64,000 bases of DNA from Mesonia hippocampi (GTDB taxonomy: Bacteria; Bacteroidota; Bacteroidia; Flavobacteriales; Flavobacteriaceae): contig NZ_JACIFO010000010.1 in NCBI RefSeq assembly GCF_014197445.1, positions 1-64,000 on the forward strand, in the 5' to 3' direction. The translations under genes and the position numbers were made by a program. Below are positions 1-64,000 of this stretch, piece after piece. The number at the start of each line of letters is the position of its first letter. Position 1 is the stretch's first letter. The notes beneath the pieces were generated by a model. It made no database searches, was not told the origin of the DNA, and saw only the letters and a program-made list of their open reading frames with translations.

Positions 1-276
1 TATTGTTTCTTGCCTTGCATACAACAAGTTACGAAAATTAATCACAGAAAAATACCTTAGCTATGGATTTTTTGCTAAATTGTGCAACAGGCACAAGGTA
101 TATAACAAATAGCTAAGTCTGTTCTAAACCGAAAATTTTGGTATATTTGGTAAACCGCCAAATCTTTTGATTTGGCATTTTGAAAAGAAAAGATAAAAGC
201 AAAATACAAAAGATTTGGCTTGTTGCGAGATTGAAAAGTAACTCATAATTGCACGCTACTTGTCATATACAAACAC
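1..276. other. Non-coding stretch before first gene, with hairpin
   Basis: No convincing gene is seen. A hairpin with arms GCCAAATC and GATTTGGC (157-164 and 169-176, loop TTTT) is followed by a second copy of GATTTGGC at 212-219. A TATATTTG box lies at 142-149 but has no clear partner upstream. The short repeats look like the spacer of a cassette-type accessory region rather than a normal intergenic gap. This reading is inference. Confidence 0.35.
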
Positions 277-290
277 GTTATGCACAATAT
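277..290. repeat. Left copy of 14-bp inverted repeat flanking the first gene
   Basis: GTTATGCACAATAT here pairs with ATACTGTGCATAAC at 1212-1225, an inverted repeat of 14 bp with one mismatch. It covers the first possible ATG of the enclosed gene. The flanking position suggests a cassette boundary; the mechanism is unknown. Confidence 0.55.
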
Positions 291-1206
291 AAAAATAAAT
301 TCATCAATGAAAAATAATTTCCCAATAGAATTTGAAAATGAGGATTATATATATGATTATATGGACATAATTCAGTATGATTTGAATACTATGCAAGAAA
401 ATTTTTCTGCCGTTATTGAAAGTAATCAACTTGAATGGTTACCTCAAACAATTCATATTACTAGAAAGAAATCAAAATTCATAATAACGGTTTCTGAATT
501 TCTCTACCCAGAAGATTTTTGGGAACAAAAATATTCATTATTAGAGTTTATAGAATCTATGAATAAAAGCTTTAATTCCAACAATGAAAACGATATTAAA
601 GATTTCAATTATGTTGATGAAGGTTCTGACAACGGAATATACATTGATTGGAAAATAGTTTTAACGAAACCTATTGAAATAGACAAATTATGTGAAATAA
701 TTAAAGAATATAAAAAAAATCTATATAACCGAGCATTATATAACCTAGAAGTTCCAGTTTCAGTTCTTATTCTAGGAAAAGATACAGGAGAACATATGCA
801 AAAACTTGAAAAAATAGCTAAAATACTAGAAGAAAATAATTTAAGTCCTATTATCATAAAGAAAAAAGAAGATTTTAAAGAAGAGAAACCTAATCAAAAA
901 ATATTGAGACACGCTCTTCAGTCTAAATTTATAATAATTGAAAATACAGAACCTTCAGGACATCTAATAGAATTTGAAAAAATTAAAATAACAGAAAAAA
1001 TTACAGCTGTTATTCAGAAAGAAAATAACGGTGCTACTTGGTTAACAGAAGATTCTTTCATTGGCAGGACAGACATAAAAAAGTTTACTTACTCAAATAG
1101 TAAAAAAGATTTTGAAAAAAATGTAATATGTGCAATTAAATGGGGAAATGAGAAATTTGAAGAACAAATGGATATTTTAGTACAGACATATCCTTGGTTA
1201 AAATGA
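280..1206 (+). CDS. Orphan protein with Rossmann-like C-terminal domain
   Basis: Not recognised as a named family. The 308-residue product has an N-terminal half with no clear relatives (to about residue 150). The C-terminal half resembles a Rossmann-type or TIR/deoxyribosyltransferase-like fold: a hydrophobic strand VSVLILGKDTG near 160-170, then a long helix, a second strand LSPIIIKK, and a strand FIIIENTEPSGH followed by an acidic LIEFEK near 217-234. The first ATG at 280 lies inside a flanking inverted repeat, so the ATG at 307 (MKNNFPIEF) is an equally good start. It is a single-gene unit bracketed by inverted repeats, which suggests horizontal gain. A stress or anti-phage role is possible but unproven. 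Confidence 0.7.
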   Translation: MHNIKINSSMKNNFPIEFENEDYIYDYMDIIQYDLNTMQENFSAVIESNQLEWLPQTIHITRKKSKFIITVSEFLYPEDFWEQKYSLLEFIESMNKSFNSNNENDIKDFNYVDEGSDNGIYIDWKIVLTKPIEIDKLCEIIKEYKKNLYNRALYNLEVPVSVLILGKDTGEHMQKLEKIAKILEENNLSPIIIKKKEDFKEEKPNQKILRHALQSKFIIIENTEPSGHLIEFEKIKITEKITAVIQKENNGATWLTEDSFIGRTDIKKFTYSNSKKDFEKNVICAIKWGNEKFEEQMDILVQTYPWLK

Positions 1207-1211
1207 GAAAA

Positions 1212-1225
1212 ATACTGTGCATAAC
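1212..1225. repeat. Right copy of 14-bp inverted repeat flanking the first gene
   Basis: ATACTGTGCATAAC starts 6 bp after the stop codon and is the reverse complement (13 of 14) of 277-290. A close relative, ACTGTGCACAAC, ends the next unit at 2287-2298. Confidence 0.55.
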
Positions 1226-1354
1226 AGCGGTAACCGTTGCACAAGCCTATAATTTTGGAGTGAATATGAGAGAATAATTAAAGATAATGTTTCGGTCGCC
1301 TAGTCTTTTTGTTATACTTTTAAACTAAACTCTCTTAGTGCTTTACACACTCTC

Positions 1355-1385
1355 TTGTTTTAACATAAAAAGTTGTATATATTTG
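1355..1385 (+). promoter_or_regulatory. Bacteroidota-type promoter of the DUF6934 unit
   Basis: TTG at 1355-1357 and TATATTTG at 1378-1385 are separated by 20 bp, matching the -33/-7 layout of Bacteroidota promoters. Just downstream, CGGT (1431) and ACCG (1442) form a short inverted repeat 11 bp before the start codon of the next gene, a possible operator. Confidence 0.6.
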
Positions 1386-1455
1386 AGGATATCACTTTAA
1401 TGCAAATCGTGATATTCTTCAGGGCGTTGGCGGTAATTAAAACCGGAATTAACCT

Positions 1456-2007
1456 ATGATTAAAATTGATTTAGATGATACTTTTGATGCTAATTCAGCA
1501 AGTGAAGATTTAACTGGGTTTACTTTTAATTCTGAATTGAGGGATGATAATGTAGTAGAGTTGCACGTTTTAATTAGTGAACATCCTGATCCATTATTAC
1601 CTGGAGTATATAATTTAGCATTTGGTCCTTTAGGAGAAGATAATGAAATAGATGATAAAATTATTCTTCGTCATAAAAATGTAAATAAAGTGTTTTCTAC
1701 AGTACTTTTATTTGCAATTACATTTTTAGAAAATTATAGCGATGAAAATTATTCTATTGGAATAGATGGTTCTAATGAAACTAGAGCAAATTTATATCAT
1801 AGAATGTTTAGATATAATTATGACCATCTATCAGATATAATTGTAACAGTTGGAGTTGATTGGTATGTGAAACTTTTAAGAAATGGCACAGATATTGAAA
1901 GAGATAGTGATGGAATACCTTTGTTTAAACCAAGACCTGAACCTTTTGACTTAAATAGAAGTCCAAAAGATTTATATAGATATTATATATTCTCTTTAAA
2001 TAATTAA
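1456..2007 (+). CDS. DUF6934 family protein
   Basis: A 183-residue protein that I match from memory to DUF6934, a Bacteroidota family of unknown function found in accessory DNA. Supporting motifs are YNLAFG (52-57), the acidic IDDKI that follows, VNKVFSTV (76-83) and GSNETRANLYHRMF (105-118). It has no signal peptide or membrane segment, so it should be cytoplasmic. It is followed after 22 bp by a 62-residue basic protein, a two-gene arrangement reminiscent of toxin-antitoxin pairs. No toxin activity can be read from the sequence. Confidence 0.7.
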   Translation: MIKIDLDDTFDANSASEDLTGFTFNSELRDDNVVELHVLISEHPDPLLPGVYNLAFGPLGEDNEIDDKIILRHKNVNKVFSTVLLFAITFLENYSDENYSIGIDGSNETRANLYHRMFRYNYDHLSDIIVTVGVDWYVKLLRNGTDIERDSDGIPLFKPRPEPFDLNRSPKDLYRYYIFSLNN

Positions 2008-2017
2008 AATATATTAT

Positions 2018-2025
2018 TACCTTTG
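2018..2025 (+). promoter_or_regulatory. Possible -7 box immediately before the 62-residue gene
   Basis: TACCTTTG lies only 4 bp before the ATG at 2030. If used, the small gene would be transcribed on its own with almost no leader. No good -33 element is seen, so this is weak. Confidence 0.3.
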
Positions 2026-2029
2026 TACT

Positions 2030-2218
2030 ATGAGACAAACTGTTCAAAATAAGATTACTAACCTTAAAGCTTTAGCTAAAGATAGTGTTTCTAATTCTGT
2101 TGCAAAAAGTTCTTCCCGAATAGTTAATGATAATTTATCTAAAGCTATTCGTAGTGAAAGAGACGCAAAAGTATTTAGAAAGGAACTTACTATTGCTTTT
2201 AAATTAGCAAAAGAATAA
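2030..2218 (+). CDS. Small basic protein paired with DUF6934
   Basis: A 62-residue, lysine/arginine/serine-rich, helical protein with no recognised domain. It begins 22 bp after the DUF6934 gene and ends 32 bp before a good terminator, so the two genes form one unit. The size and position fit an antitoxin or accessory partner, but this is only inference from layout. Confidence 0.6.
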   Translation: MRQTVQNKITNLKALAKDSVSNSVAKSSSRIVNDNLSKAIRSERDAKVFRKELTIAFKLAKE

Positions 2219-2250
2219 AGTTAAAAACGATTATATATAATACAGTAAAG

Positions 2251-2277
2251 CCTACTTTCTTAAAGTGGGTTTTTTTA
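2251..2277 (+). terminator. Rho-independent terminator of the DUF6934 unit
   Basis: CCTACTTT (2251-2258) pairs with AAAGTGGG (2262-2269) across a 3-nt loop and is followed by a run of eight T. Confidence 0.8.
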
Positions 2278-2584
2278 TTAAAAAAAACTGTGCACAACAA
2301 AGAACTAAGTTAAAAACCAAATATTTTCAGACTAATTTTGATACATAATTTTCATTGTAAGGAATCCCTGATTTAGCAATTGCAAAAGCTTGTTTTAATA
2401 GTTGAGTTTCTTAAAAAAAATGGAGTTATACGTTTTTCTTTGTTCATTTTATCTTTACACCAAACGAACCAAAAAGCCAATTCAAAATAGAATGATAAAC
2501 TTTAAACTAAGCGATTAGCAGAGTTAATTTACGTATTTATTTAAAGTATGCTAACAAAACTATTATAATATTTAAAAACAAAGT
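2278..2584. other. Gap between cassette region and photolyase
   Basis: The gap begins with the boundary motif ACTGTGCACAAC (2287-2298). A 27-codon open stretch on the minus strand (2327-2410) reads like a fragment of a lost gene but has no start codon. Nothing else is recognisable. Confidence 0.35.
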
Positions 2585-3889
2585 TTATTTGTTTAATGCT
2601 TGTTTATAGGCTTTTAAACAACGATTACGTGCTATTTTATGGTCTATTATTGGAGTAGGGTAGGTTAAGCTGTCAAATTCTGGAACCCATTTTTTTACGT
2701 AGGTTAATTGCTTATCGAATTTTTGAAGTTGGGTAATGGGATTAAAAATTCTAAAGTAAGGTGCAGCATCAACCCCACATCCTGCAGCCCATTGCCAGTT
2801 GCCTACGTTAGATGCCATTTCGTAATCCAATAATTTTTTGGCAAAATAGGCTTCGCCCCAGCGCCAATCTATAAGCAAATGTTTACATAAAAAGCTGCTT
2901 ACAAGCATGCGCACACGGTTGTGCATTAAACCTGTATTGTTAAGCTCTCGCATGCCAGCATCTACCAATGGATAGCCTGTTTGGCCGTTTTTCCAAGCTT
3001 CAAAATCTTGAGGGTTATTTCGCCAAACTATATTGTCATAAATGGGTTTAAAAGCTTGTGTTACCGTGTTTGGAAAGTGATATAGAATTTGCATAAAAAA
3101 CTCCCTCCAAATAAGTTCGTTTAAAAAAGTTTTTGCTTGTAACTGGTAAGCTTTTTGTACTAAAAAACGGATGCCTACTGTGCCAAATCGCAAGTGGGTG
3201 CTTAGTAGAGAAGTGGCGTTTTTGGAAGGGAAATCTCGGTTAGATGCATAATTTATCAATATTTCTTCTGTAATATTATAAGGAGGAACATTTATGCCGG
3301 AAGAAATAAAACCCATATCGTTAAGTTGTATGCTTTCCCATTTTGCTGCTTGGAAGTAATTGCTATGCTTGCTTACATCGGGTTTTGGGAGGTGGTCTTT
3401 GGGGTTAAAATTTAGTTTCCACTTTTTCATGTAAGGCGTATATACCAAATACGGAGTTCCGTCTTTTTTGGTGATTTCGTCTCTTTCAAAAATTACTTGA
3501 TCTTTATAACTTAACAATTGAATGTTTTTATCTTCTAAATAGTTTTTTATTGCTAAATCACGTTGTATTGCATAGGGTTCATAATCGTGATTGGTGTAAA
3601 CTTGTTGTATTTGGTATTGTTGAGTGAGTTTTTTAAAAACACGTAAAGGATTTCCATAAAAAACAGAAATGTTGGTGTTGTTTTTTTCTTGAAGAATTTT
3701 TTTTAATATCCCTAGTTGTTTAAAAATAAAACTTAGCCTTGCATCATTTTTTGGTAGGTTTTCTATAATTTCAGGATCAAAAATAAAAATAGGCAGTATC
3801 GGGTTACTGCTGTTTAAGGCGTTATAAAGTCCTACATTATCTACTAATCTTAAGTCTCTTCGAAACCAAAATATATTTATTTTAGCCAT
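2585..3889 (-). CDS. phr: Deoxyribodipyrimidine photolyase (class I)
   Basis: A light-driven DNA repair flavoprotein that splits UV-induced pyrimidine dimers. The 434-residue length is normal for class I enzymes. The N-terminal antenna-binding domain starts with FWFRRDLRLVDN (7-18). The C-terminal FAD-binding half contains LIWREFF, the stretch GMRELNNTGLMHNRVRM, and the electron-transfer tryptophan region NWQWAAGCG (364-372) followed by APYFRIFNP. It is transcribed alone and divergently from the Bcr/CflA exporter. The CPD type is more likely than (6-4) type from motif wording, but lesion preference cannot be proved here. Confidence 0.95.
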   Translation of the reverse strand: MAKINIFWFRRDLRLVDNVGLYNALNSSNPILPIFIFDPEIIENLPKNDARLSFIFKQLGILKKILQEKNNTNISVFYGNPLRVFKKLTQQYQIQQVYTNHDYEPYAIQRDLAIKNYLEDKNIQLLSYKDQVIFERDEITKKDGTPYLVYTPYMKKWKLNFNPKDHLPKPDVSKHSNYFQAAKWESIQLNDMGFISSGINVPPYNITEEILINYASNRDFPSKNATSLLSTHLRFGTVGIRFLVQKAYQLQAKTFLNELIWREFFMQILYHFPNTVTQAFKPIYDNIVWRNNPQDFEAWKNGQTGYPLVDAGMRELNNTGLMHNRVRMLVSSFLCKHLLIDWRWGEAYFAKKLLDYEMASNVGNWQWAAGCGVDAAPYFRIFNPITQLQKFDKQLTYVKKWVPEFDSLTYPTPIIDHKIARNRCLKAYKQALNK

Positions 3890-3994
3890 GCTTTTGCGGA
3901 ATGATGATTTTTAATACCTTATTTAAGGTACTAATTTATTGTTAAATTAAAAATATTTTCAGCAATAATAGTTAATAAAATAGACCTTTGTTTA

Positions 3995-5218
3995 ATGCAA
4001 AATTTAGACCAACGAAACAAAAAAACAGAACAAATTATTTTATTGGTTCTAGGAACGCTTATTGCCTTAGGACCCTTTTCTATAGATATGTATTTACCGG
4101 CTTTTAGCAGTATAGCAGAAGATTTTTCGGTAAGTAAAGTAGAGGTAAATTACTCTTTAACCAGTTATTTTGTGGGGATTGCCTTAGGGCAGCTTTCTTA
4201 TGGTCCTGTAATGGATAGGTTTGGACGTAAAAAACCACTATTGATAGGTATCTTTATTTATATTTTGGCAGCCATAGGTTGTTACTTTTCTACCAATTTA
4301 TGGATGTTGGTTATTTTTAGATTTTTCTTAGCCATAGGTGCTGCAGCTGGAATGGTAGCTGCAAAGGCGGTAGTGCGTGATGTTTTTCCTGTAGACGAAG
4401 TAGCTAGAGCCATCTCTTTTTTAATGTTAATAATGGGCGGAGCACCAATTATAGCACCAACTGTAGGCGGTTTGGTGATGACTAACTTCTCGTGGAATAC
4501 CATTTTCTTGTTGCTGGCTGTTTTTGCGTTATTAATGTTTATTAGCGTGGCTAAGTTTTTACCCGAGAGCGGTGTTCCTGATAAAAGTGTAGATTTAAAA
4601 CTAAAAGATATTACCTACCGGTATATAGATATTTTTAAAAATAAGGTTTTTCTTACATTTTCTATGGCGGGCAGCCTAACCATAGGCGCTATGTTTGCTT
4701 ATATTTCTAGTGCCAATATCTTGTTTACAAGCGAATTTAATATGACAGAACAGGAATTTGGTATTTTTTTCGGGGTAAATGCCGCAGGATTAATATTGGG
4801 TTCTCAGCTTAATAGGTTGGCTTTAAAAAGACTTTCTACCTTTAGGGTGAGCATAAAAATTAGCGTATTTCTTGTTGGGCTAGCAGGAATATTATTGTTT
4901 AATATTTTTACTTGGAATAATTTTTATATTACCGTAGGCATATTGTTTTTTATCTTATTTTTATTAGGTTTTCAAAACCCAAACACAACAGCTTTATCGC
5001 TTTATCCTTTTGAAAAAGAAGCAGGAAGAGCATCAGCGTTAGTTGGTTCTTTAAAAATGATGCTTGGGGCAGTAGCCTCGTTTGTAATTAGTAAGTTTGA
5101 AGGAAAAACAATTTACGTCATGGCAATTACCATTTTTGTATGCTTGGTTTTTAGTGCTTTTTTATTGTTTAGGTTTCAGGCAAAAGAAAAACGAAGCCTA
5201 ATACAAATAGGACGATGA
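3995..5218 (+). CDS. Bcr/CflA family drug-resistance MFS transporter
   Basis: A 407-residue inner-membrane proton-driven exporter of the major facilitator superfamily, DHA1 type. About twelve hydrophobic segments are visible. The MFS motif A is GPVMDRFGRKK (70-80), after the family-typical opening GPFSIDMYLPAF (26-37). Bcr/CflA members export bicyclomycin, sulfonamides or chloramphenicol in other bacteria; the real substrate here is unknown. It is a single-gene unit divergent from phr and convergent with the M28 peptidase. Confidence 0.93.
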   Translation: MQNLDQRNKKTEQIILLVLGTLIALGPFSIDMYLPAFSSIAEDFSVSKVEVNYSLTSYFVGIALGQLSYGPVMDRFGRKKPLLIGIFIYILAAIGCYFSTNLWMLVIFRFFLAIGAAAGMVAAKAVVRDVFPVDEVARAISFLMLIMGGAPIIAPTVGGLVMTNFSWNTIFLLLAVFALLMFISVAKFLPESGVPDKSVDLKLKDITYRYIDIFKNKVFLTFSMAGSLTIGAMFAYISSANILFTSEFNMTEQEFGIFFGVNAAGLILGSQLNRLALKRLSTFRVSIKISVFLVGLAGILLFNIFTWNNFYITVGILFFILFLLGFQNPNTTALSLYPFEKEAGRASALVGSLKMMLGAVASFVISKFEGKTIYVMAITIFVCLVFSAFLLFRFQAKEKRSLIQIGR

Positions 5219-5258
5219 AAATTACTAGTTGTAAAAAAAACCATTACTTATTAAAGAG

Positions 5259-6272
5259 TTAGGGCGTTGCTTTATCTACAATAATTCGCTCTTTTCGGTT
5301 AGCCAGTTCCCAAGCGGTGTAAAAAATAAGCTGTGTGCGTTTACTTAGTAAATTGTAATTTATTTTATCAGGAGTATCCGATGGTTGGTGGTAATCATCA
5401 TGCACTCCATTAAAGTAAAAAATAACAGGAATATTATGTTTTGCAAAATTATAATGGTCGCTTCTGTAATAAAAGCGGTTAGGGTCATCGTCTGCATTAT
5501 AGCGGTAGTCAAGTTCTAAAGCAGTAAAGCTATCGTTTATATTTTCTGAGATGTTGTGTAATTCAGAACTTAATTTATCACTTCCTATTAGGTAGATATA
5601 ATTAGGATTATTTTGGTGCGCATCATCTACACGTCCAATCATATCCGAATTTAAATTAGCAACAGTATTCTCTAATGGAAATATTGGGTTTTCACTATAA
5701 TATTTAGATCCTAAAAGTCCTTTTTCTTCAGCAGTTACATGTAGAAATAAAATAGAGCGCTTAGGTCCATTGCCGCTGTTGGTAGCCATTTTAAAAGCTT
5801 CTGCAATTTCTAAAATAGCAACAGTTCCAGAGCCATTATCATCGGCGCCGTTATTAATATCACCATTAGCAGTTACACCAATATGATCGTAATGAGCCGA
5901 GATAACAATAACTTCTTCGGGTTTTTCACTTCCTTTAATATAGGCTAAAACATTTTCTGAAGGTTTATATTTATTTTGAAAATAACTACTAGGTATCTCT
6001 TGGTAGTAATCACCTTCGTTAATAGGAGAGGGGATTGCTAAATTCTTATAAAAATCTCTAAGGTAATGAGCCGCTAATTTTTGACCAAATTCTCCGGTAT
6101 CTCGTCCAGCAAATTCGTCTGAAGAAAACAAGTATAAATGTGTTTTGAGATCATCAGGGGTAATGGTTTCTGCATAAATCTTAGCATTTGTTTTTTGTGC
6201 AACATTATGCTCATGAACAGAGCAAGCGGTAATGCTTATAAGAAGTATTGTGAGGAAGAGAAACTTTTTCAT
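5259..6272 (-). CDS. M28 family zinc aminopeptidase, lipoprotein
   Basis: A 337-residue secreted metallopeptidase. The N-terminus is a lipoprotein signal with lipobox ITAC (Cys17). The M28 metal and catalytic residues are visible in order: SAHYDHIG (His127), NGADDNGSG (Asp144), AEEKGLLGS (Glu182/183), NSDMIG (Asp210) and DDYHQPSD (His295). The family removes N-terminal residues from peptides using two zinc ions, here presumably at the cell envelope for peptide scavenging. It is monocistronic and convergent with the exporter gene. Confidence 0.93.
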   Translation of the reverse strand: MKKFLFLTILLISITACSVHEHNVAQKTNAKIYAETITPDDLKTHLYLFSSDEFAGRDTGEFGQKLAAHYLRDFYKNLAIPSPINEGDYYQEIPSSYFQNKYKPSENVLAYIKGSEKPEEVIVISAHYDHIGVTANGDINNGADDNGSGTVAILEIAEAFKMATNSGNGPKRSILFLHVTAEEKGLLGSKYYSENPIFPLENTVANLNSDMIGRVDDAHQNNPNYIYLIGSDKLSSELHNISENINDSFTALELDYRYNADDDPNRFYYRSDHYNFAKHNIPVIFYFNGVHDDYHQPSDTPDKINYNLLSKRTQLIFYTAWELANRKERIIVDKATP

Positions 6273-6385
6273 TTAACGGATTGATTTATAGACATCAGGC
6301 AATATAAGGCTTTTCCTTGTTTTTTGAGAAATAAAAAATATTATTTTTTTTACAAGAAAAATTTTCAGGTAAGATAAAAATAATA

Positions 6386-6393
6386 TATATTTG
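6386..6393 (+). promoter_or_regulatory. -7 box of tRNA-Ser promoter
   Basis: TATATTTG followed by CATCCGC, about 34 bp before the mature tRNA 5' end. The same TATATTTGCAYC string precedes tRNA-Lys, tRNA-Leu and tRNA-Arg in this window. Confidence 0.65.
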
Positions 6394-6426
6394 CATCCGC
6401 ATTCGGGGCATACCGAATGTTGTCCT

Positions 6427-6511
6427 GGAGAAATGGCAGAGTGGTCGAATGCACCGGTCTTGAAAACCGGCGAGGGTCACACCTCCGGGGGTTCGAATCC
6501 CTCTTTCTCCG
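6427..6511 (+). tRNA. tRNA-Ser (anticodon TGA), attachment site of an integrative element
   Basis: An 85-nt cloverleaf with acceptor arms GGAGAAA and TTTCTCC, a long variable arm typical of serine tRNAs, T arm GGTTCGAATCC and anticodon loop containing TGA. CCA is not encoded. The last 15 bases of the region (6498-6512) are repeated at 16409-16423, so the gene is the insertion target of the element to its right. The gene stays intact after insertion. Confidence 0.96.
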
Positions 6512-6512
6512 C
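6498..6512 (+). repeat. attL, left 15-bp att core
   Basis: TCCCTCTTTCTCCGC at the 3' end of tRNA-Ser is repeated exactly at 16409-16423. Flanking sequence differs on both sides, which sets the core limits. Confidence 0.88.
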
Positions 6513-6517
6513 AACAA

Positions 6518-6558
6518 TAAACCGTAATTACTTATAAATTAAGTTATTACGGTTTTTT
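6518..6558 (+). terminator. Element-borne terminator just after tRNA-Ser
   Basis: Arms around AACCGTAATTACTT and AAGTTATTACGGTT (one mismatch) are followed by a T run. It lies inside the element and would terminate tRNA-Ser transcription, replacing the original terminator now at 16446. Confidence 0.75.
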
Positions 6559-6568
6559 ATTTATCTTT

Positions 6569-6594
6569 TTAGTCAGTAATTAGTCAACATTTGG
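6569..6594 (+). repeat. Left arm-type repeat pair (TTAGTCA)
   Basis: Two tandem copies, TTAGTCAGTA and TTAGTCAACAT, about 75 bp inside attL. The same pair in the same orientation lies near the right end at 16251-16272. They are likely arm-type binding sites for the integrase or excisionase. Confidence 0.6.
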
Positions 6595-6918
6595 AAAAAT
6601 AATAAAATTTCTATCTCATTCTAATCTTACTAAACACAAACCAAAAGACAATTCAAATTACCAACGTTTATCTCTTTATTTAACTGGATTTAGAGCAGTT
6701 TTCTTTTTAGGTTATTGCATAATAAACAACATTTTACTATACAAACAAAAAGCTGTTAAGGTTGTACCCCAACAGCTCTAATACTCTTCTTTATTACAAA
6801 GTTCAAAAATTCTAGCCCGAATTATAAATCAGCTACCCTACCCCCTAAAAGTAAATTCAATTCCCTTTTGAGATAAGGGTGGGTTATTTTTTATATAGAC
6901 CGTAATCCCTCGTCTTTT
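6595..6918. other. Non-coding left end of the element
   Basis: No gene is seen. One hairpin is visible, arms AGCTGTT (6751-6757) and AACAGCT (6771-6777). The rest is AT-rich spacer between the attachment site and the 3' end of the lipoprotein gene. Confidence 0.35.
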
Positions 6919-7785
6919 CTAAAATTTTCTGATAGCTCTTACAGCAGAGTTATTCATTTTAGGTCTGTTATCTTCAAAAATACCAGTACTTGAAATTACA
7001 TAGCCTTTTGAGTGAGTGCTACTATGTTCTGTTGAACTTGTATAGCCGCCAATAACGAATCCTCCAATAGTGTTTCTTTCATTGATTATCATTAATTGCA
7101 ATTCGTCTATACTTGGTAAATACCAATCGTTAAATCCATTCTGAGTATAATTATTACAAAGTTTAGCTGCTGATGTCTCATCATCACAATTATTAACGAT
7201 TAAAGTTGTATTGCTATCTCCCTCTCCCAAACCTGTATAGTTAGCATTCATCAGTGCATTATTACACCCCCAAACAGGAGAGCCTAAGTTTTCTGTAGTA
7301 GACTCTAAATACCGCCAACCATCACTATAGCTTCCTTTGTCATAAAAAACTATTCCTCCTGCTTCTCCTATATCTCCAATTTGATAATCAGATAAGGTTG
7401 TGATAGTAATTTGATTACTATACCCAACTCCAAACTCATTTTCTGCATAGGCTCTGACAAAATAACTTATTCCTCGTTCCATTCCTGTAACGGTAATAAC
7501 ACTTATACCCGTACCATTATTAACTATACTAATAGGGGTTACATTATCTTGTTTTGTCGGACTAGAGCTTGTACTACTCCATACAATACCTCTTTCAGTT
7601 ACGGAACTGCTTCCCTCATCAGTAATATTGCTTGAAAATGTTGCACTGGTACTGCTTACTCCTGTAGCTTCTAGTCCTTGAATGGTAGGTATTTGGTTTT
7701 CTGAAAACACTTCATCATCACTGCTAGAGCAATTTGTAAATAATGATAGGAATAAGGCTATTAGAGTTAATTTTAAGATTTTCAT
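6919..7785 (-). CDS. Lipoprotein with fibronectin-like and DUF1566-like domains
   Basis: A 288-residue surface lipoprotein. The signal peptide ends at lipobox FTNC (Cys19), followed by SSSDDE, a typical Bacteroidota lipoprotein export signal. Residues about 35-130 look like a fibronectin type III/Ig-like unit (VSSTSATFSSNI, then YFVRAYAENEFGVGYSN). Residues about 135-288 match the DUF1566/Lcl C-terminal type (GDIGEAGGIVFYDKG, GFNDWYLPSIDELQLM, GYTSSTEH, VRAIRKF). Function is unknown; cell-surface binding is likely. It is element cargo, transcribed away from the XRE gene, with the XRE operators in the shared upstream region. Confidence 0.82.
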   Translation of the reverse strand: MKILKLTLIALFLSLFTNCSSSDDEVFSENQIPTIQGLEATGVSSTSATFSSNITDEGSSSVTERGIVWSSTSSSPTKQDNVTPISIVNNGTGISVITVTGMERGISYFVRAYAENEFGVGYSNQITITTLSDYQIGDIGEAGGIVFYDKGSYSDGWRYLESTTENLGSPVWGCNNALMNANYTGLGEGDSNTTLIVNNCDDETSAAKLCNNYTQNGFNDWYLPSIDELQLMIINERNTIGGFVIGGYTSSTEHSSTHSKGYVISSTGIFEDNRPKMNNSAVRAIRKF

Positions 7786-7826
7786 ATTGTATTATTTTGA
7801 AATTGGAATCAAATATATTTAAAAAT

Positions 7827-7879
7827 AATGACCGTACGGTAATTGTAGTAAATAAAATTCTCAATGACCTTACGGTTAT
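7827..7879. promoter_or_regulatory. Two tandem operators between lipoprotein and XRE genes
   Basis: AATGACCGTACGGTAAT (7827-7843) contains the perfect palindrome ACCGTACGGT. AATGACCTTACGGTTAT (7863-7879) is a near copy starting exactly 36 bp later and running into the XRE start codon. The layout suggests autorepression by the XRE protein and possible control of the divergent lipoprotein gene. Confidence 0.7.
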
Positions 7880-8096
7880 GAAATTTGATGATAAAAAAGA
7901 GCTTTTAAAACTAGCTCATAGAGTAAAAAAACTAAGGACTGAAAAAGGGGTTACTCAAGAGGAAGCCTATAATGATACTGGCATTCATTTTGGTAGAATT
8001 GAACAAGGCAAAAGAGACGCTTCTTATACTACTCTTTTAAAAATAAGTAGCTATTTTGGTTTAAGTTTAAATAATTTTTTTGATAAAGGTTTTTAA
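7878..8096 (+). CDS. XRE-family HTH repressor
   Basis: A 72-residue Cro/CI-type DNA-binding protein. The helix-turn-helix covers most of the chain (LRTEKGVTQEEAYNDTGIHF, then IEQGKRDASYTTLLKISSYF, then LSLNNFF). I chose the ATG at 7878 because the longer reading back to 7743 overlaps the lipoprotein gene and adds no domain. Two palindromic operators lie directly upstream and over the start codon. It is convergent with an ImmA/IrrE gene, whose family cleaves XRE repressors in ICEBs1-like elements; that link is inference here. Confidence 0.85.
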   Translation: MKFDDKKELLKLAHRVKKLRTEKGVTQEEAYNDTGIHFGRIEQGKRDASYTTLLKISSYFGLSLNNFFDKGF

Positions 8097-8906
8097 TTAC
8101 TCTTCCCATACCATACTTAATACTGTATTGCAAGAAGATGTAATAATACAGTATTCAAAAAAATTATAATCTCTATCATCTTCCCAATCATTTAATTTAA
8201 ACCAAGTAGATTTCCATATTGGTTGTTTAGAATGCTCTTTGTGGTAGATTTTACCTTTTTCAAAATACTCCAAAGCAACTGAATCATCAGGTAATTTTGA
8301 TTTTGTTCTATCAATTATAAAATGAGGGTAGTCATCAGGTCTTTTCCAATAAGACACTTTAGAATTATGACTATGAATAAGGCATAATGGACAATCTCCT
8401 AATTCAAAATACTTAAACGCTACAGAAGTAATACTAACATTAAAAAAAGATGATAGATTTCTAATAAGTTCTGGAGAGAATTTTTTGCCTTTTTGTTTTT
8501 TATAAAATAAATCTGAAGGCATTAATAATTCAGAAGCAAAGTCATTAGCTTCCCATTCTTGAACCCCTCTTTTCATTTGCTCTATTGAAGATTTAAACCA
8601 ATTTAGTGTCAAATCATTATCGCTATGCTCTTCTAATTCCAATTTATTATGGAGTAGTAAATGACCTAGCTCGTGAGCAATTGTAAATCTTTTTTTTCCT
8701 TTATATGGAATTTCAGAATTAATTTTAATAATGTTCTTTTTATTTCCTCTGATAATTTTGCCATCTGAATTGCTAAGTGGTTCTTCTACAAGAAATGCTC
8801 CTAAACCTGATACAAGAATATCCATAGGAATATCAACAATGCTATCACAACCTATTTCTTTTAAAAGTGCTTTTGCTCTTATAGCTCCTCTTTTATTCTT
8901 CTTCAT
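8097..8906 (-). CDS. ImmA/IrrE family metallopeptidase
   Basis: A 269-residue zinc protease. The zinc motif is HELGH (78-82), with the conserved downstream EWEANDFASELLMP (117-130) supplying the third ligand region. Unlike many relatives it has no N-terminal HTH domain; a separate XRE protein is encoded convergently next door. The C-terminal third (about 180-269) is unassigned. Family members such as ImmA of ICEBs1 cleave repressors to derepress a mobile element, and IrrE acts in DNA-damage response. It is the last gene of a three-gene operon, overlapping the gene before it by 14 bp. Confidence 0.88.
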   Translation of the reverse strand: MKKNKRGAIRAKALLKEIGCDSIVDIPMDILVSGLGAFLVEEPLSNSDGKIIRGNKKNIIKINSEIPYKGKKRFTIAHELGHLLLHNKLELEEHSDNDLTLNWFKSSIEQMKRGVQEWEANDFASELLMPSDLFYKKQKGKKFSPELIRNLSSFFNVSITSVAFKYFELGDCPLCLIHSHNSKVSYWKRPDDYPHFIIDRTKSKLPDDSVALEYFEKGKIYHKEHSKQPIWKSTWFKLNDWEDDRDYNFFEYCIITSSCNTVLSMVWEE

Positions 8907-9288
8907 CTAAATTTTCAATAATTTCAAGTAGGTTTTGGTCTTTTATTATATCTACAATTTCTTCAACACTTAAATTCTCTAAATTTCTAAACTGTACCTG
9001 AAATTTATTATTCTTAAGAATTTCTAATAAATAATTTACAGGCTTATCAATGTTATTATTTATTGCATCTTTAAACATTTTAGCTTTTTCATATAACCTT
9101 TCATCTCTTAACTTCTTTATTTTTCCTTTTAGTAAAAAGGTTTCTTTTTTATAGTTATTTGAAGCAATAGTATTAATTTCTGAAACATTATACTCAAAAC
9201 CTTCTAAATAACAGTCAAGAGTGGAATCATCTTCATTTAGAATTGAAGAAATAATTTTCTTATCTATAAATTTATCTAGGTTGTTCAT
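8893..9288 (-). CDS. Unknown helical protein between sigma-like and ImmA genes
   Basis: A 131-residue, acidic, mostly helical protein with no domain I recognise and no membrane segment. It overlaps the sigma-like gene by 4 bp and the ImmA gene by 14 bp, so the three are translationally coupled. The position suggests an adaptor, anti-sigma-like partner or protease substrate. That is inference from layout only. Confidence 0.7.
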   Translation of the reverse strand: MNNLDKFIDKKIISSILNEDDSTLDCYLEGFEYNVSEINTIASNNYKKETFLLKGKIKKLRDERLYEKAKMFKDAINNNIDKPVNYLLEILKNNKFQVQFRNLENLSVEEIVDIIKDQNLLEIIENLDEEE

Positions 9289-9878
9289 TTTCTTTGTTCT
9301 TTTAGATGTTTTTGAATAATAGGTATTTTTCTATCCAAGCGTTTTTTGATATTTGTCAATTCTTTGGCTGATATACCAAAATGCTGTTCTAAATCACTTC
9401 TCTTCATTCCATTAATTATATAAGGTTCAAAAAGTAATAATTCTTCATCCGATGCATTTAATGATTCCAAAATATGCTCACATTCTTTTAGTAAATCTTC
9501 ATACTCCGAATCTTTTTCTTCATATTTATCATTATCTAAAATTTGCCAAGTAAGATTGGATTTTTGTAATTCTTTTTTAATAATCTTATGAATTATACTA
9601 TCTAAGGCACTTATAAATTGTTTTCTAAAATCTGGAAAATCATCTTTATACCACTTTCTTCCATCACTTTTCAAGAATGAAGCAATTGTTTCAGAAATGA
9701 AATCTTCAACCTTAAATCCTCTCAATCCATTTTGGACATCAAATTTAATATTGAATTTTGATGAAAGGCGAAATATTGTGTATTTAAACATTCGTTGATA
9801 AAAAGCCTCAGTTAAAATCTTCTGAAGCTCATCAACAGTTTCTTTATATGAGGCTATATCTCTTTCTTGACTTGTCAT
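9285..9878 (-). CDS. Sigma-70-like transcription factor
   Basis: A 197-residue protein with a two-part layout like small sigma factors. A helical region-2-like segment spans about 55-105 (VEDFISETIASFLK, then FRKQFISALDSIIHKIIKKEL). After an acidic linker comes a region-4-like HTH at about 137-186 (LNASDEELLLFEPYIINGM, then LEQHFGISAKELTNIKKRLD). The match is distant and it could be an HTH regulator rather than a true sigma factor. It is first in the operon with the unknown protein and ImmA. The small palindrome ATATAG-N5-CTATAT (9881-9897) touches its start and may be its operator. Confidence 0.6.
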   Translation of the reverse strand: MTSQERDIASYKETVDELQKILTEAFYQRMFKYTIFRLSSKFNIKFDVQNGLRGFKVEDFISETIASFLKSDGRKWYKDDFPDFRKQFISALDSIIHKIIKKELQKSNLTWQILDNDKYEEKDSEYEDLLKECEHILESLNASDEELLLFEPYIINGMKRSDLEQHFGISAKELTNIKKRLDRKIPIIQKHLKEQRK

Positions 9879-9880
9879 CT

Positions 9881-9897
9881 ATATAGTAATGCTATAT
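9881..9897. promoter_or_regulatory. Short palindrome at start of sigma-like gene
   Basis: ATATAG and CTATAT separated by TAATG, in the divergent promoter region between the sigma-like operon and the 9976-11587 operon. It may be an operator; AT-rich background makes chance occurrence plausible. Confidence 0.35.
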
Positions 9898-9975
9898 TTT
9901 TTTAAAAAAATTCCTTTCGATGGAAATTTATTGAATTTTTTTAGCATAACCATATATAAATCAATTAAAAACCTT

Positions 9976-10149
9976 ATGGCAACAAATCCACCAAAAGATA
10001 ACAGCAGAAAAGGAGCAGTAAAAAAACGTTCCCAAGTTTTTAACCCCAAAACAAAAAGATGGGTTAAGCGAAATAAAGATAACGGGCAGTTTATGGATGT
10101 AAAACAGTCAGATAACAAACCATTTAAAGGTGTCCGTAAAGAAAAATAA
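9976..10149 (+). CDS. Small basic conserved protein (57 residues)
   Basis: A very basic protein containing KKRSQVFNPKTKRWVKRN and ending FKGVRKEK. I recall similar small proteins in Bacteroidota accessory operons, but know no function. I chose the ATG at 9976 because the upstream extension to 9889 is hydrophobic, low-complexity and lies in the promoter region. It starts a three-gene operon with the following unknown protein and a membrane protein. Nucleic-acid binding is plausible from its charge. Confidence 0.7.
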   Translation: MATNPPKDNSRKGAVKKRSQVFNPKTKRWVKRNKDNGQFMDVKQSDNKPFKGVRKEK

Positions 10150-10170
10150 ATTTTAATTAAAACTCTTAGT

Positions 10171-11067
10171 ATGAAACAAAATTACACATTTAATGACCAT
10201 TTTGGTATTGACCAATCAACTGAGTATTTAAACATTCCTCTTGACCAAGATTTAAAGGCTTTTATATGCCCTTTTAATATTGTTAATACAAGGCACGATT
10301 CTATATCTGGCAGTGTTTATTATAGGAACAAGTCTTTTTTAGAAAAGCTTAATAGAGAATATATTAAACCGAATAAAGTTAAGGATGGGCTTGTTCTATT
10401 GTCTAACTTACACGAATCAAATGAATATCATCTTGGTTATTCAGGAGTTAATAAAGGTAAAGGTATTGGAAGTGATAAAGCTACGCACATATTCGCTTCT
10501 TTAAGAAATAATAAGTTTGTAAGTCAAGGAATATCTGTAACTAATGAATCTCAAAATGTTCTGCTTTTGGTAAAAGGAATTGGTCAAGATAATATGTCAG
10601 ACATAATTTCTAATGTTTGTAGAGATATTTTTGCTGATTTCACATACAGCCAATGTTTAAAACATAATATTCCAACCTCAGAATTTGAAATTAATTATTA
10701 CAATTCAGATGTAGGATATTGGGATTCTAAAAAGAAGAACTTACCTACTTACAACAGTAAACCAATAATCCTTATTCCAAAAAATATTGCTACAGGAGAA
10801 CGAGAATTTACAAGTAGGTATAATTGGTTTATAGCTAAAAACAATATATCATTTGATATAATAAACGGCACTCTAAAGGTTTCTGATTTTGGTAAATATG
10901 TTAAAACCTTATCGAATGGAGATAGAAAAGCTATGGTAAAATATGTTTTTGAAGATTTCAAAAAACCAAAAGAGGAATTAATTGAGTTTGTTATTCAATA
11001 CGGAGATATGACGTTAGTTGATTTCCAAGATTACATTAAAGAAAATTTCCCTGATTCATTTGAATAA
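10171..11067 (+). CDS. Unknown protein, possible nuclease-like effector
   Basis: A 298-residue soluble protein of no family I can name. Notable stretches are LLSNLHESNEYHLGYS (about 76-91), GIGQDNMSDIISN (136-148), QCLKHNIP (161-168) and LPTYNSKPIILIPK (191-204). The DxxSD-x-x-x-N pattern with downstream Q-C and strand-forming 'PIILIPK' reminds me of proteins seen in defence islands, but I cannot place it, and catalytic residues are not certain. It sits between a small basic protein and a membrane protein, 21 bp and 13 bp away, so the three are one operon. An effector role in element defence or stability is inference. Confidence 0.7.
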   Translation: MKQNYTFNDHFGIDQSTEYLNIPLDQDLKAFICPFNIVNTRHDSISGSVYYRNKSFLEKLNREYIKPNKVKDGLVLLSNLHESNEYHLGYSGVNKGKGIGSDKATHIFASLRNNKFVSQGISVTNESQNVLLLVKGIGQDNMSDIISNVCRDIFADFTYSQCLKHNIPTSEFEINYYNSDVGYWDSKKKNLPTYNSKPIILIPKNIATGEREFTSRYNWFIAKNNISFDIINGTLKVSDFGKYVKTLSNGDRKAMVKYVFEDFKKPKEELIEFVIQYGDMTLVDFQDYIKENFPDSFE

Positions 11068-11080
11068 AAAGTAGAGTATT

Positions 11081-11587
11081 ATGGAGTTTTTTAAGCTATT
11101 ATTTTTACTGTTTGCTCTTGCCGTTTTTTTAGGTGTTTTTTTAAATATTTTGTTAAAGTTCATTTCTGCAATTGCATATTTCACGTATGCAAGTATTCAT
11201 TATATGGAATCTTTTTCTCCGTTTGAAAATCATTTCTTAAAACTAATTGTACCTGAAAAAGGTATGAAGAGAATTTGGATGGATTTTTTAGCATCCTTAT
11301 TTATGCTGTTTTCAGTGTCATCTCTGTTCGAAATAATAAAGTATATGAATCAAAAGGTTCATTCTAGGGCTATAAGAAGCCAAGAACAAGATGTTCATGA
11401 AATGTTAGAATTGATACCTGACGCAATAGTATTTCCTTCTTTATTCTGTATTGGAGTTGTTTATATAATATCTTATTTTCATAAAAGGAAGATGGATAAA
11501 GAAGAATTGGACGAACAATTAAAAATGGATGGAATTGAAAAAATACGAGAGTTGAAATTACCAAAGTTTTTTAAGTTGCCTTTCTAA
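11081..11587 (+). CDS. Small integral membrane protein
   Basis: A 168-residue protein with a strong N-terminal hydrophobic segment (about 4-37, one long or two short helices), another near 70-87 and a fourth near 114-131, then a charged cytoplasmic tail rich in Lys and Glu. No domain is recognised. It is last in the operon starting at 9976. Small-protein plus soluble-protein plus membrane-protein layouts occur in abortive-infection systems, which is why the trio is flagged, but nothing in this gene itself proves that. Confidence 0.7.
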   Translation: MEFFKLLFLLFALAVFLGVFLNILLKFISAIAYFTYASIHYMESFSPFENHFLKLIVPEKGMKRIWMDFLASLFMLFSVSSLFEIIKYMNQKVHSRAIRSQEQDVHEMLELIPDAIVFPSLFCIGVVYIISYFHKRKMDKEELDEQLKMDGIEKIRELKLPKFFKLPF

Positions 11588-11668
11588 AAGGAGTACTAAG
11601 AGCCATTTTAAATTTCTGACCAAGAAAACCAACGTAGAACAGCTAAAACCTCCTACAAGAAGCCCTAA

Positions 11669-11688
11669 GACACTCAAAATAGAGTGTC
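11669..11688. terminator. Hairpin between convergent transcripts
   Basis: GACACTC (11669-11675) and GAGTGTC (11682-11688) form a 7-bp stem with a 6-nt loop between two convergent genes. There is no good T run, so termination is plausible but not certain. Confidence 0.45.
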
Positions 11689-11697
11689 ATAGTAGCT

Positions 11698-13209
11698 TTA
11701 CCAATCCTCTTTCCCAACCTCCACATTTACCCCAAAATAATCAGTCAATAACACCTGATATTTGGAGTGCAAAACATCAAAATTATCAACGGTTGTAGAA
11801 AGGCTATCGTGTCTGCTGATTAGAGGTAGTTTAGGGTACTTCTCTGCTATCTTCTTTGAGCAATGAAGCAATACCGCTTTTGATTCTATTTGTTGCATTA
11901 GAACTGCTAAATCAGAATAATTATGCTTTTTCAAAGCATCTAACCATTTGGTAACAATAGGGAATAGTTTTCTAAACTCATTAACTGCTCTTACCGCCTT
12001 GGTTTTAGGACTGCAATAAATAGCATTCAAAGTAATGGTTTTTGCACATTTCCGTAATGTTTCAAAATCTTTGATTTCTTGACTATCGGAATCCTTTTTT
12101 AGCAGTTTAGTATAGTACACACCATCTTCAAACCAAATAGCTCCAGACCGAAACAATTCTTTACCAACTTGCTCATAAATATCTCCACTTCTAATTAAAA
12201 AAACGAATTGTTTAATTTGTTTAATATCAGTGGTTTGAATATCAATTAACACATTAGAAGTAATATAATAACACATAATATAAACATCTATAACATTATC
12301 TATTGTATCATCTAAATATTTATACAACATCCTAGTAATTCTTTTAGTAAAATGTGTTACTGTTATATAACCTTTCTTATTGATTTGTTTACAATACTCT
12401 TTAATAATCAACTCTAAAACTATGGTTAATATAAATGGTTGAGAACTCTTTATATCTGCTTCTTTTAATGGGCTGTCATCAAATGTTACAAACTGTTTTA
12501 AATCTGATGGTAAAGCAGTAAAACAAGAATGTAATCTATTGTCTCGACCCTCCATTGAATAAATTTGTAATGTTGACTCAAAATTTTTGATATGGAACAT
12601 TCTTTTCTCATTTCTTCTTTTAATCTTTTCACTTTGATGTTTTGGGTACTTTGAATCAACAAACTCAATGGCTGCTACTTTATCAAAATTAAATTTATCA
12701 CTGGTAAGCCATTTTGTTAAATGACCAACTTTTAGATTGGCTGTTTGCTTTCTTTGTTGAATGCGTTTTAAACATTTCTTTTTGATTCCTGATTCAGTAA
12801 TTGGAATAATGACAAATGCCATATCAAATAAAGTTATTTCTGATTCTTTGATGTTAAAATAACTTTGATTGATTCTATAAGCCCTGCTTCGACTGTTTTT
12901 TCCACTTGGGTCATGATAATGGGATTGCATTTCTATAATATCATTCTCAACTAAAATTTCTAAATGTTTACTACTTTTATATAGTGTGGTATCGTAATTC
13001 TCTCTTAGTATTTTAGCACTTAAACGAATCCATTTTTTACCTTCCTTATAGTCTTTATCAGCATATTTATTGGTTAAAATAAGATGAACCAACAAAGCTG
13101 ATAAATCAAAACTGATACTGTCGTCTTTCTTGCATACTGCTTTCAAATCTGAATACAGTAAGCTAGGGAGATTAATAAAATAATCTCCCTGCTTGGTAGA
13201 TGTTTTCAT
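11698..13209 (-). CDS. Divergent family-A-polymerase-like protein of the element
   Basis: A 503-residue protein. An N-terminal winged-helix-like region (about 58-115: IRLSAKILRENYDTTLYKSS) precedes a C-terminal half with motifs ordered like the palm of family-A DNA polymerases and T7-type RNA polymerases. These are motif A-like EADIKSSQPF (Asp252), SGDIYEQVG (341-349, like the PolA DIH region), motif B-like KTITLNAIYCS (Lys390, Tyr398) and motif C-like RHDSLSTT (His467, Asp468). The assignment is mine, from motif order, and needs a profile search. It would be a replication or priming protein for the excised element. It lies 8 bp downstream of the excisionase-like gene. Confidence 0.6.
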   Translation of the reverse strand: MKTSTKQGDYFINLPSLLYSDLKAVCKKDDSISFDLSALLVHLILTNKYADKDYKEGKKWIRLSAKILRENYDTTLYKSSKHLEILVENDIIEMQSHYHDPSGKNSRSRAYRINQSYFNIKESEITLFDMAFVIIPITESGIKKKCLKRIQQRKQTANLKVGHLTKWLTSDKFNFDKVAAIEFVDSKYPKHQSEKIKRRNEKRMFHIKNFESTLQIYSMEGRDNRLHSCFTALPSDLKQFVTFDDSPLKEADIKSSQPFILTIVLELIIKEYCKQINKKGYITVTHFTKRITRMLYKYLDDTIDNVIDVYIMCYYITSNVLIDIQTTDIKQIKQFVFLIRSGDIYEQVGKELFRSGAIWFEDGVYYTKLLKKDSDSQEIKDFETLRKCAKTITLNAIYCSPKTKAVRAVNEFRKLFPIVTKWLDALKKHNYSDLAVLMQQIESKAVLLHCSKKIAEKYPKLPLISRHDSLSTTVDNFDVLHSKYQVLLTDYFGVNVEVGKEDW

Positions 13210-13217
13210 AACAATGA

Positions 13218-13493
13218 CTATTTAAGTTGAACCATTGCTTTGTCAATATCTGACCGTCTGTAATAAACTCTATTTCCTACACCATAAGGAATTAATATTC
13301 CCTTCTTTTTCCAGTGCCATAAAGTACTGAGGTCAATATTTAATAATTTGGCTGTTTGCTCTCTTGTTAAATACTCATCAGACTGTTGCGGAATGAAGTT
13401 TCTTTTTAGCTCTTCTAATTGAGCTTTAAGACCATTAATAAGGTCTTCTTGAAATTGCTGTGGGCTTACCCCTAAGATTTGTAATGCTTCCAT
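13218..13493 (-). CDS. Excisionase-like MerR/HTH_17 DNA-binding protein
   Basis: A 91-residue protein with an N-terminal helical stretch and a C-terminal helix-turn-helix of the excisionase type: YLTREQTAKLLNIDLSTLWH (about 42-61) then WKKKGILIPYGVGNRVYYRR and SDIDKAM. Such proteins direct integrases toward excision or regulate the replication gene beside them. It is followed after 8 bp by the polymerase-like gene, and an inverted repeat TTAACTC/GAGTTAA lies in its upstream region. Confidence 0.85.
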   Translation of the reverse strand: MEALQILGVSPQQFQEDLINGLKAQLEELKRNFIPQQSDEYLTREQTAKLLNIDLSTLWHWKKKGILIPYGVGNRVYYRRSDIDKAMVQLK

Positions 13494-13544
13494 TATCTAA
13501 AATTTTAAATTAATAATGGTTGCAAAAAGGTGTAGGTTAGTTAG

Positions 13545-13565
13545 TTAACTCAATAATAGAGTTAA
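13545..13565. promoter_or_regulatory. Inverted repeat upstream of excisionase-like gene
   Basis: TTAACTC (13545-13551) and GAGTTAA (13559-13565) with a 7-nt spacer, preceded by TTAG repeats. It sits 52 bp upstream of the excisionase-like start codon and is a candidate operator. Confidence 0.45.
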
Positions 13566-13609
13566 AAACAGGGTGTGTTTAATTTCTTTGTTTTCAGTGT
13601 ATTACAATG

Positions 13610-14866
13610 CTATTCAATACTATCTGTAGGATAGTCGTAGGATGAAGTTAAAATTTCTACTATTTTATGGGTTGAAGTCCTTTTTTCTGGAAATCTAGTG
13701 CCTTTTTTGATGAACGAAATAGCATTAGAAATACTCTTTGGAGGCTTTTCTTTTGAGTTAAATGTAAATCGTTCAGACCACCACATAGCGTAATATTTTC
13801 CTACACCTATCTTATCTATAAAAAAGGGTCTAATTTTTAGCATCAAATAACCAAAATCATTCAAGTTGCCATTGCATAAATCAATCTTATTATTAGGAGG
13901 GGTTGATTTTATAACAAAGTGTTCTTTAAATTCGTCTATTGATACATATGGATTTAAAAAATCTGAAAATTCAGTATAGATTTTGTTTAGTACTTCAAAA
14001 TTATCATCTCCAAAAACAGTTACTTCATTGATAGACAATAATTTTTCTGATTTAGTAAACTTGTATTCTTCAATTAGGTAATCAAAGAGGTTTAAAAGTT
14101 CTTTTTGATGATATTTGAGGTTGGAATGGTTGATTATACAAGATTGGTAGCATTCGGTATAATGTTGTTTCAAACTTGTTTCAATCGAAACGTCATTACT
14201 GTAAGACTGTTCAAAAGAAGTATCTTCATTGGTCTGATTTACTTTTTTCTCATAGTAACTAATTTGTTTTGAAACTGCTAAAATATCTAATTCCCTGTTA
14301 CTTATCTTGATTCTTAAATCACTTAAAAGGTTTATCAGCTTATGTTTGCCAAACTCAAATTTTTCAGGCACAATAAATAATTCAGCATAAAACGTTTTTA
14401 ACTCTTCAATAGCATTGCTTAATCTAGTTTTATTAATGTATTCAGGAAAAGGAACAGGTTCATCAGAATAAAACCCATCTATAATACTATGAGCAAGTGT
14501 TTTGTCTTTTTTTAACTCTTGATTCCTGATTTTTTTCAGTTCTGTAGATTCTTTTAAAGAGGTAGCGTAGTTTTCAATCAAATAGTTTGAAAAATGGTTA
14601 AACTCGTTTATAAGAGCTTGTAATTTCTTTCTTTTGGGGTAGGTACTTCTACTTTTTCCTGTTTTACCTAACTCGTCTTTTAAATGGCTTATTTTAGAAA
14701 TTACACTTGGTAAAACATCTTTTGTTAGATAGGTAGAAAATTTGATACCATCAATATTGTAAAACAAGTCGTCTAATTGTTCTAATAGTTCATTTAAGTT
14801 ATTGACTTCATAAATGCTTTTAGTAATGTAGGTAGTAAATACTTTTCTGAATGTTTGAATATCCAT
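13610..14866 (-). CDS. Unknown conserved element protein next to integrase
   Basis: A 418-residue, mainly helical, lysine-rich soluble protein. I do not recognise a domain. It starts 2 bp after the integrase stop codon, so the two are co-transcribed. Large unknown helical proteins beside tyrosine integrases are common in Bacteroidota tRNA islands, which suggests a role in element maintenance or recombination rather than cargo. That is inference. The C-terminal part (about 335-415) with KYYAMWWSERFTF is the most distinctive. Confidence 0.7.
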   Translation of the reverse strand: MDIQTFRKVFTTYITKSIYEVNNLNELLEQLDDLFYNIDGIKFSTYLTKDVLPSVISKISHLKDELGKTGKSRSTYPKRKKLQALINEFNHFSNYLIENYATSLKESTELKKIRNQELKKDKTLAHSIIDGFYSDEPVPFPEYINKTRLSNAIEELKTFYAELFIVPEKFEFGKHKLINLLSDLRIKISNRELDILAVSKQISYYEKKVNQTNEDTSFEQSYSNDVSIETSLKQHYTECYQSCIINHSNLKYHQKELLNLFDYLIEEYKFTKSEKLLSINEVTVFGDDNFEVLNKIYTEFSDFLNPYVSIDEFKEHFVIKSTPPNNKIDLCNGNLNDFGYLMLKIRPFFIDKIGVGKYYAMWWSERFTFNSKEKPPKSISNAISFIKKGTRFPEKRTSTHKIVEILTSSYDYPTDSIE

Positions 14867-14868
14867 AT

Positions 14869-16230
14869 CTAACTATTTGATACAGGTTTTAAATAGGTTA
14901 GTTTTAATGAACCCTCTTGAATACTCTCTTTTTTGGCTTTTTTTGCCCAAATTCTAGCTAATTGCATTGCGTAATCTATTGGTTTTTTACCAATATAGTT
15001 TAAAAACATTGTTTCAGTTTTATGTCCTGTGACACTCATTAATAGAGGTGTTGGATATTCTCTTTGTGCATAAAAATTGGTGGCAAAACTTCTTCTGCAA
15101 TCGTGTGAAGATGCTAACATCCATTTAGGGTACATTCCTGTTTCGTATCTATTTGTTTCAGGGTTGTTTAAATTACCTTCTACAACCTCATCAATTTCAG
15201 CAATCTTGCATACTTGTTTGATGTATCTGTTGTACATTGTGGTACAACTATCAATATTTATAGCAAACTTGGGAGGAAATTCTCCATCTCTTTTATCTAA
15301 AATCTGCTGAACCTCTTCATGTATAGGTATTTGTACTAATTCTCCTGTTTTGACTTGGGTTAAAACAATGAAATTAAGGTCATCAATATTTTCAATCATT
15401 TTTTGGTTCATTCTAAACAAGTCAGATGCTCGTTGCCCTACAAAACAGCCAATAACAAACCAATCTCTCGCTATATTATAATTGTCATTTTCAAATTCAG
15501 TATTTTTTATTTTTTCTATTTCTTCAAAAGAAAAAGTTACTTTCGGTGGTTCTACTGTAAATCCTGTAAAATCGTTTATTTGCACACTCACTTCTATGCC
15601 ATTTTTACGAGCATCAAGAATAATTGTTTTAACAAAGCTGATGTATCGCCCTGCGGTGTTATCATTAATCTTTTCTATTTGTATTAGATATTCTAAAAAC
15701 TCGCTTCTGAAATTTAAGTCCACCTCTTTAATAAGAAATCGTTTCTCTTTATGAGCTTGAAACCCTTTGAGCTTTTTAACAATGGTTGTGTATTTAGTAA
15801 TGGTGTCTTTGCTTACTCCCTTTTTTCCAGACTTTGTAATTCGGAACGGTAATCGTTGTACAAAATGTTCTCCATATTCTATTAAGTATTCTAATTCGTT
15901 GGGTTCTTCTCTGCCGTGAAATTTATCAATCATTAATTGCAACCAATTACCATCAATAAGCACACCTTTAGAATTATCTTTATTGAACTGGTCAATAACA
16001 AATGATTCCAATTTCATAAGGTTAGATTTAAGTTCTTTGTGAGAAGTGTCTTTGGTTTTTGGAAAGCCTGTCGCATCACTCCAAACTCTAGCATCACATA
16101 CAGCACCTGTTTTACGTTTAATGGATTTATTTCTATTTAAAGATAACCTTAAATATATAGGGGCGGTAGAACTCTTGCTTTGCAATAAATACTTAATTGT
16201 TGCCATTTGAATACGATTTAGTGTATTCAA
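14869..16230 (-). CDS. int: Tyrosine recombinase / integrase of the element
   Basis: A 453-residue phage-type integrase that joins the element to the tRNA-Ser 3' end. A Bacteroidota-style N-terminal arm-binding domain (about 10-100), SAM-like core-binding domain (about 112-215) and catalytic domain (about 230-430) are visible. Catalytic residues: Arg267 (GQRASDLFRM), Lys294, His376-xx-Arg379 (SSHDCRRSFATN), His403 (TGHKTE) and Tyr412 (FLNYIG). All are present, so it should be active. The gene lies 179 bp from attR, as expected for an integrase that carries its att site beside it. Confidence 0.94.
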   Translation of the reverse strand: MNTLNRIQMATIKYLLQSKSSTAPIYLRLSLNRNKSIKRKTGAVCDARVWSDATGFPKTKDTSHKELKSNLMKLESFVIDQFNKDNSKGVLIDGNWLQLMIDKFHGREEPNELEYLIEYGEHFVQRLPFRITKSGKKGVSKDTITKYTTIVKKLKGFQAHKEKRFLIKEVDLNFRSEFLEYLIQIEKINDNTAGRYISFVKTIILDARKNGIEVSVQINDFTGFTVEPPKVTFSFEEIEKIKNTEFENDNYNIARDWFVIGCFVGQRASDLFRMNQKMIENIDDLNFIVLTQVKTGELVQIPIHEEVQQILDKRDGEFPPKFAINIDSCTTMYNRYIKQVCKIAEIDEVVEGNLNNPETNRYETGMYPKWMLASSHDCRRSFATNFYAQREYPTPLLMSVTGHKTETMFLNYIGKKPIDYAMQLARIWAKKAKKESIQEGSLKLTYLKPVSNS

Positions 16231-16250
16231 AGGTAAGCATTAAAAATAAT

Positions 16251-16272
16251 TTAGTCAGCATTTAGTCAGCAT
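16251..16272 (+). repeat. Right arm-type repeat pair (TTAGTCA)
   Basis: TTAGTCAGCA and TTAGTCAGCAT lie in tandem 20 bp upstream of the integrase start and about 140 bp inside attR. They match the pair near attL in sequence, spacing and orientation. Confidence 0.6.
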
Positions 16273-16408
16273 ATTTTCAATTTGATTCAATATTAGCATT
16301 TTTGCTAAGTCAATAAAAAAATCTTTATTAATAATACTTTGCAGCGTTTTAAAGGGGTTGGGGTGTGATTTGAATTGTATCAAAATGAATGAAATTTTAT
16401 TGTTTAAG

Positions 16409-16423
16409 TCCCTCTTTCTCCGC
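16409..16423 (+). repeat. attR, right 15-bp att core
   Basis: Exact copy of the tRNA-Ser 3' end core TCCCTCTTTCTCCGC. The 9 bp TTTATTGTT at 16396-16404 is the reverse complement of AACAATAAA at 6513-6521, so in the excised circle the core would be flanked by an inverted repeat. Confidence 0.88.
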
Positions 16424-16445
16424 TTTGAGATTAGCAAATCTCACC

Positions 16446-16482
16446 AAAACCCTTTGAAACGTATGTTTTAAAGGGTTTTTTA
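16446..16482 (+). terminator. Displaced original terminator of tRNA-Ser
   Basis: AAACCCTTT (16447-16455) pairs with AAAGGGTTT (16470-16478), with an inner GAAAC/GTTTT stem, then a T run. It directly follows attR with no gene in front of it on this strand, as expected if it served tRNA-Ser before insertion. Confidence 0.75.
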
Positions 16483-16540
16483 GTTTCTATAAAATAGCAA
16501 AAAGTGTTGTATTATAGGGGATCATTCCCAAAAGTTGTGT

Positions 16541-16759
16541 TTAAGCAAAAATTGTAGTTAATCTATAAAGGAAGAATTCTACATTTTTCACTCCTCTAAA
16601 TTGTGCTCTGAACGCTTTTATTTTAGCATTGAAAGATTCAGTTCTACTTCCTTTACAAGGTATTTTGAAGATGCTTTTAACTTGTTCCAATGTTTTTGTA
16701 AAAAATATTGGAGGTACATTGGACTCACCTTGTACTTGCCTAAGCTTTTGTAAAGACAC
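16541..16759 (-). pseudogene. Transposase remnant (ISL3 group, ISAon1-like)
   Basis: A 72-residue C-terminal fragment of an IS transposase. The tell-tale stretch is SRTESFNAKIKAFRAQFRGV followed by FFLYRLTTIFA, the conserved end of ISAon1-type transposases. The catalytic part is missing. GGGATCATTCCCAAAAGTTG near 16517-16537 may be what is left of a terminal inverted repeat. The relic lies between the displaced tRNA terminator and the tRNA-Lys genes. Confidence 0.75.
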
Positions 16760-16800
16760 TAAGACCTAGAAAATATTCTTGAGCTTGTTTTATTTTAGAG

Positions 16801-16836
16801 AATAAAAAAAGGCAAATTTTAATATTAAAATTTGCC
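16801..16836 (-). terminator. Terminator of the tRNA-Lys operon
   Basis: A perfect inverted repeat GGCAAATTTT / AAAATTTGCC (16811-16836), with a T run on the minus strand (A run 16803-16810 on plus), 8 bp after the second tRNA-Lys. Confidence 0.85.
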
Positions 16837-16844
16837 TTAAAAAG

Positions 16845-16917
16845 TGATCTGGCTGGGGCTCGAACCCAGGACCCTCTCCTTAAAAGGGAGATGCTCTACC
16901 AACTGAGCTACCAGATC
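16845..16917 (-). tRNA. tRNA-Lys (anticodon TTT), copy 2
   Basis: A 73-nt cloverleaf, acceptor GATCTGG/CCAGATC, T arm GGGTTCGAGCCCC, anticodon loop CTTTTAA. Mature sequence is identical to the copy at 16951-17023. CCA is not encoded. The two are co-transcribed on the minus strand. Confidence 0.96.
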
Positions 16918-16950
16918 TAATTTTTTATATAAAAGAACAATTTTTTTAAG

Positions 16951-17023
16951 TGATCTGGCTGGGGCTCGAACCCAGGACCCTCTCCTTAAAAGGGAGATGC
17001 TCTACCAACTGAGCTACCAGATC
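16951..17023 (-). tRNA. tRNA-Lys (anticodon TTT), copy 1
   Basis: Identical 73-nt tRNA-Lys, 33 bp upstream of the second copy. It is the promoter-proximal gene of the pair. Confidence 0.96.
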
Positions 17024-17060
17024 ATCGCTAACGTTTTTATTAATTGCGCCAACGCGGGTG

Positions 17061-17068
17061 CAAATATA
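17061..17068 (-). promoter_or_regulatory. -7 box of tRNA-Lys promoter
   Basis: CAAATATA on the plus strand reads TATATTTG on the minus strand, followed by CACCCGC, 38 bp before the first tRNA-Lys. Confidence 0.65.
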
Positions 17069-17154
17069 TAACCTATATTTAATTTTACAAGGCAAAAAAC
17101 AGATATTTTTTAAATTATCTTTCATAAATTCGTTTGTTAGAAAAAAGAAAGTAT

Positions 17155-17667
17155 ATGAAAACAATATTGTGTGGATATATGGGTGCAGGTAAATCTACTC
17201 TAGGCGAGCAACTTGCAAAATTTTCTGGGGTTAAGTTTTACGATTTAGATCATGAAATAGAAAAGCAAGAGGGCAAAAAAATTTCTGAAATTTTTTCAAA
17301 AAAAGGCGAAATTTATTTTAGAAAAGTAGAAAACGAGGTGCTAAAAGTTTTTTTAAACAGAAAAGAAAACTATGTTTTGGCGCTAGGAGGAGGAACTCCT
17401 TGCTATGCAAATAACCTTTCTTTGATAAAAGAAAACCCAAACACACAACTAATTTATTTAAAACTAAGCATAGCAGAACTTACCGAAAGGTTGTTTTTAG
17501 ACAGTTATAGGCGTCCGTTGATACAACACCTTACTAATAGAGAGAATTTAGAAGATTTTATAAGAAAACACCTGTTTGAAAGGCAACAATATTACATGCA
17601 AAGCCACAAGATTATTGCGGTTGCACAGAAAACAATTCCAGATTTAATCGAAGAGATCTTAGAATAA
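17155..17667 (+). CDS. aroK: Shikimate kinase
   Basis: Phosphorylates shikimate with ATP in the pathway to chorismate, which feeds aromatic amino acids and, in this genome, menaquinone. The 170-residue product shows Walker A GYMGAGKST (7-15), the shikimate-binding DLD of FYDLDHEIE, FRKVENEVL with the conserved Arg, GGGTPC, and the lid RRPL. I chose the ATG at 17155 because the Walker A motif then falls at the usual position; the upstream extension is 7 residues. Its 3' end overlaps the convergent phosphoribosyltransferase gene by 9 bp. Confidence 0.96.
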   Translation: MKTILCGYMGAGKSTLGEQLAKFSGVKFYDLDHEIEKQEGKKISEIFSKKGEIYFRKVENEVLKVFLNRKENYVLALGGGTPCYANNLSLIKENPNTQLIYLKLSIAELTERLFLDSYRRPLIQHLTNRENLEDFIRKHLFERQQYYMQSHKIIAVAQKTIPDLIEEILE

Positions 17668-18168
17668 TAAAACCTTACTGTCTGTATCGGTAAAATTTAC
17701 TTGCACTGTTTCATTTAATGAGGTAGAGAGCGAAATTCCTTTAAAATCGGCATTGATGGGGAATTTTTTATGACTTCGGTCTACCAAAACTGCGGTTTGA
17801 AGTTTTTTTACAGGAACTTCTAGAAAATGCTTGCAACCATACATAAGCGTAGCACCAGAGTTCAAAACATCATCGATAATAACAATACTTTTATCTTGGT
17901 ATTGCGTAGGGGTGAGCGATGTTTTTATTTGGTCGGAAAGAGGAGCGGTTTTGTTTATTTCTACCTTACATAATAAGGTTTGTAAAGACGATATTTCTTG
18001 CAGCATAGCGTTTAGTTTTTGTGCTAGTTTATAACCACTTTTGGTAATGCCAGCCAAAATTATTTCCTTTTCCGCTATATTGTTTTCGTAGATTTGGTAG
18101 GCTATACGACGTGTTTTTTGCTCTATTTGTTTGTGATTTAATATAAGTATACCTGTGGTTGCAGCCAT
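17659..18168 (-). CDS. PyrR-like phosphoribosyltransferase
   Basis: A 169-residue type I phosphoribosyltransferase. The PRPP-binding loop is SIVIIDDVLNSGAT (94-107). The C-terminal LVDRSHKKFPINADF resembles the LVDRGHRELPI region of PyrR, so uracil phosphoribosyltransferase or PyrR-type activity is likely; many Bacteroidota proteins of this family have no tested role. Convergent 9-bp overlap with aroK. It is separated from the S4-domain gene upstream by 47 bp on the same strand, so the two may be co-transcribed. Confidence 0.88.
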   Translation of the reverse strand: MAATTGILILNHKQIEQKTRRIAYQIYENNIAEKEIILAGITKSGYKLAQKLNAMLQEISSLQTLLCKVEINKTAPLSDQIKTSLTPTQYQDKSIVIIDDVLNSGATLMYGCKHFLEVPVKKLQTAVLVDRSHKKFPINADFKGISLSTSLNETVQVNFTDTDSKVLLF

Positions 18169-18215
18169 GTTTTAATCAAATTTAGTAAAGGGTAAATATA
18201 TATAAATTGTTCTGC

Positions 18216-18599
18216 TTAATCTTTATCTTCTTCAGGATTATTTATCCAATCATCAATATCTCTTCGGTCTTTTTTAGTAGGGCGTCCCGTCCCTTTTTTA
18301 CGGTAATAGTCTTGAGAATATTTGAGTAAATCGAGTTTCTCTAGGTTTTCTTTTGGGGTAATATCGTGCATATAGATACTTACTAGCTTTGCCCCAACCC
18401 GAGAAGGAGGTAAATCTAGAATTTCTATTTTATAATTAATTTGGTTTTTTCTTACCTCAAGCACATCGCTTGGGTATACTTCTCGTGAAGGCTTTACAGC
18501 TTCTTTATTAATTTTTACTTGTCCGTTTTTACATGCTTTAGTGGCAATGCTTCGGGTTTTGAAGTAACGGACGCACCATAAGTATTTATCTACACGCAT
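18216..18599 (-). CDS. S4-domain RNA-binding protein (Hsp15-like)
   Basis: A 127-residue protein with an N-terminal S4 RNA-binding domain (MRVDKYLWCVRYFKTRSIAT, then ACKNGQVKINKEAVKPS, residues 1-50) and a basic tail GTGRPTKKDRRDIDDW. Hsp15 relatives bind stalled 50S subunits that carry nascent chain-tRNA and help recycle them. It lies upstream of the phosphoribosyltransferase on the same strand. Confidence 0.92.
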   Translation of the reverse strand: MRVDKYLWCVRYFKTRSIATKACKNGQVKINKEAVKPSREVYPSDVLEVRKNQINYKIEILDLPPSRVGAKLVSIYMHDITPKENLEKLDLLKYSQDYYRKKGTGRPTKKDRRDIDDWINNPEEDKD

Positions 18600-18673
18600 A
18601 ATCTTTATAAAACTTTAAGAAGAATAAACAAAAATAGAAGAAAATTGTATCTTGCACCACAAAAACAAGGCAA

Positions 18674-19603
18674 ATGAAAGTATTAAAATTTTTATTACCC
18701 ATTCTATGTATAGGAATTTTATCATGTAATAACGATGATGATGATAAAGGGAGTTCACCAAAACCAAGAGATGTACAAGAAGTTTATGAAGAAGATTTAG
18801 CTACAATCGAAGCTTATTTGGCAACACATTCTTTTCGTATAGAAAACAGTAATGACACAGGGAATTACAACCAAATTGTATTTGATACCATTGCAGGCGA
18901 TAATGCCAACGGAACTCCAATTAAAGAATCTGATTTCTTGAAAAGCAAAATGGTAGAATCTGGGAAATATAGCTTTAAATTATATTACTTATCTTTTCGT
19001 GAAGGGGCAGAAAGTGAATATAAGCCTACTATCGGAGACGATGCGGTAATAAGCTATAAAGGACAATTGACTAACGGTACGGCTTTTGACCAATTACAAA
19101 GTCCTAGCCGAGTAGACTTACCTGGCTTTATTGTAGGTTTTAGACAAGCTTTGATTGAATTTAGTGGGGCAACGGGATATCAAATAGAAAATGATGGTAG
19201 AATTAGCTTTAATGACGATTATGGTGTTGGAGCGGTATTTGTTCCTTCTGTTTTGGGGTACTTTAATTCAACATCGGCAACTATTCCTGCGTATGCGCCT
19301 TTAATTTTTAGCTTTCAGATGTATAAAGCATACCAAATGGATCACGATAATGACGGCATACCTTCTTACCTAGAAGATATTAACGGAAACGGTATTTTAC
19401 TTAAAGACTATGAAGATGATACCGATAAAAACGGTTACTTAAATTATCAAGATGCAGATGATGATGGAGATGGAACACCTACCAAAGATGAGATTGTTGT
19501 TGAAGATACCAACGGAAACGGAATTATAGAACCAGAAGAAATAAGTATGCCAGATACAAACGGGAATGGAACTCCAGATTATTTAGACCCTACTGTTTTT
19601 TAA
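18674..19603 (+). CDS. FKBP-type peptidyl-prolyl isomerase lipoprotein with TSP3-like tail
   Basis: A 309-residue lipoprotein. Lipobox LSC gives Cys18, followed by NNDDDD. An FKBP domain spans about 115-225 (GDDAVISYKGQLTNGTAFDQ, later GFRQALIEF, YGVGAVFVP, PLIFSFQMYK). The C-terminal ~85 residues are Asp/Asn-rich calcium-binding repeats of thrombospondin type 3 kind (DHDNDGIPSYLEDINGNG, DADDDGDGTPTKDEI). It probably helps protein folding at the outer membrane or periplasm, and relates to the gliding/secretion-associated FKBP lipoproteins of flavobacteria. A clear terminator follows; porQ is next but separate. Confidence 0.9.
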   Translation: MKVLKFLLPILCIGILSCNNDDDDKGSSPKPRDVQEVYEEDLATIEAYLATHSFRIENSNDTGNYNQIVFDTIAGDNANGTPIKESDFLKSKMVESGKYSFKLYYLSFREGAESEYKPTIGDDAVISYKGQLTNGTAFDQLQSPSRVDLPGFIVGFRQALIEFSGATGYQIENDGRISFNDDYGVGAVFVPSVLGYFNSTSATIPAYAPLIFSFQMYKAYQMDHDNDGIPSYLEDINGNGILLKDYEDDTDKNGYLNYQDADDDGDGTPTKDEIVVEDTNGNGIIEPEEISMPDTNGNGTPDYLDPTVF

Positions 19604-19623
19604 ATCATCAAAATAAAACAATG

Positions 19624-19655
19624 AAAAAAGCCTTGTTTTAGGACAAGGCTTTTTT
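19624..19655 (+). terminator. Terminator after FKBP lipoprotein gene
   Basis: AAAAAAGCCTTGT and ACAAGGCTTTTTT form a long stem around a 6-nt loop, 20 bp after the stop codon. Confidence 0.9.
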
Positions 19656-19711
19656 AGTAAAATAAAATGAAATAAATTACGTTTTTACTTCGTAAGAACA
19701 CGAGAATAAGA

Positions 19712-20731
19712 ATGCCGAAAGTAAGTATATTAAGTATTTTTTTATATTTCTTTACCTGTTACGCCTTTGCTCAAATAGGAGGGAAGCACACTTACCAGTT
19801 TTTAAATTTGGTAACCTCACCTAGACAGGCAGCTTTGGGCGGAAAAAACATAACCATTTACGATTATGATCCTACGGCAGGGATGTTTAACCCTGCAAAC
19901 ATCAATTACCAGATGGATAATCAGCTATCGGTAAATTATGCAGATTATTTAGGAGATGTAAATTACGGAACAGCTTCTTATGCCTATTTATTAGATCGGC
20001 GTACACAAGTATTACACACTGGCGTAACCTACCTAAATTACGGGAGTTTTGATGGTTATGATGAATTTGGAAATGCCACAGGAAGTTTTAGTGGAGGAGA
20101 AGCAGCAATATCTTTTGGATATGCCTACAATATTCCGTGGTCTAATTTTTATATTGGGGCTAATCTAAAGTTTATTTCTTCAAAGTTAGAATCTTATTCC
20201 TCTATTGGGATAGCTACAGATTTGGGAATTACTTATTATTATGAAGATTGGGATTTGGTTATCTCGGCAGTGGTTCGTAATGCAGGAACACAGCTAACCC
20301 CTTACCATGAAACCTACGAGAAGTTACCTCTCGATGTAATGTTTGGTATTTCGCAGCAGCTACGCGATGTACCTTTACGTTGGCACCTTACGTTAGATAA
20401 TCTTCAGCATTGGAATATAGCCTTTAGAAACACAAATCGAGATGAAACCTCGTTGGATGGAGAAGTAACCGCAGATAACCCTGGGTTTTTTAATAACATT
20501 CTAAGACATGCCATTGTTGGCGTAGAAATATTTCCCGAAAGCATTATCAACCTCAGGTTGGGTTATAATTTTAGGAGAGGAGAAGAATTGCGTATTTTAG
20601 AGCAACGCTCTTTTGCAGGATTAAGTGGTGGTTTTGCCATTAAACTTAATAAGCTACGGCTTAGTTATAGTTATGTGAAATATAACGGCGCTGCAAGTGC
20701 AAATTATTTCGGGCTTAATATAGCTTTATAA
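19712..20731 (+). CDS. porQ: Type IX secretion system protein PorQ
   Basis: A 339-residue outer-membrane beta-barrel-type protein of the PorQ/PorV group. It has an N-terminal signal peptide (about 1-20, ending FAQ), then the family-typical GGKHTYQFLNLVTSPRQAAL GG region and PTAGMFNPANI. In Porphyromonas gingivalis PorQ belongs to the attachment complex that anchors type IX cargo to A-LPS via PorU/PorZ. Its presence implies a working type IX secretion system elsewhere in the genome. Its 3' end overlaps the convergent esterase gene by 6 bp. Confidence 0.92.
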   Translation: MPKVSILSIFLYFFTCYAFAQIGGKHTYQFLNLVTSPRQAALGGKNITIYDYDPTAGMFNPANINYQMDNQLSVNYADYLGDVNYGTASYAYLLDRRTQVLHTGVTYLNYGSFDGYDEFGNATGSFSGGEAAISFGYAYNIPWSNFYIGANLKFISSKLESYSSIGIATDLGITYYYEDWDLVISAVVRNAGTQLTPYHETYEKLPLDVMFGISQQLRDVPLRWHLTLDNLQHWNIAFRNTNRDETSLDGEVTADNPGFFNNILRHAIVGVEIFPESIINLRLGYNFRRGEELRILEQRSFAGLSGGFAIKLNKLRLSYSYVKYNGAASANYFGLNIAL

Positions 20732-21388
20732 TTTCTCCGAAATTTCTTCTAAAAGCCTTCTATTTACTACGTGTTTTCCTTCAAAAGGAATTATTTCTAA
20801 ACGCTTCCCAAATAAATTTTCAGCTTGTTTTTGTTGTCCTTTTATACGTTCTGGGGTTAGGTACTCATCTTGTAAGCCGTACAGTAGCTTTACCTTTGTA
20901 TCTTGAGCTAAGTAGGCAAAGTCTTCGGCGGTTAACTCTGTAGGAATTCCACCAGAATGAATAATTAATGCATTACAGCTTATTTTTCTAGAGGCCATCC
21001 AGCGGGTAATTACCGATACGCCTTGAGAATAGCCCATAAAAATTACTTTTTTGGGATTGGCGTGATTAACTTCTGTTTTATAGACTTCATCCAAGTACGC
21101 CAATACATTTTGTATTTCGGTTTTAGTATTTTCTTTTGTAAGCCAAGAAGCTCCTACGTGTTTAAAGTCGGTTTTTTGATAATATTTTGCGGGAGCTTGC
21201 GGAGCAATAATGTAGTTTTTTTCTTTGTTTAATCCTACAAAATACCTTAAAAAATAACGACTTAAGTATCCGAGTCCGTGGCATACAAACCAAATGTTTT
21301 CTTGTGGAGAGTGTAAATTATTTAAGGTAGAATAGCTATTGGTAGTTGTGTAAGAAACCTGTTTCTCGGTAGAATTCATTCTGTGCAA
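20726..21388 (-). CDS. Alpha/beta-hydrolase (carboxylesterase/phospholipase type)
   Basis: A 220-residue cytoplasmic serine hydrolase. The nucleophile elbow is GYSQG (Ser121). Asp174 in YGLQDEYLTP and His206 in FEGKHVVN complete the triad. The wording of these motifs fits the YpfH/carboxylesterase branch. Substrate unknown. Start is uncertain: ATG at 21379 (MNST) is as likely as 21388, because the -7 box TATCTTTG (minus strand, 21402-21409) lies very close. Convergent with porQ and divergent from the menaquinone thioesterase gene. Confidence 0.88.
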   Translation of the reverse strand: MHRMNSTEKQVSYTTTNSYSTLNNLHSPQENIWFVCHGLGYLSRYFLRYFVGLNKEKNYIIAPQAPAKYYQKTDFKHVGASWLTKENTKTEIQNVLAYLDEVYKTEVNHANPKKVIFMGYSQGVSVITRWMASRKISCNALIIHSGGIPTELTAEDFAYLAQDTKVKLLYGLQDEYLTPERIKGQQKQAENLFGKRLEIIPFEGKHVVNRRLLEEISEKL

Positions 21389-21401
21389 TTTTGTATCTTT
21401 A

Positions 21402-21409
21402 CAAAGATA
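21402..21409 (-). promoter_or_regulatory. -7 box of esterase promoter
   Basis: CAAAGATA on the plus strand reads TATCTTTG on the minus strand, 13 bp before the first possible start codon. It forms a palindrome with TATCTTT at 21394-21400 on the plus strand. Confidence 0.5.
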
Positions 21410-21468
21410 AATTAAAAATTCTACAAGCGGTTTATCACGTTAAAGAATAACCATAAATATAAAATGTA

Positions 21469-21891
21469 ATGAAATATACACCAGCGGAAATTCTAACGCG
21501 TTTTGCTAAAATGCGTAAAAACACTTTAATGGAAACTTTAGATATAGAATATGTAGAAGTGGGAGAGAATTACCTAATAGGAAAAATGCCCGTAACCCCA
21601 AAAGTTCATCAACCCGATGGTGTTTTACATGGAGGAGCGATGGTTGCTTTAGCAGAAAGTGTAGGAAGCGCCGCAAGTTATGTTTTTTTAGATGCAGAAA
21701 ATCATTTTATTAGGGGGTTAGAAATTTCGGCAAACCATGTAAGAAGTGTCAAAGAAGGTTATGTGTATGCACGTGCCGAATTTTTGCATAAAGGCAGAAC
21801 TACTCAAGTTTGGGATATAAAACTTACCGATGAAGACCAAAAACTTATTTCTGCCGTAAAATTAACCACCATTACACTACCTAAAAAATAA
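21469..21891 (+). CDS. menI: Hotdog-fold thioesterase, likely DHNA-CoA thioesterase
   Basis: A 140-residue PaaI-type hotdog thioesterase. The catalytic region is HQPDGVLHGGAMVALAESVG, with the HGG-x4-L helix typical of the DHNA-CoA/4-hydroxybenzoyl-CoA group. Only 4 bp separate it from the isochorismate synthase gene, which supports a role in menaquinone synthesis: hydrolysis of 1,4-dihydroxy-2-naphthoyl-CoA. A general acyl-CoA thioesterase cannot be excluded without the context. Confidence 0.85.
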   Translation: MKYTPAEILTRFAKMRKNTLMETLDIEYVEVGENYLIGKMPVTPKVHQPDGVLHGGAMVALAESVGSAASYVFLDAENHFIRGLEISANHVRSVKEGYVYARAEFLHKGRTTQVWDIKLTDEDQKLISAVKLTTITLPKK

Positions 21892-21895
21892 GTTT

Positions 21896-23026
21896 ATGGA
21901 GTTTACCAACTTATTACAAAGCTTAAAATCACAATATCAACAAAAGTTACCTTTTGTAGTTTTTAGATTACCCGATAAGCATACGCATAGCGCTTATTTA
22001 CAAAAAGATGATACTTTACATAAACTAACAGATTTTAAGTCAAAAGGCTTTGTTTTTTCACCCTTTGACGCCCATGAAGACACTTTAATCTTCCCTATAA
22101 CCGAGTCTGTTTGTTTAGAAGCAGAAGCCGAAAAAAATGTGGCTGCAGAAAAATTAATAAAAACAACGCAGCCTATAGTTTTTGATGGAGAAGAAAAAAA
22201 GTTTCATAACGAGCTCGTAAAAAAAGCTATTGCGTATATGAAAGAAGGAACTAGCGAAAAAATTGTATTAGCACGTGTACAGGAGGTTACAAGTAAAAAA
22301 TCTGTGTTTGAAATATACCAAAACTTAACCGAACGCTACCCAACAGCATTTGTTTATTGTTGGTATCACCCTCAGGTAGGTTTATGGATGGGAGCAACCC
22401 CAGAAACACTAATACATACACAACGAACCAGCTTTAAAACAATGGCATTGGCAGGAACACAAGTTTATAAACCTACCAATCATTACTATTGGGGCGATAA
22501 AGAAAAAGAAGAACAAGCCATTGTAACCAGAAGCATTTTAAATGATTTAAAACAAACCGAAAATGTAACCTCTGTGATGACTTCGGCAACTTATACCCAC
22601 AGGGCAGGAAACGTAGTACACTTAAAAACAGATATAGAAGGTTTTTACAATGGGAAAGCAGAAACTTTACAAAATATAGTAGATAAATTACATCCTACAC
22701 CAGCCGTATGTGGGCTTCCTAAAACAGTTGCAAAACAGTTTATATTGAAGAATGAAAAAAAGTCAAGAAAATTCTATTCAGGCTATTTAGGCGAATTAAA
22801 TAAAGAGAGAGAAATTTCTAGAAACATAAAAAGTGTAGAACAACAAGCCTATAGAGCAAATCGTTTTAGTACCGATTTTTATGTGAATTTACGTTGTATG
22901 GAATGTTTTCCTTCCGAACAAAAATATAACCTATATGTAGGAGGAGGCATAACAACCGCTTCTAATCCAGAAGCAGAATGGACAGAGACCTTAAATAAAG
23001 CAAAAACATTAGCTAGTGTTATGTAG
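21896..23026 (+). CDS. menF: Isochorismate synthase
   Basis: Converts chorismate to isochorismate, the first committed step to menaquinone. The 376-residue product carries the chorismate-binding fold: KIVLARVQEV, WMGATPETLI, FKTMALAGTQ, the HPTPAVCGLPK segment, FYSGYLGEL and LYVGGGITTASNPEAEW. It follows the thioesterase gene by 4 bp in one operon. The next menaquinone gene, menD, is 5 kb away on the same strand, separated by accessory genes. Confidence 0.94.
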   Translation: MEFTNLLQSLKSQYQQKLPFVVFRLPDKHTHSAYLQKDDTLHKLTDFKSKGFVFSPFDAHEDTLIFPITESVCLEAEAEKNVAAEKLIKTTQPIVFDGEEKKFHNELVKKAIAYMKEGTSEKIVLARVQEVTSKKSVFEIYQNLTERYPTAFVYCWYHPQVGLWMGATPETLIHTQRTSFKTMALAGTQVYKPTNHYYWGDKEKEEQAIVTRSILNDLKQTENVTSVMTSATYTHRAGNVVHLKTDIEGFYNGKAETLQNIVDKLHPTPAVCGLPKTVAKQFILKNEKKSRKFYSGYLGELNKEREISRNIKSVEQQAYRANRFSTDFYVNLRCMECFPSEQKYNLYVGGGITTASNPEAEWTETLNKAKTLASVM

Positions 23027-23123
23027 TTCTGCTACGTATAAAAATAACCATAAACAGGGGTTTTTTAATAAGTGTTTAATTATAATTTTGTAATTATACT
23101 GAAAATTTATACCAAACTATTTT

Positions 23124-23732
23124 ATGAATACCACAGTAAAAGAATACCTAGACGGACTTAAAGATGCTTATTTAAAACACAACGGAAAAGAAGAATGGGA
23201 ATATTTCGAAAAAAATAGGCAAGGAGCTAAAAAAGAATATATCGATGAGTTAACGCAAATTTTTCCCGATATACCAAAATCCTTAATAAGCCTTTTACAA
23301 CATGTAGACGGAACCTATGGTCGAGAATATGCTGGAGAAACCATTTTGTTTTACATTTTTGGATCCGATGTTTTTCAGTACCCTTATTACCTCTTATCTT
23401 CTGAAGAAATAATACAAGGCAAAAATGCAGCTGATGATTATTCAGAATATATAGAAAGAGTGTATGAAGGTGTTGAAATTGATGATAAAATAACAAATAA
23501 AGTAAATGCCAATACTAAATGGCTTCACTTTTCCGACTGTATGAATAGTGGAGGAACCTCTCAGTTATTTATAGATTTTAGCCCTTCTTCAACAGGGAAA
23601 AAAGGACAAGTAGTACGCTTTTTACACGATCCAGATGAATTGAAAGTAATTGCTAATAGTTTTGATGATTACCTAAAAATGTTAATGAATAACGAGTATA
23701 ATTTTATTAACGAGCATAGCGTAGAGTACTAA
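23124..23732 (+). CDS. SMI1/KNR4 (SUKH) family protein
   Basis: A 202-residue cytoplasmic protein of the SUKH superfamily. The N-terminal helix and LISLLQHVDGTYGREY region, the central strand TILFYIFGSDV, and the C-terminal GQVVRFLHDPDELKVIANSF followed by DYLKML fit the family. SUKH proteins often act as immunity proteins against polymorphic toxins, but many Bacteroidota copies stand alone. No toxin gene is seen next to it; the following gene encodes a repeat lipoprotein 28 bp downstream. Confidence 0.82.
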   Translation: MNTTVKEYLDGLKDAYLKHNGKEEWEYFEKNRQGAKKEYIDELTQIFPDIPKSLISLLQHVDGTYGREYAGETILFYIFGSDVFQYPYYLLSSEEIIQGKNAADDYSEYIERVYEGVEIDDKITNKVNANTKWLHFSDCMNSGGTSQLFIDFSPSSTGKKGQVVRFLHDPDELKVIANSFDDYLKMLMNNEYNFINEHSVEY

Positions 23733-23760
23733 TTAATTTATACTATTCATCTTTAAAAAA

Positions 23761-26418
23761 ATGAACAAAAATATATACTGGGGTAGTCTTGCGTTTTTAT
23801 TTTTTATGCTACTGGTTTCCTGTAAAAAAGATAAAAAAGAAGAAAATGGAGTGACTGTTACAGCGATAAAAACTTTAAAAGATTCATTACATACATCTGC
23901 TCCTAACTCTGAAAACAAAAAGCCAGAAAGGTCGTCTAAAGCGTTTGTAACCACCTGGTCTGTTGACTATGATGGTTCTGTTACCATACCACATGGTCTG
24001 CACAATGGGAGTTATAACATAGATTGGGGTGATGGTACTAAAAATGAAAACGTTAAAGAAGATATAATTCATTCTTATGAAGAAACAGGGAGCTATACGA
24101 TAACCATTACAGGGGAATTTATTGATTTTCATGTAGTTGATGCGGATAAAGACAAGCTTCAATCGGTTGATCAGTGGGGTGTGCAAAAGTGGAAGGATAT
24201 GAAAAGTGCTTTTTCCGGTTGCAGGTATTTGCGTATTGAGGCAACAGATTCACCAGATTTGTCCGATGTAACCAGTATTTCATCTATGTTTTTGGGCTGT
24301 GAAAACCTGTATGGAAATTTTAGTAATTGGGATACATCTACTATTACAGATATGAGTTATATGTTTGGCGGAGCTTATCATTTTGATGAAGATATCAGTA
24401 ATTGGGACACCTCTAAGGTTACTAATATGGAGTATATGTTTGATGGGGCAGAATCGTTTAATCAGCCTATCGGAAATTGGAACACTTCAAACGTAACGAG
24501 TATGGAAAAAATGTTCAGGGGGGCAATTTTATTTAATCAGAACTTAGATAATTGGGATACTTCTAAAGTTAGCAGTATAGCAGGAATGTTTACAGGTGCG
24601 ACATCATTTAATAAACCTATTGGTAATTGGGATACTGCTAATGTGATTAAGATGAATCGTGTTTTTGATGGGGCCAAATCATTTAATCAGCCTATTGGTG
24701 ACTGGAATACTTCAAATGTAATAAGTATGGCGGGAATGTTTGCAGATGCAGGGTCATTCAATCAAGATCTTCATAATTGGAATACCTCTAATGTTACAGA
24801 AATGGGAGCAATGTTTTCGAAGGCAAAATCATTTAACAAGAATATCGGTAGTTGGGATACCTCAAAAGTTACAGATATGCAAGAAATGTTTTATAGAGCC
24901 AGGTTATTTAATCAGCCTATAGGTAATTGGGACACCTCTAATGTTACTGATATGGGAAGTATGTTTCATTATGCAAATTCTTTTAACCAGCCTATTGGAG
25001 ATTGGAATACCTCAAAAGTAATCAGCATGAAGGAGATGTTTTATGAAGCTTCTGATTTTAATCAGCTTATCGGCCATTGGGATACCTCGAATGTTACTGA
25101 TATGGAGGGTGTTTTTTATCATGCAAAATCATTTAACCAACCTATAGGGAATTGGGATATATCGAAAGTGACTACTTTAAAAGAGGCATTTTCAGGAGCC
25201 AGATTATTTAATCAGGATTTAGACAATTGGAATACTTCTAATGTTACAGATATGGAGCGTATATTTTCGGGAGCAACTTCGTTTAACGGGGCTATAGGAA
25301 ATTGGGATGTATCGAAACTGACTAGTTTTAAAGAGATGTTTTTTGAAGCAGAATCATTTAATCGACCTATCGGGAACTGGAATACTTCAAATGTAATTAT
25401 AATGGATAGCATGTTTGAGGGAGCAAGAGCATTTAATCGGGATATAAATGGCTGGGATGTTTCGAAAGTGACTTCTATGGAGGATTTATTCGTTTATGCA
25501 GCGTCATTTGATCAACCACTAAACAAATGGGATATTTCTCGTGTAAGAAGTTTTTTCAGAATGTTTGCGGGGGCTACATTATTTAATCAAGATATCAGTA
25601 ATTGGGATATGTCAAAGGCAATCAATATAGCTGCTATGTTTGAAGGATCAGAATCGTTTAATCAGCCTATAGGAAAATGGGATATATCCAATGTAAATTG
25701 GATGGTTTCTATTTTCGAGGGTGCAAAGTCATTTAACCAGTCTTTAACCAATTGGAATGTTTCAAGGGTAGCATCTATGTCCGGGTTGTTTCGTAATGCC
25801 GAATCATTTAATCAGGATATAAGCAATTGGGATGTATCTAATGTTACAGAGATGAAAGCGATGTTCAATGGGGCCAAATCATATAACCGACCTATCGGGA
25901 ACTGGAATACCTCAAGGGTAAAAGGAATGTCAGAAATGTTTAAAGGGGCCTTTTCATTTAATCAGAATATCGGTAATTGGGATGTTTCGAATGTTACGGA
26001 TATGAGAGGGATGTTCAGTGAAGCCAGATCATTTAACCAGGCTATAGGTAAATGGAATACATCAAGGGTCAGGTATATGTCAGCAATGTTTAAGGGGGCA
26101 GCTTCGTTTAATCAAGCTATCGGGAATTGGGATACTTCAAGGGTACGGAACATGGATCAAATGTTTTATAAAGCAAAAAGATTCAATCAAGACTTAAGTA
26201 AATGGAATATTTCTAATTTGAATTCTGCTATAGGGATGTTTAGGGAATCAAATCTTTCAACGGAAAATTATGATGCTTTATTAATTGGCTGGGGAGATAA
26301 AGAACACAATAATAATGTTACTTTGGGAGTAGGAAATACGATATATACAGTAAAGGATGCCAGAGAAAAGTTAATGAGTGCTGGTTGGGAAATACATGAT
26401 GGAGGATTTAAGAAATAA
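23761..26418 (+). CDS. BspA-like DUF285 repeat surface lipoprotein
   Basis: An 885-residue outer-surface lipoprotein. Lipobox LLVSC gives Cys21. A PKD-like segment follows ([20 protein letters not shown], then [11 protein letters not shown], about 80-122). From residue 183 to 832 there are 26 tandem 25-residue units of the DUF285 type, consensus [25 protein letters not shown]. The C-terminal cap ([13 protein letters not shown] to the end) is the usual closing unit of these proteins. DUF285/BspA proteins are thought to mediate adhesion or binding to other cells. It lies between menF and menD with the SUKH gene, likely a later insertion. Confidence 0.92.
24307..26256 (+). repeat. 26 tandem 75-bp (25-residue) DUF285 coding repeats
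   Basis: Every unit is exactly 75 bp with no insertion or deletion, starting at 24307, 24382 and so on to 26182. The protein pattern is strictly kept (Phe-Asn at positions 1-2, Trp at 8, Met-Phe or similar at 19-20), while codons vary between units, so the array is old and held by selection rather than a fresh expansion. Confidence 0.93.
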
Positions 26419-26422
26419 AAAA

Positions 26423-26566
26423 ATGAAAACACCAGCAGCAGTATCACAAAAAAAAAAATCAATTTCAAATTATAAGCAATTTGGTATTGATATAGAAACA
26501 CTAGAAGATAATAAGGTTAAAATAACTCAATCACGTTTGATAAATGGATTTATTTTCAACCAATAA
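26423..26566 (+). CDS. Possible small protein after the repeat lipoprotein
   Basis: A 47-residue reading frame beginning MKTPAAVSQKKK, 4 bp after the lipoprotein stop. No domain is recognised. It contains an 11-base A run, which is prone to slippage. It could be a genuine short gene in the operon or chance; I lean slightly toward real because of the tight spacing. Confidence 0.4.
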   Translation: MKTPAAVSQKKKSISNYKQFGIDIETLEDNKVKITQSRLINGFIFNQ

Positions 26567-26676
26567 ATTAAATAATAACTTTAGGGAGCATTTAAATTCT
26601 TAATTATTTTACTTTCCCCTGTTGTTTCCCTAGTTTTATATTACATTGTATTTACTAGGATTTTAATCGTTTTTAG

Positions 26677-26760
26677 TGCCCAGAGCGGGAGTCGAACCCG
26701 CACGCCCTAATGGACACATGGCCCTCAACCATGCCTGTCTACCAATTCCAGCACCTGGGC
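26677..26760 (-). tRNA. tRNA-Leu (anticodon GAG)
   Basis: An 84-nt cloverleaf with long variable arm, acceptor GCCCAGG with its paired CTGGGC end, T arm GGGTTCGACTCCC, anticodon loop TTGAGGG. CCA is not encoded. Transcribed from a TATATTTG box at 26806-26813. Confidence 0.95.
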
Positions 26761-26805
26761 TTTAAAGTTACTCTTAATAAAAAAGAAGTAATTTTTAAAG
26801 AGGTG

Positions 26806-26813
26806 CAAATATA
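26806..26813 (-). promoter_or_regulatory. -7 box of tRNA-Leu promoter
   Basis: CAAATATA on plus reads TATATTTG on minus, followed by CACC, 46 bp before the tRNA. Confidence 0.65.
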
Positions 26814-26845
26814 TTCTATTTTTACTTAGCTTAAAAGCTTATTGC

Positions 26846-27493
26846 TCATTTTTTATTGGCTACTAATAGTGAGTTTATTTTATTAATTTTTACTACTTGT
26901 GTATCTTTAAACTTTAAAGAATCATTAAAAAAACTGAAAACTTCATCTACTTGTATGCTTTTATCGATATCAATACCTAAATTAAATAGCAAAAAAGCAT
27001 TGTTATTTAATGCTTTAGATAGGTTTTTACAGAAAGTTTTTGAGTAGAACTTAGGAGGAACTTCGGTATCGATAAATAAATCAACAATGACTAAATCATA
27101 TTGGGTAGTATTTTTTTCTATAAAGGTAAAAGCGTCGGTGTTTTCAATAGTTAAAAGTTCAGAATTGTCAATATTAAACTCGTTTTTAGCTATCGTAATT
27201 ACATCATTATCTATTTCAATAGCGTGTATATGCTTTTTATAATTAAACTTCTCTCGTAGGGATTTTATAACCGAGCCTCCTCCTAAACCTAATAGCAGTA
27301 TAGTGTTTACGTTTGTTAACGAAGTTAATTTGATTCCTTTTTCTAATACACGTTGTAAGGAACCATAGGAGTAATTTGCGTTTTCGCTATCTAAAATCTT
27401 TTTCCCGTTAATCCATGAAATTTCTAACATGCCATTGTGGCTAGAGGCTGTTTTTTTAGTTACAGGGTAGATATAACTAAGTAGTTTTTTCAT
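26846..27493 (-). CDS. Spermidine-synthase-like SAM-dependent enzyme
   Basis: A 215-residue Rossmann-fold protein of the spermidine synthase/class I methyltransferase group. The SAM-binding loop is ILLLGLGGGSVI (about 65-76), with IHAIEIDNDVI as motif II and YDLVIVDLF as motif III. It is shorter than true spermidine synthases (about 280 residues) and lacks the N-terminal strand domain, so an aminopropyl transfer role is uncertain; a methyltransferase is as likely. Lies 3 bp downstream of the small PEGA-like membrane protein. Confidence 0.85.
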   Translation of the reverse strand: MKKLLSYIYPVTKKTASSHNGMLEISWINGKKILDSENANYSYGSLQRVLEKGIKLTSLTNVNTILLLGLGGGSVIKSLREKFNYKKHIHAIEIDNDVITIAKNEFNIDNSELLTIENTDAFTFIEKNTTQYDLVIVDLFIDTEVPPKFYSKTFCKNLSKALNNNAFLLFNLGIDIDKSIQVDEVFSFFNDSLKFKDTQVVKINKINSLLVANKK

Positions 27494-27496
27494 AAA

Positions 27497-27931
27497 TTAT
27501 AAGGGTTTAATAGGAATTTTAATTTCTTCTAGCTTAAGGTATTTATTTCTGCCAAAAGTAAAATAGTAAATAAAATAAGATACAATAATTATCATTATAA
27601 GTAGAAAAAAGCCTTTGGCAAATACATTTATACGGTCATTAAAAAAAGCGAAAAGTATACTTAAAATAAGAGCTGTAGAAATTAGCATTTTTCCTTGTTT
27701 AAGCCCCGAGAGTTTAAAGGCATAGTTATCGTTTTCTTTTAAAGTAATTGTTGTTGTATTACTTCCAAGCCATTTAGTTTTCAATTTTAATGTATAAGTG
27801 CCAGCTTTAACCTCAAAAACCTTTGTTTCTCCATCGGTAATAACGCCTATAAGCTTTTGGTTAGCATAGACTTTTACTTTTCCTAAACGGTTTTGAAATT
27901 CTGAAACTCTTTTAATGATAATTTTTGCCAT
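27497..27931 (-). CDS. PEGA-like domain membrane protein
   Basis: A 144-residue protein. The N-terminal half resembles a PEGA/carboxypeptidase-like strand domain (KVYANQKLIGVITDGETKVF, then GTYTLKLKT). Two hydrophobic helices follow (about 81-98 and 108-127). No specific function is known. It is co-transcribed with the spermidine-synthase-like gene (3-bp gap) and divergent from menD. Confidence 0.75.
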   Translation of the reverse strand: MAKIIIKRVSEFQNRLGKVKVYANQKLIGVITDGETKVFEVKAGTYTLKLKTKWLGSNTTTITLKENDNYAFKLSGLKQGKMLISTALILSILFAFFNDRINVFAKGFFLLIMIIIVSYFIYYFTFGRNKYLKLEEIKIPIKPL

Positions 27932-28040
27932 AATTTAGGAAGAATATGTTTTTGATAGCTTTACTTTTTAACGAATATACTAAACATTTTCGCTACATAA
28001 ATTATTATATAAATATAAACAGGCTCTAAGTTTTAAATTG

Positions 28041-28048
28041 TAATTTTG
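28041..28048 (+). promoter_or_regulatory. -7 box of menD promoter
   Basis: TAATTTTG, 19 bp before the menD start codon, fits the TAnnTTTG consensus. A -33 element is not clear. Confidence 0.45.
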
Positions 28049-28067
28049 TGGTTTAAATCAACTTTAT

Positions 28068-29804
28068 ATGCAGTATTCTAGCATTCCCTTAGCACAATCT
28101 ATTGTTAAATTGTGTATCTCTAAAGGAATTACCGATGTAGTCATATCGCCAGGTTCGAGAAACGCTCCGTTAACCATTACTTTTTCTAATCATCCAACCA
28201 TAAATGCGTACAGCATTGTAGATGAAAGAAGTGCGGCATTTTTTGCCTTAGGAATGGCACAACAACAAGCAAAACCTGTAGCTTTGGTATGTACCTCGGG
28301 AAGTGCATTGCTAAATTATTATCCCGCCATTGCAGAGGCATATTATAGCGATATTCCTTTGGTTGTTATTTCTGCCGATAGGCCTGCAGAACGTATTGAT
28401 ATTGGCGACGGACAAACCATTAGGCAAAAAAATGTTTACCAAAATCATATTCTGTATTCGGCAAATTTGTATTCTGAATTAGCAGATTCCTTAGGTTTAG
28501 ATGAGAAAATAAAACAAAAATCTTTCGAGGTAAGTAAACTTAATGAACGTGAGATAAACCTAGCATTAAACACCGCTATCGAGAAAAACGGGCCTGTGCA
28601 TATCAATGTTCCTTTTTACGAGCCTTTATATAATTTAACCGATGGGCTAGAGGTTTCTCCTATAGAAATAAAACCTATTACAGAAGAAAAAGAAATTAAT
28701 GATGCCAGCTTAAAAGCTTATTCCGAAATATGGTCTAAGGCCAAACGCAAATTGGTATTAGTAGGGGTAAATCAGCCCGATAGCATAACCCAAGAGTATT
28801 TAGATTGGTTGGCAGAAGACCCTTCGGTATTAGTGTTTACAGAAACTACTTCCAATTTACATCACTCAGATTTTATCACAAGAATAGATAAGCTAATTGC
28901 TCCGCTAGAACAAAAAGAAAACAGCGATGAGTGGTTTAAAAAGTTACAGCCAGATATCTTATTAACCATTGGCGGACACGTAATTTCGAAAAAAATAAAA
29001 GCCTTTTTACGAAAGTATCAACCTAAACATCATTGGCATATTGATGCTAAAAAAGCTTTAAACACTTATTTTTGCCTAGATAGGCATTTTGAGGTAAGCC
29101 CAAATGTATTTTTAAATAAATTAAAACAACAGGCTTCTTATCCTAAAAATGCTGTTTATAAGGATTTTTGGTGTTCTCAAGCACAAGAACGAGATAAACA
29201 CCATGATAAGTTTATGGAGAGTTTAGCCTATTCTGACTTAAAAGTATTTTATTACCTCAATAAGCACTTTCCTGCTCAGCAAGTACTACAACTTTCTAAC
29301 AGCAGTATAATTCGCTATGCACAATTGTTTAAATTCTCGCCAGAAGTAGCTATTTATTGCAACAGAGGAACTAGCGGAATAGACGGAAGTACCTCAACGG
29401 CAGTAGGATCAGCACATAAAGCAAGTTTACCCACAACTTTTATTACAGGCGATTTAAGCTTTTTTTACGACAGTAATGCGCTTTGGAATGCTTATATTCC
29501 TAATAATTTTAAAATGATTGTAATTAATAATCAAGGAGGTGGAATATTTAGAATTTTACCAGGAGCCAAGGAGGTAACTAATTTTGATACTTACTTAGAA
29601 ACAACACACCAATTAACCGCCGAGCATATAGCCAAAATGCATCGTATAGCTTATTTTAGGCAAGAAGGAGAACAAGGTTTAGAAGATACCATACAACGTT
29701 TTTTAAACGAAGAAACAGGCCAGCCTAAACTGTTAGAAATATTTACACCAAGAACAGAAAACGACCAATATTTACGTAATTATTTCAAGACAATTTTCCC
29801 ATAA
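28068..29804 (+). CDS. menD: SEPHCHC synthase (2-succinyl-5-enolpyruvyl-6-hydroxy-3-cyclohexene-1-carboxylate synthase)
   Basis: A thiamine-diphosphate enzyme that joins isochorismate and 2-oxoglutarate in menaquinone synthesis. The 578-residue length is normal. Visible features: VVISPGSRNAPLT near the N-terminus, the catalytic-glutamate segment YSIVDERSAAFFALG, ALVCTSGSALLNYYPAI, SADRPAERIDIGDGQTI, and the thiamine-binding region GTSGIDGSTSTAVG followed by GDLSFFYDSNALWN and VINNQGGGIF. Product of menF is its substrate. Here it is 5 kb downstream of menF, with its own promoter. Confidence 0.96.
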   Translation: MQYSSIPLAQSIVKLCISKGITDVVISPGSRNAPLTITFSNHPTINAYSIVDERSAAFFALGMAQQQAKPVALVCTSGSALLNYYPAIAEAYYSDIPLVVISADRPAERIDIGDGQTIRQKNVYQNHILYSANLYSELADSLGLDEKIKQKSFEVSKLNEREINLALNTAIEKNGPVHINVPFYEPLYNLTDGLEVSPIEIKPITEEKEINDASLKAYSEIWSKAKRKLVLVGVNQPDSITQEYLDWLAEDPSVLVFTETTSNLHHSDFITRIDKLIAPLEQKENSDEWFKKLQPDILLTIGGHVISKKIKAFLRKYQPKHHWHIDAKKALNTYFCLDRHFEVSPNVFLNKLKQQASYPKNAVYKDFWCSQAQERDKHHDKFMESLAYSDLKVFYYLNKHFPAQQVLQLSNSSIIRYAQLFKFSPEVAIYCNRGTSGIDGSTSTAVGSAHKASLPTTFITGDLSFFYDSNALWNAYIPNNFKMIVINNQGGGIFRILPGAKEVTNFDTYLETTHQLTAEHIAKMHRIAYFRQEGEQGLEDTIQRFLNEETGQPKLLEIFTPRTENDQYLRNYFKTIFP

Positions 29805-29904
29805 AAAATAGTTTACTAAAAGTTAATCTTAAAAAACTAGTAATAAATACATTGATTTTTTATATTTACAAGAAGTATTATTTAACAAAAAAAACCATTT
29901 TATT

Positions 29905-30243
29905 ATGAGTAAATTAGATGAGTTGATAGTGTCTTACGAAAAACATCTTCAAGAAATTGAAACTACACCAGATGTGGCATTTTTGCGTAAAGTAGCAAAG
30001 GGGCTAGGGCCTGCAATCTATAATAAAGATGCATCTATGGTATCGGGTACCGATGAGAAAGAATTAGAAACTGTAAAAAACAATTTTTTAATAAAAAAAC
30101 TAGGTCTTGAGGATTCTCCTGCATTAGATAAAGCTATTGCAGATGTAATTGAAAAATACGGAAAATCTAAGCCTAATAAATATAGAGCTGTAGTATATTA
30201 TTTACTGGCAAAACACTTTGGTAAAGAAGCTGTTTATAACTAA
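29905..30243 (+). CDS. DUF2853 family protein
   Basis: A 112-residue cytoplasmic helical protein of DUF2853, recognised from MSKLDELIVSYEKHLQEI, the central DKEL-type helix and the ending KYRAVVYYLLAKHFGKE. Function unknown. It is a single gene closed by a strong terminator. Confidence 0.88.
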   Translation: MSKLDELIVSYEKHLQEIETTPDVAFLRKVAKGLGPAIYNKDASMVSGTDEKELETVKNNFLIKKLGLEDSPALDKAIADVIEKYGKSKPNKYRAVVYYLLAKHFGKEAVYN

Positions 30244-30263
30244 TAAACAATACATTTTCTTAT

Positions 30264-30294
30264 AAAAAACGCCTGTGAAAAACAGGCGTTTTTT
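30264..30294. terminator. Bidirectional terminator between DUF2853 and phosphodiesterase genes
   Basis: ACGCCTGT and ACAGGCGT with flanking A and T runs, loop GAAAA, between convergent genes. Confidence 0.9.
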
Positions 30295-30320
30295 GTACAA
30301 TAAACAAATAAAGTAAATAA

Positions 30321-31637
30321 TTACTGCTTCAATAACCCTGGCACAATAATTCCGTCGGTATCAGTAACATTTATGTTTAATAATTTTAAGGCGGTTGGCA
30401 TGATATCTTCTAGGTTTATTAACGGTAACTGCTTTCTTGCTTTAAAACCAGCACCATAACCTATAAATCCGGTGTATATTTTATGGTTGTCTGGAAAATA
30501 ACCATGTTTTCCTCCTATTTTTTGTGTATAAACAGCTCCTTTTTCGGTATTTGTAAAGCTATATCCATCAGCAGCAGAGATGGCTAAGTTTACATTAGGG
30601 TCAGCTTTAAATGCTCTTAGCTGTTTCTCTGTAATAATTTTAAAGCGTTGCTTTTCAGCAATAGGAAGTTCAGCTAATACCTGTTTTACTTTTTTTAGTG
30701 TTTTTTTATCGTTTTTATTACGGATGTGTAAAAAAGCTGAGCCTCCTGTAGAAAAGAAAAAAGCTTTATTATACAAGCCTGCATTTTTAAGCCATACATT
30801 TGGAGCAATGGCAGTATGTGTGCTTATAAAGCCATGATCTCCGGTAATAATAATACTCGTGTTTTCTAGTATTTTTGCACGTTTTAAGGCATCGTAAATT
30901 TTTCCAACTACATTATCGGCATTAGCAATTGCCCTGTTTACCAAATCACCATTTCGACCTACTTTATGTTGAGCCCCATCGGTATTGGGCAGGTGTATAG
31001 TAAGCAGGTTGGGTTTGTAGGTTTCTAATAGGTAAGCTGCCATTCTACCAAGGTTCTGATCCATTTGAAACGAACTGAGGTTATACTCATTAATGGCTAG
31101 AGTTCCTGTAGCGTTTTTTTCTACTTCTTCAAATAAGCCCTTAGGTGTTGCATAAGTTGCTGTAGCTCCTCGTCGATCCATAGGGTTTTCAAAAGACCAA
31201 ATTTCAGGTAAATTATAATCTATAAACGGATTATTGATGGTTATAGGCCAAGAAACAGAGGCTGTGGTAAGCCCCTTTTCTTTAGCATATTCCCAAATAC
31301 TTTTTGCTTTTACCTGCTCATGCTTATAATACCAATTTCCAGGTTTGCCTGCAGGACTAATCTCTGTATTGTACAATATTCCGTGGTTTTCGGGTAACAT
31401 CCCTGTAGAAATTGTTGTATGAGAAGGGTAGGTTACCGAAGGGAAAATGGTTCTTACATCGTCTGCAATGGTTCCGTTTTTAGCCAAAAACTTTAAATTG
31501 GCAGTAGCCCATTTTTCATTTTTATAAAAATCAGACCTAAACCCATCTATACTGATGATAACAAGATGTTTGGTTTCTTGTGCAGATAGGCTTGCAATGG
31601 CTATAAACAATAAACTTAAACTGATTATTTTTTTCAT
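30321..31637 (-). CDS. Nucleotide pyrophosphatase/phosphodiesterase (NPP family)
   Basis: A 438-residue exported alkaline-phosphatase-superfamily enzyme. Signal peptide 1-19 (ends SLSAQ). Metal-binding ISIDGFRSDF (Asp31), nucleophile Thr69 in FPSVTYPSHT, ENHGI, and the distal metal motif GDHGF are visible. NPPs hydrolyse nucleotide polyphosphates, NAD-like compounds or lysophospholipids. It is the last gene of the SusC/SusD operon (10-bp gap to susD-like), so it likely processes the nutrient taken up by that transporter: a phosphodiester or nucleotide-type substrate. Confidence 0.92.
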   Translation of the reverse strand: MKKIISLSLLFIAIASLSAQETKHLVIISIDGFRSDFYKNEKWATANLKFLAKNGTIADDVRTIFPSVTYPSHTTISTGMLPENHGILYNTEISPAGKPGNWYYKHEQVKAKSIWEYAKEKGLTTASVSWPITINNPFIDYNLPEIWSFENPMDRRGATATYATPKGLFEEVEKNATGTLAINEYNLSSFQMDQNLGRMAAYLLETYKPNLLTIHLPNTDGAQHKVGRNGDLVNRAIANADNVVGKIYDALKRAKILENTSIIITGDHGFISTHTAIAPNVWLKNAGLYNKAFFFSTGGSAFLHIRNKNDKKTLKKVKQVLAELPIAEKQRFKIITEKQLRAFKADPNVNLAISAADGYSFTNTEKGAVYTQKIGGKHGYFPDNHKIYTGFIGYGAGFKARKQLPLINLEDIMPTALKLLNINVTDTDGIIVPGLLKQ

Positions 31638-31646
31638 AATTCTATT

Positions 31647-33047
31647 TTAGAAGAAAGGAACAATCGTGTTATCCGTTTTGTTTTCTACAATTATTTTATT
31701 CATATCTACGCTAATGCTGATGTTTCCATTTTCATCGGTAGAGAAATCGTCTAAGGCTTTATCGGCAACAAAAGCAGGAATTTGTGCTATGGTGTACTCA
31801 TCAGCTACATTAGGGTTATTATCTTGTTCTACTTGAGAGATTGGGTATTTTATACCTAAATCGGTTAACCTTCTTCCTTCACTAATAAAAATTTCTTGGC
31901 GTAATAGGTATACATAATACAATAAGTCATCGGTAGACGTTAAGTTCTCGATATCGGTAATTTTAACATGTGTTCCCGAAATTGTTTTAACCTCAATGTT
32001 TCCTTCTTGTCTGTTTAGGACTAAGTTACTTTTAAAGGTACTTGCGTTATCAAATTTTACCTTAACTGCAGTTAAAGGATAATCGGTTCTATTTCCTCCA
32101 TTTCTTGTTTCACCACTATCATCTACCATAGCAACAGGTCTTTGTTCTACTAAGTTTAATAAAGCGGTTAGGTTTTCTTTGGCTGTGAGAATGTTGTTTT
32201 GAGCAAGAGCGGCTTCGGCTAGGATTAAATAAGCTTCTTCTGCTTTTACAAGTGTTACGGGTTTTTGGTCTGTAGTGGGTGTTCCTACAGAGTAATATTT
32301 AGGGTCTAAAAAATCTAATCGCGGTAATGGAGCTAGCCTATTAGGAAGCGCATCGTAGGTGGCATTTTGCATTTCGTTAGCTAACTGACTTGTACCATCA
32401 AATTGGATTTGATATAATAATGAAGGACTGTTTAATGCTTTTGTGGCTTCGGTAATTGCTTTTTCTTGATTACCAAGATGGTAGTGAGTACGGGCTTTTA
32501 ATAAATGATAAGCAGCTATTAATTCGGTATCCGTTTCATAGTCTATTGCATAATCTAAAGCTTCTAAAGCGTTTTCTAGATTTTCTTTAGGCGTTATCAC
32601 GTTGCCAAGAGTGGTTTCTGGCAATCCTGTAAACAATTCACCTCCAAGTATATTGGCATAACCTAAACATAAGTACATAAAAGCTAAATCTTGCTCTGTA
32701 GCCGCTTGGTCTGAAGGGTGTACTTTTTCGATACCAAAAATAGCCATTTCTCTAAGGGCTTGTACATCGGCTTGTAAAGCGTTTACATCTGGGTCAAAAT
32801 AGTTGAGTTGTAAAATATCAAATACCTTACTGTATTGAGAATAGTTGTTAAAGTAATTATCGGAAGTTATAGCAACATTTACATTAACGGTATTACTGGT
32901 TTTTGCCATTTGTCTTTTTAGTCCGTTAACCCAGCTACTTACGGCATGTGGGGTGTTTAAGTAGGTGTTTTCGGTTACGTTAGGATTATCTACGCAGGCA
33001 GATAATAAAAGTATGCTAAACAGTGAATATATAATTGTTTTTTTCAT
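31647..33047 (-). CDS. SusD/RagB-like outer-membrane lipoprotein
   Basis: A 466-residue surface lipoprotein that caps the SusC-like transporter and binds substrate. Lipobox LLSAC gives Cys18. The N-terminal TPR-like helical region contains ALQADVQALREMAIFGIEKV and YLCLGYANILGGELFTG; further TPR-like helices follow to about 220. It begins 12 bp after the susC-like gene. Sequence identity to glycan-type SusD is not obvious, in line with a non-sugar substrate. Confidence 0.9.
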   Translation of the reverse strand: MKKTIIYSLFSILLLSACVDNPNVTENTYLNTPHAVSSWVNGLKRQMAKTSNTVNVNVAITSDNYFNNYSQYSKVFDILQLNYFDPDVNALQADVQALREMAIFGIEKVHPSDQAATEQDLAFMYLCLGYANILGGELFTGLPETTLGNVITPKENLENALEALDYAIDYETDTELIAAYHLLKARTHYHLGNQEKAITEATKALNSPSLLYQIQFDGTSQLANEMQNATYDALPNRLAPLPRLDFLDPKYYSVGTPTTDQKPVTLVKAEEAYLILAEAALAQNNILTAKENLTALLNLVEQRPVAMVDDSGETRNGGNRTDYPLTAVKVKFDNASTFKSNLVLNRQEGNIEVKTISGTHVKITDIENLTSTDDLLYYVYLLRQEIFISEGRRLTDLGIKYPISQVEQDNNPNVADEYTIAQIPAFVADKALDDFSTDENGNISISVDMNKIIVENKTDNTIVPFF

Positions 33048-33059
33048 GATTATCTAAAA

Positions 33060-36000
33060 TTAGAAGTTTACTTTAAAGCTGAATAAAAATTGTCTTGGGG
33101 CAGAATAAGTAGCGTACGATATACCTCCTGTACTAGCGCCTCCTTGTCCTTGTGCAGCTCCACTAATGGTTGCTTCGGGGTCGAAAGATGAAGAAACAAA
33201 ATTGAGAGGGTTTACTGCTGTTAACCCAAGTACCATATATTTAAAAATGCTTTTATTTTTAGGTTTAATGGTATAGGTAGCGCCAATGGTTCTTATTTTT
33301 AAGAAATCGGTTTTTTCGATAAATCTATTGGTAAATTTTAACCAGTTTTTGCGTTCATTTGCTTCAATTTCTCCTGCTGGAATATTGCCTTCTGCAGCTC
33401 CGTAAAGGTACCTGAATTGTGCATCCCAATTTGCTCCATAAGCTCCTGTTTGGTATGATGCGCTAGCAAATAAATTAAAGTTTTTATAGGTGAAATTTGT
33501 ACCTAAGTTTCCAAATACTTTAGGGATGGTAGAGCCTAAATACGATTGTGGAGTAGATTCTTCTAAAACCCCATTCTCGTCGAAAGTTCCATGATTCCCT
33601 CTAATAAAACCAATAGGATGCCCTTCCTGAACAACCGTTTGTAAGGTTCTAGAGCTAAAACCATTTATGCTAAAGGCTGGAGCTCCGTTAGAATTTATTA
33701 CTTCGTTATGAAGGGTGTTGAAGGATGCATTAAAACTAAGCGATAAATCTTCGGTTTGGATAGGGGTTACTTGTGTGCTTATTTCTAATCCGTAGTTTTC
33801 AATTTCTCCTACATTTTGTATTTGGCTAGCAGAGTTGTATCCGATAGAAGGAGCAGAGGTAACATAAAAAAGAGCATCTTTTGTAAGCGATTTATAATAA
33901 CCTACAGAAAAGTTTACGCGGTTATTAGCTAAGGCTATATCTATTCCTCCTTCAAAAGTTTGTGTTTTTTCTGGCTTAAGGTTATCGTTGCCAATTTGTC
34001 CAAACATGGCCGCTTGGTTTCCTAAGTAGCCATCAAATGCAATTGTTTTTTCATGTACATAAGCGGGAGGTAAGTTTCCTGCTATCCCGTAACTACCTCT
34101 AAAACGTAGCGAAGAAATAAGGTTTGAAGTAAACCAAGATTCTGAAGACATCATATAGGATAATCCGGCTTTTGGGTAAAATTGTGTCCCTATGTTACTT
34201 CCAAAAGAAGGGTTTCTATCACCTCGGATACCTAAATCTAAAAAGAGCTTATCATCATAACCAATATTTTCTTGTGCATAAATACCGTAATTTAGCACCT
34301 CGCTTAAGTATTCATCACTATCTTTTACCGCAGCACCACTAATGGTTAGGGCGCCGTCTCTAATGTTTGTTCCTGAATAAAGAATTTGATGATCTTTATT
34401 TCTAAAAAATTGTCCGCCAACTGTAGAAATAAACGAGAAATCTTCGGTTTCATAAGTGTGTTGTGCGGTTAACTCTAAGGTTAGCCCTAAGTAATTACGT
34501 TGGATGTTTTGGATGCTTCCTTGGTCTGTAATTTCTTGTCCTTTGGTAGCCGATAAGTATTCGTTTGTTTCAATAACATTTTGTTCTTGTGCTCTATAAT
34601 CTATACCGCCTGTAAATTTAAGAAATAGGTTTTCTATAGGTTTGTATTTAAAGCTTTGTGAGGTGGTAAATCTATTAACGATAATTTGGTTGTCTTGTAG
34701 TCTTTCTGCATTATCCACAAAGGCTTTAATTTCGTTAAACTCTTCGGGGGTAAGCTCATCTAACCTATTATTAAAACCTGGACCTGTTATTTTAGAAGCG
34801 CCATCTTCTGCAAACCAAAGTCCTGTATAACCACCTTGGTTACCGTTACGGTTTCTCTTGTATTGGTTATGTACGTATAGAAAAGAGCTTTCGTAATCAA
34901 AATTTTCAGCAATTTTAGCTTTAAATCCTGTGCTAAAATCTACTTTCATGTTTTTGTTTTGGTCGTGGATTTGTACACCAGAACTATTCATAAAACTCGT
35001 TGAGAAATTATAGCCAAAATCTTTGTCGCTACTACCGTTAAGGTTTAGATTGTATTTTTGATAAGCACCGTTGCGTAGTAATAGATCTTTTGTTTTATCA
35101 AAATGAAGAAAATCTGCTGTAGGCGTTTCTACTCCAGTTTCTCCAGAAACCGTTAAATGGGTGCCTTTTTCGCCTCCTTTTTTGGTAAATATTTGGATAA
35201 CACCATTGGCAGCATCAGAACCGTATAAAGTAGTTGCCGCACCACCATTAATGTATTCTATTTTTTCTATATTATCCATAGGGATATCGGCAATGGCACT
35301 CATGGCCGCTCCTTGAGAAGTTCCTCCAAGTGCGGCTTGTGTATTAAGGTTGTCTAACCGAACTCCATCTAAATAAATTATAGGAGTAGAATTTAAAAAG
35401 GCAGAATTTACACCTCTAGCTCTAATTATACTTGTGGCACCTGCTTGCCCTCCCGTAAAGTTTATTTGTGCATTAGGCAATTGGGCTGCTAATTGCTGAT
35501 CTATTCGTTGGGCTGCAATTTTTTCTAAATCCTCGCTTTTTATCGTGGTTACTTTTGTAGGTAAACGTTTTTTTCTAACATCGGCACCTTGCCCAGTAAT
35601 AACTATCTCATTAAGGCTTTCTGTACTGGTTTTCATAGTAAAATGAAGTGGGGTAGCGGAGCTTTCTATTGTTTTTATGATGCTTTGATACCCGATGTAT
35701 GAAATTTGAAGGGTAACAGGGAAGCTAGCTACTTTGATGCTAAAGTTACCATCCATATTGGTAGTAGTCCCAAGGCTAGTGTCTTTTATAAGGATGGTTA
35801 CCCCAGGAATAGGAATTTGTTGTTCATCTACAACAGTACCTGTAATGGTATATTGCTGAGCGCTTTGTGTTTTATCTTCTCGTCTTAGGGCTACGGTTTT
35901 TCCGTTTACTTTATACGAGATTGGAGCAACTTTTTCTAAGTTATGTAGGTTTATCTGTAAGCTCTCAGAGGCTTTAATTTCATAATTGTTAACTAAAAGC

Positions 36001-36179
36001 CCTTCGAAGCTATTTGGGTTGTAAATAAATTCTATTTCATTAAATTGATATTGAAGTTCTTCAATTAAATTTTTTAACTCTTTTTGTTCTGCCAAAACCG
36101 ATTTTTTATTCGCATATAGCAGTTGTGTTGTTGTTAATAGGATAGCAAACAACAGGTGTAATCCTAATGTTTTTTTCAT
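33060..36179 (-). CDS. SusC/RagA-like TonB-dependent receptor with STN domain
   Basis: A 1039-residue outer-membrane transporter. A signal peptide is followed by a secretin/TonB short N-terminal (STN) domain at about 30-108, which talks to an anti-sigma factor. A carboxypeptidase-like strand domain (YTITGTVVDEQQIPIPGVTI) spans 110-195, then the plug with VVITGQGADVRKKRLPTKVT and RGVNSAFLNSTPIIYLDGVR, and the barrel to the terminal Phe (FSFKVNF). The STN domain together with fecR/sigma genes just upstream indicates ligand-triggered control of the operon. Confidence 0.95.
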   Translation of the reverse strand: MKKTLGLHLLFAILLTTTQLLYANKKSVLAEQKELKNLIEELQYQFNEIEFIYNPNSFEGLLVNNYEIKASESLQINLHNLEKVAPISYKVNGKTVALRREDKTQSAQQYTITGTVVDEQQIPIPGVTILIKDTSLGTTTNMDGNFSIKVASFPVTLQISYIGYQSIIKTIESSATPLHFTMKTSTESLNEIVITGQGADVRKKRLPTKVTTIKSEDLEKIAAQRIDQQLAAQLPNAQINFTGGQAGATSIIRARGVNSAFLNSTPIIYLDGVRLDNLNTQAALGGTSQGAAMSAIADIPMDNIEKIEYINGGAATTLYGSDAANGVIQIFTKKGGEKGTHLTVSGETGVETPTADFLHFDKTKDLLLRNGAYQKYNLNLNGSSDKDFGYNFSTSFMNSSGVQIHDQNKNMKVDFSTGFKAKIAENFDYESSFLYVHNQYKRNRNGNQGGYTGLWFAEDGASKITGPGFNNRLDELTPEEFNEIKAFVDNAERLQDNQIIVNRFTTSQSFKYKPIENLFLKFTGGIDYRAQEQNVIETNEYLSATKGQEITDQGSIQNIQRNYLGLTLELTAQHTYETEDFSFISTVGGQFFRNKDHQILYSGTNIRDGALTISGAAVKDSDEYLSEVLNYGIYAQENIGYDDKLFLDLGIRGDRNPSFGSNIGTQFYPKAGLSYMMSSESWFTSNLISSLRFRGSYGIAGNLPPAYVHEKTIAFDGYLGNQAAMFGQIGNDNLKPEKTQTFEGGIDIALANNRVNFSVGYYKSLTKDALFYVTSAPSIGYNSASQIQNVGEIENYGLEISTQVTPIQTEDLSLSFNASFNTLHNEVINSNGAPAFSINGFSSRTLQTVVQEGHPIGFIRGNHGTFDENGVLEESTPQSYLGSTIPKVFGNLGTNFTYKNFNLFASASYQTGAYGANWDAQFRYLYGAAEGNIPAGEIEANERKNWLKFTNRFIEKTDFLKIRTIGATYTIKPKNKSIFKYMVLGLTAVNPLNFVSSSFDPEATISGAAQGQGGASTGGISYATYSAPRQFLFSFKVNF

Positions 36180-36255
36180 TATTATACGTTTTAAGAATTT
36201 TTGAATTAATAATCCTTTGCCAATGGCCAGTTGATAAAGAATTAGGTGATTGTTT

Positions 36256-37134
36256 TTATGGATTTATTTTTAATAAATAGGTATGCTCATTTAGCTTTTT
36301 ATAGCTAATGTTGTGAGAGAATTTTATCATCTCCAGAAAATCTTCTACATCTTTATCTACACGAAAACTTCCTGAAACCAGTTTTTTATTAATTTCAGAA
36401 TCTTCTACCTGAAAAGTAATCGCGTAATAATTGGCTATTTTCTTTAAAAGTTTGTTCATGCTTATTTCATGACATATTATTTTTGAATGGGTCCAATCTA
36501 TTTGTTTTTGGATGTTATGGTCTTTTATAGTTTCTTGGTGAGTGGTATGATTATAACTATACGTTTGTCCTGGAATTATTTTGGTTAGCTTACCTGCTGT
36601 GTTTTCTAACTGAACCTTACCGCTGTATAAACTTACTTGGGTGGTTTGATCTTTTGGGAACGAATAGACGTTAAAACTGGTACCATACACTTTTACCGTT
36701 ACTGCAGAGGTGTGTACTTTAAAAGGGTTTAAGCTGTCTTTTTTGATATCGAAATACGCCTCTCCTGTAATGGATACGGTTCTTGATATTTCTGGATGAT
36801 AACTAAGGCTAGAGTTTCTATTTAAAATCACCGATGAGCCATCATCAAGGTTAAGGTGTTTTGGGGTGGTACCATTGTTGGTAATTTGTATAGGCTGGCT
36901 GTTGTCTGTTTGCATCAACAAGCCAACAATTCCTATAAGCCCTACAAAAACCGCAGCAATTTTAGCATATAGGTATCGCTGATGCTTTTTAGTAGATTTT
37001 TTTATACGTAGCCAAGTTTCTTTTTCTAATGGCGTATTAATCTCTTTGTTTTTGCTTTCTAGCCAAAGTTCTTCAACTTTTTTTTCTATTTGTTCTTTTA
37101 GGCTTTTAGCGTTTTTTAAGCTCGTTTTTTTCAT
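36256..37134 (-). CDS. FecR-family anti-sigma factor
   Basis: A 292-residue inner-membrane protein: cytoplasmic N-terminal sigma-binding part (1-58), one transmembrane helix (about 59-80, IAAVFVGLIGIVGLLM), then periplasmic FecR domain (LNLDDGSSVILNRNSSLSYH to about 210) and DUF4974-like C-terminal domain (MNKLLKKIANYYAITFQVED). It receives the signal from the STN domain of the SusC-like receptor and controls the ECF sigma encoded 97 bp upstream. Confidence 0.93.
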   Translation of the reverse strand: MKKTSLKNAKSLKEQIEKKVEELWLESKNKEINTPLEKETWLRIKKSTKKHQRYLYAKIAAVFVGLIGIVGLLMQTDNSQPIQITNNGTTPKHLNLDDGSSVILNRNSSLSYHPEISRTVSITGEAYFDIKKDSLNPFKVHTSAVTVKVYGTSFNVYSFPKDQTTQVSLYSGKVQLENTAGKLTKIIPGQTYSYNHTTHQETIKDHNIQKQIDWTHSKIICHEISMNKLLKKIANYYAITFQVEDSEINKKLVSGSFRVDKDVEDFLEMIKFSHNISYKKLNEHTYLLKINP

Positions 37135-37231
37135 TTTTATTTTCTATCTACTATAAATTCGATTTAGAAAACAAAAACCCCTACGTGTTTACGATAAGCT
37201 GATGTTTTGTTAATACAGGTATAGGCTGTAA

Positions 37232-37753
37232 TTATAAAAACAAGAAAGAAAAAAGTCCTTTTTTAAGTTCTTTAAAGGCTTTATTCATTTGATTTTCAAC
37301 TGTTTTTTTAGAGATATTTTTGTAGGAAGAAATTTCTGCATAGCTAAGTCCTTCAAATTTATGCAGCTTAAAGATTTCTTTACATTCTTTTGGAAGCTCT
37401 TCTACTTGTTTGTAAAAAAGGTTTTTCTTTTTTAGCCTAAGTTCATAATCTATTTCCTCTTCTGTTGTAGGGAGGTAGAAATCAGTAAGAGGCAGGGTAT
37501 TGTTATTCTTTTTAACAACATCTATGCAATAGGATTTTGCAATACGTATAATTTGTGCTTCGAGCGTTACTGTGGTAGCTAATTTTTTTCTGTTTAAGTA
37601 TATTTTTAGGAATATATCATGAACCAAATCGGCAGCAGAGTCTTCATCCTTAGTAAAATACATGGCTATATAAAACAACCTTTTTTGGTATTTAATATAG
37701 AGTATTTCTAAAGCTTTTTTGTCTCCGTTTTTTAATTTGTCAATTAACGACAT
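37232..37753 (-). CDS. ECF sigma factor (FecI-like)
   Basis: A 173-residue RNA polymerase sigma-70 factor of the Bacteroidota ECF group. Region 2 covers about 10-75 (ALEILYIKYQKRLFYIAMYF, SAADLVHDIFLKIYLN). Region 4 covers about 112-165 (VEELPKECKEIFKLHKFEGL, SYAEISSYKNISKKTVENQM). It starts the five-gene order sigma, anti-sigma, SusC, SusD, phosphodiesterase, all on the minus strand. Confidence 0.94.
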   Translation of the reverse strand: MSLIDKLKNGDKKALEILYIKYQKRLFYIAMYFTKDEDSAADLVHDIFLKIYLNRKKLATTVTLEAQIIRIAKSYCIDVVKKNNNTLPLTDFYLPTTEEEIDYELRLKKKNLFYKQVEELPKECKEIFKLHKFEGLSYAEISSYKNISKKTVENQMNKAFKELKKGLFSFLFL

Positions 37754-37913
37754 TAGAAAAATAAAATTTTATTTCCGTAGCTAAATTAAACTTAGAAAAC
37801 AGGAAAATCGCTATTGAAAACTTTACTAAAAAATAAAATTTATGTTAGCAACAATCCTCGTAAAAAATACCATTAACCATAGGATAAAATCTTTATTTGA
37901 GGTATTTTCTATG

Positions 37914-37921
37914 TATCTTTG
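37914..37921 (+). promoter_or_regulatory. -7 box of the S1-domain gene
   Basis: TATCTTTG, 17 bp before the chosen start codon at 37939. It lies inside the longer reading frame from 37897, which supports the shorter start. Confidence 0.5.
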
Positions 37922-37938
37922 TAAAAATTATAAAGTAT

Positions 37939-38778
37939 ATGTTGCAAATAGGTGAATACCATACATTGATTATCGATAGGGATACAGCTCCAGGTTTATA
38001 CCTTGTAGACCCTGATAATCCTGATAACGAAGTTTTATTGCCTAATAAGTATAAACCAGAAAATTTTGTTTTAGGCGATAGGATAAGGGTATTTGTTTAT
38101 TTAGACCATGAAGAACGCCCAGTAGCAACCACTTTAACGCCTTATGTAAAATTAGACGAATTTGCGTTTTTACAATGTGTAGAAACTACAAAAATTGGGG
38201 CTTTTTTAGATTGGGGCTTACAAAAACACCTATTTGTGCCTTTTAGAGAACAAGCATATCCTATGCGAGAAGGCGACTGGTACCTTATTTTTTGTTACTT
38301 AGACGAAGAAACTGGCAGGATAGTAGCCTCTAGTAAAGTGAATGCGTTTTTAGATAATTCTGAAATTACCGTAGAACCATTTGAAGAGGTAGATATAATA
38401 GTTACCAATAAAACCGATATAGGTTTTAATGTAATTGTAAATGAGTTGCATCAGGGGTTACTTTATCATGATGAAATTTTTCAACCCTTATATACCGGTA
38501 ACAAATTAAAGGCATGGGTAAAGAAAATACGTCCAGATAATAAAATTGACCTTAGTTTACAACGTCCAGGATATAGAAGTATAGAACCTAACGCCGACTA
38601 TATTCTAGAAACACTAAAAACAAAAGGAGGTTTTATGCCCTTACACGATAAATCTACTCCAGAAGAAATTAAGGGAACATTAGAAATGAGTAAAAAAAGC
38701 TTTAAACGGGCAATAGGTAAACTCTATAAAATTAAAAAAATAGATATAAAGCCAGAAGGTATTTACCTCATAAAATAA
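37939..38778 (+). CDS. cvfB: S1-domain RNA-binding protein (CvfB-like)
   Basis: A 279-residue protein with three to four S1-like OB folds and a C-terminal winged helix, as in CvfB. Visible pieces: MLQIGEYHTLIIDRDTAPGL, KIGAFLDWGLQKHLFVPFRE, VTNKTDIGFNVIVNELHQGL, and the C-terminal STPEEIKGTLEMSKKSFKRA. CvfB relatives bind RNA and affect virulence gene expression in staphylococci; the role here is unknown. I chose the ATG at 37939 over 37897 because a -7 box lies between them. Its end overlaps the next convergent gene by 16 bp. Confidence 0.9.
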   Translation: MLQIGEYHTLIIDRDTAPGLYLVDPDNPDNEVLLPNKYKPENFVLGDRIRVFVYLDHEERPVATTLTPYVKLDEFAFLQCVETTKIGAFLDWGLQKHLFVPFREQAYPMREGDWYLIFCYLDEETGRIVASSKVNAFLDNSEITVEPFEEVDIIVTNKTDIGFNVIVNELHQGLLYHDEIFQPLYTGNKLKAWVKKIRPDNKIDLSLQRPGYRSIEPNADYILETLKTKGGFMPLHDKSTPEEIKGTLEMSKKSFKRAIGKLYKIKKIDIKPEGIYLIK

Positions 38779-39287
38779 AACCCGCTAGAACGATTACTAG
38801 GGCGTCCATAATAATAAGGCGAATAGTGATAATAAGGATTTATAACGGGTTGGCTAACGTCCTCAAAAACTTCATTTCTTATACCACCATCGGGTGTGCG
38901 CTTGTCATATTTAGAGGTTCCTTCGGTACGGTATGAGAAATTTCTGTTTTCCTGAAAAACCTTTACACTGCTTTCAATATCGCGCATTTGCTTAATAGGT
39001 TCGTTTAGCTGTATTATATTAGCTTGCCTTTCGCGTCTGCGTTCTTGTGCGATAGACATAATATCAATAGTCTCTTTTGCAGGAAGCAAGTTTACTTCAT
39101 ACGGATTACTCATTACAAAACTACCGTAATTATGCCAAGCATAAATGGCAGATAAACTAGGGGCATTAAAATAAGTGTATGTAGTTTCTAAAGGTTTTTG
39201 ATATGGCATAAAAGGCTTTTCTGTCTCTTCTTGGGCAAAAAGACATGTAGAAAAAATAAGAAAACAAAAACTAAACACTAAACGCAT
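38763..39287 (-). CDS. Exported protein of unknown function
   Basis: A 174-residue protein with a signal peptide (1-18, ending CLFAQ). The mature part has no known domain; it ends with a tyrosine- and arginine-rich stretch (NPYYHYSPYYYGRPSNRSSG). It probably is a periplasmic or outer-membrane-associated lineage-specific protein. It overlaps the 3' end of the S1-domain gene by 16 bp in convergent orientation. Confidence 0.75.
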   Translation of the reverse strand: MRLVFSFCFLIFSTCLFAQEETEKPFMPYQKPLETTYTYFNAPSLSAIYAWHNYGSFVMSNPYEVNLLPAKETIDIMSIAQERRRERQANIIQLNEPIKQMRDIESSVKVFQENRNFSYRTEGTSKYDKRTPDGGIRNEVFEDVSQPVINPYYHYSPYYYGRPSNRSSGFYFMR

Positions 39288-39467
39288 TGAAGTAACAACT
39301 TTTTCGGGTTAAAGATAATAGATATTATAAAGCATTTCAATAAAGATTACAAAAGAAGCTTCAAAATCTTTGCCATTTTTAAATGAGTATATAAAATTCT
39401 TCGTTTAAAGAAGAGTTAATTCCTTTTCTTAAGCTTTTTTAGATGTAAAATAGATAATAAATATTAC

Positions 39468-39603
39468 TGAATTTAAAGAAAAAGTAGAGGTTAAAGTAGA
39501 CAGGTTGCATAAGGGAAATCTAACTCAAATTGTCACTAAGCCTTTACATATTGTCAAAATTCCAAAACTAAATAAACCTGTTGTTTTTGTAGCGGCAAAT
39601 TAG
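39468..39603 (+). pseudogene. Possible gene remnant ahead of a terminator
   Basis: A 44-codon open stretch (reading TEFKEKVEVKVDRL, later KPLHIVKIPKLNKPVVF) has no ATG and a stop just upstream, but ends 34 bp before a strong terminator on the same strand. It looks like the 3' end of a decayed gene. The family is not recognised. Confidence 0.35.
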
Positions 39604-39637
39604 TGTTATCAATTATAAAATTTCTATACCAAAAAAG

Positions 39638-39668
39638 GGCAATCAATAAATTTTGATTGCCTTTTTTT
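39638..39668 (+). terminator. Orphan terminator in the 39.3-39.95 kb gap
   Basis: GGCAATCAA and TTGATTGCC with a 6-nt loop and seven T. No intact gene precedes it on this strand, supporting loss of a gene. The rest of the 39288-39954 gap shows nothing I can identify. Confidence 0.75.
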
Positions 39669-39954
39669 ATTAAGCCTGCTGATATAATTTGTAAAAACAC
39701 ATTAAAAATTGGTTTTTTAGTTATTGTTTTCTAGTTATAAAATAAACCGTAAATATTATGAGAGTTTAATATAATAATAGTTGATGCTTTTCAATTGTAT
39801 AACAGGTTTATGTTTAACAATTTAAACCCGGTCATTTAACGATAAAAATAGTTTTCAACAAAGAAATCCTTTCATAAATTATAAAATGTAACTTAAGTGA
39901 CAGATTTGTATGACTTAATTATAGACTTTTGTATAAAAATATAAAAGATTTATT

Positions 39955-40512
39955 ATGAATTGGATTTTACAACCTTGGCCGTGGTATGTTTCTGGGCCAC
40001 TTATCGCTTTGGTGATGTTTTTATTACTCTATTTAGGAAAAAACTTTGGGATGTCTGCAAACCTACGCACACTATGCTCGCTTTCTGGAGCAGGAAAATC
40101 TTGTAGTTTTTTTAATTTCGATTGGAAAGCCCAACGATGGAATTTAATAGTTATGATAGGTGCCATAATAGGAGGATTTATCGCTTCTAATTTCTTATCA
40201 GAAAATCAAGTACCAGCCATTAATCCTAAAACAACAGCACAATTACACGAAATAGGAATTGATAGCGCAGGGGAAGCTTACGTACCAACCGAGTTTTTTG
40301 GAGAAGAAGCTTTTTCTAATCCCAAAACATTATTGTTATTACTTGTAGGAGGACTTTTTGTTGGTTTTGGAGCACGTTATGCAGGGGGTTGCACTTCAGG
40401 ACACTCTATCTCAGGAATTAGTAATTTACAGCTTCCATCGTTAATTGCAACCATAGGTTTCTTTATAGGAGGTTTAATTATGGTGCATTTAATATTTCCA
40501 ATATTATTTTAA
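39955..40512 (+). CDS. YeeE/YedE sulfur-transport membrane protein (N-half type)
   Basis: A 185-residue inner-membrane protein with about four to five hydrophobic helices. The family signature GARYAGGCTSGHSISG (with the conserved Cys) is at about 140-155, and GAGKSCSFF with a second conserved Cys is near 45-53. YeeE family proteins take up thiosulfate or other reduced sulfur through cysteine relays. It is the first gene of the sulfur operon, 13 bp before its partner half. Confidence 0.92.
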   Translation: MNWILQPWPWYVSGPLIALVMFLLLYLGKNFGMSANLRTLCSLSGAGKSCSFFNFDWKAQRWNLIVMIGAIIGGFIASNFLSENQVPAINPKTTAQLHEIGIDSAGEAYVPTEFFGEEAFSNPKTLLLLLVGGLFVGFGARYAGGCTSGHSISGISNLQLPSLIATIGFFIGGLIMVHLIFPILF

Positions 40513-40525
40513 AAAGTAAACAATC

Positions 40526-40939
40526 ATGAAAAGTTTAATATACCTTATTGTAGGAATTTTCTTCGGAATAGTAATGTTTAAATCAGAAGCCGCTTCTTGG
40601 TTTAGAATATATGAAATGTTTAATTTCCAATCTTTCCATATGTACGGACTTATGGGGTCTGCACTCGCCGTTGGTGTAATTGTAGTGCAAAGCATAAAAC
40701 GTAAAAAAATGAAGGATACAAGCGGAAATGAAATTAAAATTCAAGACAAAAATAAAAGTATCCCTCGTTACTTAATAGGAGGAATTTTATTTGGATTAGG
40801 TTGGGCCTTAGCAGGAGCTTGCCCAGGGCCAATGTTTGTTTTATTAGGTGCAGGATACCTCCCTATATTGGTGGTAATACTAGGAGCTGTTATAGGCACT
40901 TGGTTATACGGTATGCTGAGAGGTAAACTCCCACACTAA
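40526..40939 (+). CDS. YeeE/YedE sulfur-transport membrane protein (partner half, DUF6691 type)
   Basis: A 137-residue membrane protein with about four helices and the matching signature GLGWALAGACPGPMFVLLG (conserved Cys) near the C-terminus. Together with the gene before it, it would make a two-part YeeE-type channel for sulfur compounds. It is followed 34 bp later by a TauE/SafE permease. Confidence 0.92.
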   Translation: MKSLIYLIVGIFFGIVMFKSEAASWFRIYEMFNFQSFHMYGLMGSALAVGVIVVQSIKRKKMKDTSGNEIKIQDKNKSIPRYLIGGILFGLGWALAGACPGPMFVLLGAGYLPILVVILGAVIGTWLYGMLRGKLPH

Positions 40940-40973
40940 TAAAAAACGTAATATTAATTAAAAAAGAATTACT

Positions 40974-41780
40974 ATGCCTACAGATATTATAGGATACATT
41001 GCAGCAGTTTTAGTAGGAGCATCACTAGGATTAATAGGTAGTGGCGGTTCTATATTAACGGTACCCATATTAGTATATTTAATGGCTGTAGAGCCTGTGT
41101 TAGCAACAGCATATTCTTTATTTATTGTAGGAGCAACTTCGCTTGTGGGAGGTATCCAAAATGCTTTTCAGAAAAAAGTTGATTTTAAAACAGTAGTAAT
41201 TTTTGGTATCCCATCTATTATTGCAGTTTATTTAACCAGGGCTTATATTGTTCCTATTATACCAGATACCATAGCGACTATAGGAAGTTTTACCCTAACC
41301 AAGCCTATTGCTCTAATGGTACTGTTTGCAATAGTTATGATTGCTGCTTCTATTTCTATGATAAAACCTAAAAAGAAAGGAGCAGAAGAGGACGAAACAA
41401 CCACAACAATAAAATACAACTACGGGATGATTCTTGTAGAAGGTTTATTGGTAGGCACCTTAACAGGTCTAGTAGGAGCAGGAGGTGGTTTTTTAATTAT
41501 TCCAGCATTAGTAATTTTTGCTAGAATGCCAATGAAACTGGCGGTAGGAACATCGTTATTTATTATAGCTGCCAAATCTTTGTTAGGCTTTTTGGGCGAT
41601 TTGCAAGCTAATGAACTTATAGACTGGACGTTATTATTAAGTTTTACAGGTTTGTCAATTATTGGTATATTTATAGGAATTTTCTTATCTAAAAAAATAG
41701 CAGGAAACAAACTGAAAAAAGCTTTTGGTTGGTTTGTATTTTTAATGGGAATTTATATTCTTATAAAAGAGTTAATATAA
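40974..41780 (+). CDS. TauE/SafE family sulfite exporter
   Basis: A 268-residue permease with about eight hydrophobic segments and two internal repeats starting ASLGLIGSGGSILTVPILVY and GLVGAGGGFLIIPALVIF. TauE/SafE proteins export sulfite or related sulfonates. In this operon it probably removes sulfite formed from persulfide by the dioxygenase encoded next. Confidence 0.92.
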   Translation: MPTDIIGYIAAVLVGASLGLIGSGGSILTVPILVYLMAVEPVLATAYSLFIVGATSLVGGIQNAFQKKVDFKTVVIFGIPSIIAVYLTRAYIVPIIPDTIATIGSFTLTKPIALMVLFAIVMIAASISMIKPKKKGAEEDETTTTIKYNYGMILVEGLLVGTLTGLVGAGGGFLIIPALVIFARMPMKLAVGTSLFIIAAKSLLGFLGDLQANELIDWTLLLSFTGLSIIGIFIGIFLSKKIAGNKLKKAFGWFVFLMGIYILIKELI

Positions 41781-41782
41781 CT

Positions 41783-41803
41783 TATATTTGTAACTAAGGT
41801 TAC
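41783..41803 (+). promoter_or_regulatory. Internal promoter and small operator before the dioxygenase gene
   Basis: TATATTTG at 41783-41790 fits the -7 box, and GTAAC-TAAG-GTTAC (41790-41803) is a perfect inverted repeat over the expected start of transcription. The 79-bp gap to the next gene leaves room for separate, regulated transcription. Confidence 0.5.
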
Positions 41804-41859
41804 TGTACATAGATTAGAAACAACGTAAATTTACAGTAAATAATAAAAAAAGAACAATT

Positions 41860-43278
41860 ATGATAGTAGAACAAATTTACACCGGATGTTTAGCGCAAGG
41901 AGCGTATTATATAGAAAGTAACGGAGAAGCAGTAGTAATTGACCCGTTAAGAGAAGTACAACCTTATATTGATAAAGCAGAAAAAAACAACGCTAAAATA
42001 AAATATGTTTTAGAAACACATTTTCATGCAGATTTTGTTAGTGGGCACTTAGACTTAGCCAAAAAAACAGGTGCTAAAATTGTTTTTGGTCCTAATGCAA
42101 AACCAGATTTTGATGCCCATTTGGCAAAAGATAATGAACAACTGAAAGTTGGAAACCTAACCATTACCGTTATTCATACCCCAGGACATACTATGGAGAG
42201 TACTTGCTACCTTCTAAGTGACGAGAATGGTAAAAACATAGGCATATTTACAGGAGATACCTTATTTATAGGAGATGTAGGGAGACCCGATTTAGCTCAA
42301 AAAGTAGCTTCAGATTTAACACAAGAAAAATTAGCAGGTTACCTGTATGATTCCTTACACAATAAAATTCTTCCGTTAGAAGACGATATTATCGTTTACC
42401 CAGCACATGGAGCAGGTTCGGCATGCGGAAAAAACATGAGTAAAGAAACTACAGATACCTTAGGAAACCAAAGGAAAACAAATTACGCTTTACAAGATAT
42501 CTCTAAAGAAGAGTTTGTAAAACAAGTAACCGATGGTTTAGCACCACCACCAAGCTATTTTCCTGAAAATGTGATGATGAATATAAAAGGTTACGAAAGT
42601 ATAGATAACGTTTTAAACCAAGGTTTACAAGCATTAAGTCCTGCAGGTTTTGAAGCCGCAGCAAACGAGACCAACGCTCTTATTTTAGATACCCGAGCAC
42701 CACAAACATTTGCAAAAGGATTTATTCCTAATGCTATTAATATAGGAATAGATGGCGGATTTGCTCCATGGGTAGGAACCTTAATTTTAGACATCAAGCA
42801 ACCCATATTAATTGTTGCAGATCCTGGTAGAGAAGAAGAAGTAGTAACACGTTTAGCAAGAGTAGGCTACGATAATTCTATAGGTTACTTAAAAGGAGGT
42901 TTTGATGCATGGAAAGCTGATAATAGAGAAACCGATAGTATAACTTCTGTTACCGTAGATGAGGTTGCTGCTAAATTAGAAAATAATCCAGACACATTAA
43001 TTTTAGATGTTCGAAAAAAATCAGAATATCTTTCTGAACGCATAAAAGTAGCCGAAAACCTACCACTAGATTTTATTAACGAGAATTTTACAGCAATCGA
43101 TAAAAATAAAACATACTACGTGCATTGTGCAGGAGGCTATCGTTCAATGATTTTTACAAGTATATTAAAAGCTAGGGGGTATGATAACCTTATCGATGTA
43201 CAAGGAGGATTTAAAGCAATAAAAGAAAGTAATAAATTTGACTTAACCGATTATGTTTGCCCAACTACCTTATTATAA
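41860..43278 (+). CDS. Persulfide-dioxygenase-like MBL-fold protein with two rhodanese domains
   Basis: A 472-residue cytoplasmic fusion. The metallo-beta-lactamase part (1-250) has THFHADFVSGH (His54, His56, Asp58), HTPGHTMEST and GDTLFIGDVGRPDL, as in ETHE1/Blh persulfide dioxygenases that oxidise glutathione persulfide to sulfite. Rhodanese domain 1 (about 255-350) has no cysteine in its active loop (VADPGREEE), so it is inactive or structural. Rhodanese domain 2 (about 365-465) has YVHCAGGYRS with the catalytic Cys. It fits between sulfur import and sulfite export. Confidence 0.93.
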   Translation: MIVEQIYTGCLAQGAYYIESNGEAVVIDPLREVQPYIDKAEKNNAKIKYVLETHFHADFVSGHLDLAKKTGAKIVFGPNAKPDFDAHLAKDNEQLKVGNLTITVIHTPGHTMESTCYLLSDENGKNIGIFTGDTLFIGDVGRPDLAQKVASDLTQEKLAGYLYDSLHNKILPLEDDIIVYPAHGAGSACGKNMSKETTDTLGNQRKTNYALQDISKEEFVKQVTDGLAPPPSYFPENVMMNIKGYESIDNVLNQGLQALSPAGFEAAANETNALILDTRAPQTFAKGFIPNAINIGIDGGFAPWVGTLILDIKQPILIVADPGREEEVVTRLARVGYDNSIGYLKGGFDAWKADNRETDSITSVTVDEVAAKLENNPDTLILDVRKKSEYLSERIKVAENLPLDFINENFTAIDKNKTYYVHCAGGYRSMIFTSILKARGYDNLIDVQGGFKAIKESNKFDLTDYVCPTTLL

Positions 43279-43288
43279 TTTATAAAAA

Positions 43289-43657
43289 ATGAAATTTTTA
43301 GCACATATAGGCATTTTTCTATTAGCACTTGTTGGTTGCCAGAAATCTGGCGATAAAACAATTAGCAACATTGGTGTAGATGAATTGCGTGAAAAATTAA
43401 ATAAAGATATACAACTAGTAGATGTACGTACTACTGCCGAATATAAAGACGGCTATATAGGAAAAGCTGTAAATATCGATGTTTTGAAAAAGTCATTTGA
43501 AGGCGAAATTCAAAAGTTTGATAAAAATAAACCTATATATATTTACTGCCGTAGCGGGAAGCGTAGTGCAAATGCAGCCCGAAAAATGAAGGCTTTAGGT
43601 TTTACAAAAATTTATGACCTCTCAGGCGGTTATATTGCTTGGGAAAAGAAAAAATAA
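43289..43657 (+). CDS. Rhodanese-like lipoprotein
   Basis: A 122-residue single rhodanese domain with lipobox ALVGC (Cys17), so it faces the periplasm. The active-site loop is YCRSGKRSA with the catalytic Cys. It could move sulfane sulfur in the periplasm and hand it to the YeeE-type transporter. Last gene of the sulfur operon, 10 bp after the dioxygenase gene. Confidence 0.92.
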   Translation: MKFLAHIGIFLLALVGCQKSGDKTISNIGVDELREKLNKDIQLVDVRTTAEYKDGYIGKAVNIDVLKKSFEGEIQKFDKNKPIYIYCRSGKRSANAARKMKALGFTKIYDLSGGYIAWEKKK

Positions 43658-43680
43658 ATTTTTAAAATTTATTACAAATA

Positions 43681-43714
43681 AAAAAATTGCCGTGAGATAT
43701 CACGGCAATTTTTT
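43681..43714. terminator. Bidirectional terminator after sulfur operon
   Basis: AAAAAATTGCCGTGA and TCACGGCAATTTTTT form a long stem with loop GATA between convergent genes. Confidence 0.92.
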
Positions 43715-43726
43715 GTAAAAGACATT

Positions 43727-44383
43727 TTAAAGCTTTTTGTCGTCTAACATAAGTTTTGTGGTTTCCCAAACATATTCATAAGGAAACTCACCAAAATAAC
43801 TTCTAAAATGTCCATTCTTATCAACAACAACAAAACTCATACATGGGTAATGCTCTTTAAAAAATAGTCTTTCTATCATGCCATCAGGATCTTTATAGAA
43901 GGATATACTCTCGTAATCCTCCAAGCCATCGTTATCCTTATATATATAAATGGGTTTTATTTGTGCGATTTCTTCCAAACCTTTTTCTAACTTATTATAC
44001 GAGCGTTCTTTGCTTTTTCGAGTTGCAGTTCCACTCATATTACAAGGGTCTTTTCCAGGATAATAAATTATTACTATAGGCTTAGTATCATCCAATTTTT
44101 GGTTTGTTCTTGTTTCGATTAAATTTTTAAATAGAGGTAGGTTAGTAATGTCCCCTTCTTCTTGTCTACCCAAAATAAGTTTTTTATGAAAGCGTAAACC
44201 TTCTTTGATATAGGCAGAACTTAACAAGTGATTTGCAGAAAGCTCTTCATAGAATTTAGTTTTGCTTATCTCTATGTTATTTTCATTAAAATACTTTATA
44301 TCATCTGTAATAAATGCTTTTTGGGGAGTAGAACAAGAAAATATAAAAAAAACCAAAAGAACTAAAGTAAATATCTTTTTCAT
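43727..44383 (-). CDS. Lipoprotein of unknown function
   Basis: A 218-residue lipoprotein (lipobox FIFSC, Cys17). No clear family. The middle PIVIIYYPGKDPCNMSG and the end CMSFVVVDKNGHFRSYFGEF give a weak thioredoxin-like impression, with single cysteines rather than a CxxC pair. Convergent with the sulfur operon; no operon partners. Confidence 0.7.
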   Translation of the reverse strand: MKKIFTLVLLVFFIFSCSTPQKAFITDDIKYFNENNIEISKTKFYEELSANHLLSSAYIKEGLRFHKKLILGRQEEGDITNLPLFKNLIETRTNQKLDDTKPIVIIYYPGKDPCNMSGTATRKSKERSYNKLEKGLEEIAQIKPIYIYKDNDGLEDYESISFYKDPDGMIERLFFKEHYPCMSFVVVDKNGHFRSYFGEFPYEYVWETTKLMLDDKKL

Positions 44384-44506
44384 AAAAAATGTTTTAGTTA
44401 ACTGGTTAAAGATATATAATTTACAGTAGAAAATAAAGATATACCGTTGTGCATTAGTAATATTGATTTTTAGATTATTGATATTCCTATTGAAATCAAA
44501 CCTGTT

Positions 44507-44752
44507 TTATATAAAAATGCCCATCAGAACAGTAATTTTAGATAAGATTCGGTTTTTGAATCCATCAAAATATTTAGCATAATTCCTTCAAATCATAAAT
44601 TACTCACAAAGTTGATAAAACAATGTTTCAATACGTTTTCTGGATTTCTTGAAAGTATAGGGTTTTTCCTTATAGTTAGGCTTATTTTTTCTTATAGGAG
44701 CTTTTAGTCTAATGTTATGATTTTCAAATAGATTTAATTGATATTTGTGCAT
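44507..44752 (-). pseudogene. IS982-family transposase remnant
   Basis: The C-terminal end of an IS982 transposase. A 50-codon frame ending KKSRKRIETLFYQLCE stops at 44600; the same frame then continues FMI, stop, RNYAKYFDGFKNRILSKIT. The family consensus runs through these points (RKRIETLFSQLCDQFMIRRN), so two codons have become stops. The catalytic DDE part is lost. The surrounding 44384-44904 gap holds nothing else recognised. Confidence 0.85.
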
Positions 44753-44904
44753 GTAAATTATGGTGTAAGAAAACTATAATCCGCTGTTTTTTTTAGTGGC
44801 TTGTATTGTTTTATTTATAAATACACAAGGAGTAATAATATGCTTGCTAGACTAGTTTAATATTATATTTCTGAGTTTATTTTATGCCAAGAAATTTTAA
44901 AATG

Positions 44905-44912
44905 TATATTTG
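44905..44912 (+). promoter_or_regulatory. -7 box immediately before DUF2461 gene
   Basis: TATATTTG ends 3 bp before the ATG at 44916, so the transcript should have a very short leader or none. Confidence 0.55.
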
Positions 44913-44915
44913 AAT

Positions 44916-45596
44916 ATGGAAAAAATTAACCCCGCTATATTTTCATTCCTAAACCAATTACACGCAAATAATCAACGCGAATGGTTTGAGGACAATAAAC
45001 CACATTTTAAGAAATTACAAGCTGAATTTAAAGGTTTTATATCTGCGTTAGAAACTCTTTTACAAGCACATGATAAAATAGAAAAAAGTAACGTTTTTAG
45101 AATATATCGAGATGTGCGTTTTTCTAAAGATAAAACACCTTACAAAACCAATTTCGGAGCAAGTTTTACAAGGCAAAAACCAGCATTAAGAGGTGGTTAT
45201 TATTTGCATATAGAGCCAAACCACAAATCTTTCTTGGGTGTAGGCTTCTGGCAACCCAATAAAGAAGATTTATTAAGGTTTAGAAAAGAAATTGCCATAG
45301 ATGCCGAAGAGTTTAAAGCCATTATGCATCAAGAAAATATACAGAAACATTGGGGAATCCTGCAAGGCGAACAATTAAAAACAGCACCTAAAGGATTCGA
45401 TAAAAATCATCCAGCTATTAAGATTTTAAATTATAAGCAGTGGATTTTTATAAAACAGTTTACCGATAAAGAAGTCGTAGCGCCTAATTTTATGTCATTA
45501 GTCAATGAACATTTTATGGCAATTAGACCTTTTTTTGATTATATGAGTACAGTTTTAACTACCGATTTAAACGGAGTTTCTCTATTAGACGAATAA
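44916..45596 (+). CDS. DUF2461 family protein
   Basis: A 226-residue cytoplasmic protein of DUF2461 (TIGR02453). Typical pieces are FLNQLHANNQREWFEDNKPHF near the start, FRIYRDVRFSKDKTPYKTNF, GGYYLHIEPN and GFWQPNKEDLLRFRKEI. Function is unknown. The ATG at 44916 is preferred over a TTG six bases earlier. It is followed 3 bp later by the TruA-family gene. Confidence 0.9.
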   Translation: MEKINPAIFSFLNQLHANNQREWFEDNKPHFKKLQAEFKGFISALETLLQAHDKIEKSNVFRIYRDVRFSKDKTPYKTNFGASFTRQKPALRGGYYLHIEPNHKSFLGVGFWQPNKEDLLRFRKEIAIDAEEFKAIMHQENIQKHWGILQGEQLKTAPKGFDKNHPAIKILNYKQWIFIKQFTDKEVVAPNFMSLVNEHFMAIRPFFDYMSTVLTTDLNGVSLLDE

Positions 45597-45599
45597 AAT

Positions 45600-46385
45600 A
45601 TGTTTAGGAAACGATATTACTACCTTATAGCGCTTCAATACCTAGGTTTTAGGTTCCACGGATGGCAAAAACAACCCGATGTAATTACCGTAGAGCGTAT
45701 GCTAGAACGTACCATTGCATTTGTATTGCAGCATAAAAATTTTAAGCTTTTGGCCAGTGGGCGTACCGATGCTAAGGTCTCTGTAAATCAAACTTACGTA
45801 GAACTTTTTATAGATAATGAGCCTTTAGATTTACCTGCTTTTTTGGAGCTCCTCAATGAAAATTTACCTGCCGATATTAGAGCACTTTCTATAAAAAAAA
45901 CCACAAAAGAGTTTAATATTATTAACAATGCTAAACAAAAAGAATACTGTTATTTTTTTGCTTACGGAGAGAAATTTCATCCCTTTTGTGCGCCATTTAT
46001 GGTGTTTGTAAAAGAAATGTTAGACATAAACGCCATGAAAGAAGGCGCCAAGCTTTTTGAAGGCGAACACGATTTTTGGTCCTATACCTTTAGGCCCAAC
46101 CCAGAAACCCAAACCAAAGGCTGCATAACACTTTGTGAAATTACCGAAAATACACGCTATACGGCTAATTTTTTCCCAGAAAAAAGCTACATGCTAACCG
46201 TAAAAGGAAAAGGCTTTAAACGACATCAAATAAGGTTAATGATGGGAACATTGTTTGACTTAGGAAAAGGGAAAATAGATTTAGAATTTATCAAAAAAAC
46301 ACTTAACCCAGAAAACCGTATTACCTTAGCGCATATTGCACAGCCTTCAGGATTGTTGTTAAATAGCGTAACGATGGAAGAATAA
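45600..46385 (+). CDS. truA: TruA-family tRNA pseudouridine synthase
   Basis: A 261-residue enzyme that converts uridine to pseudouridine in the tRNA anticodon arm (positions 38-40 for TruA). It shows the N-terminal LGFRFHGWQKQP, the catalytic-aspartate motif ASGRTDAKVSV, and the C-terminal KGFKRHQIRLMMGTL. It may be a paralogue of the main TruA rather than the housekeeping copy; Bacteroidota sometimes encode two. Co-transcribed with the DUF2461 gene. Confidence 0.9.
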   Translation: MFRKRYYYLIALQYLGFRFHGWQKQPDVITVERMLERTIAFVLQHKNFKLLASGRTDAKVSVNQTYVELFIDNEPLDLPAFLELLNENLPADIRALSIKKTTKEFNIINNAKQKEYCYFFAYGEKFHPFCAPFMVFVKEMLDINAMKEGAKLFEGEHDFWSYTFRPNPETQTKGCITLCEITENTRYTANFFPEKSYMLTVKGKGFKRHQIRLMMGTLFDLGKGKIDLEFIKKTLNPENRITLAHIAQPSGLLLNSVTMEE

Positions 46386-46392
46386 TACGCAT

Positions 46393-46788
46393 TTACGATT
46401 TCTCGAATACTTGGATATGTTGTTGTATTTGTCCCTTAACCAAATGCATCATCCGCTTATTTATAGCAGAAGAATCTTCGGTATAGGTTAAGTATTCTTC
46501 AAGACTAAACATCCCTATAATCATTCCTTTTAAGCTATTTCTAAGCTTCATGTCCCGTTGTATTGCATTTTCTATATACACAAGGCGTTTTTCGGCAGTG
46601 AGTTCAAAAAACATGTTTTTATGCTTCTTAAAATAATTTTTAAAAACGGCTATAAGTAATTCTCGCTGTAAAACAATAATAGGACGTAAGCAAGAGTTCT
46701 GAAAAATTTCTTGTTTAGAAGTGTTTTTATAGGTTACTTTATCGATTTCAGGCCTTAATTTAACCAGCAACTCATCCCGATTTTTCAT
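46393..46788 (-). CDS. Conserved helical protein of unknown function
   Basis: A 131-residue helical protein with RPIIVLQRELLIAVFKNYF and RNSLKGMIIGMFSLEEY. I recall close relatives across Flavobacteriaceae, sometimes mislabelled as glyoxalase, although no glyoxalase fold is visible. Cytoplasmic, single gene, convergent with truA. Confidence 0.75.
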   Translation of the reverse strand: MKNRDELLVKLRPEIDKVTYKNTSKQEIFQNSCLRPIIVLQRELLIAVFKNYFKKHKNMFFELTAEKRLVYIENAIQRDMKLRNSLKGMIIGMFSLEEYLTYTEDSSAINKRMMHLVKGQIQQHIQVFEKS

Positions 46789-46950
46789 AAGATTACTTTT
46801 ATAAGAAATGTTAGTTAATAATAAGTATTTTTTTAGGATTAGACTAGGAGTTTACACATTATTTAAATGTAGTTAATATGTTAAATCTAGCTTAATTAAA
46901 AGTAATATTAGAAATTAATAGTGTATATTTATTGGTTAAACCTATAAAAT

Positions 46951-48312
46951 ATGCTAAAATCTATAAACCCATATACGCAAGAAACTATCCTTACATTTGA
47001 AGAAGAAACAACTAACGATGTAGAAAAAAAAATAAAAAAAGCTCATAAAGCTTATTTAGATTGGCGTTTTATGAGTTTTGAACGCAGAAAAAACCTTATT
47101 TTAGAATGTGCCGAAGTTTTAAAGAAAAATAAAAATCTATACGCAAAAGCAATAACTTTAGAAATGGGGAAACCAATTTCTCAAGCAATAGCAGAAATAG
47201 ACAAATGTATTTTGTTATGTAACTTTTATGCAGAACAAGCAGCAGATTTTTTAGCTCCTAAAGAAATAGAAACCGAAGCTTACAGCTCATTTATACGCTA
47301 TGAGCCGTTAGGAGTTGTTTTAGGCGTAATGCCTTGGAATTATCCATTTTGGCAAGTATTTAGGTTGGCCATTCCTGCAATTTTAGCGGGCAATACAGTA
47401 CTCTTAAAACATGCGAGTAGCGTAATGCAATCGGCAGAAAATATAGCAGACTCTTTTACAGAAGCAGGCTTTCCAGAAGGCGTATTTCAAAACCTAATTA
47501 TAAATAATGATAAGGTAGAAGCTATTATTCGTAACCCTAATGTAAAAGCGGTAAGTTTAACCGGAAGTAAGCCCGCAGGAAGCGCAGTGGCCTCGGTAGC
47601 AGCTCAAGAAATTAAAAAATCAGTTTTAGAGTTGGGAGGAAGCAATGCTTTAGTTGTATTTGAAGATGCCGAAATAGATAAAGCAGTAGATATTTGTATC
47701 CAAGCTCGATTTCAAAATACAGGACAAAGTTGTATTGCAGGAAAACGACTCTTGTTGCACGAACGTATTTATGATATTTTTTTAGAGAAATTACTTACGA
47801 AGGTTTATGAACTTAAAGTAGGTGACCCTTTAGATGAAGAAACCTATATTAGTGTTATGGCAAAAGAAGAGCTGGCAGAAGAACTAGAAAATCAGTTAAA
47901 AAAAGGAGTAGAAGAGGGAGCAAAAGTAATTTTAGGAGGAAAACGAAAAGCAGCTTTTTTTGAGCCTACCATTGTTATTAACGTAACTCCAGAAAACACC
48001 TTGTTTACAGAAGAAACTTTTGGTCCGCTATTAGCCGTAACTTCCTTTAAAACCGATATGGAAGCTATAGATTTAGTGAATTCCTCAGAATATGGTTTAG
48101 GGGTTTCTATTTTTACACAAGATGCCGAACGCGCAAAAGCAATGATTCCTCAATTTGAAGATGCTGCTGTTTTTATTAATGCAATGGTAAAAAGTGATCC
48201 GCGATTACCTTTTGGAGGGACAAAAGCGTCTGGTTACGGACGTGAGCTTTCTGCCCAAGGTATACGGGAATTTGTTAACATTAAAACAGTCTATGTAAAT
48301 CAGTATGAGTAA
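46951..48312 (+). CDS. NAD(P)-dependent aldehyde dehydrogenase (succinate-semialdehyde type)
   Basis: A 453-residue cytoplasmic aldehyde dehydrogenase. Visible: MPWNYPFWQVFRLAIPAILA (Rossmann substrate/cofactor region), LTGSKPAG, catalytic-Glu LELGGSNALVVFEDA, catalytic Cys in NTGQSCIAGKRL, and TFGPLLAV. The length and wording fit the GabD/Sad group, which oxidises succinate semialdehyde to succinate, but substrate is not certain. Single gene. Confidence 0.92.
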   Translation: MLKSINPYTQETILTFEEETTNDVEKKIKKAHKAYLDWRFMSFERRKNLILECAEVLKKNKNLYAKAITLEMGKPISQAIAEIDKCILLCNFYAEQAADFLAPKEIETEAYSSFIRYEPLGVVLGVMPWNYPFWQVFRLAIPAILAGNTVLLKHASSVMQSAENIADSFTEAGFPEGVFQNLIINNDKVEAIIRNPNVKAVSLTGSKPAGSAVASVAAQEIKKSVLELGGSNALVVFEDAEIDKAVDICIQARFQNTGQSCIAGKRLLLHERIYDIFLEKLLTKVYELKVGDPLDEETYISVMAKEELAEELENQLKKGVEEGAKVILGGKRKAAFFEPTIVINVTPENTLFTEETFGPLLAVTSFKTDMEAIDLVNSSEYGLGVSIFTQDAERAKAMIPQFEDAAVFINAMVKSDPRLPFGGTKASGYGRELSAQGIREFVNIKTVYVNQYE

Positions 48313-48370
48313 ATTAAATATTTAGGCGAAAAAAAGTACTTAAATCTTTATGAAAAAAGAAAAGTATTAA

Positions 48371-48378
48371 TATATTTG
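48371..48378 (+). promoter_or_regulatory. -7 box of tRNA-Arg promoter
   Basis: TATATTTG followed by CACCGC, 19 bp before the tRNA. Confidence 0.65.
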
Positions 48379-48397
48379 CACCGCTTAAATGTGGAAT

Positions 48398-48471
48398 GGT
48401 CGCGTAGCTCAGTTGGATAGAGCATCTGCCTTCTAAGCAGACGGTCACAGGTTCGAATCCTGTCGCGATCA
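48398..48471 (+). tRNA. tRNA-Arg (anticodon TCT)
   Basis: A 74-nt cloverleaf, acceptor GGTCGCG/CGCGATC, anticodon loop CTTCTAA, T arm CAGGTTCGAATCCTG. CCA is not encoded. It marks the left edge of the minus-strand defence-like island, but no second copy of its 3' end is seen downstream. Confidence 0.96.
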
Positions 48472-48473
48472 CT

Positions 48474-48511
48474 AAAAGCCTTCTTAATCTTTTGATTTTG
48501 AAGGCTTTTTT
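48474..48511 (+). terminator. Terminator of tRNA-Arg
   Basis: AAAAGCCTTC and GAAGGCTTTT pair across a 16-nt loop and end in T residues. Confidence 0.8.
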
Positions 48512-48602
48512 GTGTTTTAGGGGGAAGAATAGGGGGTAATAAATGTTTTGTACTACCAAACTTCATTATTATAAAATAAAAAAATTAAAGGGGCAGTTTG
48601 TT

Positions 48603-49163
48603 TTAAATAAATACAATTTCCCGATGTCTAATTAAATAATCGTCTTTTACTTTTTCAAAGTTTTTGTTTTGATAAGAAGTATTGATAAGTAATGGTTTTT
48701 CAGTAAATACAGAGTTTAAGAGTGTAAAGGTTACGTTGTCTATATCAAAACCACTAGAATCAAATTTATAAGTGCCGATGCATCCAGTAACTAGCTCTTT
48801 TAGGTAAATTCCTTTATCAAAAAAACTAATAGGAGTATTTAAATTTTCAACATTATATAAAGGGAAAAGAGTAGTAGAGTTTAGGAGTTCGTTAAACGGA
48901 ATTTTCGCTATTTTTTTTCTTTCAAACCAAATTTCAATTTTCCAAGGCGAGAGAGGAAGTAGCCCTCCAAATGAATCTACTATAAGATCATCTATCGATT
49001 GTACATCCGAATGTAATTTATAAAAAAAGTATGCGTCTAATAAAGCTTCTTTTAGAGGAAGCTTCATTTTAGCAGCAATTAATTTATAGATCTCTATTGA
49101 AGCTTTACTAGATTCTAAATAATGTACAAAACACCCTTCTCCAAATAATTTTAAAGTAATCAT
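48603..49163 (-). CDS. Unknown protein, island gene with WYL-type operator
   Basis: A 186-residue soluble protein with no domain I recognise and no membrane segment. It is a single gene. A degenerate copy of the island palindrome (TGTCGAAG and TGTCGTAG half-sites at 49211-49228) lies about 48 bp upstream of its start, which ties it to the WYL-regulated group. Function unknown. Confidence 0.65.
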   Translation of the reverse strand: MITLKLFGEGCFVHYLESSKASIEIYKLIAAKMKLPLKEALLDAYFFYKLHSDVQSIDDLIVDSFGGLLPLSPWKIEIWFERKKIAKIPFNELLNSTTLFPLYNVENLNTPISFFDKGIYLKELVTGCIGTYKFDSSGFDIDNVTFTLLNSVFTEKPLLINTSYQNKNFEKVKDDYLIRHREIVFI

Positions 49164-49207
49164 CTATTGAATTACATATATTTTTAACTGGGTAAATTAT
49201 AATGAAG

Positions 49208-49228
49208 CTATGTCGAAGTGTGTCGTAG
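49208..49228 (-). promoter_or_regulatory. WYL-type site 4 (degenerate), upstream of 48603-49163
   Basis: Two TGTCG half-sites, TGTCGAAG at 49211 and TGTCGTAG at 49221, 10 bp apart. The left half of the palindrome is poorly kept (ATGTCG against ATGACA in other sites). Distance to the start codon matches sites 1-3. Confidence 0.45.
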
Positions 49229-49248
49229 TAAAAAAAGAAATAAATATT

Positions 49249-49812
49249 TTAATGTTTGCATAAAATAGGAAAACCGTTTTTGGCTCTCCAAGCATTTTCT
49301 ATGGCGGTTCTACCAATGTTATCAAGAATTAAATTTCTAATAACGCTTTTATCTATTTCAGGGATATTTAGATTGTCAATCATTTCTGTAGTGAAATAAC
49401 GAACTGTTATAGTGTGATTTTGTAGAATAGGGTAGGCGTTAATTCCTAAAGCACCAGTACCATCATTTTGTAAGTAAAAATGATTTCGTAACCTACTTAC
49501 TATTTTTTTGGCGTGCCCGTTATAAAAGTATGTTTTATTGATTAACTCTTCATGGAAAATCTTTTTATTATTACCTGCTGTTTTATAGAATAAAGATCCT
49601 TTATTTTTCTGGTTTTCAGGATGTAGTTTTGATAAGTTAACAAGGTCTAAGTCAGTTTTTATCCAATACCAGCCTTCTACATTTTTTAAATTCCTTTTAG
49701 CCTTATTTATCAACCAATTTCGAGTGAATATTTCATCGGTGTAAATGTCTTTTTCAATAATAATTTCATTTACGTTATCATATATTGTTTTTGCAATTTT
49801 TGAAAGATTCAT
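49249..49812 (-). CDS. GIY-YIG-like protein in the WYL operon
   Basis: A 187-residue soluble protein with a pattern like GIY-YIG nucleases: GWYWI (47-51), then YFYNGHAKKIVSRLRNHF (95-112, in the place of the YIG strand with the R-x3-H helix), and a late IENAWRAKNGFPILCK (171-186) that could hold the catalytic Glu. The order fits but the match is distant, so this is a hypothesis. It is the last gene of the five-gene WYL operon, 1 bp after the WYL regulator. Confidence 0.6.
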   Translation of the reverse strand: MNLSKIAKTIYDNVNEIIIEKDIYTDEIFTRNWLINKAKRNLKNVEGWYWIKTDLDLVNLSKLHPENQKNKGSLFYKTAGNNKKIFHEELINKTYFYNGHAKKIVSRLRNHFYLQNDGTGALGINAYPILQNHTITVRYFTTEMIDNLNIPEIDKSVIRNLILDNIGRTAIENAWRAKNGFPILCKH

Positions 49813-49813
49813 A

Positions 49814-50719
49814 TTAGTTATAATTGTTAAGGGTTTTGGTTAAAACTTGTTTCATTTCATCTCTTAATGCTATAGGTTTTAAAACTTCTACTTGGTCAAT
49901 AAGCATTAAAAGGCGTTGTTTAAGTTCGTAGTTTATTTTTATCCAAAGTCTAATGGTTAACTCTTTATCATTATCAATGAGGATTTCTTGTGAGTGATGT
50001 AACGGTAGAGTTTTAATGTATTTACCTTGAAAAGGAGTAAATTTTAACACAACTTCTTGAATGTTTTCTTCAGGATAGATAACTCCAATTATTGAAGAAA
50101 ATAAACTTTGAGGATGAAGTTCTTGATTTCTAACAAACACTTCAGTTGTTAGTGTTAGGTTAGATATTCTATCAATACCAAATGTTCTAAAGTTAGTGTT
50201 GTCTTTTTCTTGTAAACCAATAACATACCAACGATTGAGGTATTCTTTGAGTAGGTACGGATAGAGCTTTCTTTCCTTGTAGTTACCTTGATCGAAGTTA
50301 TAGTGAGTAAACGTAACTACTTTTTGTTCTTTTATTGCTTGAAGTAATATTTTTAGATTGCTAATTCCTTTTAGGATACCATCATTATCAAAAGAGATGT
50401 ATTCAAGTGTTTTTTTACTGTCTTTAATACTTTCAGTAATTAATTCAGCAGTATTGGCAATTTCTAAGAAACGTAAAAAAGAATTGAACTGAATACTATT
50501 TTCTTTGTCAATAAAATATCCTTTTTTTTCTTGGTCATAAATTATTTCAATACCAAACTCATCTCTAATTTGTTCTATATTACGTTGCAACGTTCTTTTA
50601 GATATTTCAAATCCATGATCAAACAAATAGGTTTCAATTTCTTTAAGAGTAGGGTATAAGCCTCTATTAATTCTTTCAATAATTAACGTATAACGTTTTA
50701 TCGTTCCTTGTCTAGACAT
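49814..50719 (-). CDS. WYL-domain transcriptional regulator
   Basis: A 301-residue DNA-binding regulator. An N-terminal winged HTH (about 1-70: RGLYPTLKEIETYLFDHGFE, then SKRTLQRNIEQIRDEFGIEI) is followed by a WYL domain (about 120-215: LLKEYLNRWYVIGLQEKD) and a C-terminal WCX-type extension. WYL regulators of the BrxR/CapW kind control phage-defence operons by binding inverted repeats and sensing nucleic-acid ligands. It is the best candidate to bind the shared palindromes of this island. It lies between the GIY-YIG-like and HhH-like genes, with 1-bp gaps. Confidence 0.9.
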   Translation of the reverse strand: MSRQGTIKRYTLIIERINRGLYPTLKEIETYLFDHGFEISKRTLQRNIEQIRDEFGIEIIYDQEKKGYFIDKENSIQFNSFLRFLEIANTAELITESIKDSKKTLEYISFDNDGILKGISNLKILLQAIKEQKVVTFTHYNFDQGNYKERKLYPYLLKEYLNRWYVIGLQEKDNTNFRTFGIDRISNLTLTTEVFVRNQELHPQSLFSSIIGVIYPEENIQEVVLKFTPFQGKYIKTLPLHHSQEILIDNDKELTIRLWIKINYELKQRLLMLIDQVEVLKPIALRDEMKQVLTKTLNNYN

Positions 50720-50720
50720 T

Positions 50721-51452
50721 TTAATTGTAGATTTTTAAAAATTCTTCAGCTTTATTTTTTATAATATTTATAGTGTTAGAGGATTTATCTGTGTTTTTAA
50801 GTATCCAGTATTTGTTTTCATTCCATTTATGTTCACGTTTAAGACCAGTTCCTTTTTGAGTAATAAATCCCCAAAACCATAAATCATCCCATATCTCTAT
50901 TTCTAAGTTACTATAGTTGTATTCTTTTAATAACTTGTTGATTTTTGAGAAATTCCATTTTATTGTTGAATCTAGTTTATTAAAAATAGAAATTATAACA
51001 GCATCAACAGGTAAATAAAATTCATCATTTTTACCTATAATTTCTGGAACATCATTCCATATTTTTAGTGAATGATGATAGTTACCATTATGAAAATGAA
51101 AAATTGTTTTTACAAATAGAGCAGCTGTTTTTTCTCCCCAGCCATTTTGTGATTTTAGCCCAGTAAAAAGGTTTTTGAAGTTAGCTTCATCTTTCCCTGA
51201 AATAAACTTAACAAAATTTTCAAAGGACTTTAGTGAGTCAGAATTATTATACATTCTAATATAGAATTCAGATAAGTAGTTAATTTTTGGTTGACTTTGA
51301 GTATTCGCGATTTCATATAAAAGCGATATTATTTTTTCTTCAACATTAGAACTATTGGATATGATAGGTAAATAGCCTAATTCTTGAAATTTTTTGTTAT
51401 ATTCTCTATTGCTATCTAAGAATTTATGAAGCTTTATTAATTTATCTATCAT
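50721..51452 (-). CDS. Helix-hairpin-helix (HhH-GPD glycosylase-like) protein
   Basis: A 243-residue soluble protein. NGWGEKTAALF (103-113) resembles the helix-hairpin-helix of base-excision DNA glycosylases (consensus LPGVGxKTA). LPVDAVIISIF (147-157) stands where those enzymes have the catalytic-Asp motif VDTHVxR; the Asp is kept. WDDLWFWGF near 188-196 resembles the end of AGOG-type 8-oxoguanine glycosylases. No Fe-S cysteines are seen. The assignment is my own from motif order. It overlaps the esterase gene by 4 bp. Confidence 0.55.
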   Translation of the reverse strand: MIDKLIKLHKFLDSNREYNKKFQELGYLPIISNSSNVEEKIISLLYEIANTQSQPKINYLSEFYIRMYNNSDSLKSFENFVKFISGKDEANFKNLFTGLKSQNGWGEKTAALFVKTIFHFHNGNYHHSLKIWNDVPEIIGKNDEFYLPVDAVIISIFNKLDSTIKWNFSKINKLLKEYNYSNLEIEIWDDLWFWGFITQKGTGLKREHKWNENKYWILKNTDKSSNTINIIKNKAEEFLKIYN

Positions 51453-52012
51453 TGCTTTTTGTTTAAATGTTTTACTACTAAAGATATATCTTGAAATCGG
51501 TGATCTTGTTGTTCTTTGAAAATATTTAGCGGTTTTTGTAAAGATAATAAGTCGTTTGTAAATTCTTTATAATCTAAAACTTCGTCATTAGTTCCGATAT
51601 AGAAATTAATTACAGCTAAGGGTACATTTTTAATCTCAGGTTGAACCTCTTTTAACCCTTCTATAAATTCTTTATTTACTTTAAATTTTTCAGATGTTTT
51701 AAAGTTTTCTAAAGTTTCACCTAGATGTTTTTTTAACGTGATATATGGCTTATACGATGGATTTATTAAATAGTAATCTTTCTGTTTGAAGAATTGCGAA
51801 AGTATTAGTCCGTAATATCCACCAAGAGAAGTTCCAATAATCGATTGTATGTTTTCTTTTTTAATTAAGTTTTCAAGCGTTAAAAGATCTTCTTTGACGT
51901 TGTTTTTTAACTGCGGACAAAATACTGTGTATCCTTCATTTTGAAGAGTTGTTACTTTTTTGCCTTTACCACTGTTAAATCCATGTATGTATAAAACATT
52001 ATTCAAAGCCAT
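51449..52012 (-). CDS. YqiA/YcfP-like alpha/beta-hydrolase
   Basis: A 187-residue hydrolase of the YqiA/YcfP esterase group. It has the opening LYIHGFNSGKGKK, nucleophile elbow GTSLGGYYGL, and late GTNDEVLDY and DHRFQD segments for Asp and His. I chose the start at 52012 (MALNNVLYIHGF) because the family begins there; a longer start at 52045 adds 11 residues and deeper overlap with the gene upstream. It overlaps the deoxyribonucleotidase gene by 14 bp, so it is translationally coupled to it. Confidence 0.85.
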   Translation of the reverse strand: MALNNVLYIHGFNSGKGKKVTTLQNEGYTVFCPQLKNNVKEDLLTLENLIKKENIQSIIGTSLGGYYGLILSQFFKQKDYYLINPSYKPYITLKKHLGETLENFKTSEKFKVNKEFIEGLKEVQPEIKNVPLAVINFYIGTNDEVLDYKEFTNDLLSLQKPLNIFKEQQDHRFQDISLVVKHLNKKQ

Positions 52013-52472
52013 CTTGAATGTTTTCTTTATTACATAAATAAGCAATTACATCTATCCAGTTTTTATGCTTGCTCTGTCCAAAATGGATATGCTCTCCTTT
52101 AAATTTATCAGCACCATTTGCAAGTCTATCATCTATTAAATAGTCTCCTGAATTTAAGTGTTTATTATGTGATAGAATAAGTCGTTTATATCCAACTTCA
52201 GGAAAATATTTTTGAATCCATAACAACTTATCACTCCAAGCAGAAGGATTTTCCCATGGGGCTGTTGAAAGAAAAAAGACGTCAAAATGTAGTGCTAAAA
52301 AGTTCACCGATTTAACAGCATCCAATTTTGGATTCATTAATGAAAAAATTCCAGGGATTTCATCTTCATTTCCTTGGTATTGTTCTAAAACTCCTTCCTC
52401 TATTTTAGGAAAAGCAGAAGGAAAGTCTACTACGACATTATCCATGTCTATAAAAATTATTTTTTTACTCAT
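51999..52472 (-). CDS. 5'(3')-deoxyribonucleotidase-like HAD phosphatase
   Basis: A 157-residue HAD-superfamily enzyme of the NT5C (5'(3')-deoxyribonucleotidase) group. Motif I is FIDMDNVVVDF (Asp9, Asp11), motif II lies in FFLSTAPWENPSAWSDKL, and motif IV is YLIDDRLANGADKF. The family dephosphorylates deoxyribonucleoside monophosphates, which could restrict or recycle the dNMP pool. It is the first gene of the WYL operon; palindrome site 1 is 35 bp upstream. Confidence 0.92.
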   Translation of the reverse strand: MSKKIIFIDMDNVVVDFPSAFPKIEEGVLEQYQGNEDEIPGIFSLMNPKLDAVKSVNFLALHFDVFFLSTAPWENPSAWSDKLLWIQKYFPEVGYKRLILSHNKHLNSGDYLIDDRLANGADKFKGEHIHFGQSKHKNWIDVIAYLCNKENIQDGFE

Positions 52473-52506
52473 TCTTAAATGTTTTAGTAAAATATATTAT
52501 GATGTA

Positions 52507-52525
52507 ACGACAAAGCATGTCGTAG
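52507..52525 (-). promoter_or_regulatory. WYL-type site 1, upstream of the WYL operon
   Basis: ACGACA-AAGCA-TGTCGT followed by AG: a perfect 6-bp inverted repeat with a 5-bp spacer, 35 bp upstream of the first gene of the operon that encodes the WYL regulator. It would mediate autoregulation. Confidence 0.7.
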
Positions 52526-52532
52526 AGAAATG

Positions 52533-54491
52533 TTAATTTATAACTTCTATAAAATACTCGTAAATCATTACCATAGCCAAGGTGTCAAGTTCACAATATT
52601 TTAAAAGTCCTTTTTTAATTTCGTTACGTTCTTTAATGCTCATTTCTTGATACTGTAACTTAGCGTAGGCTACTAAAGCAGCACCACCGTTAGCAATTTC
52701 ATCAAGTTCTGAAATAGTTTGCTCTAATTGCTCGTCTGTCCAATTATTAAAGAGAGGAGGAAGTATTTTATATGGATTGATTATTTGATTTTCTTCCATT
52801 TTTAAGAAGGTAAAATCATCTGGAAAATTTTTACTGGTTAGGTTAATGTCTTTAATAGGTTTACTGTACTTATTTTGTAAAAATGCACTAGAGTTTAAAG
52901 CAGCTGGTAAAACGCTTTTAATGGAGTTTGATCCTTTAGTATAAGGATCGTAGTAATAGTCTTTTACCACTTTCCATAAATCAATCATATCTCTTTCACC
53001 AGACCATGTAGATGAACTGTTTCCTGTGTTATGAGATATTGATTTAATAAATTCAAGTAATTCTTCTGTATCAGGTTCATTGCTATTTAAAAGTTGTTTG
53101 TAAATAGCATTAACTATAGTGTTTTCATGATTGTGGTATCTGAAAATACTTCCGTTATTACTTTCTAGAGATTTTTTTAAGGCTCTTATAAAATCAAAAT
53201 TAGGAAACTCTCCAGGTGAGGTGTTTAGGTATTCTGAATAATGTTCTATACGACCATCTTCATACACTATGTGATGTGAAAATTGAAAGGCAGTTTGCTC
53301 GTAAGGAGTTCTTCCTTTTGTGAAAGGAATTGCCACAGCAGAAGTTTCGAAATCAATGAAGTTTAAAGGGTACACCCAAGAATTTATTTCATCTCTTAAC
53401 CCTTCAATTTCTATGTATGGAGTAGTGTCATTATTGTTTTCTTTTTCTATTTGAATAAGTTGTCTTTCTGAAGTAGATATTTTTCCTGCTTCTAGCTTTA
53501 GACTCAAGTCATTTTCGGTAAGTTGATGCATAAAGAATTTTTCTTCTTCATTCATTAATTTTTTGCTACCTCTAAAATTATTTATTTCATAAGTCTTTGG
53601 ACTATCTATTTTAGTTTCAGAAAGATTTAATTGATGTGTCCAGCACTCATGAAAGCCACTTTTTTGAGATGGAGTAGGAGTAGTATGAAATTCACACCCT
53701 TTACAATGATGTCCAATGGGAGTGAAAATTTTTATATCCATTTTATAATGATGTAAATAAAAATTTACTAGCTCTTCAAAAGACTTATCTAGATTTAGTG
53801 GATTATTTGTATGAATGTGTTCAATCTCTTGATTAATATCTATATAAGCTAGTATAGGCTCACCTAAATCATCAATTGTTAAACTATCAGGTTTAATAAT
53901 TCCTGTTCTTAAATCTGAGTTTTGAGTAATTCTAAAAAGTTGGTTTAATCCATTAACGGAAGCTACTGCATCTTTATTTGCTAGGTTTAGTTCACATGAT
54001 ATTTTCCAGTCAGGATAGCAAAGTTGCATAACATATTTTTGAAATGCTACGTCGTATAAATAAGATGTCCAACCTCCCATTCCTCCATTTTTATTAAGAA
54101 AAGAGTTGTGACTAGTAGCGTTTATAGATTTAGCTTTTACTTCGATTAATCGAATGTTGTTTCCTTGTTTGTGTAAAATATCTACCCTAATAAATAGATC
54201 GTTTATTAAAAATGCAGCTTCAAAAATGGTAATATTTTCTTGTAGAAGTAACTCTTGAGTTTTATCTGCTAAACTTTGATAGTTCCAATCTTCACCTAAA
54301 ATAGCAATTCCATCAGGAAAATACATTCTAGCTAGCTCTTCTACTTGAAATCCACCTTGCGCCAAACTTTCTAAGAAAGGATCACTGTCTTGAGTGTTTT
54401 CATATTCACTTTTTTTTGTGTAATAAAGTTTGGTTGGACAATCTAAAGCCTGTTTAAATCTAGATTTTGTTAGTAGTCTTTGTTTTTTCAT
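52533..54491 (-). CDS. DUF2779 protein: Cas4-like nuclease fused to DEDD-type exonuclease-like domain
   Basis: A 652-residue protein. The N-terminal part (1-290) looks like a Cas4/RecB nuclease: Glu91 (IFEAAFL), Asp104 (FIRVDIL), Glu117-x-Lys119 (RLIEVKAKS), and four cysteines in the Cas4 iron-sulfur layout (Cys18, then Cys263, Cys266 and Cys283). The C-terminal DUF2779 part starts NFIDFETSAVAIPF (Asp380, Glu382), the first motif of DEDD 3'-5' exonucleases, with a late ELDTLAMVMIYEYF segment. It should process DNA ends. It is a single gene with palindrome site 2 upstream, so likely co-regulated with the WYL operon. Confidence 0.85.
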   Translation of the reverse strand: MKKQRLLTKSRFKQALDCPTKLYYTKKSEYENTQDSDPFLESLAQGGFQVEELARMYFPDGIAILGEDWNYQSLADKTQELLLQENITIFEAAFLINDLFIRVDILHKQGNNIRLIEVKAKSINATSHNSFLNKNGGMGGWTSYLYDVAFQKYVMQLCYPDWKISCELNLANKDAVASVNGLNQLFRITQNSDLRTGIIKPDSLTIDDLGEPILAYIDINQEIEHIHTNNPLNLDKSFEELVNFYLHHYKMDIKIFTPIGHHCKGCEFHTTPTPSQKSGFHECWTHQLNLSETKIDSPKTYEINNFRGSKKLMNEEEKFFMHQLTENDLSLKLEAGKISTSERQLIQIEKENNNDTTPYIEIEGLRDEINSWVYPLNFIDFETSAVAIPFTKGRTPYEQTAFQFSHHIVYEDGRIEHYSEYLNTSPGEFPNFDFIRALKKSLESNNGSIFRYHNHENTIVNAIYKQLLNSNEPDTEELLEFIKSISHNTGNSSSTWSGERDMIDLWKVVKDYYYDPYTKGSNSIKSVLPAALNSSAFLQNKYSKPIKDINLTSKNFPDDFTFLKMEENQIINPYKILPPLFNNWTDEQLEQTISELDEIANGGAALVAYAKLQYQEMSIKERNEIKKGLLKYCELDTLAMVMIYEYFIEVIN

Positions 54492-54531
54492 AGCAAGTAA
54501 AAATTTATGAGTACTAATTAAATTATTACTA

Positions 54532-54550
54532 ATGACAATCTATGTCGTAG
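54532..54550 (-). promoter_or_regulatory. WYL-type site 2, upstream of DUF2779 gene
   Basis: ATGACA-ATCTA-TGTCGT followed by AG, 41 bp upstream of the start codon, with the same spacing as site 1. Confidence 0.7.
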
Positions 54551-54728
54551 TTTCTTTATATTTTCATATAAATATGGAATTATATAATTCTATTTAAAAG
54601 AAAGTCTTTTCATAGTATCAAAAAATGCTTTATATAAAGCTCTCTACTTCATTTACCTAATTAATAGAAATTTTTAGATTTTTTAATTTTCTAAATAAGT
54701 ACTAGTTAGGTTTTCTATAGTTTATTTG
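54551..54728. other. AT-rich gap between DUF2779 and DUF262 genes
   Basis: No gene or strong hairpin is seen. It separates the WYL-linked DUF2779 gene from the 3' end of the DUF262 pair. Confidence 0.4.
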
Positions 54729-56642
54729 TTAGTTAGATTTTTCATAATTGAAGTTTACAAGTTTCGATTTCATCTCAAGTGTATGAGCTTTTATTTCTTT
54801 TTCTCCCCAATTATCAATATCGTCCATCATTAATTGTTGTTTCAAACTATCTGGTCCAACTTTTATGTAATAATCTTTTTTAGCAGAAGGTAAATGATTA
54901 CTCAATCTAGAGTTTTTACTACTGCTTATTAAGCATAAGTTTCCAAACAAATCGTATATAGATTTATCAATTGCATGCTCTTTTGAAATAGGGTTTTGAG
55001 GATAGTAATGCTCTACAGAACTCCTAAAAGTAAACTCAAAAGATGAAGAGCCGTTTACGTTTTCTTTCCATAAAATATAATCTAAATAATTGAAAACGAA
55101 GTTTTCAACAGCTGTTCCTCTATCTAATAAAGCTAATTCATAATTGTTATTTACTGTGATAGCATTATTTTTATATATTATGTCATAATAATCTACAGGC
55201 TCTCCCTTTATTATATATCTATCAAACAAATAAGCTTTGGATAAATTTTGTAAATACTCTATATAATCTTTTTCTACTATTTTATCCTTATTAAATAAAT
55301 AATTCAAACAAGCATTTAACCAATGTTTATAGACTAGAGTAGGTGTAGAAACATGAAACATTGAAACCAACATTATAAGTTCTTTATTTAAGGCTTCATC
55401 ATCAAAGCTATTTACATAACTTACTTTATTACCTGCATACCATTTTAGTTTTTTTAAACTCCATTGGTCTTTTTCTTTTATAAATTCTCTTTTAATTACA
55501 AATTGATCAAATAAGTGTTTAATCTTTAATAGACTAAAGCCAAAATCCTTAACGAATTCAATTTGTTTTTGTTTATCAGGATTTCTTAAATAAACATCAA
55601 ATACATCTATTAGTCTTTTATCATCTAATGGTACATTTGTTTTTGTTTGAATTCGTAAAACGTGAAGTAAAAAGTTTGAGAAGTTAATCACCGAGTTAAA
55701 ACGCTCTGGAGCATCTTCTTTTTCTTCCGTATTATGTTCAAACTTTCCTCTGTATGTAATTATTTCATCTATAGTAATTTTTTTCCTATCGTTTTCTTCT
55801 ATTTTATTTATTTGTAGCTCTGCTAATTCTTCTAATGAGGAAACCTTTAATTTATTCCAATTATTATATGTAAAGATTTTATCTCGTTGTGATGTGGTAA
55901 AGCCATATTGAACATAACGTTCCATATCTGAGCAAGCTTCCCATACTTGGTTAAAAGTTTTATTAAGTTTTTCATCATCTTTTAAAATCTCAAGCATATT
56001 AGCTTTTAATATTTCGTGTTTTTCTAATTGTTCGCCACGATTATTCATTATTTCAAAATAATGGTTTAAATCGGTTTCTTCTGGCACAGAAACCCTTACT
56101 AAACGAACATTTTTAGTAAGATAATTATAAAAAAGTGTTACCTTTTCTTCTGTATCTAAAAACCTATAAAGCACTTTTTCAGCATCAAAATAACGCTGCT
56201 TTATATTTGTGTTGTAATCTTTATTAGCGATAAATGAAACTCTTGTACTTTGATGGTTGTTTATCACGTTTAAAGTATCTGTAGATTTTTTTCGGCTGTC
56301 AAAACTTAAATTTAACTGATATTTAATTTTATTTTCTATTTGGACATTAAATATTCGATGGATAGCATTAATTATAATATTTAAGGTTGTTAAACGTTGT
56401 TGTCCGTCTATGGTTTCGTAAATAACCTCACCCTCTGAATGACGTTCGTAAACAACCAAAGTACCTATATAATAATTTGTTTTAGCTTTTTCTTTATCAA
56501 ATGCATAATCAGAAATATCTTGAATTAATTGTGTTATTTCACCTAATCCCCAAGTATAATTTCTTTGATAAATAGGAATTACATAGACATCATTATTTTC
56601 AAATAATGATTGTACAGAAAAAGAAGGTATCTTGTTACTCAT
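54729..56642 (-). CDS. DUF262 + DUF1524 (GmrSD-type) protein
   Basis: A 637-residue protein with the two parts of type IV restriction enzymes of the GmrSD kind. The N-terminal DUF262 domain has IPIYQRNYTWGLGEI and the DGQQR motif (ETIDGQQRLTTL), a ParB/Srx-like nucleotide-hydrolysing fold. The C-terminal DUF1524 domain has the HNH-type motif EHYYPQNP followed by LFGNLCLISSSKNSRLSNH. GmrSD cuts DNA carrying modified bases such as glucosylated hydroxymethylcytosine. It overlaps the second DUF262 gene by 8 bp. Confidence 0.92.
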   Translation of the reverse strand: MSNKIPSFSVQSLFENNDVYVIPIYQRNYTWGLGEITQLIQDISDYAFDKEKAKTNYYIGTLVVYERHSEGEVIYETIDGQQRLTTLNIIINAIHRIFNVQIENKIKYQLNLSFDSRKKSTDTLNVINNHQSTRVSFIANKDYNTNIKQRYFDAEKVLYRFLDTEEKVTLFYNYLTKNVRLVRVSVPEETDLNHYFEIMNNRGEQLEKHEILKANMLEILKDDEKLNKTFNQVWEACSDMERYVQYGFTTSQRDKIFTYNNWNKLKVSSLEELAELQINKIEENDRKKITIDEIITYRGKFEHNTEEKEDAPERFNSVINFSNFLLHVLRIQTKTNVPLDDKRLIDVFDVYLRNPDKQKQIEFVKDFGFSLLKIKHLFDQFVIKREFIKEKDQWSLKKLKWYAGNKVSYVNSFDDEALNKELIMLVSMFHVSTPTLVYKHWLNACLNYLFNKDKIVEKDYIEYLQNLSKAYLFDRYIIKGEPVDYYDIIYKNNAITVNNNYELALLDRGTAVENFVFNYLDYILWKENVNGSSSFEFTFRSSVEHYYPQNPISKEHAIDKSIYDLFGNLCLISSSKNSRLSNHLPSAKKDYYIKVGPDSLKQQLMMDDIDNWGEKEIKAHTLEMKSKLVNFNYEKSN

Positions 56643-58008
56643 AGATATAGTTCATTTTAGAAAATAAGTTTTTAATAGCTTCTGTTTTATTTGAAGCTAT
56701 TAAATCATTTTGATTTAATATTTCCATTTTAATATTTAAAAAGTCAGATGGTTTTAAAGCTTCTTTTATTGTTTTAAAAACGAATGGATAATTTAGAGCA
56801 TAATTATCGATTGAAGCTAACTGTACACTATGATAGGTTAGACGAATACTATAAGCCCAAATAAAAATACGTTCAATAGCTCGTTCTATTTCGGCAACAC
56901 CAAACTTATCTATATAGAAAATTAAAGCGCAATCAAATAAATTACGGACATATTTATCGCCAGTTCTATTTCTACCTTCATATTTATCTAAAGTACTCAA
57001 AACCTCATAAGCAATACTATCTTCTTTTGCACTTATTTTTAAGTTTTCAATCACTTTAACATAATGATTAATCATTTCAAAAAAGCGCTTTCCATTTATA
57101 GTTACTTGATCTAATTGAAACGGATAGGTCATATTGTTTTTATCTATTCTTCTATTGAAGTCTTGATTGTAAGCTTCTACATAAAAATGACTTATTCGGT
57201 AAATACTTGCAAATGGAAAAGGTTCGTTTACACTTGGGCTAATACCTTTAAATACCTCTATATCGCCTTTTGTAAATTTCCTAGCAGATTTAGAATTTGC
57301 CCAATTTTTAATGCGATATAAATAATTGGCAAAGGTTCGTTTTAGCTGCTCTAATTCCATTTCTTCCCATTTATCTACTGTTTTTATACGTTCATCTTCT
57401 GAAGTGTTATCCATCATTTCACGTAAATGAAATGCTTTTAATAAATCGTGCGGAGCTAAATCTACCCCACGTGTGTTTTGAGAGTCGAAAAATTGAAAGG
57501 CTTCTGAGATATCATTTAATATCACCTTAACCACCTCGCAATGCTCGTAAAAAAAATATACGGTATCTACATCAAAGTCTGCTATTCTACGCTGAATTTC
57601 TAAATAGTTTTCTCTAATGTTATTTTTGCTTACTTGATTGGTAAAAGAAAGCTTTTGTGTAAGTTCTAAAGAGGGAATATTTAAATTAACATTTTTTAGT
57701 TTTTTTACTAAATCTACATTATTCTGTATAGCTAATCCAATAAGCAGTAAGGTTATAGTACGTTGCTGTCCATCTACAATATTTAGCTTATCATGTTCAT
57801 CTAAATGATATACAATAGTGCCTAAACGATAAGCGGGTTTTTGTTTAAAAAATAAAATATCATCTAATAACTGATTTACATTTTTACTAGACCATTTATA
57901 GGGACGTTGATAATTAGGGATTTCTAGATTAGTGGTGCTAAGTAGTTGTTTTACGGTAATAATATCAGGCTGTATTACTGAATCTTTTTTGGATGGATTT
58001 TTGGTCAT
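56635..58008 (-). CDS. DUF262 protein, partner of the DUF262-DUF1524 gene
   Basis: A 457-residue DUF262 protein with IPNYQRPYKWSSKNV and VDGQQRTITLLLIG, the nucleotide-hydrolysing motifs. No EHxxPQ nuclease motif is visible at its C-terminus, so it probably is a regulatory or sensing subunit. It is the first gene of the pair; the second begins inside its last codons. Two DUF262 proteins in tandem, one with and one without HNH, are seen in defence islands, and the pair is likely one complex. No WYL palindrome is seen upstream. Confidence 0.9.
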   Translation of the reverse strand: MTKNPSKKDSVIQPDIITVKQLLSTTNLEIPNYQRPYKWSSKNVNQLLDDILFFKQKPAYRLGTIVYHLDEHDKLNIVDGQQRTITLLLIGLAIQNNVDLVKKLKNVNLNIPSLELTQKLSFTNQVSKNNIRENYLEIQRRIADFDVDTVYFFYEHCEVVKVILNDISEAFQFFDSQNTRGVDLAPHDLLKAFHLREMMDNTSEDERIKTVDKWEEMELEQLKRTFANYLYRIKNWANSKSARKFTKGDIEVFKGISPSVNEPFPFASIYRISHFYVEAYNQDFNRRIDKNNMTYPFQLDQVTINGKRFFEMINHYVKVIENLKISAKEDSIAYEVLSTLDKYEGRNRTGDKYVRNLFDCALIFYIDKFGVAEIERAIERIFIWAYSIRLTYHSVQLASIDNYALNYPFVFKTIKEALKPSDFLNIKMEILNQNDLIASNKTEAIKNLFSKMNYIYE

Positions 58009-58066
58009 AATTCATTTACTTTTCTTTAACGGACATTTTTATTTTAATGATTGCCAAAATATTTAG

Positions 58067-58120
58067 TAGACTACTTTTATATTCTTACAGTGTTTTATTC
58101 ATTATGTGAGTAGTAGTCTA
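58067..58120. repeat. 9-bp inverted repeat upstream of DUF262 pair
   Basis: TAGACTACT (58067-58075) and AGTAGTCTA (58112-58120) are 36 bp apart in the gap between the DUF262 pair and the small acidic gene. Possible operator or weak terminator of the small gene. Confidence 0.4.
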
Positions 58121-58134
58121 AAAAATAAGAGAGC

Positions 58135-58449
58135 TTAATCGCTCCCATATATACTGTCAAAATTCATAGACTCTTCATCAAAATCGTCATCATGCCTGTC
58201 AGGAAACATTATATCTAAGGTAGCTTTTTCGTCGTAAAAATCATTAGCTTTTTTAAAACGTTTAATTCTTTTCTGAAGTTTCTCAAAAGCATTAAACTCA
58301 GGGCTATCAAAATCTCTTAAAAAATAATCTCGATCAGAAGAAAGTTGTTCTTCTAAGGCGTAAATTTTTTCTTCAAGTGTATCTTGATCTAACTCCTCTG
58401 CTTCATTTTCAATTTCTTCAAATTGATTTATATAATCTTGAATACTCAT
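58135..58449 (-). CDS. Small acidic coiled protein, WYL-type operator upstream
   Basis: A 104-residue very acidic, helical protein (many Glu/Asp, e.g. FEEIENEAEELDQDTLEEKI), with no known domain. It might mimic DNA or act as an inhibitor; its charge is the only clue. A perfect copy of the palindrome is 35 bp upstream, so it belongs to the same inferred regulon as DUF2779 and the WYL operon. Confidence 0.7.
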   Translation of the reverse strand: MSIQDYINQFEEIENEAEELDQDTLEEKIYALEEQLSSDRDYFLRDFDSPEFNAFEKLQKRIKRFKKANDFYDEKATLDIMFPDRHDDDFDEESMNFDSIYGSD

Positions 58450-58483
58450 TGTTTTATTTTAATAGGCAAAGTAAATGAAATAT

Positions 58484-58502
58484 ATGACAAGCTATGTCAC
58501 AG
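58484..58502 (-). promoter_or_regulatory. WYL-type site 3, upstream of the small acidic gene
   Basis: ATGACA-AGCTA-TGTCAC followed by AG: TGACA/TGTCA is a perfect inverted repeat with a 5-bp spacer, 35 bp before the start codon. Confidence 0.7.
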
Positions 58503-58673
58503 TATACCTTATTTACTATATTTTATTCATAGGTTTTAAAAATACTAAAACATACATTTATATAATTATGGATTTCCTTAATTATATGATTGTATATTTA
58601 TAAAAAGCAACTGCTAAAAATAGGAGTAATGCTTTTCGTAGGACACATTGTTGTGTATTTATCTTTATTTGTT

Positions 58674-59651
58674 TTATAATATGATATTCCAATGAATGGA
58701 AGTTATTCTTTTCTGAATAAGGATTAAAGTATTTAATAATTCGTTTTCATCTGGAAAAGAGCCGTAAACCAAATTTTTAAAGTCTGATTCATATGTCACC
58801 TTTAAATCGCTCCATATTTTTTCAGGGTTTTTAAATATTAAAGAATTAAGAGGATGATTTTTCAACCATTCATTGTTGTTTTTAAAGCTTTCTACATCAT
58901 CTTGAGCAACCTTTAATAACATTTTGTCAAATTCTTCTGATTTAAAAAATGTGAGTAATTCTTCTTCAGAAAGAAGTTGGTTCAAGTCATATACGTGTCT
59001 AATTTTGTTCTTTAAATCTTTAATAGGGTTTTCTCCATATGAGAACCGAACTAAACTCATAATTTTTTCACAAATAGTTCTGCTTGGTTCTAAAACAAGT
59101 ACATTGAATGGTAATAAATCTTGTTCTTTAGCGATTTTAATTTGTTCATTGTTCATCATCATTTCACCTACAAAAGAGCAAACACTTTTAGTAGTATAGG
59201 GTTCAAAGTAACCAAGCCAAGTAGCTTCTACCGCAATAGCATCTCTTACTTGACCATAATTACCGTTAAATTCTTTACTGTATGAGTGTGCCGTTTTACG
59301 ATTCATTCCCATCTTGTGAGTTAAACCTGCTATTTCTATTTCTGGCAGTACATTATTCACTACATTACTAATTGTTCTTATTTTAGTAGTAAGTTTATTA
59401 TTTGATTCTCCTTCTCTTCTTAAGACGACTAGATCAATGTCTTCTGAAAATCTTTCAATTATGTTATAACATTTAGATAATGCTGTTCCGCCTTTAAAAA
59501 CAGTGTCTTTACCAATTTTATCGTTGAATATTGTAAAAAGAGCATATGTTACCCAATAGTCTTTTTCTACAAATATTGCTGGTATTTGCATTTGGTCAGA
59601 TGTAAACTGTATAGCTTGTCTAAATAGCTTTTTGTCTAGATGAAGTTTCAT
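58674..59651 (-). CDS. abiEii: AbiEii-like nucleotidyltransferase toxin
   Basis: A 325-residue nucleotidyltransferase of the AbiEii/AbiGii family. The signature is FKGGTALSKCYNIIERFSED (about 54-73) followed by IDLVVLR: the Gly-Gly-Thr/Ser loop and the Asp-x-Asp metal ligands. Toxins of this family add nucleotides to tRNA ends or otherwise block growth, giving abortive infection. The gene overlaps its antitoxin gene by 4 bp. Confidence 0.93.
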   Translation of the reverse strand: MKLHLDKKLFRQAIQFTSDQMQIPAIFVEKDYWVTYALFTIFNDKIGKDTVFKGGTALSKCYNIIERFSEDIDLVVLRREGESNNKLTTKIRTISNVVNNVLPEIEIAGLTHKMGMNRKTAHSYSKEFNGNYGQVRDAIAVEATWLGYFEPYTTKSVCSFVGEMMMNNEQIKIAKEQDLLPFNVLVLEPSRTICEKIMSLVRFSYGENPIKDLKNKIRHVYDLNQLLSEEELLTFFKSEEFDKMLLKVAQDDVESFKNNNEWLKNHPLNSLIFKNPEKIWSDLKVTYESDFKNLVYGSFPDENELLNTLILIQKRITSIHWNIIL

Positions 59652-60373
59652 ATAATATTCCAGTTAGAAGCGTTAGTTAATACTTTTTTTGCCCCAGAAA
59701 TCTCATATTTAGTAATTGGGTTTAGAGATTCTTTCAGGCTAATTGTTATTGATTTATTTTGTATTTCGTCTAATAATGCACCTAATAAAGCTCTTGTAGA
59801 TGGTGGGTATTTTAAAGCAAGCCGTGTTAATTCTTTTTTATCATCTAAACTTAATTCCCTAATTATTTCCAAAAATCTTAAACAAGATGTTTTTATGGTA
59901 GTGTCTGGTATTTTTTTTACATACTTAATTGAATCTAGAATCTGTAGCAGAGGAATATTTTTTTTGGTAATTATATTTTTTTGATTGATAAATGATATAG
60001 TGTAACGCTCTCGTTTGAATTTAGGGCGAGTTTGATTTTTTCCTATTTGTATTATGTTACTAACTTGAGTTGTTAACCCTAATTTATTATATATGCTATA
60101 GCCTGTTAGGTATCCAACCACCTTACCATCTTCATTTAGTAAGTCTTTAACTATTTGTTCTTGACTAGGCTGAAGAGTTCCGAAAGGGGTTTTTTCAGGT
60201 TTGAAATACTTTCCTTTTGATAATTTTTCAATTTTGCCTGAATTTACCATGCGATTTAAGGCTTTGATGATTGCTTCTTTTTTGTTTACATCAACATCAA
60301 AGTCTTTATAAGTGAAAATATATCCTCTTGGAAGACGATCTATTGTGTTTCTTATGTGTTCAGTTACTTTCAA
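59648..60373 (-). CDS. abiEi: AbiEi-like antitoxin (DUF6088)
   Basis: A 241-residue DNA-binding antitoxin of the DUF6088/AbiEi kind. An N-terminal winged-HTH covers about 1-60 (DRLPRGYIFTYKDFDVDVNK, KEAIIKALNRMVNSGKIEKL, SKGKYFKPEK), then GYLTGYSIYNKLGLTTQVSN. AbiEi represses its own operon by binding inverted repeats; a fitting 11-bp inverted repeat lies 30 bp upstream. First gene of the pair. Confidence 0.92.
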   Translation of the reverse strand: MKVTEHIRNTIDRLPRGYIFTYKDFDVDVNKKEAIIKALNRMVNSGKIEKLSKGKYFKPEKTPFGTLQPSQEQIVKDLLNEDGKVVGYLTGYSIYNKLGLTTQVSNIIQIGKNQTRPKFKRERYTISFINQKNIITKKNIPLLQILDSIKYVKKIPDTTIKTSCLRFLEIIRELSLDDKKELTRLALKYPPSTRALLGALLDEIQNKSITISLKESLNPITKYEISGAKKVLTNASNWNII

Positions 60374-60402
60374 GTGTTTTTTTTAAACAAATATAGAAAA
60401 AA

Positions 60403-60434
60403 ATGTCCAGTTTTTTAATTAATAAACTGGACAT
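60403..60434. promoter_or_regulatory. AbiE operator: 11-bp perfect inverted repeat
   Basis: ATGTCCAGTTT (60403-60413) and AAACTGGACAT (60424-60434) with a 10-bp AT-rich spacer, 30 bp upstream of the antitoxin start codon. It is unlike the WYL sites, so AbiE has its own control. Confidence 0.8.
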
Positions 60435-60463
60435 AAAACGGTTTGTTTGGAAAGTAATACTAT

Positions 60464-60505
60464 GGAGCTTATCTTTGTGTTGCTTGCAACACAAAGATAA
60501 GCTCC
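60464..60505. repeat. 42-bp palindrome with perfect 20-bp arms
   Basis: The left arm begins GGAGCTTATCTTTG at 60464 and the right arm ends CAAAGATAAGCTCC at 60505; the centre is GTTGC-TT-GCAAC. Arms are perfect over 20 bp with a 2-nt loop. No T run follows on either strand. It could be a terminator for the unknown gene at 60554, or a small mobile palindrome. Confidence 0.9.
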
Positions 60506-60553
60506 ATTCCCTTCCTTTTTATTTGTTTTCATAGGAGTTATTGTTGTACAGCG

Positions 60554-61207
60554 TTATTTATATTCAGATTTCATTTGTTTTATTAATTCTAAGCCTTCTC
60601 CTTCAAAATTTTGTTCATTAATATCTTGTATCAGAGTCTTAATTGCCTGTAACTTTCTAGAATCACTAATTTCCAAATTGCCAATAACTTTTAAAGCAAA
60701 AAGAATTTCTTCATTTTCATCTCTTGCCAACAAATTTTTAATTTTTTCAGCAATTGAATTGTGAATTACCTTATCTGAAAAGCTTGATTTCGAAAATGAT
60801 TCTATAAGACATTCGAAATTGGAATCTTCACGGTCAATTCCTCTTAAAGTAGATTTTATAGACTTAATGACAATATCCTTACTGACCTTTTCCTCCTCAA
60901 TTTTTTCAAAGACTTCATTTATTTTATCACATTCAATATCTTTAAGAATAGCTGTAATGATATTTTCAATTAATACGTTTTTATCTAATCTCATTAGTAG
61001 CTTTAGTAAATCAAATTTTTTACTATCACTTTGTTTAGATATTACTTCTTCAAAATCCTTAGCGAGAACACTATTTGCAAGAGATTCTGAAATCCATTGT
61101 ATTATTTTTTCTTTATTATCTTCGTTAATTAGATTTATATAGCTTGTATAAATTGACTGAATTTGTTGTTCTGTTAAACCTTTCTCCGCATTTGTTTTTT
61201 CAAACAT
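60554..61207 (-). CDS. Unknown helical-repeat protein
   Basis: A 217-residue all-helical, lysine/glutamate-rich protein with a HEAT-like run of helix pairs (for example KFDLLKLLMRLDKNVLIENI and ILFALKVIGNLEISDSRKLQ). No catalytic motif is seen. It could be the C-terminal part of a larger ancestral protein. A 24-residue open frame overlaps its start, which suggests coupling or a frameshifted N-terminus. Confidence 0.6.
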   Translation of the reverse strand: MFEKTNAEKGLTEQQIQSIYTSYINLINEDNKEKIIQWISESLANSVLAKDFEEVISKQSDSKKFDLLKLLMRLDKNVLIENIITAILKDIECDKINEVFEKIEEEKVSKDIVIKSIKSTLRGIDREDSNFECLIESFSKSSFSDKVIHNSIAEKIKNLLARDENEEILFALKVIGNLEISDSRKLQAIKTLIQDINEQNFEGEGLELIKQMKSEYK

Positions 61208-61274
61208 TAATAGTAATGTGTTCGAGATTTCCTTTTACTTTAGTTACTAATATTGTTCCCTTTTCAGTATTCAT
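61200..61274 (-). CDS. Short overlapping ORF before the helical-repeat gene
   Basis: A 24-residue frame, MNTEKGTILVTKVKGNLEHI followed by TINV, ending in the TGA of ATGTTTGA where the next gene's ATG starts. It could be a leader peptide for translational coupling or the frameshifted first part of the following gene. Regular beta-like wording favours real coding. Confidence 0.4.
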   Translation of the reverse strand: MNTEKGTILVTKVKGNLEHITINV

Positions 61275-61451
61275 AACTTTAAGGCTAAAAAAACAAGCTA
61301 ATTATATATCCCTATAAATCAAGACACTTTTTTTAATAGGAAATTTATCTAGGTTTATAGGGAAAGTCTTTAATTAAGTATAGCACAAATACATTTGCTC
61401 AAAAATAATAAACAAGTATTACAAAGAAAGCTTGTTTGAAATTTGATGTAA

Positions 61452-62768
61452 ATGATTAACAACTTTCAAATAGTTACCAAAATAACAGTTGGTCTATTTT
61501 TAATTTTTAGTACAACTCTAAAAGCACAAGAACTTGACTTAAAAAGTTACATTGATTTAGTTAAGAATAATAATCTAGATCTTAAACAGGCAAATTATCA
61601 AATAAAATCTTCTAAAGAAGATAAAAAGATAGCACGTTCATTATGGTTGCCTAGCGTGTCTTTAGAAGGGTTTTATCAACGTGATTTTAATAAAAATTAC
61701 CTTTTTATAAGTGATGAGTTCGATGGTAGTATTACACAATTAAGAACCAATTTTAACAACTCAGTCGATTTCAGTTCGACAATAACACAAGTATTATATG
61801 ATAGTGATGTAATAGCTTCACTTAAAATAGCTAAACTAGCTGATGAGCTAAGCCTAATAAATATAGAGCAAGCTCAAAATGAAATTATAACACAAGCATC
61901 TATTTTATATTGGCAAGCTATTTTAGTTAAAGAAAGTATCGCTGTACTTGAAGAAGATGCAAATTTGGCAAAATTACAGTTTAATCAAATTGAGTCTGTT
62001 TATAAAAAAGGTGCGGTAAGTAAGTTAGAATTATATCAAGCTGAAGCACTTTACAAAGAAACACTTCCTGCTCTTAACAAAGCAAAAAAACAATACAATT
62101 CTTTGCTTAATGAGTTAAAAACAATAGCAAATATAGACCTTACAGAAGAATTTGTACTGGTTGATAATTTAGAGTCAATCACTGTTAATGTACAGTTGTC
62201 TGTTAATTCTGATAAGATAAATAACCAACCGCATCTTCAATCTTTAAAAAAAGAGATTGAGATTTCTGAAGTAAATATTAAATCTAAAAAAAGATTTTGG
62301 TATCCAAAACTCAATTTAGTTACAGGTTATAACTATATCGGACAAGACAATAGGTTTAATTTTAATAACAATAAAAATAAGCTCTTCTTTGGTCAATTAC
62401 GTTTAAGTATTCCTGTATTTTCTGGCGGGAAAAATAAAGCTGAATTAGCAAAAGCACAAATTGAGAAAGATGTTATTCAAGTAAAATTTCAACAGAAAAA
62501 AGCTGAATTTTTAAAGCAGCTACATACAGCACAAATTGATTATAACTCAGCAATTGAAAATATTGATATAAGAAAATCTACTGTTGCCTTAAATCAAAAA
62601 GAAATAGCAATATATAACAAACAACTTCATCTAGGTGTGGTTACGCCTATAGACTATAAAGAAGTAAGATTAAGGTTATTACAAAGTAAGTTAGAGTTAT
62701 TAAACGATTATCTAGAACTTCATATAGCATCACTTCAAATAAAACGCATTTTAGGAACAATTAAATAA
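61452..62768 (+). CDS. TolC-family outer-membrane efflux protein
   Basis: A 438-residue outer-membrane channel of a tripartite pump. Signal peptide about 1-26 (ends LKAQ). The two OEP repeats are marked by LKSYIDLVKNNNLDLKQANY and, in the second half, PHLQSLKKEIEISEVNIKSK with KRFWYPKLNL. First gene of the efflux operon; the adaptor gene begins 22 bp later. Confidence 0.92.
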   Translation: MINNFQIVTKITVGLFLIFSTTLKAQELDLKSYIDLVKNNNLDLKQANYQIKSSKEDKKIARSLWLPSVSLEGFYQRDFNKNYLFISDEFDGSITQLRTNFNNSVDFSSTITQVLYDSDVIASLKIAKLADELSLINIEQAQNEIITQASILYWQAILVKESIAVLEEDANLAKLQFNQIESVYKKGAVSKLELYQAEALYKETLPALNKAKKQYNSLLNELKTIANIDLTEEFVLVDNLESITVNVQLSVNSDKINNQPHLQSLKKEIEISEVNIKSKKRFWYPKLNLVTGYNYIGQDNRFNFNNNKNKLFFGQLRLSIPVFSGGKNKAELAKAQIEKDVIQVKFQQKKAEFLKQLHTAQIDYNSAIENIDIRKSTVALNQKEIAIYNKQLHLGVVTPIDYKEVRLRLLQSKLELLNDYLELHIASLQIKRILGTIK

Positions 62769-62790
62769 AACTTTTTTGAAACAATATATA

Positions 62791-63801
62791 ATGAGAACAA
62801 AATACACTTATCTGATGTTGTTACTGATATTTGTTATTAGCGCTTGTAATACAGAAACAAAACAAGAAATACAATCTGAGCTAACTAAAGTTATCGTAGA
62901 AACAAAAGCAGTAAAATTAGAAAAACGAGATGATTTAAAGTCATATTTTGGGACACTTCGGTTTTCAAAATCTACCAATTTTGTTGCACAACAAGCTGGT
63001 GTGGTAACTAAGTTAAATGCATTACCTGGTCAAAAGGTTTTAAGAGGTAAAAGCATTGTTACTTATCCGCCAATAGATTACCAATTACAAATAGAGCAAG
63101 CAAGAATTCAGAAAAATAAAACTTTAAAAGATTACAATAGACAAATTGAATTGTTCAATGCAGGCGCAGTAAGTAAAGTTTCAGTTGATGATTATAAGGC
63201 TCTGTTTGAAATAGAAAATAAAACATTACAGCAATTAAATAATGTAAATGTTATTAAAGCACCATTTACAGGTGTCATTACTCAGTTACACGTTACTGTA
63301 GGACAAGAGATTAATGCAGGAGAGCCTGTGTTTAGTATGGCGCAACAAGGTAAAGTTGAAGTTCAATTTTATGTTACACCCAACGAAATTAAGGATATAC
63401 ACATAAATGCTAATGTATTTTTTATAATTAATAAAGAAAAAATATACGGTAAAATATCAAAAAAAGCGATGCAGTTAGATGAACAAAGGCGTGCTTTTAT
63501 GGTTACAGCAAGTTTTGATACATATAACGTAGTGTATGCAGGTAACACGATTGATGTTATGGTAGAAATAGGACAACCAAAAGAGCGTGTATGGATTCCT
63601 ATTGATGCTTTTAGAAAACAAAGTGGAAAACATTATGTGTTTGTAGTTAAAAATAGTATTGCTAAACAACAAAATATTGTAATAGGAAAACGGTCAGAAA
63701 CTGAAGTTGAAGTAATAAATGGTTTGGCTAGTGGTAATGAAATTGTGTTATCAGGCATTGATAAGTTAAGTGATGGCACTGCAATTTCTATCAAAAACTA
63801 A
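62791..63801 (+). CDS. RND efflux membrane-fusion (adaptor) lipoprotein
   Basis: A 336-residue HlyD/AcrA-type periplasmic adaptor. Lipobox FVISAC gives a lipid anchor. Features: FVAQQAGVVTKLNALPGQKV (lipoyl half), a short hairpin with YNRQIELFNAGAVSKVSVDD, APFTGVITQLHVTVGQEI (second lipoyl half), and a C-terminal barrel region with ASGNEIVLSGIDKLSDGT. I chose the ATG at 62791 rather than the upstream TTG at 62776 because it starts the signal peptide directly. Confidence 0.92.
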   Translation: MRTKYTYLMLLLIFVISACNTETKQEIQSELTKVIVETKAVKLEKRDDLKSYFGTLRFSKSTNFVAQQAGVVTKLNALPGQKVLRGKSIVTYPPIDYQLQIEQARIQKNKTLKDYNRQIELFNAGAVSKVSVDDYKALFEIENKTLQQLNNVNVIKAPFTGVITQLHVTVGQEINAGEPVFSMAQQGKVEVQFYVTPNEIKDIHINANVFFIINKEKIYGKISKKAMQLDEQRRAFMVTASFDTYNVVYAGNTIDVMVEIGQPKERVWIPIDAFRKQSGKHYVFVVKNSIAKQQNIVIGKRSETEVEVINGLASGNEIVLSGIDKLSDGTAISIKN

Positions 63802-63813
63802 TAAGTACTAACT

Positions 63814-64000
63814 ATGAAAATAACAAAACTCGCTATAGATAGGCCTATAACTACTACAATGCTCTTTCTAGCATTGGTAATATTTGGGTATATGACATAC
63901 AATAGGTTGGCAGTAAACCTATTTCCAGATTTAAAAATTCCTGCTGTAATTATAAATACAGTGCATATTGGTGCTACACCTGAAGAAATTGAAAAAGAAA
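63814..64000 (+). CDS. RND efflux transporter (AcrB type), partial
   Basis: The first 62 residues of an inner-membrane RND pump, cut by the window end. They read IDRPITTTMLFLALVIFGY as the first transmembrane helix, then NLFPDLKIPAVIINTVHIGA and TPEEIEKE, the standard AcrB opening with the porter-domain start. It follows the adaptor gene by 12 bp. Substrate cannot be predicted. Confidence 0.93.
   Translation, partial: MKITKLAIDRPITTTMLFLALVIFGYMTYNRLAVNLFPDLKIPAVIINTVHIGATPEEIEKE

Follow-up and report, generated by a model that had tools for sequence, protein, structure and literature searches.

A WYL regulator and a shared palindrome point to a local three-promoter regulon in a Mesonia hippocampi island, probably of the DriD/PafB activator type

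In the sections of the literature cited here, the WYL proteins that control immune islands act as repressors, whereas those that act as activators control responses to DNA damage. DriD of Caulobacter crescentus, a WYL protein that activates a DNA-damage response independent of LexA, is described in the cited section as having the target ATACGAC(X)7GTCGTAT, which covers the -35 element and keeps a constant distance from the -10 element, with the core ACGAC-N7-GTCGT as the published consensus (PMC12340889). The PafBC motif, in the part of the report cited, has its TGTC half-site 16 nt upstream of the TA in the -10 element (PMC5656591). BrxR and CapW repress immune operons by binding inverted repeats, BrxR at two sites within a single island and with a spacer of 5 bp; in the portions of these reports drawn on here, the sites of both overlap the -10 element or lie downstream of it, and do not cover the -33 region (PMC9122601, PMC9122588). 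Bacteroidetes LexA motifs are given, again in part of the source, as GGA-N5-TCC and CTAA-N5-TTAG (PMC8565304). A conserved Bacteroidota promoter code in which an activator's target and spacing occur in nuclease or defence-like islands would join both WYL roles.

We analysed a window of 64,000 nucleotides from Mesonia hippocampi that carries an island with a WYL gene and several copies of one palindrome. The features are:

48603-49163, minus strand: 186-aa orphan, whose membership of the regulon is doubtful
49210-49226, minus strand: candidate degenerate operator, 46 bp 5' of the orphan's ATG (49163), not above chance
49249-49812, minus strand: p187, 187 aa, last gene of the WYL operon, GIY-YIG-like by eye only
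49814-50719, minus strand: WYL+WCX transcription regulator, DriD/PafB-like (Pfam), with invariant R42, T43 and R46 in the recognition helix
50721-51452, minus strand: 243-aa HhH-like protein, by the sequence pattern GWGxKTA ... PVDAVI only, with no family match above threshold and a poor model
51449-52012, minus strand: UPF0227 (YqiA-like) alpha/beta hydrolase (Pfam match; GTSLGG motif)
51999-52472, minus strand: NT5C-type 5'(3')-deoxyribonucleotidase (Pfam match; DMD motif), first gene of the WYL operon
52489-52496, minus strand: TATATTTT, a -7-like box whose offset of 10 from operator 1 agrees with that in relatives
52507-52523, minus strand: operator 1 (ACGACATGCTTTGTCGT, minus-strand reading), 34 bp 5' of the NT5C start codon (ATG 52472), a perfect ACGAC-N7-GTCGT
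52533-54491, minus strand: DUF2779 protein, putative nuclease (Pfam), with four conserved Cys and PD-(D/E)XK-like and DEDD-like residues
54532-54548, minus strand: operator 2 (ACGACATAGATTGTCAT), 40 bp 5' of the DUF2779 start codon (ATG 54491), with no clear -7 box where the offset would place one
58135-58449, minus strand: 104-aa acidic protein (32 D+E, 12 K+R), with a terminator-like hairpin 3' of its gene
58484-58500, minus strand: operator 3 (GTGACATAGCTTGTCAT), 34 bp 5' of the acidic protein's ATG (58449), with TTTG at offset 13 (usually 14)

An earlier sequence-only reading had named most of these genes. Pfam has matches for WYL (with WCX), DUF2779, UPF0227 and NT5C, and the composition of the small protein is indeed acidic. 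The HhH-like call stays at the level of a sequence pattern, as the predicted fold has a pLDDT of 56.2 and assignment by structure failed. The GIY-YIG identity of p187 is unsupported and was dropped, since the protein has no match in Pfam, PADLOC, NCBIfam or PHROG and shows only weak similarity (23% over 82 residues, E 0.010) to a GIY-YIG-like protein of a related locus, L083. Among ten window proteins searched with PADLOC, matches were restricted to the WYL protein and a neighbouring GmrSD-like pair, none falling on the other regulated proteins. We kept this pair outside the regulon because a terminator-like hairpin (58146-58129) lies 3' of the acidic-protein gene and a gap of 126 bp follows; the hairpin is weak evidence, given that the search found 4 such hairpins against 3.0 in shuffles, and transcription running on from the acidic-protein gene into the pair is set aside tentatively on this ground. 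No DNA-damage genes are visible within the window, nor was a copy of the tRNA-Arg 3' end found elsewhere in it.

Judged from predicted start sites, the three operators would lie at about -39 to -23 of promoters without a normally spaced -33 box, that is, upstream of the -7 box and not over or downstream of -10. Operator 1 matches all ten bases of the DriD core, whereas eight at most are matched in operators 2 and 3 (GTCAT, GTGAC); operator 1 is also the only one with a -7-like box at precisely the right offset (1/3 in the window). The spacing is clearer in relatives, where in 20 of 31 oriented sites the TTTG of the -7 box begins at the same fixed offset (14); these sites were hand-picked from loci known to carry one, with L048_umuC and L048_8332 left out. 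Because this offset is fixed, the operator covers the -33 region, and none of the 31 sites has a TTTG 17-23 nt before the -7 box. Moreover, the distance from TGTC to TA is 16 nt, the same as in the PafBC motif. CGACA-N5-TGTCG-N11-TAnnTTTG is a sequence rule by which such regulons could be found from DNA alone. A DNA-only composite promoter pattern occurs in 57/395 genomes (mirrored pattern, 0) and on 4 viral contigs, and among the loci listed a clade WYL gene lies directly downstream in 5/30.

The WYL protein itself scores above the Pfam cut-off for WYL and WCX and below it for HTH_11 (0.043), and its predicted model has an N-terminal helix-turn-helix-like part. In a profile search PafBC, PafB and DriD matched at 2.7e-14 to 1.4e-12, ahead of BrxR (1.6e-5 and 2.2e-3) and CapW (1.4e-3 and 7.4e-3), and Foldseek ranked DriD (2.8e-13) and PafBC (1.2e-12) above CapW (3.8e-8) and BrxR (4.3e-8). 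Class by similarity is not clean, because PafC (2.6e-4), an activator's partner subunit, did no better than BrxR and because VIA-align placed RNAP-bound DriD chains (Z 11.1 and 11.0) under BrxR (Z 11.8). With VIA-align less clear, sequence and predicted fold suggest that the nearest solved relatives are DriD and PafB, which are activators, above the repressors BrxR and CapW.

The sequence-only reading had favoured repression in the manner of BrxR and CapW. On such a model a WYL dimer on the palindromes would shut the three promoters until a phage-derived ligand releases it. WYL proteins of immune operons do repress through inverted repeats in the cited sections, relatives are located near defence genes, and a protein bound over -33 could stand in the way of RNA polymerase. 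However, the described BrxR and CapW sites occupy a different position, occlusion would need no spacing that is exact to the base, as seen at most sites, and both the nearest relatives and the target core belong to activators. We therefore regard repression as possible but unlikely. Activation is the more likely mode, given the DriD core, the fixed -7 spacing, the missing TTTG at 17-23 nt and the closeness of DriD and PafB.

The link between site and regulator was followed in 27 WYL genes that match the window protein at E below 1e-30 (L034-L053, L082, L083, L084, L088, L089, L091 and L132). The strict motif lies within 150 bp 5' of 10/27, with 0/27 for spacers of 2-4 and 6-9 and 0 for the mirrored motif. 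A relaxed motif, YGNCA-N5-TGNCR, is found at 19/27 against 0.07 expected (one match also at a 3-bp spacer), a count that is partly circular since this motif was defined after viewing the upstream sequences; the strict count is unaffected. As the 27 include near-copies (L038/L041/L042; L048-L051; L044/L088; L040/L043), they represent about 5 lineages with the strict motif and 12 with the relaxed one by our own grouping. Six of the 27 have no nearby site, and L082 and L084 carry theirs before the first gene of the operon. In the sister WYL clade all 14 genes lack the site, and among 15 weaker WYL genes the strict site precedes one, L031, which falls outside that sister clade. The 7 changes on the WYL tree are inexact, because site labels were set by hand and L031 and L130_10619, which have a site, were left unlabelled. 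Across 483,672 bp around the 27 genes there are 15 strict 15-mers, 13 of them outside ORFs, against 1 for the mirror. By sequence comparison the site goes with this clade of WYL genes in different genera and families.

It could still be that the palindrome is read by some other regulator, such as a LexA-like SOS repressor, and that the WYL gene is an operon passenger; WYL binding is a prediction, and the six clade genes lacking a nearby site would fit. We consider this very improbable, since the site tracks the WYL clade and is absent from its sister clade, is confined to the island in its own genome, and differs from the Bacteroidetes LexA motifs given in the cited source. Taken together, the linkage in relatives and the restriction of the sites to one island make it well supported that a single WYL regulator serves several promoters of the island by way of a shared palindrome, with binding predicted from these patterns, and this part of the earlier reading is upheld.

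Many copies of the motif at unrelated genes, which would have spoken against the earlier reading, are not seen in this genome, but in genus g49 sites do stand before other genes. A UmuC-type polymerase adjoins the WYL gene in L048 and L049, and UmuC as a general target was dropped, with a site 5' of it at 2/30 loci examined. Relatives share the site, and some of them a WYL-DUF2779-UPF0227 core, but the complete gene set of the island was not found elsewhere among the relatives compared, so conservation of genes and sites is borne out by half. In 17 loci with DUF2779 under 58% there was no strict site, and relaxed sites were at chance level, one lying 276 bp 5' of DUF2779 in L135; the DUF2779 count leaves out fragments (L094, L096-L098, L100, L101), the remoter entries L093, L095 and L099, and repeat copies from the same genome, and L087 offers just 770 bp on one side. 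Locus L044 has WYL-PDDEXK_4-DUF2779-JetA-JetB-JetC in one operon with two relaxed operators.

The exact 17-mer RYGACA-N5-TGTCRY has three occurrences in the 2.59 Mb genome, every one inside 6 kb of the island, and a window scan gave the same 3 sites with one mismatch allowed. Window shuffles gave a mean of 0.47 sites and reached 3 (one mismatch) in 2/100. The genome-wide number is near chance because the mirrored control occurs at 2 places, and with two mismatches the control (1,467 matches) exceeds the motif (665); copy number was therefore discarded as evidence by itself. What does not look like chance is that all three sites stand where promoters would be, inside 6 kb. When a weight matrix was trained solely with sites of other genomes, the three exact sites took the first three ranks in the window, with scores of 19.29, 12.61 and 7.76 against 0, 0.35 and 2.3 expected per resampled window; by the matrix alone, the third would therefore not be accepted. 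The candidate fourth copy (49210) has a perfect ACGACA half-site and an imperfect partner and ranks fifth in the window with 5.96, below the score at which 7.6 are expected per window. Of four units said to share the element, therefore, three retain it, at 34, 40 and 34 bp before their ATGs. Chance, as three look-alike palindromes in an AT-rich strip, could appeal to the mirror and shuffle counts but is close to refuted by the placement of all three 34-40 bp before start codons within 6 kb of 2.59 Mb and by independent genomes that carry the same site before the same regulator.

We thus consider it probable that an autoregulated DriD/PafB-like activator runs a local regulon of three promoters. 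The WYL regulator, probably a homodimer, would bind ACGAC-N7-GTCGT-type sites at all three, and most likely activates the promoters once its WYL domains take up a nucleic acid, probably single-stranded DNA that arises from damage or phage replication or enters the cell. This would turn on the NT5C-UPF0227-HhH-WYL-p187 operon, which includes the WYL gene and would hence give positive feedback, together with the putative nuclease DUF2779 and the small acidic protein. Because the three promoters share an activator's address and the island encodes a relative of that activator, the genes are probably switched on together under DNA damage or invasion. Their products may act on DNA ends and nucleotides, either for repair or to counter foreign DNA, and a defence role is plausible. 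More broadly, Bacteroidota DriD-type WYL activators that sense single-stranded DNA may carry their own operators into islands of patchy distribution and switch on nuclease immunity (the DUF2779 core, and L044 with its Wadjet genes) by activation and positive feedback, not derepression, a proposal that we rate somewhat short of an even chance. If true, such islands would answer directly to a DNA-damage signal, and the promoter code makes the inducing signal testable by a simple reporter.

Lastly, we compared the island with known systems. Bacteroidetes LexA-like SOS repressors share the phylum and palindromes with 5-bp spacers, but their half-sites (GGA/TCC, CTAA/TTAG) are unlike operators 1-3 and they belong to another protein family. 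Wadjet (JetABCD) is represented by JetA-JetB-JetC in the L044 operon with WYL and DUF2779, although the ten window proteins scanned gave no Jet match. BrxR (BREX) and CapW (CBASS) are likewise WYL proteins of defence-like islands with more than one site per island and an inverted repeat near the regulator's own promoter, as here, and the BrxR spacer is also 5 bp; their sites, over or downstream of -10, differ, and their sequence and fold are more distant from the island WYL protein. SiwR resembles it as a homodimeric WYL-WCX activator with a palindrome between -35 and -10. PafBC of mycobacteria shares WYL-WCX and the TGTC 16 nt before the TA of the -10 or -7 box, but is a heterodimer with a non-palindromic motif and other targets in another phylum. 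DriD comes closest, with the HTH-WYL-WCX architecture, the ACGAC-N7-GTCGT core, a target over -35 or -33 at a fixed distance from -10 or -7 (exact at 1/3 operators in the window) and the best structural match by Foldseek; it differs in that the island regulator sits in a local island, inside its own operon, and has nuclease and nucleotide-enzyme genes as its predicted targets.

Three minus-strand units of the island carry an exact RYGACA-N5-TGTCRY palindrome upstream of their start codons, at distances of 34, 40 and 34 bp (operators 1, 2 and 3, at 52507-52523, 54532-54548 and 58484-58500), and these are its only occurrences in the 2.59 Mb genome, in which the mirrored control pattern is found at two places. 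The shorter YGACA-N5-TGTCR has one extra copy, C8:34425, among the places listed for this check, all with at most one mismatch to TGACA-N5-TGTCG. The sequence-only reading had placed one palindrome at four units; three sites are exact, but the fourth (49210) does not rise above chance. The features are as follows, on a minus-strand gene strip that extends rightwards from the tRNA-Arg gene to about 61.2 kb.

48398-48472, tRNA-Arg gene, to the left of the gene strip
52472 down to 49249, minus strand, operon NT5C-UPF0227-HhH-WYL-p187 (the last encoding a 187-aa protein), genes overlapping or 1 bp apart
Minus strand, DUF2779 gene, a single-gene unit with operator 2 upstream
Minus strand, gene for a 104-aa acidic protein with operator 3 upstream and a weak terminator-like hairpin after it
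54729-58008, GmrSD-like pair, adjoining the regulated units
58674-60373, AbiEii-type pair (AbiEii toxin and DUF6088/AbiEi-like partner), adjoining the regulated units

The two nearby pairs support a defence-type neighbourhood for the regulated units. The tRNA-Arg flanks were compared with stretches fetched from 12 of 15 other genomes of the genus. Aldehyde dehydrogenase and tRNA-Arg were kept together in all 12, and on the other side none of these genomes has a protein that matches one of the window's island proteins at E 1e-10. In three, efflux proteins lie there, with 21-24% identity to those further right in our contig, and one had a second dehydrogenase-like match. No copy of the tRNA-Arg end was found in the window. 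A constant left and a variable right side fit a variable insertion spot, which the tRNA-Arg gene likely marks.

We sampled 27 WYL genes from other genomes (E better than 1e-30 to the window's WYL regulator, 49814-50719; hereafter clade WYL genes), taken from 20 chosen stretches with six and one more from further searches, and scanned 150 bp upstream of each. The strict motif YGACA-N5-TGTCR, derived from the window, lies upstream of 10, whilst spacers of 2-4 or 6-9 and the mirrored motif gave no hit at any of the 27. Among weaker WYL genes it was found in 1 of 15 (L031). The relaxed YGNCA-N5-TGNCR, defined after inspecting the upstream sequences, precedes 19 of 27 against 0.07 expected; six have no nearby site, and at two loci (L082, L084) a strict site stands before the first gene of the WYL operon. 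In a tree of 47 WYL proteins, 14 rows form a well supported clade, and their 14 upstream stretches contain neither strict nor relaxed sites. The sequence surrounding the 27 genes (483,672 bp) yields 15 strict 15-mers and one mirrored copy; 13 of the 15 fall outside ORFs of at least 100 aa. Judged from these upstream sequences, the palindrome belongs to the WYL gene. Two sites lie between divergent genes in L034, L044, L083, L091 and L132, and several front neighbouring genes in L048 and L049; multiple promoters per locus are therefore usual in the family. A gene of 590-708 aa divergent from the WYL gene shares the site region in L034:7316-9364 (with AAA-like and peptidase M41 domains), L083:4902-7028, L091:4869-6926 and L036:7141-8913.

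When 31 sites, three of the window and 28 of its relatives, were oriented by their downstream gene, the start of TTTG fell 14 bases past the 17-mer in 20, with any other offset seen at most twice, and TAnnTTT started at offset 10 in 16. TTTG was absent from all 31 at 17-23 nt before the TA of the -7 box, the range searched. In Flavobacterium TAnnTTTG is described as the -7 box and covers -12 to -5 (PMC9723704), which would place the operator at about -39 to -23. Within the window, only operator 1 is followed by a -7-like box at precisely the offset typical of the relatives. A DNA-only search of 395 genomes of the order found the composite CGACA-N5-TGTCG-N11-TAnnTTTG in 57, with zero for the mirror in every row; by a tally of rows, 40 of 41 genomes of one genus (g49) have it, and the window's own genome has no match. 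A clade WYL gene is directly downstream in 5 of the 30 loci returned; in two more (L314, L315) the site lies just behind one WYL gene and before the next gene.

The sequence-only reading had proposed repression in the manner of BrxR and CapW; we consider activation about twice as likely. A profile built from 19 operator-linked WYL proteins and run against the PDB matched PafBC, PafB and DriD at 2.7e-14 to 1.4e-12, and BrxR, PafC and CapW at 1.6e-5 to 7.4e-3. With the predicted structure (pLDDT 74.8), Foldseek ranked DriD best (2.8e-13) and PafBC second (1.2e-12), ahead of CapW and BrxR (about 4e-8); whole-chain TM-scores were low, at most 0.46. VIA-align scored the DriD C-domain at Z 15.8 (3.8 A, 198 residues), BrxR at 11.8 (8.9 A, 216 residues) and RNAP-bound DriD at 11.1 (11.8 A, 252 residues), and as this last falls below BrxR the ranking is blurred by domain arrangement. 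The sites of BrxR and CapW are described as overlapping the -10 or following it, unlike the operators here. R42, T43 and R46 of the recognition helix are invariant in all 19 proteins, and R42/R46 have the spacing of R38/R42 in SiwR, whose R38A-R42A variant is reported as unable to bind its promoter motif (PMC10693628). The PafBC motif is given as tTGTCRgtg-8 nt-TannnT (PMC5656591), with TGTC 16 nt before TA, as in the composite promoter pattern above; ssDNA in the WYL domains is described as leading PafBC to insert between the promoter and the -35-reading sigma domain (PMC11804915). The Bacteroidetes SOS system is set aside because of its different motifs (PMC8565304).

Four g49 genomes hold the strict 17-mer 5-10 times each (mirror control 3-5), and their sites look like a putative undescribed DriD-type regulon. 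In g49 genomes, including L048 and L049, the 17-mer fronts genes for WYL, UmuC-type polymerase, M15 peptidase and patatin-like proteins, and also copies of a family of about 550 aa with a C-terminal secretion tail.

As for the regulated genes, all 15 aligned DUF2779 relatives keep cysteines 18, 263, 266 and 283 together with D104/E117/K119 and D380/E382/D504/D636, which we take to be Cas4-like PD-(D/E)XK and DEDD exonuclease residues. NT5C has a DMD and UPF0227 a GTSLGG motif. An RNase H-like survey lists the DUF2779 family, with a DUF83 domain, among presumed 3'-5' exonucleases (PMC3985635). Sixteen distinct loci encode a near-full-length DUF2779 that is at least 58% identical; within the stretch covered, 10 of these 16 include a clade WYL gene and six do not. 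In the 17 loci below 58%, WYL neighbours occur in three, all of another type, and no operator-type WYL gene is present. The order WYL-DUF2779, then UPF0227, occurs in L034, L036 and L091. In L035, UPF0227 forms a fusion with a cREC domain, for which cyclic-phosphate processing is predicted (PMC9503650), and the WYL gene has a divergent NT5C gene (54%) as its neighbour. L044:2816-12088 has adjoining WYL-PDDEXK_4-DUF2779-JetA-JetB-JetC with two relaxed operators and a divergent PifA-like gene alongside. The HhH protein has matches in 11 of 298 genomes, one a fragment, and the eight neighbourhoods fetched hold no clade WYL gene; for the 186-aa orphan (48603-49163) a single weak match turned up among 298 other genomes, and for the 104-aa acidic protein none in 59. 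The gene core thus recurs in relatives, sometimes in a defence context, but the conservation sought for the group stops short of the window's complete set, which was not seen in the other genomes and loci examined.

In the open-access listings searched we found no account of a DriD-like target and geometry on a patchy Bacteroidota nuclease island, nor of the order-wide promoter code. Immune operons that respond to DNA damage through other regulators have been published (PMC13373217). The regulator class, target and promoter geometry are already known from DriD of Caulobacter, described as an ssDNA-activated WYL activator with target ATACGAC(X)7GTCGTAT and sites that overlap the -35 at a single distance from the -10 (PMC12340889); operator 1 and that target have all ten core bases of ACGAC-N7-GTCGT in common.
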